This document shows positions 1 to 64,000 of a stretch of DNA of 64,000 bases, piece by piece; within the stretch, counting starts at the first letter, position 1; each line of letters starts with the position of its first letter. This DNA is from Arenicola marina (taxonomy: Eukaryota > Annelida > Polychaeta > Arenicolidae). The notes beneath the pieces were generated by a model. The model was not told the origin of the DNA. It was given only the letters and a program-made list of their open reading frames with translations, and ran no database searches. The stretch lies in assembly GCA_964019135.1 (NCBI GenBank), contig OZ025255.1, forward strand, positions 22,917,708 to 22,981,707, given 5' to 3'. The position numbers and the translations under genes are program-made.

Positions 1-1565
1 GAACGCTGTCGCAGATAACCGCAAATACGGGTTGAATTATTTAAACGCGCGTCAGAAACATTAAAACAACCATTAACCTACCATAGACTTGCAGAGATTG
101 CTGGGGGAGTTCGTCCCGTTTAAACATAACCAATTTATCGAGCACCCCGCGCACCTGCTGACCACCAGAGGGCGTCTGTACACATCCACCAGTGACGCTC
201 GAGGCTGGAGTATGGTCTAAGGACTTGGGGCGAGATGGCGAAAGGTCCGTAAAGCGTTATGGCAGCCATTTTGAATGAGTTGATGACATATTTACGACAT
301 TGTTACCATCCGGACTGTATCCCGATCCGACAGCCGCCGGCTGCCGGTAATCACTCCAGGTCGCTGGCTGCTGAGCCCCGTCTCCATCGCTCTCAGCTTA
401 TCAGTCAGCCTTTTATCTGCCCCTCGATTATATGTGACCTTAAGTCGGGGTTTAGAAAAAGCTTATCTCCAGCTTATCTGGTCGTTGCATTCGCACTGGA
501 AAGTACCTTAAAGAAGGGTGAGGGGGCAGCGAGCGGCAACGATGGTGCATAAAGTACGCACTGATTCACCGTTTGTGAGAAGCGCGGGAGAAACATGATG
601 ATGGGTTAGACAATAGCGTACTCACTGGCTGTACGAATACGAAGGAACACATAGAAGGTCGTTAGACAGATTCTCTTCTCCTTGGATCCTCGCCAAACCT
701 TGTCACCACGGGTGCGACACTCACTCAATAATTTACCAGAAAGCGTTAGCATAATGTTGTTCAATCTGAACCTGTGTAATGGAACATTAAAAAAAATTTC
801 CATTTCAAGCATAGGCTTAGGACTTTCATTTCGCGTAACAGCCCCCAAGAGACGTTTTCGGATTCGGAGTAAATATCAGCTGTACATAAATGTATTCACG
901 CAAAGAGAGGTCGAAGCCTATTATGTCATGTCTTTGATAATTAAATCAGCTGCCCCACAAAATTAACAAATAAATTATTCAATGTTAACACTGGATGTAT
1001 ACTTCAATTTAAGTTAATGTATAAGCGACGCGCTAAATGTCTGTTGCCAATCTTCAAGCAGAGCGCTCTTGGTGACCGCCCATCCGCTGCTGTCATAGTG
1101 AGTAGTTGTGACGTCAACATGTTATAAACATGACGTCACAATGGAAGTTTCTAAGCAACCGAATGATATGCCACAAGCACGTGCATGGTATAAGTCATTC
1201 CGCCAAAGATATTCTTTATGGCAAGCCGAAGTGAGATTAATTTAATATTAGATGTCTAGATGTAACCCATCGGAATATCTGAATTAATACATATACGCTC
1301 GCATTTTTAGGCAGCACCTATCCATATTATCTTCTGATGGGAAACCGATGTGATCGATTTTATATTTTACATACGGTCCGCCAGACGGAAAAACTGTAAC
1401 CCATTTAAACATTTATTCAGCTTTGGTTTATTGCCTTGTGATGCGGAATTGTCCAGGTATATTCTTAGCATTTCCGGGAACTTATAGATGGCTCAATGGT
1501 TAGAAGGCACGGGGCGACTTTATTTATATAATGCAATATGATTCGGAAATGTTTCAGGCCGTTTT
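1..1565. other. Non-coding, no recognisable feature
   Basis: The open frames here are short, lack splice-site context and show no repeated or family-like peptide. The plus strand near 1,488-1,512 carries a short tRNA A-box-like stretch (TGGCTCAATGGTTAGAAGG) with no B box at the right distance, so it is not called as a tRNA. Confidence 0.5.
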
Positions 1566-1569
1566 CGTA

Positions 1570-1722
1570 AAACACAAGGGATACACTGGGCCACTGAATT
1601 TCGCGGGACGACGACGGTTGAATAGATGAAACATGCGCCAGATTAGGCGCCCAGGCAGATTTGAACCCAGAACATATTGATCTGCTGTGTCTAGGGCGCT
1701 AACCTCTACACACACGAAGTCC
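1570..1722 (-). mobile_element. tRNA-derived SINE remnant (family B)
   Basis: Read on the minus strand, this has a tRNA-like head with an A-box-like GAGGTTAGCGCCCTAG and a B-box-like GGGTTCAAATCTGCC. A body follows that ends near CAGTGGCCCAGTGTATCCC. A second copy at about 57,990-58,182 shares the head (GGTTAGCGCTTA, then GGGTTTCAATCC) and the body (TTGGCCCAGTTTATCCC). A body-only fragment lies at about 51,410-51,510. Shared structure across three loci supports a dispersed RNA polymerase III-type element. The copies have diverged and are probably inactive. Confidence 0.6.
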
Positions 1723-1729
1723 CTTTACG

Positions 1730-2440
1730 ATCATATCTTGGCACCTCTATTTTTATTTGTGAGGAATTATTAATTTTAGCGTTGGAAAATCGATTCTCAC
1801 CCTACACCCTTATAAGTGCCATTGTAAATAACACAAACGTGTTTACTTACCTCATAATTTTCTAGCGTGTTAAATCCAACGTGCGCATTGGTTGTAAACA
1901 ATTCTACATTTATATCCGTACAGTCTATGTAGTTATGAAAGAGTGCGAATATGTCTACATATTACTTTTTATGGTTACACATTGACATTCAAAAACAATT
2001 GAGGAACACATTTAGGTGGTTTAAAACTGTCCCTCCGGGATTGGTTAAGATCACGTACTTCCAGCTTTCATGGTTGCTATACTGTCTAACATCACAGGTG
2101 ACCGTTTATATCGTTATCAACGAACATTAATTGTGATGCATAGTAGCCCTTACATTAACTGTCCATGGATATTACATCATAGTGTGTAAGTGAGGACTGA
2201 AATAAAGCGGCGGCCAAGAAGTGGGAATGAAATAAGTTAATTGGCGCTTGGCGATCGCTACGCGCATATGGAGTAGATAGGACATAGGCACCGTGACAGA
2301 GATAGTTACGGTGGAGTAATGAATAATAGAGCGGAATCAAAGCGCCAATGGAGATATCCCGACATGATTAATGATACTCTTATGAGTATTGACTGACAGG
2401 GCGTAACAAAAATGTCAGGGCATTATGCAATATCCGGAGT
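1730..2440. other. Non-coding, AT-rich, no recognisable feature
   Basis: This is AT-rich sequence with stops in all frames and no tandem structure that I can see. Confidence 0.45.
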
Positions 2441-2445
2441 AGCCT

Positions 2446-2935
2446 GCGTCAGAGAGAGGGTGGAAAAGAGATGGTGGAGAGAGGGAGGGAGAGAGAGGGT
2501 GGGAGAGATGGTAGGATGGCCGAGAGGGTGGGAGAGAGGGTAGGAGGGAAGCGAGAGTACGAGGAAAGAGAATGTAGGAGGGAAGTGAAGACAGGAGGGT
2601 ACAGCAGAGGGGTGGAAGACAGGGACTAGGAAGAGAGTGTGAAGAGCAGGGCAGGGAATATAGTGTAGGAGAGATGGGCAGGGCAGCCAGGCTGGAAGAG
2701 AAGAGCGGAGAAGAGAGTATGGAGGAGAACCGTAGAGCATAAAGGGTTGAAATGAAACGCAGGGAAAAGAGGGTGGTGAAGAAGGGCAGAGAATGAAGGG
2801 TTGATTTTGAAGAGAATGGTAGAGCATGAAGGGTGGAAGAGAAGGGCAGGGAAAGGAGGGTATGATAGAATGGCCGGGAAGAGAGGGTAGAGAAGAGAGG
2901 CCAGGGAGGAGAGGATACGATGGAGCAGCATGGGC
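2446..2935. repeat. Degenerate polypurine (GA-rich) repeat
   Basis: About 490 bp are almost pure purine on the plus strand. Loosely repeated blocks such as AGGGTGGGAGAGA and GAAGAGAAGGGCAGGG recur at irregular 30-40 base spacing. Open frames rich in Ser, Leu and Pro on the minus strand result from this composition and are not called as genes. Long polypurine-polypyrimidine tracts can form triplex DNA, which is a general property and not shown here. Confidence 0.75.
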
Positions 2936-2939
2936 TAGA

Positions 2940-5900
2940 GGGAGCTTCTTCTCTCGTGATCGATGTGGCTTAGGACACCGGGCTTTGCTCAAGTCAACAG
3001 TGCACGCTATACCCAAGTGAGCACTTGATGAATTAACAGTCTTCGCCGGTGACGCGTCGCCTTCGATTGGAGAGAGCTGCAGTGGCTCACACAAAGCGGA
3101 TTTCCCGACTGTGTCATCGATCAAAACGAGTCTTTCGGTCACGTCAGTTCAAGGCATTAATCTGCGACAGACAACTATTCGAGCGAAGCGAAGTTGACGA
3201 ATAGCTCTCTCCCTTTGTCACGGGGTTGCGTTTTTTACTCGTGCGTTACACCGTTGAATCACCTCACCTTTTGGTTTGACGCAGCGCGGGATGTTACGAG
3301 ATGTCTTATTGGTGCTGCGGTGGCACCTACAGACCATTATTAAATGACGTCACATCCGATGGAACCCATCAGGCATGTCAATATTGCAATACTTTATATG
3401 AACCTTGTTGACAGCTTCTGTGTCTTCTGCGTATTCCCCGCGCTTCATATACAGAGACTGGCAACACTTGAAACATTTAAACAGATATATGTATTGTAAG
3501 CACCAAGTCTGAAAGAAATGTTTGCATCATCAACTTTAACTGCACGTTATAGAGCAAAACGCACTTTCTCCTACCAGTTTGGCAAAACATCACCCTTGCA
3601 TCATGATGTGCACAAAAGTGGCCTAAAACACCAACATTCCATTCCTTTTTATTTATTACAGATTACATATGTGTATTCGTCTTATTGTATTTGTATGGTC
3701 TTGGGATGTTTCTGGACCTAGTTCAGTCCTTGTGTGCACAAAAGCGGCCTGATACAGCAACTCGTTTCATTTCATTTGGCCTGCATCCACGTCTCTATAT
3801 ATCGACAAGCTGTATTGTTCCGCTTCGGCCCTCGGGTCTGGAGACACCATCAGTTGTGACAGGTACGTCAGATCAGATCCTTCGACGACGGCTTGGATGG
3901 ATGGCTGGGTCGCTGAGTGATTAGATAGGTGGTTGACTGGCTGATCCGCCGACTGATTGGTTGGCATGAGAGGGACATTTTAGCATCACGTTAATAGAAC
4001 GCGCCATGGAAGGAAGGAGCCATGCCCCGGCAGGCGACCTCTCGCTCTTTTTGAAGGAGTAGATGAGGTCCTCTTCTTACACGATTATAAACATTTCGTG
4101 GACCGAGGCAAGTTTTACGCCGGTCCATTCAAGACATGGCGGACACATTGAGGTTGTTGTTGAACAACATGTAAAGCTCGTAAAAAGGTAAAAGACATCT
4201 GAAATCTACGTGTGTACTGAGAAGTACGTTTGCCTATATATAATATGTCTACGCTGATTGCAACGGTAGGGGGGTGTAAAGTCCTCGAGGGGAGGGCATT
4301 CTACACTGTTGTCAGCGAGGCAACATTTAATTAGTGTAAGACTCAGGATGAAAGGTTGACTTAATGGTAGATTGTGGGCATGGTCGGCTGTGTGAAGCCA
4401 ACCATGACGGCCAAGGTGCACAGAGCTAGGGAACAACACTTGGCAACAGAAGGTGGACCACAGAGACTACGCGTCAATAGTGGCTTCTCGGTCGATACTG
4501 TAACAACTGAACCTCGTATTGTGACGGGTATCGACATCGATTTTCTCTGACGCAACAACTAAAGAAACCGAAGAGTGAAGGGATGCAACACAAGGTGGAT
4601 AGGGGGGAGAAGGGCGAGAGAGGAGAGGAGCGGAGAGCGATGTTATGGAGTTAAGGAGGAAAAGGTATTAACGGAAGAGGGGAAGAGGTCAAGAAACATA
4701 AACAGAAAGGTGGGACATGTTGCATTGAGCAACAGAACTCCTGCTAGCATGGATCCTTTGGCGTTGAAGTTAGGCTTAGAACGAGTCATCAGAGGCGAGC
4801 ATTTGTAAAGTATGTCGACCTGTACATGATATATAGCGCGTGTCACAACTCATTCACAAACAGAAATAACTTAGACCATAAACTCCCATAGGTTTCATTT
4901 GACCGCTATCCTTTACATATATCTCGAATATAAGTGCATTAATATTAAATACATTAACGAACACTAGTTACTGACGTACCGTTACACATAGACAAGCTCA
5001 CATGGACATCGCTAGGTCAGACACTGCGGTAGTGTTGTCACTTTGTAGACTAATACTTTCTATCGTGTCTCAGCCAGAGACAAACTCCGCAATATATCTG
5101 GCTTCAATGAATCACAAGAGACGCACAATTTAATTAAGGGCGACAGATAGATTTGCTTGCACGATTCAATCTATACCTCGAAAGGCATTTATCTACGTGA
5201 ACACGAGATGGCGTGATCCATTGCTGCCAGGAATGATCCCTTACTATGGAGAGGAGTGGGGCGGTTCTGGGCTTGCAATCCCCACCACCCCCCGCCCCAC
5301 CTGAAAATTTGAGCAAACACTGTAAAAGTCAGCTCTAGTGGCGAAATACGTCGCAAACTAACATTTTGCAGATGCAACACCACTCCCCCTTCAATAACAT
5401 CTGGACAGATACTCCCGTTTAGGGATCAAATGGACAATGTTTTTGACTTTTGCTTACATCATTTTAAAACTCGTATTGGAAGTTGCATAATCGTACCCTA
5501 TAAGAAACGATATTGCCCATCAAGCTGAATCCGGAGATTTGAAGGCAAAATCGGCACGTGATAGAAAGATTAAGAAGGAACGCATCTGGTAATTTGTCCA
5601 TGTACTTGACATTATAATCGTATCTGCCATATCAAACTTAGCAGGAAGCGCGCACCAAGCGGACAGCTCGAGAGCAGCAGATGTCACATCAGATACGTCA
5701 TTAGACGGTGTTGTAGGAAGGCATAAGGGGGGGGGGTGGGGGGGGGGGGTGGAGACTGACCGATAGATAGGCTGCCGCATCGAGTCCCCGTCCTGATCTT
5801 ACCTCCCGCCTTCTAGGTGATTACACAGCTGAGTGGGCGGAGGAGACTTTCCGGCATAATGATGTGTATTTTTCTCTCCGTCCGGGAGTTTTATCCGTAC

Positions 5901-6040
5901 TAGGCGGTCCAACGCATTCAGTTATGGAAAGAAAAGTGAAAAAATATAGCACAAAAGTTGCACACTTATCACGTCAGAGGCTGAATCGATGTATTGTATT
6001 GATTCCTGGTCGAAATAAATGATGATTCCCTCTCTCTCTC
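2940..6040. other. Mostly non-coding spacer
   Basis: No convincing gene is visible. Items of note are two copies of a GTGCACAAAAGNGGCCT motif (about 3,608 and 3,733), a run of about 20 G with one T near 5,728-5,751, and a possible 26-base microexon on the minus strand near 5,796-5,821. The microexon candidate has a pyrimidine-rich acceptor and a GTAAGAT donor and would encode LCNHLEGG. It has no partner exon, so it is not called. Confidence 0.4.
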
Positions 6041-6045
6041 GCGAT

Positions 6046-6976
6046 GACGATATGACGTGTGTCAGCGACTTGCATAGTGCCATGGGCGCGCGTCGGTGGA
6101 TTAATCAATGGTTATGTCATGTGTCGACGACTGGGACACCAGGATTGTTGTCTATCGACAGCTAGGACAACAGCATTGTCGTGTGTCGACAGCTAAAAGG
6201 TATTCTGTGTGTGTCTGTCGACGGCTAAGGCAGATTGCTATGACGTGTGCCTGCCGCTCAGACAAATCGCTGTGACGAATGTCGGCCACTACGACAAATC
6301 GCTATGACGTGTGTCGGCGGCTAAGACAAAACGCTATGACGTGTGTCGGCCGCTAAGACAAATTGCTATGATGTGTGTCGGCAGCTAAGACAAATCGCTG
6401 TGACGCGTGTCAGCCGCTAAGACAAATCGCTATGATGTGTGTCGGCAGCTAAGACAAATCGCTGTGACGCGTGTCGGCCGCTAAGACAAATCGCTATTGA
6501 GTGTGTTAACCACTAAGACAAATCGCTATGACGTGTGTTAACCACTAAGACAAATCGCTATGACGTGTGTCGGCCGCTAAGACAAATCGCAGTGACGCGT
6601 GTCGGCCGCTAAGACAAATCGCTATTGAGTGTGTTAACCACTAAGACAAATCGCTATGACGTGTGTTAACCACTAAGACAAATCGCTATGACGTGTGTCG
6701 GTCAATAGGACAAATCGCTATGACGTGTGTCCGTCAATAGGACAAATCGCTATGACGTGTGTTAACCACTAAGAGAAATCGCTATGACGTGTGTTAACCA
6801 CTAAGACAAATCGCTATGACGTGTGTTAACCACTAAGACAAATCGCTATGACGTGTGTCGGTCAATAGGACAAATCGCTCTGACGTGTGTTAACCACTAA
6901 GACAAATCGCTATGACGTGTGTCGGTCAATAGGACAAATCGCTCTGACGTGTGTCGGCCAGTAGGACACATATCTG
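6046..6976. repeat. 31-bp minisatellite, about 30 copies
   Basis: The unit is close to CGCTATGACGTGTGTCGGCC followed by GCTAAGACAAAT. Variants differ in the middle block (CGGCCGCTAAG, TAACCACTAAG, CGGTCAATAGG), and these types are interspersed and locally duplicated. The first units, before about 6,220, are degenerate, which suggests an older edge. The core also holds TGACGTGTG, which resembles half of a CRE-type site, but this is probably incidental. Confidence 0.9.
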
Positions 6977-7026
6977 TAACATATGGCGGCGGTTCAGACA
7001 CTACATAACATGTCCTGTGTCAGTCT

Positions 7027-7257
7027 CTAAGAGACGAAGCCTTCCTCCGCAGATGAATCGATCGATGTCCTTTGCATCCATGTATAGCCATCTTCCAACC
7101 ATGCCTCAGCGGTTACGTCGGCTGACATATTTTTCTGAAATATGTTGCCATGGTGTTCGCTGTCCTCCATGTCGATGATGATATGTGAGCGATCGGCCTT
7201 CTGCTTCAAGAGGTTCTCAGCCCAATGAGTTTTAACGGGCCACGACCAGTGGCGAGA
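7027..7257 (-). CDS. Candidate terminal coding exon, unknown protein
   Basis: Read on the minus strand, a strongly pyrimidine-rich acceptor (CTCTCGCTCTCTCCCTCCAG) precedes a frame that stays open for 76 codons to a stop at 7,027. It starts in phase 0 with SRHWSWPVKTHWAENLL and ends with TSIDSSAEEGFVS. The peptide is varied and acidic towards the end, unlike the low-complexity frames elsewhere in the window. No upstream exon is identified, no family is recognised, and the frame continues upstream of the acceptor into G-rich repeat. It may be the last exon of a minus-strand gene or a chance open frame. Confidence 0.3.
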   Translation of the reverse strand, partial: SRHWSWPVKTHWAENLLKQKADRSHIIIDMEDSEHHGNIFQKNMSADVTAEAWLEDGYTWMQRTSIDSSAEEGFVS

Positions 7258-7570
7258 CTGGAGGGAGAGAGCGAGAGCGCTACGTGACCATGTGACAGCT
7301 CCAGCAGCTTCCAAAGGGCGACTCCTGGGATGTGCTCCTCCACCGCCCCCCCCCCTCGCCCTCCCCCCTCCCCCCAAGCGCCATGAGCTCGAACTGTCGT
7401 AGACTGGCACAGAAGACTATTTGACAGCGTCTGCAGCTCCTAAACGGCTCTAAAGGGTTCTGGGTATGACGAGACAGATAAACTTGGACATTTTGGGACA
7501 TTAGAAGAAACTGACTTCCAACCGAGACATCTAAACATGGACATTTTGTGACATGAGAAAAACTGTCTGG

Positions 7571-7706
7571 ACCGCCGGCTCATAGCTGTAATCAGCGACT
7601 GATAGCTGTAACCACCGGCTGACAGATGTGACCACCGATTGACAGCTGTAACCACCGACCGACAGCTGTAACTACCAACTGACAGCTGTGACCGCCGACT
7701 GATAGC
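7571..7706. repeat. 20-bp tandem repeat, about 7 copies
   Basis: Units follow GACAGCTGTAACCACCGACT with base changes (GATAGCTGTAACCACCGGCT, GACAGATGTGACCACCGATT). Each copy carries the palindrome CAGCTG or a variant of it. Confidence 0.8.
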
Positions 7707-7709
7707 TTC

Positions 7710-10700
7710 ACATTGGATATTTCCGGGCACATCACAAGGCTGCCTTGCAACTATGAGAGCTTCTGATCCCACCATTATGGGTTTTGCCGCCCGGCTAATT
7801 GACGTCTGCAGCAGCTCCTACAGGGTTCCTTTGTTTTGGGAATGACAGCTGTTTGATGTTTGGCGTCTCTTTCTGTGTAGCAATTCAAATACAGACCGAC
7901 CGACAAGGCATGATACGCGCCGAAACCACCCCAGCTGTCACACAATATGGCTTCCAATATTCGATTTCCTTCATAATAGTGCAGCAATATAGTCTTTAAG
8001 GGCTATCACTTACGGTGATGTATTGTATGACCGATAATATATCCCAGGCTCACCATTACGTCAACCGCTGTTTTCGGCAAGGCACAATTTCAGCTATATT
8101 AATTCGTCTATTGTTGAAATGGAACGATCACCTAGCCAAGCAAATCTCCATGATCCATGGCGAAACATTGATTCAGCTGGTTAGCGAAATAATGCATCAC
8201 AGACGATTAAACGTGAGAGCGCATATCAAACGTACAACCTTGCAAAACTACCTTCATGTTGGTATTAGTCATACTGATGCATTCCAAACAGAGTGAAGAA
8301 AGAAGAAAAACGTCAATAGTAATCGATGCATTATGTATAGGTGGGCGATAATATAGGACGTTCGAATGGGCCTGTGTGTCGCGACCGGGAACGTCACCCA
8401 AGACGGGGTATTACGCTGGGTAAAACACGAGTCCCGATACAAGGGATGTGCATTACTTACTAGTAATCACATAATGACTAGTTAATAACTGGGTGATAGG
8501 ATATCGTTATTGTTACAACGGGTAAAATGCTAGCGTTTGATCGAACCCAAATTCTCGATATGCAAAATTGAAATTAGTTTTCTATCCTGAGAGAAATACA
8601 GAGATACTTGGAACCACACTATGAAATCGAACTACTTCGTTTCCAGAATATGTAATTCTGTGGTCCACTTAACCTACAGGGCGTCATAAATTAATGTGAC
8701 TGACATAAACGTACATGTTATAGTTTGGTCATGGAATGTTCTGGTACACTTGGCGCCGTATCTCCATTGTTACATGTTTCTCTCAGCGTGGTTTACCGCT
8801 TGTCAATGCCGGGCTGATCCACCCAGCCTGAATACAGGGCCCCTCGCTTCAGCCATGCTGTGAGTTTGGGACTTCTTGGGTGCTGACGTCATAAACCACT
8901 TACATATCGAAACAGGCCAAATTGACTTTTTTTTTTTTTTTAATTACCTCTCGGTGAAGCCCATTGACTTCCCCTTCCTGTATTAGTCAGCTGCGCCGTG
9001 ATTTTGTGGGGGGAAACAAGGTCCCTGACTTTTCCTACCATCATCCGGGCACTGTTCGCACGACTCCAGCGGAGCCCACATGTCTGGGCTAGGGACCCAA
9101 ACTCGACAAATACGCCATTTTTTCTCCCCCAACACAGAGGTCCTGGCGGAGGTTTAAAATATGCTCTTTGACACCAATCGAGACGTTTACGAACCGGCCC
9201 GCCATAGAGGTAATTACGTGGCGAACTGGTTTGGACGTTTACAACACCAAGGTGATGAGTTGACTGCCGTTGGAATCGTACCCTAGCGGCAGGGAGGCAA
9301 GCGTGCGGCCGGGGCGGCCGAGTTTATAGGGTACTTGCGGCTGTTCCTCGGGTCATTTCAAGGATTTCCTCTCGCTTGTATTCGATTCCTAATTCCAGGA
9401 CGCGGAACGGACGGACGTCCGGTTGGCTGGAGGGCTCTTGAACAGTCCACGTTGTGCTTAGGTCCGTCGGGCGGTACCCCCCCCCCCCCAAATTCAGCGC
9501 TACTTCTTCATTCATGAAAATGTGTTATACCATTGTCTTACAATTTGGCCTCACGATTATCGCCTATTTAACCTTGGTGGTACCGAACGAACAAAAGCCG
9601 ATAGGATAATTGCATCCCGATTTGATGTATATTACGATTATGCAGAATACAGCCACGTTAGATTAAACTACCATACACGTTGATTTGCATCATTTCATGT
9701 GAATACCAATGTTTTGAGCCACGATTACAATCTCGATGTTTTATCTTATTGAATCTCGGCTATATTTACAAAGGAAATGCCACTGCAGAACACGATACAA
9801 CACAAAATATGCAGACATACTTATATCTGCAAAACAGCGTATTTTGACCAATAGTCATCTTTGAATTGCTTTGGATTTATTCACTTTATTTTCACTTAAC
9901 CGTTTAACAAGGTGCGCAAAACAACTAGCTGACAACACAAATGGCAAGAATAAAACATACTAAGAAATTCCATGTATATTATTCATTGAACATTTCTTAG
10001 CACGTTTTTCAACTCTATATAAGATACGTAGCCACCCTGCGCTGAACAATTTGGGGACATCAAGTGCTTATATATGTCGGGGGATTCCAAAATGTTTGAT
10101 CTATGTATAAACTTATAATGTCAGAATCGCGTGCGACAAAACACATGAAACTCATCACATTATCAGTTTGACTTTCACAACATTTACACAATCTACTTTT
10201 CATTGGATATCGCGCACGATCATATGTCGATCGAAGAACATTATAACGGCCGCATATCGAATGACATCAGCAATTGTATCAAAACGATCATTGCAACAAT
10301 TTAAAATTTCGATTTCCGCAGCTTCCATATTCATAAATCGACATGTTGACGTCTTCATTTTTCCTTGGCCTTGTTTCTCAGTCTAAACTCCTTGTCTGAT
10401 GGATCGGTGCATTATCTACCCATGCGTATGCCTGCTCGAATCGTGTTCGGAAAGCAGTTAATTCATTATCGGAATAGTCAGCACTTGAGCTCACTTCTCT
10501 CTCATCGATCAGTTTTCCCTGGCAAGCTTACTACTGTACGGGTCCAAGCAGCCGTTACTGCTTCCTTCCTGCTGCTCAACCAAGCAACGTAATGAGTTAA
10601 GTGGTAATTCTCGTTAGCTGACTTCTAAATGCAGTTCTCTAATCCTGGCCTGTTAGTCACGTGTCATTGCGAGATAGCCATATCCGATGGCAGCCGTACC

Positions 10701-11150
10701 GTAAAATGTGAGATCTCATTTCTCAATTTAGCGCCTGGCGCCGGTGACGTTTTTTACCATTTTCTCGTTGGCACACGTGCTCATTTGTCTGTAGAAGGGA
10801 GGCGTTATTTCATGTAGGAATTGGCACATGGGCTAATGCATGTCCACAGAGCGTGCTGCATTTGCCATCTACCAATATGGGTGACTTTATGGACCGTTTC
10901 AGTCTTCAGAGTAAACGTCACGAAATCAATGGGGAAATACTAAAACTATGGCACATACCCAGAGTCTTACTCAAGCGGACGGGATACTAGGGGATCATGG
11001 TGTTATGTAAGGAAGAATGTAGGGCGCAGGAGTAGAGTGGCGAGGGCGTTGTGGCGTGTTTTAAGGGAGAACCATTTCAATATTGTGTCGAACAATTGAT
11101 GAATAGGCTGCGTGCCCCCCCAATATATATACATCGATAATAACACTAAC
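7710..11150. other. Mostly non-coding spacer
   Basis: No supported gene is visible. A 93-codon plus-strand frame at 8,015-8,296 and smaller frames at 10,168-10,817 have no splice context, repeats or recognisable motifs and are left uncalled. A run of about 17 T occurs near 8,930 and a run of about 12 C near 9,478. Confidence 0.4.
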
Positions 11151-11255
11151 TGTTGTTATTGGGCAAGTTTCGCTAATGAGACCACCCCGCTACTGAAACC
11201 ACTTTCGCTCAGTCCCGTAGGTGGTTTAATTAATAGCGGGGTTCCACTGTATATA
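11150..11255 (-). mobile_element. DNA-transposon end resembling the pogo/Tigger type
   Basis: On the minus strand the element starts ATACAGTGGAACCCCGCTAT and continues through repeated TAGCGGGG/GTGGT blocks (AGTAGCGGGGTGGTCTCATT). CAGTGGAACCCCGCTA with internal 'GTGGTCTTATTAGCGGGG'-like repeats is familiar from the ends of pogo/Tigger-type Tc1-mariner elements. Only one end and no transposase frame are visible, so this is a remnant or a short non-autonomous copy. Confidence 0.4.
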
Positions 11256-11288
11256 TCCTGAATGCATCAATCCATTCATACCTCATAG

Positions 11289-11460
11289 CCCAGTGGCGGA
11301 TCCTGGGATTTACGAAGAGGGGGGGGGGGCACCATTTATTTAAGCACTATCCAGGCTCCGATCCAGACTGAAACTTGCGATCGGGGGGGGGGGGGGGGGG
11401 GTCCCGCGGAGGTACTTTCCAGGCGCCGATCCAGACAGAAACTTGTGAGCTGGGGCCCCC
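11289..11460 (+). mobile_element. Possible hAT-like transposon end with internal duplication
   Basis: The sequence begins CCCAGTGGCGGATCCTGGGA; CAGTGGCGGATCC is a common start of hAT-type elements. It contains two copies of a block of about 33 bp (TCCAGGCTCCGATCCAGACT and TCCAGGCGCCGATCCAGACA, each followed by GAAACTTG). Runs of 11 and about 18 G separate the parts. No opposite terminal repeat was identified. Confidence 0.35.
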
Positions 11461-11479
11461 TGTGTCCCCTTCTTCAGAA

Positions 11480-12016
11480 AAGCACGCGTGTGAGAACCGA
11501 AAACGTCCGACTGCCCAAAACGGGCCAGAATCATAACTTTCACACCTATAACATAATGCACAGTTAGACACCGATTTTGTCCGAGCACAACACGATCGTC
11601 AAAGAATAAATATATCCCTGAATTTGTTTCATACCCTCCCTATCCCTCCATAACCCCTCCCTATATCTTGCATAAATATTGTTTTAACGGGTAGATCTAG
11701 GTCCGTAAGGGTGTGATAAGTCCCACAACGAGCAAAGAGGCCAAGGCTGTAAAGTACTGCTAACACTTTTTCTGTGCCTTGTTACGCACCGTTCCCATAG
11801 TGAAGCTCACACGCCCTCCCCCCCTCCCCAGCTTCTCATGCCCCCTTAATATTATTCGTATGTCGCTAAGTAAGAGCTACAAAACGAGCGTATCGCGGCT
11901 TCATATCGGCAGATTGTGTAGAATCGCAACGTCAAATGTAACTGTTAGTTTGTTCTTAGTTATGTAGGACGTTTTGGGCAGTCGGACGTTTTTGGCCCCA
12001 ACACACGTGCCCGTTC
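11480..12016. mobile_element. Possible non-autonomous element bounded by inverted repeats
   Basis: AAAACGTCCGACTGCCCAAAACG near 11,499-11,521 is nearly exactly repeated in inverse orientation near 11,970-11,993. The similarity continues outwards as GCACGCGTGTGAGAACCG against GCACGTGTGTTGGGGCC. Arms of about 40-45 bp therefore face each other across about 450 bp that hold no coding frame of note. This fits a MITE or fold-back element, but no target-site duplication was established. Confidence 0.35.
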
Positions 12017-12029
12017 TCGGCTACTTTCA

Positions 12030-13980
12030 AACCAAAGGGGAGACGGCAGAGCAATCTGCGTCCTTGAGCCAGACATAATTATATGTATTCCGAGAGACAA
12101 ATGAGACGGATCAGGTGGTGGTCAACACGTAACGCCACCTAGCGGCAATGGCGCACCATGGGAAACGATATTATTAGGCCAAAGGAAAGTAACTGGGATG
12201 CAGTCAGACAGCTGGTGGTGACTTGGTATAGATAGATATTTCGTTTATTATAGTCACTTGTGAGCTCCATAATACAATATACACGCAACACAAATAACAG
12301 AAAAATACAGCTCACCCAGCCATCATGGCTTATAAGTGACTTCAAGTTAAATAATATAATTGAATATGATTGAACAATATAATCTTTATCATTTATACTC
12401 TTACTCAGTCCAATATTATTATAATATGTAGAGAACTATGCTAAGCGTAAACAAACAAATATAACATACAGAACATATAACCATCACTCAACGATACAAC
12501 CGATTTTTCCTGATATGCCATGCTGCTGATAGGTAAGTTGTCAGAGGCTTCCAACAATATTTTAACAGATATATAAGTTGATCTTCTTTGTCCAAAATGT
12601 TAAATGTTAAATAACCACAAGCACCACCATTCCAACCACTCTCCCATTACAGCGCACCCGTACCCCTCTCCCAGCAGTCAACTTCTCGCACCGTCACTCC
12701 CTCTGCCCTGCCGGCTCCTTATCCCCCCACTCCCTTATCCCACTATATCAGCGCGCTGTCTCATCCTCACCCTGCCCATTGGCAAGGCTGGAATCATCGG
12801 GATGACACGGTTTGGTTGGGGGGGGGGGGCTTGGGATGGGCTTAGGGTATGGTCTCAGGGGTTACGGATAAAGAGTCACCCGGTCAGAATGGTGGTGGCG
12901 ATCGAGGGTGCAGAGGTCGAACACATGGCTTAATCATGCTGGTAGCGGAGGGGGAGAGGAGGGGGGGGGGGCGATGCCATGGTTCGGCGGTGCTACTAAC
13001 TATACTGCTACTGACAATGTTACTAACTATAGCACTACACCAATGTGTTATAATAAAATATATGCCACTAGTATCAGAAGCGCGGGGCAGATCCGGGGGG
13101 CAGGGAGGGTGCTCGTGGGCGTCTGGACCCCCCTATGGGCGACTTTCCAAAGGTAACTGTCTGAATGTGATTTAACACGTGAACCCCTCCCTTTTGTTAC
13201 TGCGCCCCCTTGTCTTGCCCCTCCCCCCGCCCCCCCCCCCCCTCCGAGGTCGTAAGCTTTTCGAAAGTGGACCCCCCTCCCCCTTTAGCGGATATTGCTA
13301 ATGCTAACAGTATTTGCAGTATTAGTATTGACACAATATTAACTACTGTTCAATGCATCTGTAGATGCATAATTATATGCCAACAGGAAACTCAAGACGC
13401 CCCGACCCTATGCCCTGCCGTGACACCAGTACCAGTACCCACGTCCTAAATCGCTATCTAGAGGTGGTCGCAACCAAACCGACTGGTACGCTCATCAGTG
13501 CCAGCGAGCGTGGACCTCCTCTGGTAGTCACCAGAGGCGTCGGGTCCAGCCATACCAGAAGGAAGCGAATGAGTCCTTCCGGGGGTGTCGCCCCCCCCCC
13601 CCCCCCACACACACACTCCTCACATCCTGATCAAATCACCAAGCTTTAATCACGGGTAATGGGGGTCTAGTGGCCCGTAGTTTACAATGGGCCGCCTTCG
13701 GGATTGGCCTCCATGTTACCGTAGAGGATGACTGATTGCCGGAAACACGTCAAGCGCCTAACCGGTGACAAATAAATCCGCCAGAGTTAGATGGCTACAG
13801 TGGAGTGGGTGACGAAGGTCGATACCCAGAGGAAATCTGTTGGTGTGTGGAGGTGTGGAGGGTAGGCGAGTGGGTGGGGAGAGCTGAGGGGGGGGGGGAG
13901 GGTGGGCGTACGGGTGGGAGGGAGCCCGGGGGATGGAGATGGGGGGCATCGGGGATGAGAAACGGTGAGAACGCTTCCTG
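12030..13980. other. Spacer with G/C homopolymer runs
   Basis: The DNA is AT-rich to about 12,600, then GC-rich with runs of G or C around 12,819, 12,960, 13,228, 13,590 and 13,890. The frames here are low-complexity or short and no gene is supported. Confidence 0.4.
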
Positions 13981-13989
13981 TTGCTGATA

Positions 13990-16900
13990 ACGACCTACTG
14001 CCCAGGGGGAGTGGGTTCCTACTGTTGTAGTCTACTGACCAGGGGGAGTGGGTTCTACTGTCGGAGTCTACTGACCAGGGTGAGTGGGTTCCTACTGTTG
14101 TAGTCTACTGACCAGGGGATGTGGGTTCCTACTGTCGGATTCTGTTGACCAGGGTGAGTGGGTTCCTACTGTTGTAGTCTACTGACCAGGGGGAGTGGGT
14201 TCCTACTGTTGGAGTCTACTGACCAGGGAGAGTGGGTTCCTACTGTTGTAGTCTACTGACCAGGGGGAGTGGGTTCCTACTGTTGTAGTCTACTGACCAG
14301 GGGGAGTGGGTTCCTACTGTCGGATTTTACTGACCAGGGGGAGTGGGTTCCTACTGTTGGCGGCTACTGACCAGGAGGAGTGGGTTCCTACTGTTGGAGG
14401 CTACTGATAAGGGGGAGTGGGTTCCTATTGTTGTAGTCTACTGACCAGGGGAAGTGGGTTCCTACTGTCGGAGTCTACTGACCAGGGAGAATAGGTTTCA
14501 CTGTTGTAGTCTACTGACCAGGGGGAGTGGGTTCCTACTGTTGTAGTCTACTGACCAGGGGGAGTGGGTTCCTACTGTTGTAGTCTACTGACCAGGGGGA
14601 GTGGGTTCCTACTGTCGGATTCTACTGACCAGGGGGAGTGGGTTCCTACTGTTGGCGGCTACTGACCAGGGGGTGTGGGTTCCTACTGTTGTAGTCTACT
14701 GACCAGGGGGAGTGGGTTCCTACTGTTGGAGGCTACTGACCAGGGGGAGTGGGTTCCGACTGTTGTAGTCTACTGACCAGGGGAAGTGGGTTCCTACTGT
14801 CGGATTCTACTGACCAGGGGGAGTGGGTTCCTACTGTTGGCGGCTACTGACCAGGGGGAGGGGGTTCCTACTGTTGTAGTCTACTGACCAGGGGGAGTGG
14901 GTTCCTATTGTTGTAGTCTACTGACCAGGGGAAGTGGGTTCCTACTGTCGGAGTCTACTGACCAGGGAGAATAGGTTTCACTGTTGTAGTCTACTGACCA
15001 GGGGGAGTGAGTTCCTACTGTTGGAGGCTACTGACCAGGGGGAGTGGGTTCCTACTGTTGTAGTCTACTGACCAGGGGGAGTGGGTTCCTACTGTCGGAT
15101 TCTACTGACCAGGGGGAGTGGGTTCCTACTGTTGGAGTCTACTGACCAGGGAGAGTGGGTTCCTACTGTTGTAGTCTACTGACCAGGGGGAGTGGGTTCC
15201 TACTGTTGTAGTCTACTGACCAGGGGGAGTGGGTTCCTACTGTCGGATTCTACTGACCAGGGGGAGTGGGTTCCTACTGTTGGCGGCTACTGACCAGGGG
15301 GAGTGGGTTCCTACTGTTGGAGGCTACTGACCAGGGGGAGTGAGTTCCTATTGTTGTAGTCTACTGACCAGGGGAAGTGGGTTCCTACTGTCGGAGTCTA
15401 CTGACCAGGGGGAGTGGGTTCCTACTGTTGTAGTCTACTGACCAGGGGAAGTGGGTTCCTACTGTCGGAGTCTACTGACCAGGGAGAATAGGTTTCACTG
15501 TTGTAGTCTACTGACCAGGGGGAGTGGGTTCCTACTGTTGGAGGCTACTGACCAGGGGAGTGGGTTCCTACTGTTGTAGTCTACTGACCAGGGGAAGTGG
15601 GTTCCTACTGTCGGAGTCTACTGACCAGGGAGAATAGGTTTCACTGTTGTAGTCTACTGACCAGGGGGAGTGGGTTCCTACTGTCGGAGGCTACTGACCA
15701 GGGGGAGTGGGTTCGTACTGTTGTAGTCTACTGACCAGGGAGAGTGGGTTCCTACTGTTGGAGGCTACTGACCAGGGGGTGTGGGTTCCTACTGTTGGAG
15801 TCTACTGACCAGGGGGTGTGGGTTCCTACTGTTGTAGTCTACTGACCAGGGGGTGTGGGTTCCTACTGTTGGAGTCTACTGACCAGGGGGCGTGGGTTCC
15901 TACTGTTGGAGTCTACTGACCAGGGGGAGTGGGTTCCTACTGTTGGAGGCTACTGACCAGGGGGTGTGGGTTCCTACTGTTGGAGTCTACTGACCAGGGG
16001 GTGTGGGTTCCTACTGTTGTAGTCTACTGACCAGGGAGTGTGGGTTCCTACTGTTGGAGTCTACTGACCAGGGGGAGTGGGTTCCTACTGTTGTAGTCTA
16101 CTGACCAGGGGGTGTGGGTTCCTACTGTTGGAGTCTACTGACCAGGGGGCGTGGGTTCCTACTGTTGGAATCTACTGACCAGGGGGAGTGGGTTCCTACT
16201 GTTGGAGTCTACTGACCAGGGGGAGTGGGTTCCTACTGTTGTAGTCTACTGACCAGGGGAAGTGGGTTCCTACTGTCGGAGTCTACTGACCAGGGAGAAT
16301 AGGTTTCATTGTTGTAGTCTACTGACCAGGGGGAGTGGGTTCCTACTGTTGTAGTCTACTGTCCAGGGGGAGTGGGTTCCTACTGTTGTAGTCTACTGAC
16401 CAGGGGGAGTGGGTTCCTACTGTTGTAGTCTACTGACCAGGGGGAGTGGGTTCCTACTGTTGGAGTCTACTGACCAGGGGGAGTGGGTTCCTACTGTTGG
16501 AGGCTACTGACCAGGGGGTGTGGGTTCCTACTGTTGGAGTCTACTGACCAGGGGGAGTGGGTTCCTACTGTTGTAGTCTACTGACCAGGGGGAGTGGGTT
16601 CCTACTGTCGGATTCTACTGACCAGGGGGAGTGGGTTCCTACTGTTGGCGGCTACTGACCAGGGGGAGTGGGTTCCTACTGTTGGAGGCTACTGACCAGG
16701 GGGTGTGGGTTCCTACTGTTGTAGTCTACTGACCAGGGGGAGTGGGTTCCTACTGTTGTAGTCTACTGACCAGGGGAAGTGGGTTCCTACTGTCGGAGTC
16801 TACTGACCAGGGAGAATAGGTTTCACTGTTGTAGTCTACTGACCAGGGGGAGTGGGTTCCTACTGTTGGAGGCTACTGACCAGGGGGAGTGGGTTCCTAC

Positions 16901-18715
16901 TGTTGGAGGCTACTGACCAGGGGGCGTGGGTTCCTACTGTTGGAGTCTACTGACCAGGGAGAGTGGGTTCCTACCGTTGCAGTCTACTGACCAGGGGGAG
17001 TGGGTTCCTACTGTTGTAGTCTACTGACCAAGGGGAGTGGGTTCCTACTGTTGTAGTCTACTGACCAGGGGGTGTGGGTTCCTACTGTTGTAGTCTACTG
17101 ACCAGGGAGAGTGGGTTCCTACTGTCGGAGTCTACTGACCAGGGAGAATAGGTTCCTACTGTTGTAGTCTACTGACCAGGGGGCGTGGGTTCCTACTGTC
17201 GGAGTCTACTGACCAGGGAGAATAGGTTCCTACTGTTGCAGTCTACTGACCAGGGGGAGTGAGTTCCTACTGTTGTAGTCTACTGACCAGGGGGAGTGGT
17301 TTCCTACTGTTGTAATCTACTGACCAGAGGAAGTGGGTTCCTACCGTTGTAGTCTACTGACCAGGGAGAGTGGGTTCCTACTGTTGTAGTCTACTGACCA
17401 GGGAGAGTGGGTTCCTACTGTTGTAGTCTACTGACCAGGGAGAGTGGGTTCCTACTGTTGTAGTATACTGACCAGGGGCAGTAGGTTCCTACTGTTGTAG
17501 TCTACTGACCAGGGAGAGTGGGTTCCTACTGTTGGAGTCTATTGACCAGGGGGTGTGGGTTCCTACTGTTGTAATCTACTGACCAGGGGAAGTGGGTTCC
17601 TACCGTTGTAGTCTACTGACCAGGGGGAGTGGGTTCCTACTGTTGTAGTCCACTGACCAGGGGGAGTGGGTTCCTACTGTTGTAGTCTACTGACCAGGGG
17701 GAGTGGGTTCCTACTGTTGTAGTATACTGACCAGGGGCAGTAGGTTCCTATTGTTGTAATCTACTGACCAGGGGGAGTGGGTTCCTACTGTTGTAGTCCA
17801 CTGACCAGGGGGAGCGGGTTCCTATTGTTGTAGTCTACTGACCAGGGGGAGTGGGTTCCTACCGTTGTAGTCTACTGACCAGGGGGAGTGGGTTCCTACC
17901 GTTGTAGTCTACTGACCAGGGGGAGTGGGTTCCTATTGTTATAGTCTACTGACCAGGGGGAGCGGGTTCCTATTGTTGTAGTCTACTGACCAGGGGGAGT
18001 GGGTTCCTATTGTTGTAGTCTACTGACCAGGGGGAGTGGGTTCATACTGTTGGAGTCTACTGACCAGGGGGAGTGGGTTCCTATTGTTGTAGTCTACTGA
18101 CCAGGGGGAGTGGGTTCCTACCGTTGTAGTCTACTGACCAGGGGGAGTGGGTTCCTACCGTTGTAGTCTACTGACCAGGGGGAGTGGGTTCCTATTGTTG
18201 TAGTCTACTGACCAGGGGGAGCGGGTTCCTATTGTTGTAGTCTACTGACCAGGGGGAGTGGGTTCCTATTGTTGTAGTCTACTGACCAGGGGGAGTGGGT
18301 TCATACTGTTGGAGTCTACTGACCAGGGGGAGTGGGTTCCTATTGTTGTAGTCTACTGACCAGGGGGAGTGGGTTCCTATTGTTGTAGTCTACTGACCAG
18401 GGGGAGTGGGTTCCTACTGTTGGAGTCTATTGACCAGGGGGAGTGGGTTCCTACCGTTGTAGTATACTGACCAGGGGGAGTGGGTTCCTACTGTTGTAGT
18501 CCACTGACCAGGGGGAGTGGGTTCCTACTGTTGTAGTCTACTGACCAGGGGGAGTGGGTTCCTATTGTTGTAGTCTACTGACCAGGGGGCGTGGGTTCCT
18601 ACTGTTGTAGTCTACTGACCAGGGGGAGTGGGTTCCTATTGTTGTAGTCTACTGACCAGGGGGAGTGGGTTCCTATTGTTGTAGTCTACTGACCAGGGGG
18701 AGTGGGTTCATACTG
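13990..18715. repeat. 37-bp satellite-like array, about 128 copies
   Basis: The consensus unit is TACTGACCAGGGGGAGTGGG followed by TTCCTACTGTTGTAGTC. Variant blocks are scattered in the first two thirds: GTCGGATTCTACTGACC, GGCGGCTACTGACC, and a shortened GAATAGGTTTCACTG type. The last third is enriched in CTATTGTTG and CTACCGTTG types. The segment from 17,861 recurs almost exactly from 18,120, an offset of 259 bp or seven units, so a seven-unit higher-order block has been copied. Because 37 is not a multiple of three and the unit contains stop codons, no frame is open. This is the largest single feature of the window. Confidence 0.95.
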
Positions 18716-18719
18716 TTGA

Positions 18720-19095
18720 CCAGCGGGTGTCCTTTCCATGCTCGAGGCGGGAACCTTATTTATAATGCTGGATTTCGTCAGTTTTCCGCATTCAATATTT
18801 ATCATTGAGTGTCTGTATATGTAATTGTACTCTGCACTGGCCGGCGACGCGTTGCCTAGGAATAAAATACCCATTAGCAATGTTTTATCGCAGGACTACC
18901 ACATAATGGCCTCGTCCCAACGGGACAGCAAATCCCGTATGCGCAAAAATAGCTGTTGCATCTGGACGAATTGCCAAGCTCGATGAAATCTGTAAGGATT
19001 TGTTGAAACATATATGGCTTGGTCTCAAGCCCCATACGCGGTTTATAGTCACACAAACATGTACTGAAATGCATATGTATAGCTAGTTTTGTTCT
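18720..19095. other. Unique spacer between arrays
   Basis: About 370 bp of non-repetitive sequence. Two overlapping minus-strand frames of 64-66 codons have no splice support and no family resemblance. Confidence 0.4.
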
Positions 19096-19595
19096 CTAAA
19101 ACGGGTTCGATCTATATAACGGCGTTTGTATAACTGGTTTTATCTGTATAACTGATTTTAAACTGGTTTTATCTGTATAACGGGTTTTATCTGTATAACT
19201 GGTTTTATCTGTATAACTGGTTTTATCTGTATAACTGGTTTTATCTGTATAAATGGTTTGATCCGTATAACTGGTTTTATATGTATAACTGGTTTGATCT
19301 GTATAACGGATTGCATATGTATAGCTAGTTTTGTTCTCTAAAACGGGTTCGATCTATATAACGGCGTTTGTATGTATAAGGGCGTTTGTATAACCTGGTT
19401 TTATCTGTATAACTGGTTTTATCTGTATAACTGGTTTATCTGTAAAACTGGTTTATCTGTATAACTGGTTTTATCTGTATAACGAAATGTATCTGTATAA
19501 CTAGTTTTTTCTCTATAACGGGTTCGATCTATATAACGGACTTTATTTGTATAACGGACTTTATCTGTATAACGGACTTTATCTGTATAAGGAGT
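19070..19595. repeat. 18-bp tandem repeat with longer duplication
   Basis: The unit is TATAACTGGTTTTATCTG with variants (ATAACGGACTTTATCTGT). A longer segment containing GTATAGCTAGTTTTGTTCTC and ACGGGTTCGATCTATATAAC occurs at about 19,075 and again at about 19,319. Partial copies occur near 19,500, so blocks of units were duplicated together. As 18 is a multiple of three, a minus-strand frame encoding YTDKTS-like repeats is open; it is not treated as a gene. Confidence 0.85.
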
Positions 19596-19599
19596 TATA

Positions 19600-20830
19600 T
19601 CACTACTTCCCCCTGTGTAACCGAATAACACGGGCCTAGCGGAGAGGTCTAGGCCCTCTCGTTATTCTGTCGTTTTGTAGTTTTAATATCCAAGGCCTCC
19701 AGACTTACTTGCGACTACTGCGCCCCAGTTCCCCCTCCAGATGCATGCTATCAATCGTCTAGTGAGGAGATTGCGTTGACGTTCTACGCTGATCTTGAAA
19801 CTTTCCTTTCTCAAGGTTCACCTCGGTTTTTATTTACCCCGTGCGTTGTGACACGATATCAAACTTGATGAATGAAGGGGCCGTTCGACGCCAATCAAAT
19901 CTGACCAATCAAAGATTCCGTTTAATGAGCATGATGCATTCTTCTGCCTTGTCGCCTTGATGCTTTTACATGAAGCATTCCTCTTGGGCATGGTCAGATG
20001 CTGGGTCGTCTTATAACTTACAGTATTCTTGTTCTTGCAGCAACAACAAAACTGACGCAGGCACCATGTTGAAGTGGTCGTTCATACCGGAGCCGACTGT
20101 GGCTCCCCCTGGTGGTATCTATCTCCCCTACCCCGGTGGCGTGACGTCACGACTTCTGGCCTTATCGGGCGGTTGAAACGACCGTGCGGTGGTCCCTTAC
20201 AAGCTCGTCCAATTTACCGCGCCAAAGCCATCCTCCCCGCCTTATTGCCTAGACCAGGTCTCGCTGACGACGCACGTCACGCGAGATTACCGTCTCATAT
20301 CTAACCTGGGGATTCCCAGAATAGCAACGGCGAAATAGGCAGCTAGCCATCTTCTTCGTCGACCATAGTTATTTGTGTTTCTTTTTTGGGGGGTGGGAGG
20401 GCCGGGGTGATGGAGTAGTGACGGCCTAGAAACAGTTGTCCGCTATCCCAAGACGCAAGCCTGAACTTCCGGCAGATAATCTGAATTATAATTTGTGCTA
20501 TCAGGTCAATGTAATGTATGTGTGTTTGTATAGGTAGGCGGGGGGGGGGGGGTGGTGGAGGGGAGGGTCTAATGGACTGGATAAACATATGGATGTATTC
20601 CGTCTTGTGAGTGAGGTTGTGTGACTAAGACGCTTGCACGCATTCCTCTTTTGTATAGAATATCTGGCATATAATTACATGACATGTATAGTGCAGGTTT
20701 GAGGCTACCTTATCTCATTGCGACTCCATGTCTGGGTATGTTTTTCCTGCAATAGCAAGATGAATTATCATAACGAGTTATGAAAATGCTTGTGATGTGT
20801 CAAAAGTAACCACTTTTGGGAATGCTTCAC
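19600..20830. other. Spacer with one weak exon candidate
   Basis: On the minus strand, positions 19,758-19,709 form a 50-base stretch between a plausible acceptor (CAATCTCCTCACTAG) and a strong donor (GTAAGTCTGG). It is open in two frames (TIDSMHLEGELGRSSR or RLIACIWRGNWGAVVA). It does not accept the phase leaving the exon at 28,321, so it would need another partner. The rest shows nothing I can name. Confidence 0.35.
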
Positions 20831-20835
20831 TTTGA

Positions 20836-21478
20836 TTCAGAGGAAGGGGTGTCAAGGTAAGCACTGATGTATGTGTTTGGTTAGGAGGGAGGGGTGTCAA
20901 GGTAAGCACTGATGTATGTGTTTGGTTAGGAGGGAGGGGTGTCAAAGGTAAGCAATGGTGTGTGTGTTTGGTTAGGAGGGAGGGGTGTCAAGGTAAGCAC
21001 TGATGTATGTGTTTGGTTAGGAAGTAGGGGTGTCAAAAGTAAGCACTGATATGTGTTTGGTTAGGATGGAGGGGTGTCAAAGGTAAGCACTGATGTGTAT
21101 TTGGCTAGGGAGAAGGGTGTCAAAGGTAAGCACTGATGTGTATTTGGTTAGGGGGAGGGGTGTCAAAGGTAAGCAATGATGTGTGTGTTTGTTTAGGAGG
21201 GAGGGGTGTCAAAGGTAAGCACTGATATGTGTTTGGTTAGGATGGAGGGAGGTTAAAGGTAAGCACTGATGTGTATATTTGGTTACGAGTGAGGGTGTCA
21301 AATGTAAGCATTGATTTGTGTGTTTGGTTAGACTAGGGGGTGTCAAAGGTAAGCACTGATGTGTGTATTCGGTTTGGAAGAATGGATGCCAAATGTAAGC
21401 CCTGATGTGTACGTGGTTAGGGGGAGGGGTGTCATAGGTAAGCAGTGATATGCGTTTGGTTGGGATGGAGGGACGGGC
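20836..21478. repeat. 43-48-bp minisatellite, about 14 copies
   Basis: The unit is approximately GGAGGGGTGTCAAAGGTAAG followed by CACTGATGTGTGTGTTTGGTTAG. Copy length varies through small indels in the TG-rich part. Most copies carry the string AAGGTAAGC on the plus strand, which equals a consensus metazoan 5' splice site. No plus-strand exon is recognised beside it. Confidence 0.85.
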
Positions 21479-21512
21479 GATAACATGGGGCAGGGAGGGA
21501 AGGGGGAGTGTA

Positions 21513-22480
21513 TGCATGGACCAGGGCATACACAATAAATGTGTGGACCAGGGCATACACAATACAAGTGTGGACCAGTGCATACACAATGTATGGATGA
21601 ACCAGGGCATACATAATGTATGTATGGACCAGGACATACACAATATATGTATGGACCATTGCATACACAATGTATGTATGGACCACAGCATACACAATGT
21701 ATGTATGGACCAGGGTATACACAATGTATGTATGGACCAGGGCATACACAATGAATGTATGGACCAGGGCATACACAATGTATGTATGGACCAGGGCATA
21801 CACAATGTATGTATGGACCAGGGCATACACAATGTATGTATGGACCAGGGCATACACAATATATTATGGACCAGGGCATACACAATGTATCCATGGACCA
21901 GGGCATACACGATGTATGTATGGACCAGGGCATACACAATGTATGTATGGACCAGGGCATACACAATGTATGTATGGACCAGGGCATACACAATGTATGT
22001 ATGGACCAGTGCATACACAATAAAAGTGTGGACCAGAGCATACACAATGTATGTATGGACCAGGGCATACACAATGTATGTATGGACCAGGGCATACACA
22101 ATGTATGTATGTATTAGGGCATAGACAATAAATGTACGGACCAGGGCATACACAATGTATGTATGGACCAAGGCATACACAATGTATGTATGTATGGACC
22201 AGGGCATACACAATGTATGTATGGACCAGGGCATACACAATGTATGTATGGACCAGGGCATACACAATATATGTATGGACCAGGGCATACACAATGTATG
22301 TATGGACCAGGGCATACACAATGTATGTATGGACCAGGGCATACACAATGTATGTATGGACCAGGGCATACACAATGTATGTATGGACCAGGGCATACAC
22401 AATGTATGTATGGACCAGGGCATACACAATGTATGTATGTATGGACAAGGTATGTATGAACCAGGGCATACACAATGTAT
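21513..22480. repeat. 27-bp minisatellite, about 36 copies
   Basis: The unit is GGACCAGGGCATACACAATG followed by TATGTAT. Since 27 equals nine codons and the unit lacks stops in most frames, long frames are open on both strands; the longest is a 432-codon minus-strand frame at 21,209-22,507. The deduced peptides are 9-residue repeats (PWSIHTLCM, ALVHTYIVY or GPYIHCVCP on minus; MDQGIHNVC on plus). The simultaneous openness of several frames on both strands argues for a by-product of the repeat and against selected coding. Confidence 0.95.
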
Positions 22481-22489
22481 GTATGCGCC

Positions 22490-23745
22490 ACTCACACAAC
22501 GTAACACGTATTGGTAATTAGTCCTAACAAATCAAGCGATGAATGGTTGGTTTAACATTTTTATTTGAAGGCGTCAGTCACCATGGAGAAAGAGACCAGT
22601 GATCGACACGGTAGCTGTGGGCAGCCAAACCGCCAAAAGTCCATGATATATAATTCAGCCGCGTTAGCCTATCATCATTATTTAAGTACAAAATGGGCAT
22701 CGATTATACGGAATTCGATGAATGCAATATATCCATAAATAGATCCAGATTTAACAAATTATCAGGTCGTCGATCCCGTGCGACCCAGTTCGCCCATGCG
22801 AACCATAGTCGCTTCGTAGTAAATGTTGTGCATTTGCCTTCATTAGGCTCTGTGTAACATGGTATCAGCATTCAGGTTTATCTGAATGACGCTGATTCGT
22901 CATAAAGTTAGGTATGAAACGTGAAAAAACGAAATCTCACCATTTTGCTGGGTGAGTAGACCAGACAACCGACGAACGAACGAACCAATCAAAATGTGAT
23001 GTTCAAGAATGAAGAAAAAAAATGCTATGTACAAATGACTGGATTATATATAGATCGTTGTACACGCTGTACACATAGCACATACTGATTGTAAGCAGAC
23101 TCTAGCACTCTTAGCATTTATTACTTCTTTAGTTATTTTAGACATCTTAGTTTTTAACGCATCTTTTTTAAGAGCTAACGACATATCCGATCCTTCTTCG
23201 TGACCTATGACCCATTGGGACTGTCGTATTTTAGAATGGAATTTGATTGATGACGCACTATAAAAATCCACAGTTGCACTAGCGTTTGTCGCTAGGGCTG
23301 GGCATGCATCGACACCCCGGATGTTTGCCACATCCGGAGCCAGAAGCGATGTTATAAATGATTTGACCTGCACCATTCACACTGAGCACCCGAGGGATCT
23401 AGCTTAGCGGCCCATCAGACTCTAGGCGAGAAAAGGCGGCCAGAAAGATAAGGTAGGGGGGTCGTGGTCGCATCACGAAATATCCTTCTACGCCGCCGCC
23501 CCCCCCCCTCCCCCTCTCCGCCGACCAGCCCCGACTCCCCTTACCTCCAACACAGGAGATAGTTTTGTCCCATTAAGATATTAAGCCTCATAACCGCGAA
23601 CACCTTACGCAGACACAGCATTCACTCCACTGGGAAATGAAGCCATCCCAAGGTCAAGGTTAAAGCCTCGCGATCTGGTCTATGGTGAGCAAAAGCCGTC
23701 TGCGATAGCGTAACGAGCACTATTATTACGAAGTCGACATGCGAA
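22490..23745. other. Unique spacer with one 110-codon open frame
   Basis: The minus-strand frame at 23,376-23,044 (110 codons, MVQVKSFITSLLAP to ACTTIYI) has a varied, protein-like composition, including a lysine-rich stretch DALKTKMSKITKEVINAKSA. The nearest upstream acceptor would put a TGA in frame and no downstream splice site or poly(A) signal is clear. It could be a decayed transposon fragment, an isolated exon or chance. A run of C occurs near 23,500. Confidence 0.3.
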
Positions 23746-23750
23746 GAGGA

Positions 23751-26085
23751 TCCACCATGTCGATATTCGAGACGAATGAACCATCTCAATATTCGAGGAG
23801 GGTGGACCATGTCGATATTCGAGACGAATGAACCATGTCAATATTCGAGGAGGGTGGACCATGTCGATATTCGAGACGAATGAACCATGTCAATATTCGA
23901 GGAGGGTGGACCATGTCGATATTCGAGACGAATGAACCATCTCAATATTCGAGGAGGGTGGACCATGTCGATATTCGAGACGAATGAACCATGTCAATAT
24001 TCGAGGAGGGTGGACCATGTCGATATTCGAGACGAATGAACCATGTCAATATTCGAGGAGGGTGGACCATGTCGATATTCGAGACGAATGAACCATCTCA
24101 ATATTCGAGGAGGGTGGACCATGTCGATATTCGAGACGAATGAACCATGTCAATATTCGAGGAGGGTGGACCATGTCGATATTCGAGACGAATGAACCAT
24201 GTCAATATTCGAGGAGGGTGGACCATGTCGATATTCGAGACGAATGAACCATCTCAATATTCGAGGAGGGTGGACCATGTCGATATTCGAGACGAATGAA
24301 CCATGTCAATATTCGAGGAGGGTGGACCATGTCGATATTCGAGACGAATGAACCATTTCAATATTCGAGGAGGGTGGACCATGTCGATATTCGAGACGAA
24401 TGAACCATGTCAATATTCGAGGAGGGTGGACCATGTCAATATTCGAGACGAATGAACCATGTCAATATTCGAGGAGGGTGGACCATGTCAATATTCGAGA
24501 CGAATGAACCATGTCAATATTCGAGGAGGGTGGACCATGTCGATATTCGAGACGAATGAACCATCTCAATATTCGAGGAGGGTGGACCATGTCGATATTC
24601 GAGACGAATGAACCATGTCAATATTCGAGGAGGGTGGACCATGTCGATATTCGAGACGAATGAACCATCTCAATATTCGAGGAGGGTGGACCATGTCGAT
24701 ATTCGAGACGAATGAACCATGTCAATATTCGAGGAGGGTGGACCATGTCGATATTCGAGACGAATGAACCATCTCAATATTCGAGGAGGGTGGACCATGT
24801 CGATATTCGAGACGAATGAACCATGTCAATATTCGAGGAGGGTGGACCATGTCGATATTCGAGACGAATGAACCATGTCAATATTCGAGGAGGGTGGACC
24901 ATGTCAATATTCGAGACGAATGAACCATGTCAATATTCGAGGAGGGTGGACCATGTCGATATTCGAGACGAATGAACCATCTCAATATTCGAGGAGGGTG
25001 GACCATGTCGATATTCGAGACGAATGAACCATGTCAATATTCGAGGAGGGTGGACCATGTCAATATTCGAGGAGGGGGGACCATGTCAATATTCGAGGAG
25101 GGGGGACCATGTCAATATTCGAGGAGGGGGGACCATGTCAATATTCGAGTAGGGTGGACTATGTCAATATTCGAGGAGGGTGGACCATGTCAATATTCGA
25201 GGAGGGGGGACCATGTCAATATTCGAGGAGGGTGGACCATGTCGATATTCGAGACGAATGAACCATGTCAATATTCGAGGAGGGTGGACCATGTCGATAT
25301 TCGAGACGAATGAACCATCTCAATATTCGAGGAGGGTGGACCATGTCGATATTCGAGACGAATGAACCATGTCAATATTCGAGGAGGGTGGACCATGTCA
25401 ATATTCGAGGAGGGGGGACCATGTCAATATTCGAGGATCGGGGACCATGTCAATATTCGAGTAGGGTGGACTATGTCAATATTCGAGGAGGGGGGACCAT
25501 GTCAATATTCGAGGAGGGGGGACCATGTCAATATTCGAGGAGGGTGGACCATGTCAATATTCGAGGAGGGGGGACCATGTCAATATTCGAGGAGGGGGGA
25601 CCATGTCAATATTCGAGAAGGGTGGACCATGTCAATATTCGAGGAGGGGGGACCATGTCAATATTCGAGGAGGGGGGACCATGTCAATATTCGAGTAGGG
25701 TGGACTATGTCAATATTCGAGAAGGGTGGACCATGTCGATATTCATGGTGGATGAACCATGTCGATATTCATGGTTGGTGAACCTTGTAGATTTTCGAGA
25801 TGGATCAACCATGTCGATATTCATGGTGGATGAACCATGTCGATTTTCGAGTTGGATGAACCATGTCGATATTCAAGAAGGATAAACCATGTCGATATTC
25901 GAGGGGGATGAACCATGTCGATATTCGAGTTGGATAAACCATGTCGATATTCGAGGTGGATGAACCATGTCGATATTCGAGGTGGATGAACCATGTCGAT
26001 ATTCGAGGTGGATGAACCATGTCGATATTCGAGGTGGATAAACCATGTCAATATATTCGAAGAGTGTGAACTATGTCGATTTTAC
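23751..26085. repeat. 26-bp satellite-like array with higher-order structure, about 90 copies
   Basis: The basic unit is ATGTCAATATTCGAGGAGGG followed by TGGACC. From 23,757 to about 25,020, two unit types alternate: a GTCGATATTCGAGACGAATG type and a GTCAATATTCGAGGAGGGTG type. This makes 52-bp dimers. Every third dimer in the first part carries CATCTCAATA instead of CATGTCAATA (about 23,781, 23,938, 24,093 and 24,249), giving a 156-bp higher-order period. From about 25,020 the array is mainly monomeric GGAGGGGGGACC units. After about 25,735 it becomes divergent units (GGTGGATGAACC). Frames are open on both strands in places but reflect the repeat. Confidence 0.95.
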
Positions 26086-26089
26086 CACA

Positions 26090-27400
26090 GCGTCAGATTT
26101 CCCCAGAGCCATTGCACTCATTTCATCTTAGATAATCCCCATGTGCTCCCCTGGTACCATGGCCAAGAAGCACCGTGCGCCGCATATCAAGTACAAAGTG
26201 TTATGTACTCTGACAAGACTCCCAGATAAATAACAGGGATATGTCTCACAAATCAACCCGCTATCAACTAAGGTAAATAATGTATAAAAGAGCAGTTTCC
26301 TTTTCGATGACCACGACCTGTACCTGTACGCGTTAGGATCATGGATGTGATGTGGGCCCATGTACGATGGATCAACAACGACAGGGAGTGATATGTCTTG
26401 TTGACAAGATGAAAACGATTACCGTTCACATGTTAGGTTTATAGATAAAAGGACCTTTGCAATCAGAATTTGCATTCAAACCCCCCCAGTTTTTACATCG
26501 TGGACCATACATGCAGTCTTAAATTCAACCATCGCTGTTGATGCTTCAGACTTGGGGGAGTGAAGCCGACCTTTTTCTGAGGCCCTCGAGACCGTTTCAG
26601 TACTTCGACACCACGTGGTCTGGGAGCTTTCGGCTTGGTCACGCGCGGCTGTCTCCAGATAATTCTGTTAGAGATTGCAGTCTCCGTGAGGGGGCGTTGT
26701 TACGTAATTTGCCCCCCCCCCCCATCCCCCGGGGCTTCGGCTTCCCGCTGTCGATGTCGAGTGTTGCCTCGCGCCTACCACAGCTTTCAGCCACGGCATC
26801 CGTGATTGCATAATTGATACACCGCGGACTCTGTGGGTAATCCAGACATATGGGAGGTGATTACGGCGCGGTGGCCGCACGGTACCTCCGTGGCACAGTA
26901 AACAGTAACCCCCACGACCAGTTCGTACCACACGTGCCTCACGGTCCCCCTTGTCGTTGCATCGTTGCATATACACTGCGACGCCAGGGAAAACAGCGCC
27001 TCATCATGTTGGAGCAATTCACCGCTTTCACGGACTACAAACATCGTGCGTGCGTATTAATCCGCAATCTCCCAAATTGTTCCTGGCAGCGTGGCGGTAG
27101 CCGTGACTGTTCGGGGTATAGATCGCGGGTAATCTACCACCATCCGTTATCGCCCATTATCGCCCACGCACGTGCCGCCGTTGCTATGACTGCGGGCGCC
27201 ACGTCGTAGGCTGGCGCGGCGCTAGGCAACGAGAACCGACGCGGAAGTAGTCACCGGATAACACAGATAGTCGTAACGTGACGTCAGAGGTAACTCTTGT
27301 CCCGCCGGCAGCAGAGCAAGCTCTTTACGCCGAATGTACCTCGTTTCAGGAGGGACTTCTTGTGGTAGTCCTCGAATATCATATCTGTGTTGTTGGCGCC
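26090..27400. other. Spacer, GC-rich in the second half
   Basis: Overlapping frames of 70-119 codons occur on both strands between 26,128 and 27,209, but none has convincing splice sites or a recognisable family pattern. A run of about 13 C lies near 26,711. I did not find here the exon that should follow 28,321 in the minus-strand gene; it must start in phase 1. Confidence 0.35.
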
Positions 27401-27404
27401 TGGA

Positions 27405-27795
27405 AAAACACCAAATGCATAGTAAAAGAAGTAGTAAGGAAAAGGATCAAATGTATAATGTAAGATTGAAGATGGAAAAAGACCAAATGTAAAAGTAAGA
27501 TTGAAGCTGAAAAAGGACCAAATGTATAAAGTAAGATTGAAGATGGAAAAGGACCAAATGTATAGCGTACGATTCAAGTAGTATGGAAAGGACCAAATGT
27601 ATAGTGTACAATTCAAGTAGTATGGAAAAGGACCAAATTGTATAGTGTACGATTCAAGTAGTATGGAAAAGGATCAAATGTATAGTGTACGATAGAAGTA
27701 GTATGGAAAAGGACCAAATGTATAGTGTAAGAATAGTCTAGAAAATGATCAAATGTATAGTGTTGAAAATAGTATGATAGTGGAAAAGGACAAAA
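27405..27795. repeat. 37-40-bp degenerate tandem repeat, about 10 copies
   Basis: The unit is approximately AGTATGGAAAAGGACCAAAT followed by GTATAGTGTACGATTCAAGT. The first copies (AGATTGAAGATGGAAAAAGACC) and last copies are more diverged than the middle ones. Confidence 0.8.
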
Positions 27796-28144
27796 TATAG
27801 CGTGCTGCACATAGTGTAGAATTGTGAGTTGTACACCGATGTAAATTCGTACGTATTGTTTGTAGGCCGTCTCCATAACCTATCTGGATATATGGTGTGT
27901 TACCATTACAGAAATCCAACGGGGCCTAGGTGTGTTCCTCTTGCTTCCTCCCTATTCAGCGCAATAAGTATTTCAGAAGTAATTAAAGACCGCCTGGCCT
28001 ATTATACAGTAGTATTATATTAATATCACAGTAATTGTACAATACGTAGTTCAGAGGCGACACAACCTGAGATTTATCATTGCAACCAATCACGAATGGC
28101 GTGACATTTCGGTATCGGTCGGAAGAGTTGTTAATACTATAAAT

Positions 28145-28302
28145 CTATAATATTATATTGCTAACTTAAAGGTGTATTGGTGGGACACCACAGAGTAGCA
28201 GCTTGTGCTGCCGTCTGGTGGATCACTATAATATTATATTGCTAAGGTTTATTGGCCGGACGCCACAGAGTAGCAGCTTGTGCTGACGTCTGGTGGATCA
28301 CT
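28145..28302. repeat. Tandem duplication of about 80 bp
   Basis: CTATAATATTATATTGCTAA, then a short variable stretch, then CCACAGAGTAGCAGCTTGTG and a conserved TCTGGTGGATCA end, occurs twice in direct succession. The copies differ by a 5-6 base indel and a few substitutions. The second copy ends within 20 bases of the splice donor of the exon at 28,321-28,397. Confidence 0.8.
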
Positions 28303-28320
28303 CCCGCCTTGAAGACTCAC

Positions 28321-28397
28321 CGGATGTGTCAGAGAAGCGGGCGAAGCTGGGATCGTACCCCAATATTCGGAGGAGATCCAGCACTTCCTTGCGTTCC
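28321..28397 (-). CDS. Internal exon (E) of unidentified minus-strand gene
   Basis: This 77-base exon lies between acceptor CCTGTGTTTCAG and donor GTGAGTCTT on the minus strand. It enters in phase 2 and leaves in phase 1. Joined to the exon at 29,671-29,782 it completes an Arg codon and reads ERKEVLDLLRILGYDPSFAR then FSDTS. The peptide is an amphipathic helix followed by a loop and looks like folded protein. The next exon, which must start in phase 1 at a lower coordinate, was not found. I do not recognise the family. Confidence 0.75.
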
Positions 28398-28617
28398 CTG
28401 AAACACAGGAAAATCCACCGTCATTAAGGATCACATACGAAACATCAAGACTCCCAGCTATCTGTGCCTCGCAATATTAATCATGTATCGTCCCCGGGAA
28501 GTTTCCTGGTCCAGCGTATCCCCTGTGTGCACAAAAACGGCCTAAAAATATTTAGTAGTTCTGATACGTATCAATTACGTATCAATCATGATAGAAACTA
28601 ACGGACGATTACTGTTT

Positions 28618-28715
28618 TAGACCACATATCTCCACACTAGTTAAGGTCGGGTTCGAACCCACAACCCTTAGTGTCGGTCTGCAGTCGAGCGGGCCACCTT
28701 GGGACGACGGTGGAT
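28618..28715 (-). mobile_element. tRNA-like SINE head (family C)
   Basis: On the minus strand, AAGGTGGCCCGCTCGACTGC is followed about 35 bases later by a perfect B box, TGGGTTCGAACCCGACC. The spacing of the two blocks is tRNA-like. There is no CCA-ready acceptor stem and no plausible anticodon arm, so a tRNA-derived repeat is more likely than a functional tRNA. Confidence 0.45.
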
Positions 28716-29019
28716 GCCTCACATAATATGAAAAAAAGTCCTCAGAAAAGTGAGCTGAATGCCACGACATTTTCAAGCAAGAAAAATTGCCTGTTACCTT
28801 GCCAGACAACACAAAGCCCCTGACGTGACAAGCGATCAGTCTTCCTCCCTGCGTGAAATTGACTTTTACATGGGTGTTCGGCCTTAGTCGTGATCACAAC
28901 GAACGTGAGCATCGGCTCGTGAGTATCTGGCTTCAAATACACGCTTCATCCTCTTCAATCGTGTAGTCATGCATGGCTGGCGGGACAAGGGAATTGCTCA
29001 TAGATGTCCTTGTGTGGTA

Positions 29020-29671
29020 TCAAGGCCTCTCCATCCTAACACATACACCTGTGTCTTATCAAGGCCACTCAACATGGAAACATACACCATTATGGTATCA
29101 ACTCCACTCCATCATCAATTAAGCAACTTGTATGTTATAAATCGATCAAGACTGACATACCTATATATTTCCATGGTTTCTCCATCATAACTCACATACT
29201 TGTATATTTCCATGGCCTTTCCATCATTAGTCACATACCTGTATATTTCCATGGCCTCTCTATCATGGCTGATATACCAGTATTTGTCCATGGCCTCGTC
29301 ATCATAAGTCACATACCTGTATATTTCCAAGATTTCTCCATCATAACTCACATACCTGGATAGTTCCATGGCCTCTCTATCATTAGTCACATACCTGTAT
29401 ATTTCCATGGCCTCTCTATCATGGCTGATATACCAGTATTTTTCCATGGCCTCGTCATCATGGCTGACATACCTGTATATTTCCATGACCTCTCAATCAT
29501 AACTCACATACCTGTATATATTTCCATGGTTTCCCCATCATAAGTCACTTACCTGTATATTTCCATGGCCTCTCCATCATGGCTGATATACCAGTATTTT
29601 TGCCATGGCCTGTCCATCATGACTCACACACCTGTTTATTTTCATGGCCTCTCCATAATGACCTACGTACC
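29020..29671 (-). repeat. 39-bp minisatellite made of exon end plus 5' splice site
   Basis: Read on the minus strand, the unit is GAGGCCATGGAAATATACAG followed by GTATGTGAGTCATGATGGA, about 16 copies. The first 20 bases are near-identical to the last 20 coding bases of the exon ending at 29,671 (GAGGCCATGCAAATATACAG). The rest equals that exon's donor and first intron bases (GTACGTAGGTCATTATGGA). The array starts exactly at the exon boundary and runs into the intron. Many copies keep ACAG-GTATGT, a good 5' splice site. The period is 13 codons, so frame is kept across several copies (EAMEIYRYVSHDG repeats, one open stretch spanning about nine units at 29,115-29,486). Confidence 0.9.
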
Positions 29672-29782
29672 TGTATATTTGCATGGCCTCGGCGCTGTTG
29701 CTTGGTGCCCCGGGATCCATCATCCGTGCGGCTGACCCATCCAACAGCATGAATGTGGCCGGGTAGTGAAACAGAGACTTCA
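29671..29782 (-). CDS. Internal exon (D) of unidentified minus-strand gene
   Basis: This 112-base exon lies between acceptor TTCTGTTCCTTTTGCAG and donor GTACGTAGGT on the minus strand. It enters in phase 1 and leaves in phase 2, matching its neighbours on both sides. With the preceding G it begins VKSLFHYPATFMLLDGSAAR and continues MMDPGAPSNSAEAMQIY. The family is not recognised. The last 20 bases and the donor have been amplified into the 39-bp minisatellite that follows. The second donor-like copy, 39 bases downstream at 29,632, would extend the exon in frame by 13 residues (YVGHYGEAMKINR). Confidence 0.8.
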
Positions 29783-29789
29783 CTGCAAA

Positions 29790-30805
29790 AGGAACAGAAA
29801 CTGATCAACGTATATAGATCTATATATTTAACACGACGCAGGTCGCCCAGCATCACAAATCTACGTCGTTGGCATTAATAATTGTTAGATTGCTTCAGTA
29901 AGATAACCAATAACCTGGCCACTATATACATATTCAGCAAGCATATATATATATATATAGATCAACGATAGGTGGATCGGTGTGTAAGCCATGTCACAGC
30001 TATAAATAGACTAATCTAGGCCAAGGAGCTTCCTGGGGCAGTCACATGAGTGACATTTGAATGACTATATTCAGCGGCAGAGAACGAGTGACGGACCGAG
30101 AGAAACCCCCTCGCGACTACTGGGACACGGGCCAAGCGTCTGACATTTCCATGGAGCAGGTGATTCGGCGAAATATCCTGCTGGAGGCATATAGTAGAGA
30201 GCACGACCATAGGGCCGCAGATGTAAGATAAAGGAGAGTAATCTGTCAGGGCATATAGTCGGGCTGTCCACCACACCCTTATAAAAGTAGTACGACAAAT
30301 GTAGCAATGAATAAATAGAAAAGGTAAGACATAAGTGGGGAAATAGAGGCCACAAATAAGACAAGTATAGGACTCAAACAACATACGTAGCAACATTATT
30401 CATCCTCATACTCATCTGGGTAAACGAATGACAAAAAGTTATGTTACCAAAATTAAGAAAATATTTTGTGTTGAATTTAAAGATATATATTATGACGCGA
30501 AAAAAAGACGTATTTGACTATTGAGTTTTGCAATAATACAAGTGATATTCACACTTTTACACCAAAATCATTGCATTTCAAAATTGCGCCTGAAAAAGTA
30601 AATACAAAACAGTAAGCAAAAGTAGTTATTTTTAAGAAAAAGTAGGAAGATAAGAAAAAGTAGGACATATAGGATGGAGACCAAAAAGTAGGAAAGGTAG
30701 GATCACTGGACAGCCTGTATAGAGGTTCATTTCAGTTCAGCTGCAAGTGAAATGATAACCTTCCGCATAAATAACAGTAAGATGGTAGGAAAGATCATTA
30801 CGGAA
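29790..30805. other. Intron sequence, no recognisable feature
   Basis: This is AT-rich sequence inside the 16-kb intron between exons at 45,870 and 29,782. A 126-codon minus-strand frame (30,396-30,016) and a shifted 97-codon frame overlap each other and have no splice support. Confidence 0.4.
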
Positions 30806-30811
30806 TGGAAG

Positions 30812-30990
30812 TAAGAGAGGGAGGCCAGAAATCAACACGTGCTTGGTCCTAGCGGCTATGGGGCAGGGGTGATAACGTTGGCAGTCCATACACCACACTT
30901 AAGAGAGGGAGGCCAGAAATCAACACTTGCTTAGTCCTAGCGGCTACGGGGCAGGGGTGATAACGTGGGCAGTCCATACACCACACTTAA
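30812..30990. repeat. 88-bp tandem duplication
   Basis: TAAGAGAGGGAGGCCAGAAA through TCCATACACCACACT occurs at 30,812 and again at 30,900, with five or so substitutions. A truncated third start (TAAGAGTGGCAGGCC) lies at 30,988. Confidence 0.85.
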
Positions 30991-30999
30991 GAGTGGCAG

Positions 31000-32130
31000 G
31001 CCTTCGACCTGAAAACTACGAATAAATTGCACCAGTGGCCAATGACATATCAGCTTTGTGGCCAGACGCCCTGGCAGAGGCGTGGGCTCTGTGGACGAGA
31101 GAGGGGTGTGCTGGTGGGGGGGGGGGGGCTTTAGCGGGTATGGTTGACACACATTTATTGCGGTGTTGAGACGCCACTCGTCGAAATCATGCTACTGCCG
31201 ACTAGACGTCGGATGGGGCCGTGGTGGTGGGGGGGGGGGGGATACTTTCCCCGGCGGACGCGGAGGGCGAGAGTAAATCGCCATTAAAGGACAAGGCGCA
31301 TCCCTCCGCGAGTGTCTGGAGCTGTTCGCTGAGTGTCGAGCGCCGCCCTCGTGGAGAGTGCGATGGGGGTGGGGCGTGGGCGGGGGGTGGAAAGGGGGGA
31401 GGGTGGTGATGGGACGCGGGGGTGAACAGGGGGGTGGACGCTGAGGTGTAACCTTCACTTCATCCCGAGATGAGAGTGTCCTCCACTGGTTAAGGGTCGC
31501 CAGGGAGTGTGGGGGGTGGGGGGTGGGGGTGGGGGTGGGAGTGGGAGTGGGGACGGGGTTGGGAGGGAGAGAGAGAGAGATGGTGGAGAAGAAGGCCAAC
31601 GGGGGGCGGGGTGAGGGGGGGGGGAGAGTGGGAGGAAGAGTTGTGGGGTGAAGGAAATGATCGGGTAGATAGAGATGGTGGGACCGCAGGGGAAAGAGGG
31701 AGAGAAGGTGGGTGGGGAGGAGGGCTATTGGAGGGGGGTGGGATGCGAAGAGTGAACGACATAAGGGGAGGGAACGGGGGAAGTAAAAGAGAGAGAGAGG
31801 GGGGGGAGGAGGGGTGGGGTGGCGTGGGTAATGACTGGGCCATGAAGCCAAGAGGACGCCGTGGGAGGAAAAGACGATAGGCATGGCGAGAGCTGATTTA
31901 TTGTCGGAGTATTTGTTCGCTACCCCCCCCCCCCCGGCCATGTTGGCACCCACAACGCCGCTCTCACGGGCCGGGCCGCCCAGGTCAAGGCGAGTGATAA
32001 ACGGTCGGCGGCTAATTGTTATAGGTGACTACTTCCCGTATGCAGCCTCAAATTTGCTGCAATAAACTATGCAGCATTCTAGTTACTAATAGAGCCGAAG
32101 GTCGTCATCGACCAAGATGCATAATGGCCG
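31000..32130. other. G-rich asymmetric spacer
   Basis: From 31,115 to 31,870 the plus strand is strongly G-rich, with several runs of 8-14 G and the related repeat GTGGGGGTGGGAGTGG. Long Pro/Ser/His-rich frames on the minus strand (up to 253 codons) are compositional artefacts. A run of C follows near 31,923. Confidence 0.5.
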
Positions 32131-32139
32131 ACCCGCATT

Positions 32140-32755
32140 GTCCGCCAGTGTTCAACAGTGTCCGTCAGTGTCCGCCAGTGTTCTGTCATTCCGCCAGGGT
32201 CCTTCAGTGTCCGCCAGTTTCCGTCAGTGTCCGTCAGTGTCCGCCGGTGTCCGTCAGTAACTCAGTGTTCGGCAGTGTTCTGTCATTCCGCCAGGGTCCG
32301 TCAGTGTCCGTCAATATCCTGGCAGTGTCTGTCAGTTTCCGTCAGTGTCCGCCAGTGTTCATCAGTCCGTAGCTTAAAGCCTTTCAGTGCCCTTCGAGCC
32401 CTCAGTGACAGTCGGTATCAGTGCTTCTCAGTGCCTGTCAGTGCATATCAGTGTCTGTCAGTGCCTCTCAGTGCATGTCAGTGCATATCAGTGTCTGTCA
32501 GTGCCTCTCAGTGCCTGTCAGTGCATATCAGTGTCTGTCAGTGCATGTCAGTGCATATCAGTGTCTGTCAGTACCTCTCAGTGCCTGTCAGTGCATATCA
32601 GTGTCTGTCAGTGCATGTCAGTGCATATCAGTGTCTGTCAGTGCCTCTCAGTGCATGTCAGTGCATATCAATGCCTGTCAGTGCCTGTCAGTGCCTGTCA
32701 GTATATGTCACTGCCTGTCAGTGCCTGTCAGTGTATGTCAGTGGCAGTCGTGCTG
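32140..32755. repeat. 9-bp-based tandem repeat
   Basis: The first part is built from GTCCGTCAGT and GTCCGCCAGT units. From about 32,400 it is built from TGCCTGTCAG, TGCATATCAG and TGTCTGTCAG units arranged in longer blocks of 36-45 bp. All three plus-strand frames stay open and encode SVSVRQCP- or CQCLSVPVSA-type repeats, as expected for a 9-bp unit without stops. It is not treated as coding. Confidence 0.9.
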
Positions 32756-32849
32756 AGGATGACACCATGAGCGTCATGGAAGTATGTGGAACAGTTCGTG
32801 GCATGATATAATAGCTGCCGGCATTTTGGTTATGGTGGTCACGGCGCCA

Positions 32850-32926
32850 GACAGTCAGTCAGCCAGCTAGCCTTCCAGCCATCCAGCAAGCCAGTCTGCC
32901 ATCCATCCGTTCATCCATCCATCTAT

Positions 32927-32985
<59 letters not shown>

Positions 32986-33049
32986 CCTAGCCATCCAGTC
33001 AGCCAGTCAGCCAGCCAGCCAGCCAGCCACCTAGCCACCCAACCATCCA

Positions 33050-33081
<32 letters not shown>

Positions 33082-33153
33082 CCCAACCATCCAACCATCC
33101 AGCCAGCCACCCAGCCATCCAGCCACCCAGCCATCCAGCCACCCAACCATCCA

Positions 33154-33185
<32 letters not shown>

Positions 33186-33277
33186 CCTAGCCACCCAACC
33201 ATCCAGTCAGCCAGCCAGCCAGCCAGCCACCTAGCCATCCAGTCAGCCAGCCAGCCACCTAGCCACCCAACCATCCA

Positions 33278-33309
<32 letters not shown>

Positions 33310-33465
33310 CCCAACCATCCAACCATCCAGCCAGCCACCCAGCCATCCAGCCACCCAACCATCCAGTCAGCCAGCCAGCCAGCCAGCCAGCCACCTAGCC
33401 ACCCAACCATCCAGTCAGCCAGCCAGCCAGCCAGCCAGCCACCTAGCCACCCAACCATCCAGTCA

Positions 33466-33496
<31 letters not shown>

Positions 33497-33742
33497 ACCT
33501 AGCCACCCAACCATCCAACCATCCAGCCAGCCACCCAGCCATCCAGCCACCCAGCCATCCAGCCACCCAACCATCCAGTCAGCCAGCCAGCCAGCCAGCC
33601 AGCCACCTAGCCACCCAACCATCCAGTCAGCCAGCCAGCCAGCCAGCCAGCCACCTAGCCACCCAACCATCCAGTCAGCCAGTCAGCCAGCCAGCCAGCC
33701 AGCCACCTAGCCACCCAACCATCCAGTCAGCCAGCCAGCCAG
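32850..33742. repeat. (AGCC)n tetranucleotide array with higher-order blocks
   Basis: Tetramer AGCC runs are punctuated by ACCTAGCCACCCAACCATCC and CAGTCAGCC blocks, which recur about every 45-50 bp and in larger copies of about 200 bp. Minus-strand frames encode [11 protein letters not shown] repeats. This is a simple-sequence array with no sign of a gene. Confidence 0.95.
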
Positions 33743-33744
33743 CT

Positions 33745-34410
33745 GGATGCCCGAGACCAGCCCGAGACTTCATTCTCGGCGCCAAGGGTGCGAGAGTGGG
33801 TGTCGGGGGAGGCGGCGGGACCAGTTGAGACTAATATTCTAATACCCGGATGTGTCGGATTAATGCGTTCACATGTCACGTGTGGGCAGATTGAGTTCCC
33901 ACAATCCCCCGCGGGTGGGTAATCCAGTAAATATCACATTGTGCGTGTCTGCGCCCCGGGACTAGCGCGTCCACGGGCGTTGTACTTATGGCACGCCGTA
34001 GGGGCAAGGCCCGCTCACAGCTCCGTCGGTGGGTGGGTGGGTGGGTGGGTGCCTGGGTGGGTGGGGTAAGGGTGCCCAGCGGAATGGTGAACCGCTGGGC
34101 GAAAGGTTACGGCATGGCATAAATAATGTATCGCATAATGAGAGGGTGTTTGGAACAGGGCCCGAGGTTTCTGACGTTTTTACCTATTAAAATAATGATA
34201 TATCTATATAGTGACCCATATACAAGAGGGTTCCCTTATGTAAGCTATAAAATCAATAAAAAAACACTAACCAACAAAAACAGCTGGAATAGATATTTAT
34301 TGTAAATCAGGTTAGAAATCGGGTAGAAAGACGGAAATCTACTGGTCAAGATAGGCCGGTTTATAGGGTAAACATAGTCTATCGTGTGTCTCATCATTGC
34401 CCGGTTTGCA
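33745..34410. other. Intron spacer
   Basis: Mixed sequence with a short GGGT array at 34,027-34,064 (GTGGGTGGGTGGGTGGGTGG). No gene signal is seen. Confidence 0.45.
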
Positions 34411-34414
34411 ATTC

Positions 34415-34905
34415 CCACCCCCGACCTGGCGCCTACCCCAGCCGGGGCGCCTACACCAGCGCCTACCCCCACCGCCTACCCCAGCGCCTACCCCAGCCGC
34501 GGCGCCTACCCCAGCCGGGGCGCCTACCCCAGCGCCTACCCCAGCCGGGGCGCCTACCCCAACCGGGGCGCCTACACCAGCGCCTACCCCCACCGCCTAC
34601 CCCAGCCGGGGCGCCTACCCCAGCTGGGGCGCCTACACCAGCGCCTACCCCCACCGCCTACCCCAGCGCCTACCCCCACCGCCTACCCCAGCGCCAACCC
34701 CAGCCGGGGCGCCTACCCCAGCCGGGGCGCCTACACCAGCGCCTACACCAGCGCCTACCCCCACCGCCTACCCCCACCGCCTACCCCAGCGCCTACCCCA
34801 GCCGGGGCGCCTACCCCAGCGCCTACCCCCACCGCCTACCCCAGCGCCTACCCCAGCCGGGGCGCCTACCCCAGCGCCTACCCCCACCGCCTACCCCCGG
34901 CACCT
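34415..34905. repeat. GC-rich 9-bp/18-bp tandem repeat
   Basis: The building blocks are GCCTACCCC, CAGC, CAGCCGGGGC and CACC, combined as GCGCCTACCCCAGCCGGGGC. All plus-strand frames are open and encode PTPAPTPAG, AYPSRGAYPS or RLPQPGRLPQ repeats; the minus strand gives GVGAGVGAPAGVGA. Several frames being open at once points to a by-product of a short stop-free unit. Confidence 0.9.
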
Positions 34906-34909
34906 ACCT

Positions 34910-36435
34910 CGGAGCCCCCAGATGGGCCCTCCCATTGTACACCTGTAAAAGGCCACGGTATATTGCCCTATCCATCACGGGCTTTCCACGTTGCTCCTTC
35001 GCACAATTTCCTTACAACCTCGTCGGGTGCATGGTCAAGGGTGACCGATGGGGGGTGGGGGAGGAGGGGGGGGGGTAGCGGAGGGGGAGGGGTGGGGGCT
35101 TATGTCCAGGGGCGGGGGGAAGGGTGGGGGCTTATGTCTGGGAGAGAGATAAGGTAGGTGGTGTAGGGTGGCGATAAGGGAGAATGGGGGGGAGGGGGGT
35201 ATGGATGAGGGGTGGGATGGAGAGAATGATGTAGCTGTGGGTGTAGAAGGCGGGGGGAGGGAAAATGTCCGGGAGGGGATAAGGTAGGGGTGGGTTGGGG
35301 TGGCAGGAAGGGTGTGTGAGAATGGGGGAGGGAGGCTATGTTCCGGGGGGTATGAGGTAGGTGTGGGGGTGAGGAGGAGAGGGAGAGGGAGGGTGGCTTG
35401 GAGTGGACAATATGGGTGTAAGTGTAGCAGGGAGAGGGTGGTGGGGGGGGGACAACAGGCGGAGGCCTATATATCCTAGCAGGGAGAGGGTGGTGGTGGG
35501 GACAGCAGGCGGGGACCTATATACCCTAGCAGGGAGAGAGGGTGGGGTTTGTGTGTATGCAATAGGGCGGGGGAATGAGGGAGGAGGTGGGGGGGGCACG
35601 GTTAAAGGTCATTATTGGCCGACGCTCAGTCTTGGACACAGGATGTAGCCACGGGGAAGGCGGTAATGTTGGCTCTACGTCTCCCGAGAGTTGGCACACG
35701 ACAACATGTGACCTACATTTTCACATGGGGTGATTGACGCCCCCTCCACACCCCCGCCAAATCTTTCTCCCCCTCTTTCCCCCACCCACCTCTCCCCACA
35801 CCCTCCCCCGTCGGCTATCTCAAGAAAACCCAATAAAGTGCCTCGAGGCCCCACCCCCCCCAAGCCCGCCCCCCCGCGGCCGTGGTGTATTGAAGAGAAA
35901 CGTTGTTAGGGGGCGGTGACGCCGTCACAAAGGGCCCTTAAATGATTTCGCATTCCGCCATATATAATACATGGTGTTTGCGGTGTCCGGGGGGCCTTGC
36001 CACCCCAGGCTTCCCGCCCACTGGGGTTCAAGTAGGCCTATGCAAGGCGCTGCGAGGCGTGCGTAAGGCTCTGCCCGGGGCTGCCCTCTACCCCCCCCCC
36101 CCCCAGGCCCCACATACTACCGCCCTATTCACACCCCTCCCCACACACACCCCGCCTCACACCCCCCCTACACACGCACATCCCCCCCCCCACACACCCT
36201 GTTCCACCCAGACCCTAGCCTCGCGGTGTATCTGGCTCGTCTGACTGTCTCAGGGAGAGAAAGACTTGGCGAGTGACCCACTGACCCGTGACCCGGCATC
36301 GCTCCATCCAAGGGTGGAACGACTCAGCAGGACAGCTTATTGCCCCATATTACTCCCATAAGCTTGTTGCCCAATCATATTTCCCATATTTCTATAAGCC
36401 TACTGCCCAATCATACTCCTATCTCAATTAAGTTT
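34910..36435. other. Strand-asymmetric G-rich then C-rich spacer
   Basis: From 35,040 to 35,610 the plus strand is strongly G-rich (GGGGGAGGGGTGGGGGC and similar), with a 60-70 bp duplication at about 35,425-35,545 (CTAGCAGGGAGAGGGTGGTG). From 35,735 to 36,210 it switches to C-rich with runs of C. No gene is supported. Confidence 0.45.
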
Positions 36436-36444
36436 CCAAAGCTG

Positions 36445-37392
36445 GAAATCATGGATCAAAAGCCGGGATAACATACGCGGATCAAAACCCTGGATCAAAC
36501 GTCAGGATAACATTGCTGGATCAAAACTCGGGATCAAAAGTCATGATACCATTGCTGGATCAAACCCCTGGATCAAAAGTCAGGATACCATTGCTGGATC
36601 AAAACCGTGGATCAAAATTCAGGATACTATTACTGGATCAAAACCCTGGATCAAAAGTCGGGATAACATTGCTGGATCAAAACCCCGGGTCAAAAGTCAG
36701 GATACCATTGCTGGATAAAAACCCTGGATCAAAAGTCAGGGTAGCATTGCTGGATCAAAACCCTAGATCAAAAGTCAGGGTAACATTGCTGGATAAAAAC
36801 CCTGGATCAAAAGTCAGGATACCATTGCTGGATCAAACCCCTGGATCAAAAGTCAGGATACTATTGCTGGATCAAAATTTAGGATACTATTACTGGATCA
36901 AAATTTAGGATACTATTACTGGATCAAAACCCTGGATCNNNNNNNNNNNNNNNNNNNNNNNNNNNNNNNNNNNNNNNNNNNNNNNNNNNNNNNNNNNNNN
37001 NNNNNNNNNNNNNNNNNNNNNNNNNNNNNNNNNNNNNNNNNNNNNNNNNNNNNNNNNNNNNNNNNNNNNNNNNNNNNNNNNNNNNNNNNNNNNNNNNNNN
37101 NNNNNNNNNNNNNNNNNNNNNNNNNNNNNNNNNNNNNNCTCTAGATTAAAAGTCAGGGTAACATTGCTGGATAAAAACCCTGGATCAAAAGTCAGGATAC
37201 CATTGCTGGATCAAACCCCTGGATCAAAAGTCAGGATACTATTGCTGGATCAAAATTTAGGATACTATTACTGGATCAAAACCCTGGATCAAAGTCTTTT
37301 GCTGGATCAAAACCCCGGGTCAAAAGTCAGGATACCATTGCTGGATCAAAACCCTGGATCAAAAGTCAGGGTAACATTGCTGGATCAAAATG
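36445..37392. repeat. 39-bp minisatellite interrupted by the assembly gap
   Basis: The unit is TGGATCAAAACCCTGGATCA followed by AAAGTCAGGATACCATTGC. A shorter AATTTAGGATACTATTAC type also occurs. As 39 equals 13 codons, plus-strand frames encode LLDQNPGSKVRIP repeats. The array continues on both sides of the 200-N gap, so its true length is unknown. Confidence 0.9.
36939..37138. other. Assembly gap, exactly 200 N
   Basis: The gap lies inside the 39-bp array. The roughly 150 bases left and right of it are nearly the same block: each runs from AAAGTCAGGGTAACATTGCT through ACTATTACTGGATCAAAACC. The round length suggests a scaffolding placeholder. Confidence 0.98.
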
Positions 37393-37394
37393 TC

Positions 37395-38035
37395 TGCATG
37401 ATTTTTCTTGATGAGTTCCTTTTATCTAACCACCGTTTGGTGCATCACAGTCAGCATTAACTTTTCTTGTAACCCGTGTGGATATCAAACAGCCAGCCAC
37501 ACTTCGCGAGGAGCTAATTCAAACCAATTAAATACTTTAACAAAGCGCCTCATGATAACAACGAGTGGCCTGAACTCAAAGGCGGGACGGCAAGCCATTG
37601 ATTTTATGAAGTGTTAACTTAATTAAAAATTAAATTTCCTTAAATGAGTTGTAAGTGTTTATTCCATTGATCTGACATTGTAAGCCACATTTAGACATTA
37701 TGATAATTGTATATAATTATATGTAACATATTGATATATGCATGTGTTATTAGCCACCAACAACCAATAGTCCTATATATATATATATACAAATATCGTT
37801 GGACAGGTCTATCTGGTGGAGCTACGAACACCGCGGAGAGTGCAGTTCGGAAGGTTGGGGGGGGGGGGGGGGGGGGGCAAGTGGGGGAAGATGGGGGAGG
37901 GGAGGGATCGTTTAGGTAGTGTGTTTCCCGGGCCCATGAGGCACTTTATCATGGCCATTGGGTGGGTCAGAGCTGACGAGGGCCTTCAGCGTGGCGAAAG
38001 AAAAAACTCATTCCAGTTGGATTGTTCCCAAACCT
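37395..38035. other. Intron spacer with a 21-G run
   Basis: This is AT-rich to about 37,800, followed by an uninterrupted run of 21 G at 37,857-37,877. No supported gene is seen. Confidence 0.5.
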
Positions 38036-38039
38036 CAAA

Positions 38040-41000
38040 TGTATTATGCACCCTTACTCGCCACTCCCATCTCTGTCTACACCTCTCCCACTCCCTAGTC
38101 ATCCATACACACCTTCCATGTATCCTCTCCCACACGCCCCACCCTCTCCCCTACCCCCTCTCCCCTACCCCCACCCTCTCCCCAACCCCCATCCTCTCCC
38201 CTACCCCCACCTTCTCCCCTACCCCCATCCTCTCCTCTACCCCCACCTGTCCCCTACCCCCATCCTCCTCCCCTACCCCCACACTCTCCCCCTACCCCCA
38301 CCCTCTCCCCTTTTCCCCCTCCACCTCCCACCCACCCATTCCCTCTATTCCCCACCCCACCCCCGGCCCCTCCCCCTATTCCCCAACCGCTTGCCCCTCC
38401 CCTAACCCTACCCCGGATCCCGGCGGATCACCACCTCGGGTTGACCCCCCCTTCTGGCCCCGTATCAGGGCTCTGTAAGTGACATTCGATTCTCCATTAT
38501 TAAACTGGACAAGTCTCTGTCTTCTTCGATTTCAATTTTTAATGGTCGGCGCCACCGTAGGGCTGGGCAGATAGGCGATGTCAGGCCTGACAGGGAGGAG
38601 TATGCGCTTCGCTGTTATCTCTCCCTCCCTCTGGAGAACTCAAGGCTGGTGACGGCAGCCCATTGGAAAGCAAGGTGATGACACTGCCCCCCTGGTGACC
38701 CGAAACCGCCTCCGCCCCCGCCACGCCCCACCCCTCCCCACATCTCACCCGCCCAATTACCTCATACCATACCCCGTCCCACGCTCTACCCTGCCCGCAT
38801 AACCTCATACCGCCACCCCCCCCCCCCCGACGCCCTCCCTTCCCCTATTGCATCATACCGCTTCATCTCCCTACCCCGCTCTACCCTGCCCTCATTGCCT
38901 CATACCGTAGCCCCCCCCCTCCCCTTTCCACGCTCCACCCTCCGCCATTGTCTCATACCGCAGCCTGCCACCCCACCAACCCCTTTTCACGTCCTACCCT
39001 CCCCCATTGCCTCATATCCACAGCCCCCCCTTCCACGTGCTACCTTCCCCCATTGCCTTATAACGCAGCCCCCCTCCCCTTTCCACGCTCTACACTCCCC
39101 CATTGCCTCATACCACAGCCCCCACCCCCCCTCCACGTCCTACCTTCCCCCATTACCTTATAACGCAGCCCCCCCCCTTTCCACGCTTTACACTCCCCAT
39201 TGCCTCATACGGCAGCCTGCCACTCCACCAACCCCTTTTCACGTCCTACCCTCCCCCATTGCCTCATACCACAGCCCCCCCCTCCACGTCCTACCTTCCC
39301 CCATTACCTTATAACGCAGCCCCCTCCCCTTTCCACGCTCTACACTCCCCCATTGCCTCATACCACAGCCCCCCCCCTCCTCGTCCTACCTTCCCCTATT
39401 ACCTTATAACGCAGCCCCCCCCCCCTCTCCACGCTCTACACTCCCCCATTGCCTCATACCGCAGCCTGCCACTCCACCAACCCCTTTTCACGTCCTACCC
39501 TCCCCCATTGCCTCATACCACAGCCCCCCCCCTTCCACGTCCTACCTTCCCCCATTGCCTTATACGCAGCCCCCCCCACCCGCATTCCACGATCTACACT
39601 CCCCCCATTGCCTCATACCACAGCCCCCCCTCCACGTCCTACCTTCCCCCATTACCTTATAACGCAGCCCCCCCCTCCCTTTCCACGCTATACACTCCCC
39701 CATTGCCTCATACAGCAGCCTGCCACTCCAACCCCTTTCCACGTCCTACCCTCCCCCATTGCCTCATACCACAGCCCCCCCCCCCCCCTTCCACGTCCTA
39801 CCTTCCCCCATTGCCTTATAACGCAGCCCCCCCCCACCCGCATTCCACGATCTACACTCCCCCATTGCCTCATACCGCAGCCTGCCACCCCACCAACCCC
39901 TTTCCACGTCCTACCTTCCCCCATTGCCTCATACCACAGCCCCACCCCCCCCCTTTCAAGTCCTACCTTCCCCCATTGCCTTATAACGCAGCCCCCCGCC
40001 CCCTTTCCACGCCCTATCCTCCCTCATTACCTCATACATACCGCAGCGCCTCCTTTCCACGCCCTACCCTCCCCCTTTGCCTCATACTGCAATCCCCCTT
40101 TCCACGCCCTACCCTCCCTTGTAGCCTCATATCAGTTCCTCCACCCAGCCTCTCTCATTTCCTCACTGGCCATCCCCGCCTCCCTCCTTCCCTCACTGGC
40201 CATCCCCGCCTCTCTCCTTCCCTCACTGGCCATCCCCGCCTCCCTCCTTCCCTCACTGGCCATCCCCGCCTCCCTTCCTCCCTCACTGGCCATTCCCGCC
40301 TCCCTCCTTCCCTCACTGTCCATCCCGCCTCCCTCCCTCCCTCCTTCCCTCACTGGCCATCCCCGCCTCCCTCCTTCCCTCACTGGCCATCCCCGCCTCC
40401 CTCCCTCCCTCACTGGCCCTCCTCGCCTCCCTCCCTCCCTCACTGGCCATCCTCGCCTCCCTCCTTCCCTCACTGGCCATCCCCGCCTCCCTCCTTCCCT
40501 CACTGGTCATCCCCGCCTCCCTCCTTCCCTCACTGGCCATCTCGCCTCCCTCCCTCCCTCCCTCACTGGCCATCCCCGCCTCCCTCCCTCCCTCACTGGC
40601 CATCCCCGCCTCCCTCCCTCCCTCACTGGCCATCCCGCCTCCCTCCCTCCCTCACTGGCCATCCCCGCACCGGCTTCCCTCGGCAAGTCTCTGCTGACCA
40701 ACCCTATAATGTCAAGTCCTCATTCAATTGCAATCATCACATCAGTCGGTACCTGCCCGGCCCTCCATCGGCAGTAATTCCTACATATCCTAATAACCCC
40801 ATCCCGTACAGGCTGGGGGCACCCCGACATTTAACCCTTAATTGCCCAGCACCCTCGGACCCGCACCACAAACCTAGTGCCCCACCCCGTCCACCGTCCT
40901 CTCCCCGAAACGTGCTCCCCCCACCCCCCAAACCTTCGTAAATATTATCCATGCATCCAACCTCCCCTCGTTCTACGTGACCCACAACTCAACCTCCTCC

Positions 41001-42120
41001 TCCTCGTCATCACTGAGACTCGTCAGCCACCCTGTCCCTCCCCCAACTCCATCCCACTCCCCCCTCCCCCTCCCACCGCTCCCCATCCCCTTCCCCCTCC
41101 AACCGCCCCATCACCTTCCCATCCCTTCCGCCTCCCATCCCCTTCGCATCCCCTCCGCTTCCCAACTCCATCCCCTTCCGCATCCCCTCCCCTTCCCCCT
41201 CACACCGCCCCCATCCCCTTCCCATCCCCTTCTCATCCCCTCCCCATCCACTTCCCATCCCCTTCCAGCTGCCCCCCTCCCCTCCCCACTGCGCACCCAT
41301 CCCCTCCCCACTGCCCCACACATCCCATCTTCGCTGCCCCCCCCCCATCCACTCCTCACTGCACTCCATCCCCTCACTACTGCCCCCCACCCCTTCCCAC
41401 TGCCTCCCCTCCCCTCCCCACTGCTCACCATTCCTCCCCACCGCCCCCCATCCCATCCGCACTGCCCCACCCCCACCTCCCCTTCCAACTGCCCCCACAT
41501 CCCCACCCCACTACACCCCCACCCCCTCCCAACGGCCCGCCATCCCCTCACCCCTGCCTCCCTTCCCCCCCGCTATCGGTCGTATATTCCTCACATCAAT
41601 GGGCGATAAATGACCAATGAATATAGAAGCGTTTAACGCGGCGGGACGGGGGCCATGACGGCATAAAGCCACTGGCTTCACGGCTTGTGGTGTCGCCATG
41701 GGGGCCAGTGACTCCCCGGCCCCTGCACCGGCTAGCCAACTCGGGCGAGACGCTCGGCACCCCAAGTGCCTTGAATCCCACTTATGTGCCCCCAACCGCC
41801 TCATCCGCCCCACCCCTCCCCACCCTCCCCGCCCTCCCTGCCCCCCCCCCCCACCCGTCCTCGCAGTCCGTCACCCCCTGGCATGGTTACAGTGGTCGTT
41901 CTCCCCGGCCCCTCCCCGACGTCCTCGCCGTCCGGCGGCAATCCACCCCCCCCCTGGTGTAGTCCCAGTGGTCGACTCCCCGCTTCTATGTACCACCGCT
42001 CCCCCCCCACCCCCGTCGCCCCCATGCTACCCTCACATCTCCTCGCCGCCCGACACCCCAAACACCCCGGCCCCTCCCCCCAAACACCCCGGCCCGTCCC
42101 CCCAAACACCCCGCCCTCTC
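38040..42120. repeat. 4-kb C-rich strand-asymmetric block of several arrays
   Basis: Adjoining arrays are nearly all pyrimidine on the plus strand. They are: CCCTACCCCCATCCTCTC-type units (38,140-38,330); units of about 50 bp containing CATTGCCTCATACCACAGCC and CCACGTCCTACCTTCCCC (38,870-40,130); a 30-bp unit, CCTCCCTCCTTCCCTCACTG followed by GCCATCCCCG (40,140-40,670, about 17 copies); and CATCCCCTTCC-type sequence (41,030-41,560). A less repetitive piece at 41,580-41,800 separates the last part. A Pro/Ser/His-rich 612-codon plus-strand frame is a by-product of the array. Confidence 0.85.
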
Positions 42121-42289
42121 GTCTAGTCTCTCCCAGTGGTGGTCTCCCTGGTGCTTCCTCCGTCGTTATGTGGATGGCCATGCGAGGGCCTCACAGGGAA
42201 GACCTCTGATTGTCCCATAAAGGGCACAAGGCCGTCGATTGTTAGTACCCTTCAACAGTGTACAACCCAGAGGCATAGCTGCAGAGTCA

Positions 42290-43975
42290 AAGTCACCAGC
42301 AGTCATAGCCAGTCATAGCCACAGCCAAAACCACAGCCACAGCAACAGCCACAGCAACAGCCCACAGCCACAACCACAGCCACAGTCACAGCACAGCGAT
42401 AGCCACAGCCACAGCCACAACCACAGCCACAACCAGTCACAGGCACAGCGATAGCCACAGCCCATAGCCACAGCCACAACCACAGCCCACAGCCACAGCC
42501 ACAACCACAGCCACAGCCCACAGCCACAACCACAGCCCACAGCCACAGCCACAACCACAGCCACAACCACAGTCACAGGCACAGCGATAGCCACAGCCAC
42601 AGCCACAACCACAGCCACAGCTATAGCCATGGGCACAACCACAGTCACAGGCACAGCCACAGCCACAACCACAGCCACAGCAACAGCCCACAGCCACAGC
42701 CCACAGCCACAGCCCACAGCCACAGCAACAGCCCACAGCCACAGCCACAACCACAGCCACAGCTATAGCCATGGCACAACCACAGTCACAGCACAGCGAT
42801 AGCCACAGCCACAGCCACAACCACAGCCACAGCTATAGCCATGGGCACAACCACAGTCACAGGCACAGCCACAGCCACAGCCACAGCCACAGCAACAGCC
42901 CACAGCCACAGCCCACAGCCACAGCCACAGCCCACAGCCACAGCAACAGCCCACAGCCACAGCCACAGCCACAGCCACAGCTATAGCCATGGGCACAACC
43001 ACAGTCACAGGCACAGCGATAACCACAGCCACAGCCACAACCACAGCCACAGCTATGGCCATGGGCACAACCACAGTCACAGGCACAGCACAGCCACAAC
43101 CACAGCCACAACCACAGCCACCGCCACAGCCACAGCCACAGCCATAGCCATGGGCACAACCACAGTCACAGGCACATGCGATAGCCACAGCCACAGCCAC
43201 AACCACAGCCACAGCTATAGCCATGGGCACAACCACAGTCACAGGCACAGCCACAGCCACAGCCACAACCACAGCCACAGCTATAGCCATGGGCACAACC
43301 ACAGTCACAGGCACAGCGATAGCCACAGCCACAGCCACAACCACAGCCACAGCTATAGCCATGGGCACAACCACAGTCACAGGCACAGCCACAGCCACAG
43401 CCACAGCCACAGCAACAGCCCACAGCCACAGCCCACAGCCACAGCCACAGCCCACAGCCACAGCAACAGCCCACAGCCACAGCCACAGCCACAGCCACAG
43501 CTATAGCCATGGGCACAACCACAGTCACAGGCACAGCGATAACCACAGCCACAGCCACAACCACAGCCACAGCTATGGCCATGGGCACAACCACAGTCAC
43601 AGGCACAGCCACAGCCACAACCACAGCCACAACCACAGCCACCGCCACAGCCACAGCCACAGCCATAGCCATGGGCACAACCACAGTCACAGCTATAGCC
43701 ACAGCCAAAGCCATAGTGTACAAGCAGAGGCATAGCTGCAGTCAACTTCACCAGCAGTCATAGCCGCAGCTGCAACCACCGCCAACACCATAGCCACAGC
43801 CACAACCAAGCCATAGTCACAGCCACAGTCACAGCCACATTCACAGCCACAGTCACAGCCCAAACCAGAGCCACAACCAGAGCCAAAGTCACAGCCCAAA
43901 CCAGAGCCACAACCAGAGCCAAAGTCACAGCCACAACAACAGCCACAGTCACAGTCACAACAGCTACAGTGTCAA
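42290..43975. repeat. (CCACAG)n hexanucleotide array with long internal duplication
   Basis: CCACAG and CAACCACAG hexamers are organised in blocks of about 70-80 bp that begin GGGCACAACCACAGTCACAG and end CAGCTATAGCCAT. A segment of roughly 330 bp starting at 42,841 recurs almost unchanged at 43,361, an offset of 520 bp. The array decays into CACAGTCACAGCC and CAGAGCC units after 43,790. Minus-strand frames encode [11 protein letters not shown] or [12 protein letters not shown] peptides and are not called. Confidence 0.95.
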
Positions 43976-43979
43976 AAGC

Positions 43980-45865
43980 CACATTTAGAAATTTGTCCAT
44001 CATGACAGTGACTGAATGAATGTTTCATGTGAAGCAATCGTGTCGAGCACCGACACGGCGACATAAGCCAAGACCGAATACAACCTCGTCCCCTCTACAC
44101 GCTGACCCTCATCTTACGTGTTGTTAAACCCTATTGGTTTGGACCAATTCAGCTTCATGTGCACATGTGTGACCTGAATTAAACACCCATATTTTACTTC
44201 CTTTCACTTCACAGTAATGGACAGTTTGAGATGTTTTTGTTGACATGACTTTAGAGTCTCACATGAATTTTTCCTTACGGACAGACCATTTGATATCCAG
44301 GAGGTTGAGGGGGCGCGGGGGGGGGGGGGGGAGGGTGGGGGGGGGGAGCGGCTATGGGGTTTTAATTTGTTTCGTTGCGACGAAGGCGAAAATAGATGGC
44401 GAGAAATAGATGGTTTTGGGTTTCCGATAAGAGGCAAAGCAACATTAAAATTACTAATTCAGAGCCAGATTCTTTTTTTTACCATAAAAAAAACATAAAC
44501 CCCCTTCTCCCCTCCCCCCCCCCCCCCGGCCCCCTTTGCCCCCTGGAGATCCAATGGTTCGTTCCTTACATCTATATAACGTCCATATTGTGCAAACCGG
44601 AAGCAAGTGCAGACCTTGCCATGACGGAGCAACCGAGGCAGGCGATTAATTTTAAATTAAATACCCATCTTAAATATTTATGAATATATAGCTTTGGTAA
44701 ATGATGTTGACATAATAGTGTCAGTTGATCGTGAAGCATTGTGGGAAGGAAAGGGGTTGGCCGCGCATACCGCGTTTAATGTTGCGAGCGCCCGCCGCGA
44801 GCGCTAGTGGTACGCTGTGAGTACCCGCTGACGTCTGCCGCCAGCCGGAACTTATATACCACTGGGTGATGGGGTGTGGGGAGAGGGGGGGGGGGGAGAG
44901 TTAGGGGTCATCGCCATAGCCATGCAATAGGTCACTATCTCGCAAGGGTCTTTCGTCCGGTCTGAGACATGCGTGCACAAATGTGGCCTAAAGCGCCAAA
45001 CAGCATACGGTCCACGAGTGACGATGTCTTCTGCAGGCTCTGACTCTTCCCCGGTTGTTAACCAGCCCCCCCCCCCCCTCCCACCCCCATTGTCGTTGAC
45101 CCTGGTTACATCCATGGGTGAATGGATGGGCGGCACACCGCACCAAAGCCCCCCCCCCAGCCACCACACTCAGGGTTAGACCCCCTACAGGAGGGGATAA
45201 TTCACCCCATTCTATACACACCCCCCCCCCCCTCCCCGGGATGTGTCTTGTTATGCCATCGATAATGTTGTCCCCAGAAGGGTGATGTCGTGCCAGCCAT
45301 TGGGTTTTTCATCGCAGTGATACCCCGCTGCATGGCATGGCGGGGGCGCCAAACTCCAGCCATCATGGCCACATAACGGGATCAGTGTCCGTGGCAGTCA
45401 TGCGATTTACGGGCCGTCAATAACATGCAAATACCCCCAGGGCGCGGTCTAGTGGGAGCCGGTTGGGTTGGAGGTGGATGCGGCGGGGGGGGGGGGGTAC
45501 TTGAAGGGCTGGGGACTTGACGGTGGTGATGGTAAAGTGATGGTGGTAGGGGGGGGGGGGCTGGCGAGAGAAGGATCGGGCATAGGGTGATCTGCTGATG
45601 CCACCGCCGGTCTTTACCATGGCATGACATACATACCACAAGACACCACAAAAGGCTATGGCTGTACCATCATATCCTGCCATTCCCTCAAGCTTGTTCA
45701 GCACGACTCATGTCTGTTCCACCCATAGCATAGCATAGTCAGTAACCGTAGTCACTCCTCAAGGTACACAAAAACGCGGTAAACATTATGGTAACCTGTA
45801 TTATATAAACTGCATGCTCTGTCTGATCCTGGCCCATCGATACAGCCCCATAAATACCTCAATAT
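43980..45865. other. Intron spacer with long G/C runs
   Basis: This stretch contains several runs of 9-16 G or C (about 44,318, 44,505, 44,887, 45,066, 45,222, 45,486 and 45,550), many separated by only 15-60 bases. One copy of the GTGCACAAA-NGTGGCCT motif lies near 44,972. No coding evidence was found. Confidence 0.45.
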
Positions 45866-45869
45866 TTAC

Positions 45870-46035
45870 CCTGCTCTACCAGGACACTTCTCGTTATCAA
45901 TAATTCATACTGCCCCGACTCCGTAAGCAGTCCGACCCCACGCAGCGTGTAGCCGAGGTCCTGTCCTCTATTCAGCACGCCCGTAGTGATAGCCTCATCT
46001 TTGCTCAGTTCTTCTCGCAGGTTTCCTCTCACGAA
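45870..46035 (-). CDS. Internal exon (C) of unidentified minus-strand gene
   Basis: This 166-base exon lies between acceptor CAAACCTTCAG and donor GTAAAT on the minus strand. It enters in phase 0 and leaves in phase 1. It encodes FVRGNLREELSKDEAITTGV, then LNRGQDLGYTLRGVGLLTES, then GQYELLITRSVLVEQ. The peptide alternates charged helix and beta-like stretches and has no low-complexity bias. Entry phase matches the exon at 47,309 and exit phase matches the exon at 29,782, across a 16-kb intron. The donor lacks G at +5, so it is only moderate. The family is not recognised. Confidence 0.8.
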
Positions 46036-46039
46036 CTGA

Positions 46040-47300
46040 AGGTTTGCTATATGACGCACAACGTATTTTGGTTTAACTATTACATATAATAGTGTTCCAT
46101 ATCGCTTTCGTTCCGTTTTTGTTGTTGTTGTTTCTTCATTCCTTACGCAACAAAAGATACAAATATCGTTGTTCCTAGTATATCGCATCTTTAGGCTAAA
46201 CTTTAGCGTTCCATATTTTCTTCTTTTGAATAATATACCCCATATTTTGGCAGAACTTTAGCATGCGATTGTGTTGCAGTGATCGTTTGGCAACATGCAC
46301 CGCCGAGGTTTACATCAATTATAATGTATCATCTTGACGCCGCGGTTAAAAGTGCACCGCGTACTTTAACCATATGTCATATCGACGCTAATGTCAACAC
46401 CTGGGGTCAGGACAAATAACATTGTGTTATTTAGCCTGAGTGTGGCACTTAACCTCCAAGTGAGTCCATCCCCAAGTGTTGCACTTGGGAGACGATTGGT
46501 TACTGGCCCAGTGCAGTCAGCCCCCTCGAAACCTGGCCAGCCCCCTCAAAACCCGACTTGACCACTATTTAACCCGTATGTTTGGTTCAAATCCGGGTTG
46601 ACGCCTGGACAATTTATCACCGTGTGAATGGGGCATTGTCGGGTTAATGTTGCGAGAAGCTTGATACACAGTGGCACAATCATTTTAGCTCTAAAGAGTA
46701 GTCTAAGTATGTATATGTCCCCAGTATAAGCGCATTCCATGGCACTTTGGCAGTGGCGCTGGGCGTTAACCTCTCTTGTTACTTAGTCCAAACGACGCTA
46801 TGGTGGGCTCCGTTGGGGGCGATACCTTGGGTCAAATTGACATCGAGGGGCTGCAGGGGAACAGCAGAAGCAGATTCGCTCCGTGATCCAGGGTGTGGGT
46901 AGCGTTTATCGGCTGGAGGATGGGGAGGAGTTGGGACTTGGGGGGCAAGAGGGCTTATGGGCTTTGTCTAGACAGAGTGACGACGCGGGATAGCTTTCAT
47001 TACAGCGACGTTAACGGCCAATCACGTCCTTTCCCTGGCGATCCGAGGCATCCATTTTGACCCAACAAGCCCCCAGACTCGCATTGACCACACTTTTCCT
47101 CTTCCTCTTAATGGGAATAAAGCTGCCTGGTTATGGAATCCGTACCCGACTCCATGGGGGGTATGAAATCCCGATCTTCTGCAACCTTTTATTGACCCCA
47201 CATCCCACCACCACCCCCTCACACCCCTCACACCCCCCCCCCCCCACACACACCACCCAACCACCATCACATCCCCACAACACCACCCCCATCTCCACCC
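46040..47300. other. Intron, no recognisable feature
   Basis: The frame of the exon at 46,035 stays open upstream of its acceptor to 46,188, but the extension (Thr/Lys-rich) lies beyond the splice site and is probably intronic. Nothing else is supported. A run of about 13 C occurs near 47,236. Confidence 0.45.
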
Positions 47301-47308
47301 CATGCTAC

Positions 47309-47446
47309 CGTCTGTGGAATCATGTAGCCATTCTCAAGGTCGACGTAGGTCATGCGAGTCATCCATGGCTTCCCGTTGGCTTCCCGCTCCCTGATCTGCC
47401 ATCTCACCAGCTGTCCCAGACTCTCCCTCCCTGCACCGTGCTCCCT
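47309..47446 (-). CDS. Internal exon (B) of unidentified minus-strand gene
   Basis: This 138-base exon (46 codons, phase 0 in and out) lies between acceptor TACTGTGTTATAGACAG and donor GTAGCATGG on the minus strand. It encodes REHGAGRESLGQLVRWQIRE, then REANGKPWMTRMTYVDLENG, then YMIPQT. The exit phase agrees with the exon at 46,035. A second possible acceptor 13 bases further in (GGTGCAG) would change the entry phase to 1, so the exact start is less secure than the end. The family is not recognised. Confidence 0.7.
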
Positions 47447-47464
47447 CTGTCTATAACACAGTAT

Positions 47465-47830
47465 GGCTTTCGTTTCTGAAGTCCATACGCTCTTCACCTA
47501 TCCGCTTGCTCACCCCATCCCACTCACCCACCCACCCACCCAGCCACGCCACATGCCGCCACAACCACCACCCCCTTACGCCGCCATCATGCCGTGCCGA
47601 ATATCTGTCCCCACCTGTCACATTATCTCCCCTTATTGGCACCCCATGCATTTCCGACACACATATATATATATTTACTATTACACATATATATTAATTA
47701 AAGTGATACCAAACAGTAACCACAGCCCAACCCCACCCCACCCTTCACCTCTCCATCCATCCATCCATCCATCTAACCACCCCACCCCGCTACCCCACAT
47801 GCTTGCTTATAGCCACCCCCCTCCCCCACC
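47465..47830. other. Intron, C-rich
   Basis: CCACC-rich sequence with ATCC tetramers (47,753-47,775) and short AT runs. Pro/His-rich plus-strand frames are compositional. Confidence 0.5.
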
Positions 47831-47848
47831 CATCCCCCACCCACCCAC

Positions 47849-47939
47849 CCCAGGGCGATCGGTCATCCAGCCTGTCCGGGAACCCGTATCGAACACCAAC
47901 AGCTCCGTCGCCCAGTCGTGAAGGAGCCTCGTGTAATCT
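47849..47939 (-). CDS. Probable exon (A) of unidentified minus-strand gene
   Basis: On the minus strand, acceptor GGCGCTGGCCATCCGTCAG and donor GTGGGTGGG bound 91 bases. Entered in phase 2, they read DYTRLLHDWATELLVFDTGS then RTGWMTDRPG and leave in phase 0, which fits the next exon. A competing frame over the same DNA is open for much longer (48,118-47,790), including MINESGEESDIMADRGR and LNNFLALAIRQRLHE, and could be the true coding frame with other splice sites. The two cannot both be right as written. I favour the first on phase agreement and hydrophobic patterning, with low confidence. Confidence 0.4.
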
Positions 47940-48229
47940 CTGACGGATGGCCAGCGCCAGGAAGTTGTTCAATGGCATTTGACTGGAGGAGCGCCCCCTG
48001 TCGGCCATGATGTCGGACTCCTCGCCGCTCTCATTAATCATCCCGTAAAGTGACCCCCCGCCAATGACCACGCGGTGACCCTGGGGCAGCTGAGTCCCCC
48101 GGGGAGACCAGGCGGTCTTCTAAGCCGGTGAACACAGTGACGCACCGGTCAGCCGCGGACTGGACGTCAGGTTGATCCTTGGTCAAGCAAGGATTCGATG
48201 CCGGGCTTCATATGGACTTGGTCATCCCA

Positions 48230-48640
48230 AGAATCCGATGATTGAGTTGAGACCCTTTGAACTTGGTCATCTAATAAATTCGAGAATTTGATGGACTTGC
48301 TCTTGATGTTTGACAATTTCCAAATTGACTTTCTTTTTATATTTTTTAGTCATTCCATAATGGACTTTTTGTACTTTTTGTAGTCATTTCATAATTGACT
48401 TTTTAATACTTTATTAGTCGTTCCACAATTGACTCATTTACGAATTGACTTCATTTGACTTATTCAGTACAGAATTGACCAGTTTGAAGTAGGAATTGCA
48501 GAATGGACATCCAATTGACTTGGTCATTCCAGAATTGACTGCCTTTGGACTTGGCGAACCCAGCATCCCAAGGAATGCATTGGCTTTCTTTGGACTCGAG
48601 CATTCGAGGCCCCCATGATTCTGTTGACTTCCTATGAACA
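48230..48640. repeat. Degenerate TTGACT-based tandem repeat
   Basis: Loosely repeated blocks of 30-45 bp share GTCATTCCA and AATTGACTT (for example AGTCATTCCATAATGGACTT and GGTCATTCCAGAATTGACT). The copies are old and diverged. Confidence 0.7.
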
Positions 48641-48811
48641 TGGTTATCCCAGGAGCCCGATTATTATATTGTTTTTCTAATGACTTGATCAGTCCGAAAT
48701 TGACACAAAGTCATCAAAGCAAATGTGTTTTTGTAGGTGCCGTAACGTAGCAGGGCACACTGCAGATTCATTGACTAATCAAGACAGTATTACCACAGAC
48801 CCACACATAAG

Positions 48812-49069
48812 GGGGCCGGCGCGATAGCCCAGTGGGCTAGAGCGCTCGCATTGAGTGCTCTGGCCACTTGAGAGCCTAACGGCACGTGAATCGGTGGTTC
48901 AAGCCATGTTGTGGCCAGGTCTGTGTGGTCGAAGGTAAAGATCCTATGTCTTTCTTCGTAAAGAGTAGGGGTTACCCCCAGAGGCATGGCTCCACTCTCC
49001 CTTCCTTCTCCCATTGACGCGATATGACCAAAAGTGGTTAAAGCGTCCCGAATAATCAACCAACCAACC
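48812..49069 (+). mobile_element. tRNA-derived SINE (family A), full-length copy
   Basis: The element begins GGGGCCGGCGCGATAGCCCA, with A-box-like TAGCCCAGTGGGCTAGAG and B-box-like GGTTCAAGCCA about 65 bases apart. A body with TCTGTGTGGTCGAAGG and CTCCACTCTCCCTTCC follows. It ends TTGACGCGATATGACCAAAA, GTGGTTAAAGCG and a CAACCAACCAACC tail. Copies at 59,700-59,970 and 60,943-61,181 share the whole layout. A tRNA head, an unrelated body and a short simple tail define a SINE. It lies in the intron below the exon at 49,235, in antisense orientation to the gene. Confidence 0.85.
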
Positions 49070-49234
49070 CTCACATCAGTAGACCGCTCATTCCCTTACA
49101 AAAATACGACTCGTCAAACCAGTGTTATCACATAATCACGTATATGCATTACACAAATTCCGTGGAACGATTTGTGACAGCATAACCACGGATACCAATA
49201 TAATGAGCACGCGACACATCCCGAGATAACCTAC

Positions 49235-49359
49235 CGCTTTTCTCCGGAAATGCCGCTGAGAGGCGCTGCAGTATGCGCATCTCCTTGGAGAGCTGCTGTA
49301 GGGCGATACAGAGTGACGACAGGCGGCGCTGTCCGTCCTCCGACATGTCAGGGGTCAGT
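49235..49359 (-). CDS. Exon 3 of RGS9BP/RGS7BP-like gene
   Basis: This 125-base exon lies between acceptor CACCCTCTGCTGGCAG and donor GTAGGTTATC on the minus strand. It enters in phase 2 and leaves in phase 1. It reads LTPDMSEDGQRRLSSLCIAL, then QQLSKEMRILQRLSAAFPEKS. The pattern L-x2-L-x(n)-EM-x(n)-L-x-AAFP closely follows the second helical part of RGS9BP, where an acidic-Met-Arg stretch is followed by Ala-Ala-Phe-Pro. That comparison is from memory of the family and is not an alignment run. A weaker donor four bases further on (GTTATC) would leave in phase 2 and match the candidate exon at 47,939. Confidence 0.65.
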
Positions 49360-49534
49360 CTGCCAGCAGAGGGTGCGTATCGTTATCAGGGGGTTGTGGT
49401 AGAAGATCGGGTGCAGTGCGACCGTCATATGACAAGATCATTATGGGGAAGATGGGAACCTTATGCCGGAGTGTTCAACATATAATGTAATGGATGGTAT
49501 TTCTGTTTAGGAACGGAGACCATGGATCAGGGAT

Positions 49535-50583
49535 ATTACCGAGTGGCGCTCCTCGCTATTACCGAGTGGCGCTCCTCGCTATTACCGAGTGGCGCTCCTC
49601 GCTATTACCGAGTGACACTCCTCGCTATTACCGAGTGGCGCTCCTCGCTATTACCGAGTGGCGCTCCTCGCTATTACCGAGTGGCGCTCCTCGCTATTAC
49701 CGAGTGGCGCTCCTCGCTATTACCGAGTGGCGCTCCTCGCTATTACCGAGTGGCGCTCCTCGCTATTACCGAGTGGCGCTCCTCGCTATTACCGAGTGGC
49801 GCTCCTCGCTATTACCGATTGGCGCTCCTCGCTATTACCGAGTGGCGCTCCTCGCTATTACCGAGTGGCGCTCCTCGCTATTACCGAATGGCGCTCCTCG
49901 CTATTACCGAATGGCGCTCCTCGCTATTACTGAGTGACATTCCTCGCTATTACCGAGTGACGCTCCTCGCTATTACCGAGTGGCGCTCCTCGCTATTACC
50001 GAGTGACATTCCTCGCTATTACCGAGTGGCGCTCCTCGCTATTACCGAGTGGCGCTCCTCGCTATTACCGAGTGGCGCTCCTCGCTATTACCGAGTGGCG
50101 CTCCTCGCTATTACCGAATGGGGCTCCTCGCTATTACCGAGTGGCGCTCCTCGCTATTACCGATTGGCGCTCCTCGCTATTACCGAGTGGCGCTCCTCGC
50201 TATTACCGAGTGACATTCCTCGCTATTACCGAGTGACGATCCTCGCTATTACCGAGTGACACTCCTCGCTATTACCGAGTGACGCTCCTCGCTATTACCG
50301 AGTGGCGCTCCTCGCTATTACCGAGTGGCGATCCTCGCTATTACCGAATGGCGCTCCTCGCTATTACCGAGTGGCGCTCCTCGCTATTACCGAGTGACGC
50401 TTCTCGCTATTACCGATTGGCGCTCCTCGCTATTACCGAGTGACGCTCCTCGCTATTACCGAGTGGCGCTCCTCGCTATTACGGAGGGGCGCTCCTGGCT
50501 ATTACCGAGTGACACTCCTCGCTATTACCGAGTGACGCTCCTCGCTATTACCGAGTGGCGCTCCTCGCTATTACCGAGTGATC
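49535..50583. repeat. 23-bp minisatellite, about 46 copies
   Basis: The unit is TATTACCGAGTGGCGCTCCT followed by CGC, highly homogeneous, with variants GAGTGACACTC, GAATGGCGCTC and GATTGGCGCTC. It fills most of the intron between the exons at 50,906 and 49,359. No plus-strand frame of the unit has a stop, so all three plus frames are open; three units (69 bp) encode a 23-residue repeat (YYRVALLAITEWRSSLLP and so on). Confidence 0.95.
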
Positions 50584-50589
50584 TTTATT

Positions 50590-50900
50590 GATATAATGCA
50601 GGGAAAGCATACATCAACTTGGTGTGTATGGTGCATTAATGTATATCATTAAGAATAAATATGCAAGCCGCACTTAACAAAAAATGTAGGCCTCTTATGA
50701 ATATAGAGGATGATATATATTGGAAAAATATTACCAAGTAGCAAGTATCAGTGGATGTACCCGTTTTTCTTTTGTTCCCCTATCACATAATTTGTCTTTA
50801 ATAATATATAGATGCCTGCCAACATCCGAGCAATTGTAACAAAAGGAACATGGACAACTTGGATATATGTATATATATATATGCGAGGCGCATCAAAACC
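50590..50900. other. Intron, AT-rich
   Basis: AT-rich sequence ending in a short AT-dinucleotide stretch at 50,864-50,882. No feature was recognised. Confidence 0.5.
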
Positions 50901-50905
50901 CATAC

Positions 50906-51075
50906 CTGTCGCAATCCCCAGGTAACGACGATCGAGTTTCTCGGCAGATATCCATGCAGCGGCGTCGGCACTTGGTGAGTTTCTCCCGCATCTCGCGTGT
51001 ATCCCTCCGCCCGGCGCCCATGTTCACCACCAGAAACCTCAGACAGGCCAGCTCGCGGTTTAAGTCTGTAATTGT
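50906..51075 (-). CDS. Exon 2 of RGS9BP/RGS7BP-like gene
   Basis: This 170-base exon lies between acceptor TTATGCCCAATTCCAG and donor GTATGGGTTT on the minus strand. It enters in phase 0 and leaves in phase 2. It reads TITDLNRELACLRFLVVNMG, then AGRRDTREMREKLTKCRRRC, then MDICRETRSSLPGDCD, with Arg completed by the next exon. This is one long amphipathic helix pair. The layout (Leu-Asn near the start, Ala-Cys, then Leu-Val, a Gly turn, a Leu/Met-Arg-x-Glu-Leu helix with repeated Lys/Arg) matches the SNARE-like N-terminal helices of RGS9BP and RGS7BP. Those proteins bind R7-family RGS proteins and hold them at membranes. The assignment is by pattern; a syntaxin-type helical bundle is the main alternative. 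Confidence 0.7.
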
Positions 51076-51079
51076 CTGG

Positions 51080-51945
51080 AATTGGGCATAAAAAAAAAAG
51101 ACATAAAAAAGGAGGGAAATTATTTTCAATGAAAGAAACGTGGTTCCCAAATGAGCTAAGATGACTGTTTGGTTATCTTTATGGAGAGTAGCGGTCTGTT
51201 TGTGATTAGAGAAGCCGCCGAGGATGGCTTAGCCAGGTAATTACTCGTTGTGCAAGCGGTGCGTACGTCGCAATGGCGGATCTGCCTACACCGGACGTTG
51301 ATCCCTGGGTAACGGTAATAATGCTCAACGCCAGCGTCACTGTGGTGATGAAGCAGCTCATGCTGGAACAGTATTGCGCATCTATGTTATAATGACGTTT
51401 CACAATACGGAAAGAAAAGTTGTGTATCCGGCCGCCTTTGTGCCTGCAAGGGCTCAACTGGGCCAAGGAACCTCTCGGGACCGTGAGTGGATGAAGGGTG
51501 AATGAATGGCAAGAAACTATAGCAGTACATTTTGTTTGATCATGTTGAGTTTTTTTCTAAGTACGGAAGCTGCATACATTATCGTGCCTTTCCTCGCTAT
51601 ATGCCATCAAACAACAGTAATGTCGATATATCAGTCCCATGGCGGACAAACAAGCTCTCTGACACATTTGATGGTGGCGGCGGCTAGGTTAGAGATCTCA
51701 ACAGATCTTGAGATGGAACCCTGGCTCATACATCTGCAACACGTCAGCCAAACTAATTCCATTGTTACAGGCGTTATGTTGACCAAACTTGTCTTCAACA
51801 TCGTCCAATTTCATTTACTTTATTTTTCTTAATAAAATGAATTTCTTTACGCCAAGGACATCAATGTATCATTGAGCACATCCTTATGACATCATTATTT
51901 TGCTATAAGTTTTTATTCTAATCTATAAATCAAGAGTAGGCTATG
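51080..51945. other. Intron with SINE-B fragment
   Basis: A body-only fragment of SINE family B lies at about 51,410-51,510 on the minus strand (GGTTCCTTGGCCCAGTTGAG). Frames at 51,206-51,466 (minus) and 51,506-51,832 (plus) have no splice support and are not called. Confidence 0.45.
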
Positions 51946-51949
51946 GGGG

Positions 51950-52830
51950 TCTAACATTGTGACAGGTGTAATAAGTGCTATGTGGGTCTAACATTCTAAC
52001 AGGAGTAATAAGTGCTATGTGGGTCTAACATTCTGACAGGTGTAATAAGTGCTATGTGGGTCTAACATTCTGACAGGTGTAATAAGTGCTATGGGGGTCT
52101 AACATTCTGACAGGTGTATCAAGTGCTATGGTGGTCTAACATTCGGACAGGTGTAATAAGTGCTATGGTGGTCTAACATTCGGACAGGTGTAATAAGTGC
52201 TATGGTGGTCTAACATTCGGACAGGTGTAATAAGTGCTATGGGGGACTAACATTCTAACAGGAGTAATAAGTGCTATGGGGGTCTAACATTCTGACAGGT
52301 GTATCAAGTGCTATGGTGGTCTAACATTCTGACAGGTGTAATAAGTGCTATGTGGGTCTAACATTCTGACAGGTGTAATAAGTGCTATGGGGGTCTAACA
52401 TTCTGACAGGTGTATCAAGTGCTATGGTGGTCTAACATTCGGACAGGTGTAATAAGTGCTATGGGGGACTAACATTCTGACAGGTGTAATAAGTGCTATG
52501 GGGGACTAACATTCTGACAGGTGTAATAAGTGCTATGTGGGTCTAACATTCTGACAGGTGTAATAAGTGCTATGGGGGACTAACATTCTGACAGGTGTAA
52601 TAAGTGCTATGTGGGTCTAACATTCGGACAGGTGTAATAAGTGCTATGTGGGTCTAACATTCTGACAGGTGTAATAAGTGCTATGGGGGTCTAACATTCT
52701 GACAGGTGTAATAAGTGCTATGGTGGTCTAACATTCGGACAGGTGTAATAAGTGCTATGGTGGTCTAACATTCGGACAGGTGTAATAAGTGCTATGGTGG
52801 TCTAACATTCGGACAGGTGTAATAAGTGAC
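51950..52830. repeat. 37-bp minisatellite, about 24 copies
   Basis: The unit is CTAACATTCTGACAGGTGTA followed by ATAAGTGCTATGGGGGT. Variants are CTAACAGGAGTAA, TTCGGACAGG and GTATCAAGTG, and GGTGGTC, GTGGGTC or GGGGACT at the end. Same-type variants cluster in runs of two or three, which is typical of local copying. It lies in intron 1 of the RGS9BP-like gene. Confidence 0.95.
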
Positions 52831-52834
52831 ATGT

Positions 52835-53485
52835 TTTAGGTAAGAAAAAAGCACTCGTTGCCCAGAATCCACTGGGCTTCACGTCCTCATGCTTTCTCCT
52901 TATCGCCACCTTAACATGTCAGACTGTAACACCGGGAATCCAAACGCCACATATAACGATTCAACATATCAGAAATACGGCGTCATTAGAGAAGGTCAGT
53001 TTCACTTGAAAGGTCATCTCACGTCACTGACAAAGGCCAGGGGCGGGAGAGATCGGTGCCCCCGGGATGAGGACCTTGCTGTGGGGTACAAGGCTTAGGT
53101 TCTCCGCCCTGCGGGGGACAAACAAGGCGTGTTCTCTCGACTCGCAGCCTTGCCAAGTAGAGCGGCTTCGTCTGACTGGCAGCTCTGCTGGCATAGCCAT
53201 ATGGGCCAGCGTTTGCGCCCTATTGTACGAATGTTTTACCATGTTCTGATGGAATATAATGCATGTCCTTTTATTTCAAAAAGAGTAACGAGTTATCTCT
53301 TGGATATGGTATTGTGATTATTCATGCAGGGTAAGCCTCTCATGTCCGTCATGGGGTCGAGGGTAGAGGTTAGGGGGTTACGCGCGAGGACCACCACGGG
53401 AGTTATTACAAATGCGTCTTTCATATTCATATTTCGTCCCACTAAATCGTTAACATCTGCCACCTCTGTCAACGGCAAATGTTTT
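52835..53485. other. Intron, no recognisable feature
   Basis: Unique sequence. Short frames on both strands show no splice context. Confidence 0.4.
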
Positions 53486-53489
53486 ACAC

Positions 53490-53705
53490 GTTTTCCTTCA
53501 GTTTTCATCAGCCAGCTCTGTCAGTGACAAATGCTTCACACATCTTCTCTCACCCAGTTTTTATCAGCCAACACTGTCCGTGACAAATTTTTCACATAGC
53601 TTCTCTCACAGTTTTCCTCGGCCAACACTGTCAGTGACAAATGTTTCACACAGCTTCTCTCACCCAGTTTATATTGGCCAACCCGTTCGGTGACAAATGC
53701 TACAC
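53490..53705. repeat. About 56-bp tandem repeat, 4 copies
   Basis: Units contain CAGTTTTCATCAGCCAGCTC, then TGTCAGTGACAAATG and TTCACACATCTTCTCTCACC. Copy lengths vary from 52 to 58 bp. A GA-rich stretch (53,720-53,815) follows. Confidence 0.8.
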
Positions 53706-53819
53706 GACGTTGGGAGACGGAAAGGAAGATAGATGGGAGAAGGAGAGGTAGAGCGGGGGAGAGGGAGAGGGAGAGAGGGACAGAGGGAGGGAAGGTGACG
53801 GAGAGGCAGAAGGAAGAGT

Positions 53820-56800
53820 GATGCTTTTGAGAAAGCTTGCGAGACGCGAGTTAATTTCTTGCTTCTGTTACCAAAAAAATCTGTGACTCTTGTCGACATC
53901 TGCCTCGACCGATTACAACGTTGCATCTCCACTGAGGCTGCGCAAGCATGCCAGATTGCCCATCTCTTGCCAGCGGGAATTCTAAAGCGCCGTGCTTCAT
54001 TAACCCCACACGGACGCCTCGGAGACGCATCTTAATGGGTCCGAGATCACTATGAAGCGTCTTCGCTGGGTCATCGTGCGACTCTCCAAAGCCCATCGTT
54101 AACAATTTTTATGCCAAATTGAGGAACCGTAGCCTTTCAATGTCCGAGATTAACGGGCGACGCTATATAATGCTATATAATGCCTTGGCGAGAAGTTGTC
54201 CATGTTTTTTTTTGGCCTCACGACGTGTATATGCCGTTGGTGCTGTGAATTGGGAAACCTACAACCTACTTTCGCTATGTATAAAGATTTGTCCCTTCCC
54301 AATCACTCGTCCTGGATCATATAGGACCTAGTAGTTATCCGCACGGGTGGTGACATCACGGGGGCCCCACATTGCGCAAAAACAGTCTTTAACATTCATT
54401 CAGTCATGTAAACAATGTTTTCTAACACGATATGACAATACTACCTATTGTATATTCATTTCTGCAAGGAACATTTAATGATATAACAACACTTTTTACC
54501 CAAGTGTCAGTCCAGTAAAAGTGGTCTTCATATGTCATCATATAATAACGAGGGATAAACAAGTTCAGTCCCGAAATCACATGGTCGACATGAGCTTTTC
54601 AACCAGGCGTTTCTGTATTTAATAACGTGAACACACCTCGAATCTTAATTCTGGCTCTAGTAAATTCTTGACTTGAGTTGAATTGTTCTGCCGGAGATAT
54701 CCATATCAGATTACCATTCTTGTTGGGAAGTGTCTCTTAACCTTAGCCATAGCACAAACCACTGCCGTAATGTGCATTACCTCATTCCCACTAATTAAAG
54801 ATTATACCTTATTACAGATGCACCGCGTCTATTGGTTCTCATTTGGTTATGGAGTGCCGTGACCATCATAATCGTAATCGTTATTAATAAGGGCAACTCA
54901 ACATAAACCAACCTCCCTGAACCTCGTGGGGGGTCTGCCACAAGGGGGTCTGGCAATCAGGACACATGTAAATGCCCTCCCCCCCCTCCCCCCCCCACGT
55001 CATTGGCACCTCGCACTACCCATTCGTTGGGGATGCGCATAGCATATTAATATTGTAGCTACCTCCTCACGGCGTGACGGCATCATATCTCTCACTACAA
55101 AGATAATGGCAGGCGCAAAAAAAGGGCATGGCCTCATAGCACCGATATATTTATATATATATATATTTATAGATGTATGCGTGTAAGCATACTTAACGAA
55201 TATCAATATAAGGTGTTTGCCATGTTGGTCTCGTTCGTCACACGCGATGCATGTGATAACATATAGAAATGATGAATACCTGCGTATCTTGTGCATACAC
55301 GCGGGCAGCATATATATGTTAGGATATGATATGTGGGGTGAAAAGCGTCAATTGCTGACTGCACCTTGGACATCCATGCAGAAGAGCCATCAGTTGATGG
55401 TTTCCATGGCACCAGTGTACTGTACACCGTTAATCAGACGGCGAGTGGCCCCCCACCCCCCATCGCCCACCCCACTCGACCTCACTCCCACATCCACCCC
55501 AACCCCAATCCCCACAACCCACAGCCACCCGAACCCCCACTTCCACCCCCACTTCCATACTCACCCCACATCGCACAACTCCACCGCAATCCCAATCCCT
55601 CCTCCACTCCCACCCCACCGCAATCCTTCCCCCCCCCCCACTCCAACTCCACCGCAATCCCCCCCCCACCACTCCCACGCAACCGCGATCCCTCCCCCAC
55701 CCACCCCCCCACCCCCCATCCCCTTCCTACGTCCCGTACAACACACACATCCACTACGTCCGGGTCTAAGGTCTTTATTACCACCCCTCAATCCACCACT
55801 CCCAGTGGGGCAGTAAATACAAAGGTTACAAAAACAACATGGGGTATTAAAGGACAAACCAGGGAAACCCGTCCGCTCCGCGTAAACTCCACCCGCCCCC
55901 CCACCCCCGTCCCCATCCCCCTCCCCACCCCACAGGCTACCTACGTCCTGCATATCAAAACTTGTTTAGACAGGCGTCCCATCCCAGACAAGAAGATGTC
56001 GAGCTGCGATATCCACTCCCAATTTGGCCCTGTTTTCACAATACTGCAGCTTTTCCATCTTGTTGCTACGTTTGGCTTCACTGCGGCCTGAACGCCGAGC
56101 ACGACGAGTGAGGATCGAATTAAATGAACTGGCGTTCCTCCAGTCTTGCTGTCCGAGATTTATCGCCCTGTCTCTTCGCATTTTGCCTGTAAAGGGGTGA
56201 GGGGAATACCAACTTTTTTTGGCTGATTGTATGATGAGTGGCAAATCTTACAGCAGGGGGCGCCTAGTTTGTTTCCTTGTCTCCAGGAGACCAAGTCACG
56301 TGATTCGCCCACGCAGTCCCCTCGGCTCCGTGTGTCTGTTCCTTCCCCGTAATATCTCGGGGATCTCCCGCAATTTAAACCTGTCTGTTGGACGACAATT
56401 TGGGTTGTGGTTTTTACAGATTTCTTTCTCTCGTCCACACGGCATCGGACAAAAGTGAGGCGGATGGCCCACCCTCCTTGGCTTTCGGTAAAACCCTTAC
56501 CAACGAACAAGATTCATTTAAACACGGAAGTTTGCTTTTGGCCTTTTCGCCTTCTTCGAACCCTGATTTTAGGGATAGATGAATAGGTTGGCATACGGTA
56601 AAAAATATAAAAGACGTCAGGTCGGCCATCTTGGAAAAGCTCGTCGGAGCCTTTTTCTGATGGAGTCTCACTTAACTCGCATATAAATTCATTGAAAGCT
56701 CGTTTATTATGCATATATACAATTTGCAAATGTCGCCACGAGGTGTCCCTCAAATGCGAAGAAGATTATTATGTCGAGTGACATGTTATAGGTTTCACTC

Positions 56801-57595
56801 TTTCATTGCCTAATATTGGGTTATTCATACAGTTCCCAAAATATGCAATTTGCATGTGAAACAAAGATATTGTCTCGAGGTGGTTCCGCGAGACTTGGGA
56901 TGGCAAATCATAGTCATTACGCTTGACTCGGGATTACTGGGTAAACCCAACGACACCTTGTCTGTCAATGTTACTGTGCGGCCGCCATATTGATTGTGGT
57001 CGGTAAGCCTCGGAGCTGTGGCTATATGTTTTTAGAATAAGGGGTGCAGGTCAACGACGTGGCCTAGACTACCTTTCAATAAATGACGGCCGGTGGGAGG
57101 GGGAGGAGGTGGCACCAATTATTCGCGTTATTTTGCGACAATGCTTACCCCTCCACCCTCTGGGACTGCCGCCTCTCCCGTCCTTCCTAGGCGCCTGTGA
57201 GTCGCTATATATATCTATACCTCCGGGGATGGCAACAGCATTGCTCCCAATCTGGACCACGTGTTCTTCTTAATCTAAATTCGTTGCGAAGCGGGAACCC
57301 AAGATATTTAACATGTTTTCACAAATACATGCATGTTTCTAGACGCAAGGCATAAAAAAAGAAAAATAACACACATTTTTGTGGCTATTCGCAGTTTTTC
57401 TTTCCAGAAGTGCGAGGAACTATCTGGTGGGGATTCTTGAAGCAATTACGGAATAATTTCTCTACCCCTAGAGATGCAGGTTTCGTGTTTGCCTTAGCCA
57501 ACAGGGGCGGCCTTGAGACAGCGCTCGGCGAATACATCATAGCGGGGTGTCCTAGATTGCGTTTTTGGCAACAGCGATGAAAGATGCATGGAGTA
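53820..57595. other. Intron 1 remainder, weak candidates only
   Basis: Mostly unique DNA. C-rich sequence at 55,450-55,740 gives Pro-rich frames. On the minus strand a frame at 56,194-55,966 follows a good acceptor (TTCCCCTCACCCCTTTACAG) and reads GKMRRDRAINLGQQDWRNAS to a stop at 55,966. It might be a terminal exon of another transcript. A minus-strand stretch at 55,419-55,368 (TLVPWKPSTDGSSAWMSK) has splice-like edges. Neither has a partner, so neither is called. Confidence 0.35.
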
Positions 57596-57601
57596 ACCTA
57601 C

Positions 57602-57691
57602 GTTAAGCCGCACGCCAGCTATCAACGACCCAAATGGATTTGCTCGTGCCCCAGACGAGCCAAACTTTCCAAAATCCTGCATGGACGCCAT
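57602..57691 (-). CDS. Exon 1 (start codon) of RGS9BP/RGS7BP-like gene
   Basis: The ATG at 57,691 on the minus strand has a favourable context (ACAAGATGG). Thirty codons, MASMQDFGKFGSSGARANPF then GSLIAGVRLN, run straight into donor GTAGGTTAC and leave in phase 0. This equals the entry phase of the exon at 51,075. An upstream in-frame ATG exists at 57,730, but the 57,691 start has the better context and gives the simplest N-terminus. A Gly/Ser/Ala-rich leader before the first helix is common in this family. The link across a 6.5-kb intron is inferred from order, strand and phase only. Confidence 0.5.
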
Positions 57692-57989
57692 CTTGTCTGA
57701 GCGTGTTCTTATGAGCAAAGCTGTTATCATTCAGCTGGTTGCGTCGTTCATCAATTACAAGATTTGTGTTCGCATTCGCACATAATGTTCTCATCACATC
57801 GCTGCCATGTATAAGTGACCTCATCCCTAGCGACCATTCGTCACTTGATTCTGGCATGGTTCACTAGAGGGAGGCACTGTCAGTTTACTTGACCTTAAAG
57901 TGAGTTCACTTGTCCTAAAAGCACATTAAATTAGATCGATGCAATAAACATGTATCCTCCATGGTATACAGCCTTGTTAATGGAAGGAA

Positions 57990-58182
57990 TAAATGACTTG
58001 GTATGTTATGCCGCTGCGCTGTGGGCACACATGGGATAAACTGGGCCAAGGAACCTCCCGGGCGATGAAGGATGAACGGCTGAATCATGCTCCAGATTCG
58101 GTGCCTCGGTCCGGATTGAAACCCAGGACCTATTGATTTGCGGTCTAAGCGCTAACCAATACACCAGAGAGGCCCCCGTCCA
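57990..58182 (-). mobile_element. tRNA-derived SINE (family B), best copy
   Basis: On the minus strand the copy reads CTCTGGTGTATTGGTTAGCG (A-box region), then about 35 bases later GGTCCTGGGTTTCAATCCGG (B box). The body runs GAGCATGATTCAGCCGTTCA and GGGAGGTTCCTTGGCCCAGT. It shares head and body with 1,570-1,722 and body with 51,410-51,510. It lies upstream of the RGS9BP-like start codon. Confidence 0.65.
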
Positions 58183-58184
58183 TG

Positions 58185-58935
58185 TTAATGGTCATTCTAT
58201 ACAGTTAAATGACGCCTAAGCAGGTGTTATCGGCTTCTGGAACTACGCCCACTGCGCTATTACAACGATATCGTGATAGAAAAGTATTTAATCATGAGCT
58301 ATCTACCACAGCAGACCGGTTAAATGATCTCATCCTAATATGAATTTATCTGCGTCAAGTCGATGTTCATTATCATATGATGCATGCCCAACAAAATGGA
58401 CCGCCTTTAAGCGCAACGTGCTCTTTCCAAAAGATTAGTTTCCAGCTAGTTAATTGACGTTGAACTTCATCAGTCACACTGCACTACACCTTTTTCCACG
58501 CACATAGCCCCCAACTCTCGTAAATTGGGTCATGTGACTCGATCTCTCGATTGATTAGATACATTATATGGAGTAACAGATATGGCCGGCACCTTGTGAA
58601 TAGCGTGGCGGAGGGCTTGTTTTATTATGCTCTTTTGCCGCTTCTAAACAAATATGCTCCATCGAAAATGGAAATGAATAGGAAAATTGGGGGAAAAAAG
58701 TCCGTCCTTCGGTCGTGCCGTTGGATAATAATGGAAGAATGTATGAATGTCAAAGGACTATTTGTTATTCAGGGGCTAATCGATCGAGGACGCACAGTGG
58801 AAAAAACGCCGAGATTTAATCGCCCGTCGTTAGCTCGTGGATGAGCCAAAGGGGGGCGGGTATATAAGGCCAACAAATTACAACAGTATCCATGTCCCAC
58901 CCCCACCCCCCCACCTCTTATACCATGCAACCTCA
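58185..58935. other. Upstream spacer, no recognisable feature
   Basis: This AT-rich sequence could include the promoter of the minus-strand gene, whose start codon is at 57,691, but no TATA box or initiator can be defended. A 97-codon plus-strand frame at 58,551-58,844 has no supporting signals. Confidence 0.35.
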
Positions 58936-58939
58936 TACG

Positions 58940-59385
58940 ACAACTCCTTCACCCATACTCACCTCATCCTCGTCCCACTACCCTCACCTCATCCTCGTCC
59001 CACTACCCTCACCTCATCCTCGTCCCACTACCCTCACCTCATCCTCGTCCCACCACCCTCACCTCATCCTTGTCCTACCACCCTCACCTCATCCTCCTCC
59101 CACCACCCTCACCTCATCCTCGTCCCACCACCCTCACCTCATCCTCGTCCTACCACCCTCACCTCATCCTCGTCCCACCACCCTCACCTCATCCTCGTCC
59201 TACCACCCTCACCTCATTCTCGTCCTACCACCCTCACCTCATCCTTGTCCCACCACCCTCACCTCATCCTCGTCCTACCACCCTCACCTCATCCTCGTCC
59301 CACCACCCTCACCTCATCCTCGTCCCACCACCCTCACCTCATCCTCCTCCCACCACCCTCACCTCATCCCCGTTCCACCACCCTA
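58940..59385. repeat. 25-bp minisatellite, about 18 copies
   Basis: The unit is CTCACCTCATCCTCGTCCCA followed by CCACC, almost free of G on the plus strand. All three plus-strand frames are open and encode PHPRPTTLTSSSSHHPHLIL-like repeats as a by-product. Confidence 0.95.
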
Positions 59386-59464
59386 ACCTCCGCCCGCACA
59401 CACACACACGCCACCAACCCTTTTCCCTTGTTCCATCACCCTCAGTTCCAACACCCCTCCCCCC

Positions 59465-59700
59465 CTATTCCCATTTCCCATCCACGCACAGTTCCACACG
59501 CAGTACGTAGGCAATGGCTGGAACCAATATAAACCAGCACATTAGCCAGTGATCAGCCAGTTTATGGCGGGACGCAATGGTTGGTGAGACCTCCATGTGA
59601 ACAGACCCCAGGGTGACATCTGCCAGTAAACCAGCATCACCTGGCCACAGTTGTCTCGTTCCATTCCGCCACGGAGTCATCACGGATAAGTTGTTTCCAG
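59465..59700 (-). other. Open frame beside SINE, uncertain
   Basis: A minus-strand frame reads through the SINE at 59,700-59,970 and then codes for a varied peptide with a hydrophobic stretch (HWLMCWFILVPAIAYVLRVE) before a stop at 59,465. A possible acceptor (GACAACTGTGGCCAG) and donor-like GTACTG are present but weak. It could be a membrane-segment exon or chance. Confidence 0.2.
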
Positions 59701-59970
59701 CCGCTCCGGTCAGGTGGCCAGAGTGCTCGCATTGAGTGCTCTGGCCACTTGAGAGTCTAACGGCACGTGGATCGATGGTTCGAGCCCCGCTGTGGCCATG
59801 TCTGTGTGGTCGCAGGATACAGGTCCCATGTCCTTCTTCGTAGGGGGTAGGGGGGGAGTAGGGGGTTACCCCCAGGGACATGGCTCCACTCTCCCTTCCT
59901 TCTCCCATTGACGCGATATGACCAAAAGTGGTTAAAACATCCTGAATATACAACCAACCAACCAAACAGC
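59700..59970 (+). mobile_element. tRNA-derived SINE (family A), 5'-diverged copy
   Basis: The head is recognisable only from GTCAGGTGGCCAGAGTGCTC. The B box is intact (GGTTCGAGCCCCGC). The body has a local expansion (GTAGGGGGTAGGGGGGGAGT). It ends with the same GACGCGATATGACCAAAAGT block and a CAACCAACCAACC tail as the copy at 48,812. Confidence 0.8.
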
Positions 59971-59974
59971 CAAC

Positions 59975-60940
59975 CATGACCAAGTTTAATGGCCTGACTA
60001 GAAGCAGCCACCAAGTGGGAAAATATCACCCGCAGATATTCGATGCTTTAAAAACATGGAGACAAATCGATGCCCAAACAAAAACATATCCGGTGCAGTC
60101 AACCAATGGAGGGGGCGATGTCCGCAATTTGCCCTCGCAATTGAAACAAATGGCAAAGCAAATGGCACGGATTGTTTTAGGGGCATATCGACTATCGTGT
60201 TCGGCGGAAAGGTGAGGCGACACCAGCTTGCAGCATTGGTATCATTGATAACGCTGAATATTTCATAATTGAGAAATGTTTAAACATTCATAATTCAATT
60301 TGCACTCTGTGTCAATGTTATTCTGGAGCAATGATATCACACAAAAAAACGTTGTTTAATACATTATTCACGTCACTAATGATCCTCAGCAAGATTACTT
60401 GCCCTATTCGACATCTGTGGAAACTATATCCGTCACGAACCGTATCACACATTGAATTATCTATGATGCAATTTCAAACGAATATCAAACAGCTCTAAAC
60501 CGATGCAAAACCTACCAAAATAAAGTAGAACAAAAACCAATCGGCTTAATAGCCACGCGTTGCCATAGTTACATTGCGTAGAACAATGAAACATAAAGTC
60601 ATACAAAAAGATTACTCTGGTTATTAATTGTAAAGGCTCGGCTGGCTGCACGTGCCATATTTCTGGTAGTTTTATATATATATCTATTGAACCCAGGAAG
60701 ATCTGAAAACATGCTTTCGGACATGCTTCTTGCACTGCAGTCAAATACAATTAACAGAGATGCAAAATTGACATAATTTAGTTGGTAATGAAGCCTACCT
60801 CGAATTTCGTGGAACATATCGTTATATAAAGCTAACAAAATGACAGCAATGTACGAATTTGTATGACGAAGCAGCACACAGATAAGGTTGGCCCAGACCA
60901 GTTGCACCATTATTGCAGCGAATTATATTCATTAACTACT
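59975..60940. other. Spacer with a possible minus-strand exon
   Basis: On the minus strand, an ATG at 60,910 opens MVQLVWANLICVLLRHTNSY then IAVILLALYNDMFHEIR, and meets a donor-like GTAGGCTT near 60,799. The peptide resembles a membrane helix. A further acceptor (TTGTATTTGACTGCAG) lies about 60 bases downstream; such an intron would be unusually short. This is recorded as a candidate only. Confidence 0.25.
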
Positions 60941-60942
60941 TA

Positions 60943-61181
60943 GGGGCCGGGCCGATAGCTCAGGTGACCAGAGCACTCGCCAGAGTGCTCTGGTCACATG
61001 AGAGCCTAACGGCACGTGGATCGATGGTTCGAGACCCGCTGTGGCCATGTCTGTGTGGTCGCAGGATAAAGATCCCACGCAAAGAGTAGGGGGGACATGG
61101 CTCCACTCTCCCTTCCTTCTCCCATTGACGCGATATGACCAAAAGTGGTTAAAGCGTCCGGAATATACAACCAACCAATCA
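60943..61181 (+). mobile_element. tRNA-derived SINE (family A), internally deleted copy
   Basis: The head is GGGGCCGGGCCGATAGCTCA with GTGACCAGAG. The B box is GGTTCGAGACCC. The part of the body between GATAAAGATCC and AAAGAGTAGGGG is shortened. The conserved end block GACGCGATATGACCAAAAGT and a CAACCAACC tail are present. Confidence 0.85.
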
Positions 61182-61184
61182 TTA

Positions 61185-62330
61185 AAGCAATATACTTACA
61201 TGCGCCAACTTAGATTTTTTACATTTTAGAGTCAAGACTAAAAGTATCTCAACATTTATGATGCATATGTTTTATATCTCTTAAGTCGGTAAAACAAATA
61301 TTTCAACATGAAACTGCTCGGTTTGTTTATATCGCGCGCGGACGTGATAGCGAGCCGCGGTCGACATCACACACAAAATAGCGAACTGCGAACAGGAATA
61401 GGAAGCAGGAATATAAAGCCGGCCACCAACTTCTGCTCCGTAGACCAAAATGCTGCTCCCCGGATAGCCCGCAGGCTTTCAGGATTTAAATTCAAGACAG
61501 AATGTACTTATTTGACATGGAGAAGAGGTTAGTAATACAGCAAATTACGGAATAATATTGCTTTAACTACTTACTTTTTTCCATTTAACACAATTTAAAT
61601 GTTTCTCAGTCTGGAAATCTATCTTTGAACAGCCCTAGTATCAACCAAGCAATCACCACTGGAGAGGTCGCAGCGGTGTGGGAGATGGTTCTGCGCGCAA
61701 CCTACAACAAGCTCTAACGCAGTATATGATGTCCTTTTGGACACGGACCGAATGTCACAAACTAGTCAGTTCCCCGAAGGTGCTTCTATATATTCTGACG
61801 AGTCTATATTTCCTGTTCCAGGACGGATGCTGCCATAGCCGTCATCGCGAAACGTCGCAACCCAAGAAGATGACATTCTCCGTGTCGCCAAACGACAATG
61901 CTTAAACGACGCCCGCTTGCGGTAGATACATCCCCCTCTTCCCGTTATGGCCGACCGTTTGTGCCCGCTTTGTATGGTGCCCCAGGTTAACTATGTCTTC
62001 CCTAGCAGTCGGCCTGCCCACATGTTGTATGGAGGCCGCGATGTATTCATCTTGTCGGCGGTTGGGAGGATTTATTACCCCGATTCTCATATAAAATTTC
62101 ATAGGCGGAAAATCACCGGGGTCTTTAAATCACCTCCGGGCCCACCCCGAAGGATGTTAAATCTGACATCGATGAACTAAGAATAGAATAGATTCGATGC
62201 CTCAGCATTCTCCAGTCAATCGCGTCTGGGCGACATGGACGCACTGACAGCTGTGGGCAGAGAGAGAGAGAGCAACGGGGGTTCATATCAGACCCCGGGA
62301 CTAAACAATGAAAACAGAAATCGTTGGCGA
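61185..62330. other. Spacer with weak plus-strand exon candidates
   Basis: A plus-strand acceptor (ATATTTCCTGTTCCAG, ending at 61,821) precedes two open frames that soon reach stops (DGCCHSRHRETSQPKK and so on, or TDAAIAVIAKRRNPRR). It could be a last exon. An upstream stretch ending at GAGAAGAG-GTTAGT (61,529) could be its partner. The evidence is too thin to call. Confidence 0.25.
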
Positions 62331-62339
62331 GGATATAAA

Positions 62340-64000
62340 AGACTCGAGCGGGTGGGTGTGGGCGCGGGTGGGAGACGGGGGGTGGAGGTGGGGGGGGGGG
62401 GAGTGTGTGGGGAGTTGAAGTGGGGTGGGAATTGTGAGCGAGAGGATAGGGGTAAGGGGGGGGGGGGGTGGTATGTGGTGGTAGGAATGGAAGGGAGTAG
62501 TGGGGAGTGATGTTGTGTCCAAAATGGCTTTAATGTTGTCGGGAAGGCCTGCAATAAAAGTGGCAGAGAAACTGGGAGAGACTGCGGCTTCCTTAAGAAT
62601 GTGAGGACGCACAGAGGGTACCCACTTGTCGATGCTTTTAGTGGCGCCCGTGTGTGTTTGTATGGAGGGGGAGGGGGTGGAGTGGTATAGGGTGGGGACG
62701 GGTGGGTGGCCGGTGGTGATACCTGAGGACAGAGGGAGAAGGGGGGGGGGGGCACGGTGAATTGTTGATGGGATGAAGGGTGAGGGTTAGGATGGTACGA
62801 TGAGTGAAAGAAGGTTGTTGGTGGTGAGGGGTTAGTGTGGGTGTGTATGACGGGTCAAGGTCAGGGTTGGAGGCGGGGGGTGATAGCGCGGTTGGGATGG
62901 GGGGGGGGTACCACGGCAAAGTGCGGGACTTTAAAGCGCCACCACCATGCAACCCCATAACAGTTCACAGTGCCGAGGAGGGTGGTAATTCTGATGCCGA
63001 GGGGCAAGCTGGGAGACACTTGATGGTAAGGTAGGAAGGAGAGAGATCGAGAGGTTAGGCGTCGGGGTGGAGACGCGTTGGAGAGATGGGTGGCGGCTTG
63101 TTGTAATAAGGTGACAGTGGGGCATGGGAGGGAATGTTATTGTGAGAATGTGTCGGTGGGCGAGGAGCGGCGGTGTGGGTGCGGGTACGACGGACTAAGC
63201 TGCTATAACGAAAGTGATGAAACATAAAACGGGGGGATGAAGGTGTGTGTGTGTGGGGGGGGGGCTGGGATAATACGGGGTGGGGCCTACAATATATAGC
63301 CATGCATCTCGCGCCAGCGTCTCCCTCAGTGACCAGGGTGGCGCCGTGGCGAAGGGTGGTAAACGCCGCACCCCCACCCCCGGCCACCGGGACACCACCT
63401 CATGCCAATAGCTCGTAAATCCCGGGGTCTAAATCAGGTTGCTATTGACTCGACAGTCTGCCGCTCAAAGCCAATAGATCCCGCCTATTCACGGTGAGCG
63501 CTCATCCCCACCCCCCCACACACACACGGTCCCTCTTTCCCCCGACCTCGCCCCATTCTTTCACCCCTGTCTCGCCCCCTCCCCCCTCCCCTCAGCACAC
63601 GCGGGTGCATATGGCTACCGTCGACCGACAGACATCGCGAGCGGGGAAGGGTTCCCGTGGGGGGGACGGAGCGTGGGGGTTGGTGAAGCTTAGCTGATGG
63701 TGATGGCTGTCACATACGGTAGGCTTGAGTCTGGTTGATCACACGCTGGGCAAGGTGAGGGCTAGAGGAGGACTTGGGTGGGGGGGGGGGGGCGGCTGTG
63801 TCCGACGGAGGCGTCGAATTTTGAAGTGTTTTAAAGCTGCCAAACAAGACGCCTTCCATTGTAAGTCGGGGGGCCTAGACAGTTGGGGGGCACAATAGCA
63901 CAGCCGGGAGGTGCGTGACTGTCCGGACATGGCGCGGAGAGAGACCTCAGTCAGGGAGACACTGGCATCGAGAAGAATACGGACAACAACCATCCCCCGC
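62340..64000. other. G-rich asymmetric region
   Basis: The plus strand is G-rich with runs of 8-12 G near 62,390, 62,458, 62,740, 62,900 and 63,779, loosely repeated as GGGTGGGTGTGGGCG-type sequence. Pro-rich minus-strand frames are compositional. No gene is supported to the end of the window. Confidence 0.45.

Follow-up and report, generated by a model that had tools for sequence, protein, structure and literature searches.

In the genome assembly of the annelid Arenicola marina, a predicted exon on the minus strand of contig OZ025255.1 is followed by an intron that opens with a row of near copies of the exon's own end and its 5' splice site. This arrangement raises the question of how such a structure arises and which of the repeated donors the splicing machinery would choose. 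We analyzed the locus within a stretch of 64,000 nucleotides (positions 22,917,708 to 22,981,707 of the contig), hereafter the window, whose features are numbered from its first letter and collected in Table 1. An initial annotation, made from the sequence letters, had described a 39-bp minisatellite grown out of a splice junction, and had proposed that its donors could yield protein isoforms lengthened in 13-residue steps or act as decoys held off by selection.

The junction-copying array proved to be real. Tandem Repeats Finder (TRF) returned a period of 39 with 13.9 copies at 29145-29690 (score 617), a period of 156 over the same span (score 797) and a weaker 39-bp row at 29011-29115 (score 112). 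Wrap-around alignment of the minus strand resolved 14 good units from 29690 to 29144, followed by three decayed units and a 9-base fragment down to about 29020, which comes close to the 'about 16 units' of the initial annotation. Each unit is composed of 20 nt resembling the end of exon A, followed by the donor and the remainder of 19 nt of intron, so that the tandem unit straddles the exon-intron boundary as placed by the inferred exon A. The last 20 bases of the exon are thus fused to its donor, as had been noticed; however, the array starts at 29690, which lies 20 nt inside exon A and not exactly at the exon end as had been stated. A 20-base pattern derived from the unit matched 13 times in the window, always within the array, when 0.07 matches were expected from shuffled sequences, and the exact string ACAGGTATGT occurs five times. 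The decayed segment (29020-29142) aligned to a dimer of the unit with a score of 48, reached by none of 300 shuffles. When the junction was searched against the genome (867 Mb) with a program that skips very common words, all five DNA matches fell at the window locus.

Similarity among units peaks at every fourth unit: mean identity is 0.876 at lag 4 and 0.845 at lag 8, but 0.79, 0.777 and 0.789 at lags 1 to 3. This pattern indicates that the 39-bp unit came first and was later amplified in 156-bp blocks. Unit 1 shares only 67-82% identity with the other units. Together with the decayed distal units, it gives the array the homogenization pattern described for 'mirage' minisatellites, in which the inner units are alike and the edge units are diverged.

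Table 1. Features of the locus, with window coordinates and the evidence on which each is based
Feature	Position	Strand	Basis
Predicted exon A, 112 nt, translated KSLFHYPATFMLLDGSAARMMDPGAPSNSAEAMQIY(R); its last 20 nt are array unit 1	29671..29782	minus	Splice signals, phase, open frame
First, exon-proximal 5' splice site (GTACGT...), taken as authentic	29663..29670	minus	Matrix score; in-phase open join to exon B
39-bp array, 14 good units and ~3 decayed units	29690 to ~29020	minus	
Core minisatellite, 14 units of ~39 bp with a 4-unit (156-bp) higher-order period	29144..29690	minus	TRF, wrap-around alignment, lag identities, pattern counts
Decayed distal units, three plus a 9-base fragment	29020..29143	minus	TRF, wrap-around alignment, shuffles
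Stretch that donor 2 (GT at 29631) would add: 39 nt, in frame, 13 residues	29632..29670	minus	Joining test
First in-frame TGA when exon A is read into the array	29577..29579	minus	Translation
Predicted intron, 1273 bp, array at its 5' end	28398..29670	minus	Predicted exon boundaries
Predicted exon B, 77 nt, ERKEVLDLLRILGYDPSFARFSDTS	28321..28397	minus	Acceptor 11.8, donor 10.0; phase fits exon A
Probable exon C, 60 nt, phase-compatible with exon B	27340..27399	minus	Codon and splice scans
Second minisatellite, ~40 bp, adjoining the exon C acceptor	27401..27799	minus	TRF, inspection
Probable upstream exon (LTPDMSEDGQRRLSSLCIALQQLSKEMRILQRLSAAFPEKS), end phase fits exon A	49235..49359	minus	Codon and splice scans

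The reading of the unit as a junction depends on exon A. Because searches of Pfam and PDB gave no convincing relative of the gene, this exon rests on splice signals, phase and open frame. The best PDB match, a viral matrix protein (E-value 0.036), had a best-domain E-value of about 2 and was taken as chance. We scored splice sites with generic matrices, drawn from general knowledge and not trained on this genome. The acceptor of exon A (TTTCTGTTCCTTTTGCAG/TGAAG, the slash marking the boundary) lies at the 99.9th percentile of minus-strand AG sites, and its donor (CAG/GTACGT, 29671/29670) at the 99.3rd percentile of GT sites. Exons B and A also have the two highest splice-score sums among the minus-strand candidates (21.7 and 20.6, respectively).

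In a scan trained on 674 actin codons, with the plus strand and the reversed and complemented sequences as controls, exon B scored 26.2 against best control scores of 20.5, 22.2 and 22.4, while exon A was absent because its end is masked as a repeat. Three other minus-strand candidates also exceeded the controls and were not taken as exons of the gene: those with scores of 28.1 and 25.7 are a repeated pair outside the window, and the one with a score of 24.6 lies at 62626-62722. Exon C reached 22.1, level with the control maxima, and the upstream exon was outside the best eight of the actin-codon-only scan. These two exons derive from one scan filtered by phase and from another, unfiltered, whose codon table included exons A, B and the upstream exon. 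The genome search returned no second copy of exon A and no paralog of the gene, as the four matches were the four exons themselves. Overall, we consider it very likely that exon A is a real exon.

Do the downstream copies still look like splice sites? The GT dinucleotide is kept in all 16 units with ungapped donor columns, out of 17 aligned, although units 3, 7 and 11 carry a weaker CTG/GTATAT. In agreement with the initial annotation, the copies do resemble donors: seven of the 15 downstream donors score at least as high as the first one. A preference for the first copy would therefore not be explained by donor strength.

We joined the 16 donors one by one to exon B and translated the products. 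The donor at 29670 gives a short product in phase and with an open frame. Donor 2, which is itself strong (9.4 with the generic matrix), also keeps the frame of exon A, as had been predicted, and its product is open and longer by 13 residues. It is the only open in-frame step that we found, since all 14 remaining donors either shift the frame or meet the stop codon at 29579-29577. Use of the donor at 29591 results in a frameshift, and the products of the 13 donors from 29552 onward include the TGA. These failures are due to a one-base insertion in unit 3 and to a two-base insertion in unit 5; the initial annotation had also noted a one-base, frame-shifting change in a later unit. The proposed series of usable 13-residue steps is thus reduced to one, and a ladder of protein lengths beyond that step is not supported.

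Changes between units also argue against a coding role of the array. Among 34 distinct changes read in the exon frame, 24 are nonsynonymous, eight synonymous and two introduce a stop, compared to 25.7, 6.8 and 1.5 expected, and a similarly neutral-looking pattern is seen in the other two frames. We conclude that the array bears no sign of coding selection, and we rejected the possibility of a coding exon made of tandem repeats, as the frame entering from exon A is also terminated by the TGA at 29579-29577. One frame of the inner array is open for around 125 codons. This opening is uninformative because a 39-bp unit with one open frame yields such a length by itself, and a Pfam search with it returned only weak matches, all below the cut-offs.

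To place the locus in a wider context, we used 20 regions of this genome (156 kb) that cover 69 matches to the actin-family profile, some of them in exons that are paralogous copies. Tandem arrays with a period of at least 10 cover 17.1% of these regions. An array overlaps the match, or lies within 40 bp of it, on the 3' side in 8 of the 69 cases and on the 5' side in none. By manual inspection, four of the eight arrays copy the exon end and donor into the intron. The remaining four are two low-complexity arrays in the neighborhood, one case at the final coding exon and one within an intron-spanning match. We decomposed three of the four junction arrays (L035, L036 and L039) into 30 units of 59 bp, 12 of 47 bp and 29 of 40 bp. 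Given these periods, the divisibility by three of the 39-bp unit in the window looks like chance. The fourth (L038, at C17:29293742) is more complex: TRF gives periods of 21, 42, 64 and 85, the 42-bp unit is devoid of the junction, and the junction recurs further on.

One of these genes is informative on donor choice. At C14:22480340-22482123, an array of 30 copies nearly fills its intron. The two flanking exons align to profile positions 78-144 and 143-184, so that residues encoded by the array could not be accommodated in the profile and the first donor is very probably the one in use, even though 23 of the 29 later copies score at least as high. By analogy, the gene in the window would use its first donor likewise.

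Across four arrays, GT is retained in 16 of 16, 30 of 30, 11 of 12 and 28 of 29 units. When the variation of the donor columns was ranked among circular windows of the unit, the ranks were 0.41, 0.81, 0.66 and 0.32, with no extreme. Donor columns therefore vary as the other columns do, which argues against selection either for or against the extra donors. The notion of decoys held off by selection finds no confirmation here, because these columns are neither specially decayed nor specially kept.

We then compared how often donors, acceptors and other positions are copied nearby. Of the 69 matches, 48 donors and 44 acceptors were included, the rest having either no site with a score of at least 5 near the end of the match or too little flanking sequence. 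In a local alignment test, in which the match must cross the junction and the background positions included exons, 5 of 48 donors were copied downstream and 1 of 44 acceptors upstream, compared to none of 48 exon-interior words and 67 of 500 random positions. The five donors are those of the four junction arrays and that of C17:29288146, whose donor score is only 5.3; the single acceptor is a marginal match of 18 nt. In the gene of the window, the same test detected copies of one donor in four (that of exon A) and of none of four acceptors. A second test, based on 24-letter words, is conservative and misses the window's own donor A. It scored 6 of 48 donors, 1 of 44 acceptors and no exon-interior word out of 48 as copied, compared to 273 of 1,500 random words from outside exons and, among strong non-exonic GT sites, 82 of 371.

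According to the word test, donors do not differ from background (P-value = 0.44), whereas acceptors (P-value = 0.0017) and exon interiors (P-value = 8e-5) are below it. The direct contrast between donors and acceptors is not significant alone (P-value = 0.07 in the word test and 0.12 in the alignment test, Fisher's test). We therefore dropped the idea that arrays are drawn to donors, which are hit no more than random positions, while acceptors and exons are hit less. These data, from one gene family, suggest that in this genome tandem duplication affects donors roughly as readily as intron DNA, and acceptors less readily.

In the light of these results, the array is probably a junction-straddling, or mirage, minisatellite produced by indiscriminate tandem duplication and tolerated because the first donor is still used, with the extra donors as neutral by-products. 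As read from the sequence, a tandem duplication would have taken in 20 nt at the end of exon A together with 19 nt at the start of the intron, and the array would then have expanded within the intron in 39-bp steps and later in 156-bp blocks. Splicing is most likely unchanged, joining the donor at 29670 to exon B at 28397 and removing the array with the intron. No mechanism specific to splice sites would be needed, given that tandem arrays form throughout introns and cover around a third of the window (32.4%). An array across a donor may survive because the exon end is still set correctly by its first copy. At an acceptor, tolerance would probably be lower, since an AG further upstream would be encountered before the true one; the occurrence of acceptor-side mirages in amphioxus weakens the idea that acceptors are spared. 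Of the extra donors, one offers a potentially usable in-frame step.

Other explanations account for parts of the evidence. That the spliceosome uses several array donors and so adds 13-residue steps would agree with the retention of GT in every scored unit and with the strength and open frame of donor 2. We nevertheless regard such length-variable isoforms as very improbable, since a single step is open, the donor at 29591 shifts the frame and the 13 donors from 29552 meet the TGA. In addition, the unit changes bear no trace of coding constraint, and the three other decomposed arrays have periods that are not divisible by three. Persistence of GT in nearly all units of four arrays could also be expected if selection kept the copies as sites that recruit U1 and so modulate splicing or shield the intron, copy number serving as the dial. 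This decoy or regulatory role appears extremely improbable in view of donor columns that vary like the rest (ranks from 0.32 to 0.81) and of donors that are copied no more than random positions (6 of 48 compared to 273 of 1,500, P-value = 0.44).

A mutational process specific to junctions, linked for example to transcription or to U1 binding, might instead seed the arrays, several of which straddle donors, and the second array of the same gene does adjoin an acceptor. The frequency of copied donors is, however, not above that of random positions, and we deem such a process improbable. We judge similarly unlikely that the array lies in non-coding DNA and that exon A is a chance open frame. The lack of a Pfam or PDB homolog, exon C at control level, the upstream exon outside the best eight and a plus-strand candidate with a splice-score sum (21.6) as high as that of exon B (21.7) are all compatible with this possibility. 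Against it, exons A and B have the top minus-strand sums, match in phase and lie 1.3 kb apart. Moreover, their GC3 (0.69 and 0.68, respectively) exceeds the G+C content of 0.43-0.52 in the 2-kb bins from 26001 to 32000, and the same array anatomy is found at actin-family exons supported by homology.

The mirage minisatellite, which we favor, has precedents in amphioxus. Tandem repeats lying across exon-intron boundaries have been described there in the globins BflGb6 and BflGb9 and in Adh3, where regular splicing is seemingly undisturbed according to the authors (PMC3087553). In the same study, AG/GT is present in many of the copies though not in every one, copy number varies between haplotypes, edge units escape homogenization, and duplication can involve 5' as well as 3' boundaries (PMC3087553). 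Additional amphioxus cases are PGBD5 and TnC; splicing is again reported as undisturbed, and the first repeat of PGBD5 abuts the 5' splice site in the gene as predicted by the authors (PMC3902484). Like these mirages, the array in Arenicola has a unit that spans the boundary, many copies that keep GT, a homogenized inside and diverged edges. It is therefore a structure known before from lancelets, here in an annelid, and it displays the testable structural features of mirages. Unlike them, it occurs in an annelid host where arrays reach around 30 copies and affect 5 of 48 donors of one family, and it has a 4-unit higher-order period. The amphioxus cases include acceptor-side examples, RT-PCR support and length variation between haplotypes, while the array described here is known from the sequence of one assembly. 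In the literature that we searched, mirages under that name appeared only in lancelets.

Related phenomena differ in other respects. Zhuo et al. reportedly described in 2007 introns formed from tandem repeats, with donor and acceptor lying in copies of one unit. Within human duplicated genes, tandem repeats at exon-intron boundaries may form new introns (PMC2812944). As in those accounts, splice signals are carried by tandem units located at or close to the boundaries of exons; there, however, the repeat is said to create a novel intron, while the array of the window sits within an intron that does not resemble the unit at its acceptor end. We rejected an intron of the Zhuo type because 28398-29019 has no clear match to the unit (20 of 300 shuffles attained its score of 23.0), and the AGs within the array score at most 4.6, compared to 11.8 for the acceptor of exon B. 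Tandem donors that add or remove 3, 6 or 9 nt in frame (PMC2279118) also involve competing nearby splice sites, but the copies here are 39 nt apart and number around 16. In annelids, the introns of earthworm metallothionein genes similarly host large minisatellite-like arrays, with mean monomers of 178 and 181 bp, and the sections of that article seen by us contain no mention of an exon junction in the unit (PMC12783039). Besides this earthworm study, a separate paper deals with intronic minisatellites in C. elegans.

The choice of the spliceosome among identical competing 5' splice sites has mostly been studied with engineered constructs. A genome in which some donors are naturally repeated around 12 to 30 times in a row offers unengineered cases of this choice. 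Were the first copy always chosen, donor strength would have to be outweighed by exon definition or by the order of transcription. Such a genome would also show that mirages extend beyond lancelets, and that duplicating the ends of introns in tandem supplies material from which longer, and perhaps new, introns can be made. On a broader generalization we are evenly divided, namely that splice-donor mirages are pervasive in this annelid genome (approximately one donor in ten) and arise in distant animal lineages where minisatellite turnover is high, with acceptor events rarer through counter-selection. The spliceosome would then face many natural tests in which it has to select the first among as many as 30 nearly identical donors.

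Further repeats surround the locus. Copies in the second minisatellite of the gene repeat the pyrimidine tract of the exon C acceptor, while the exon bases are absent from the unit; the true site of exon C is CCAG, and the copies mostly read CCAT, with one TCAG. A direct repeat at 28150-28301, consisting of two copies around 75 bp apart (TGATCCACCAGACG...), starts about 20 nt past the donor of exon B, and is perhaps an early two-copy duplication near a donor. The segment at 28620-28720, in the same intron as the array, contains on the minus strand GGTTCGAACC and a TGGCC-like box. It looks like a short element derived from a tRNA, although ARAGORN found no tRNA there. Across the window, ARAGORN (bacterial setting) detected no tRNA and no Rfam family reached its gathering score. 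Positions 13995-18718 host a very large 37-bp array (around 128 copies, 91% match), and related minus-strand open frames (TTFGHIASMGEGRESGAM...) at 48793-49095, 59468-60025 and 61009-61209 suggest a family of interspersed repeats.

The mitochondrial gene order, with tRNAs by ARAGORN and protein names assigned by eye, reads nad3-S-nad2-cox1-N-cox2-D-atp8-Y-G-cox3 and agrees with the annelid pattern. A cephalochordate origin, which the mirage literature would suggest, was probed with a GFP-family search; it yielded no match, but neither did the control genomes, and it is therefore of little weight. Annelids carry nad3 between nad1 and nad2, Sipunculus has cox1-N-cox2-D-atp8-Y-E-G-cox3, with one tRNA more (PMC2639372), and the order of mitochondrial protein genes is kept across most annelid families (PMC4866719).
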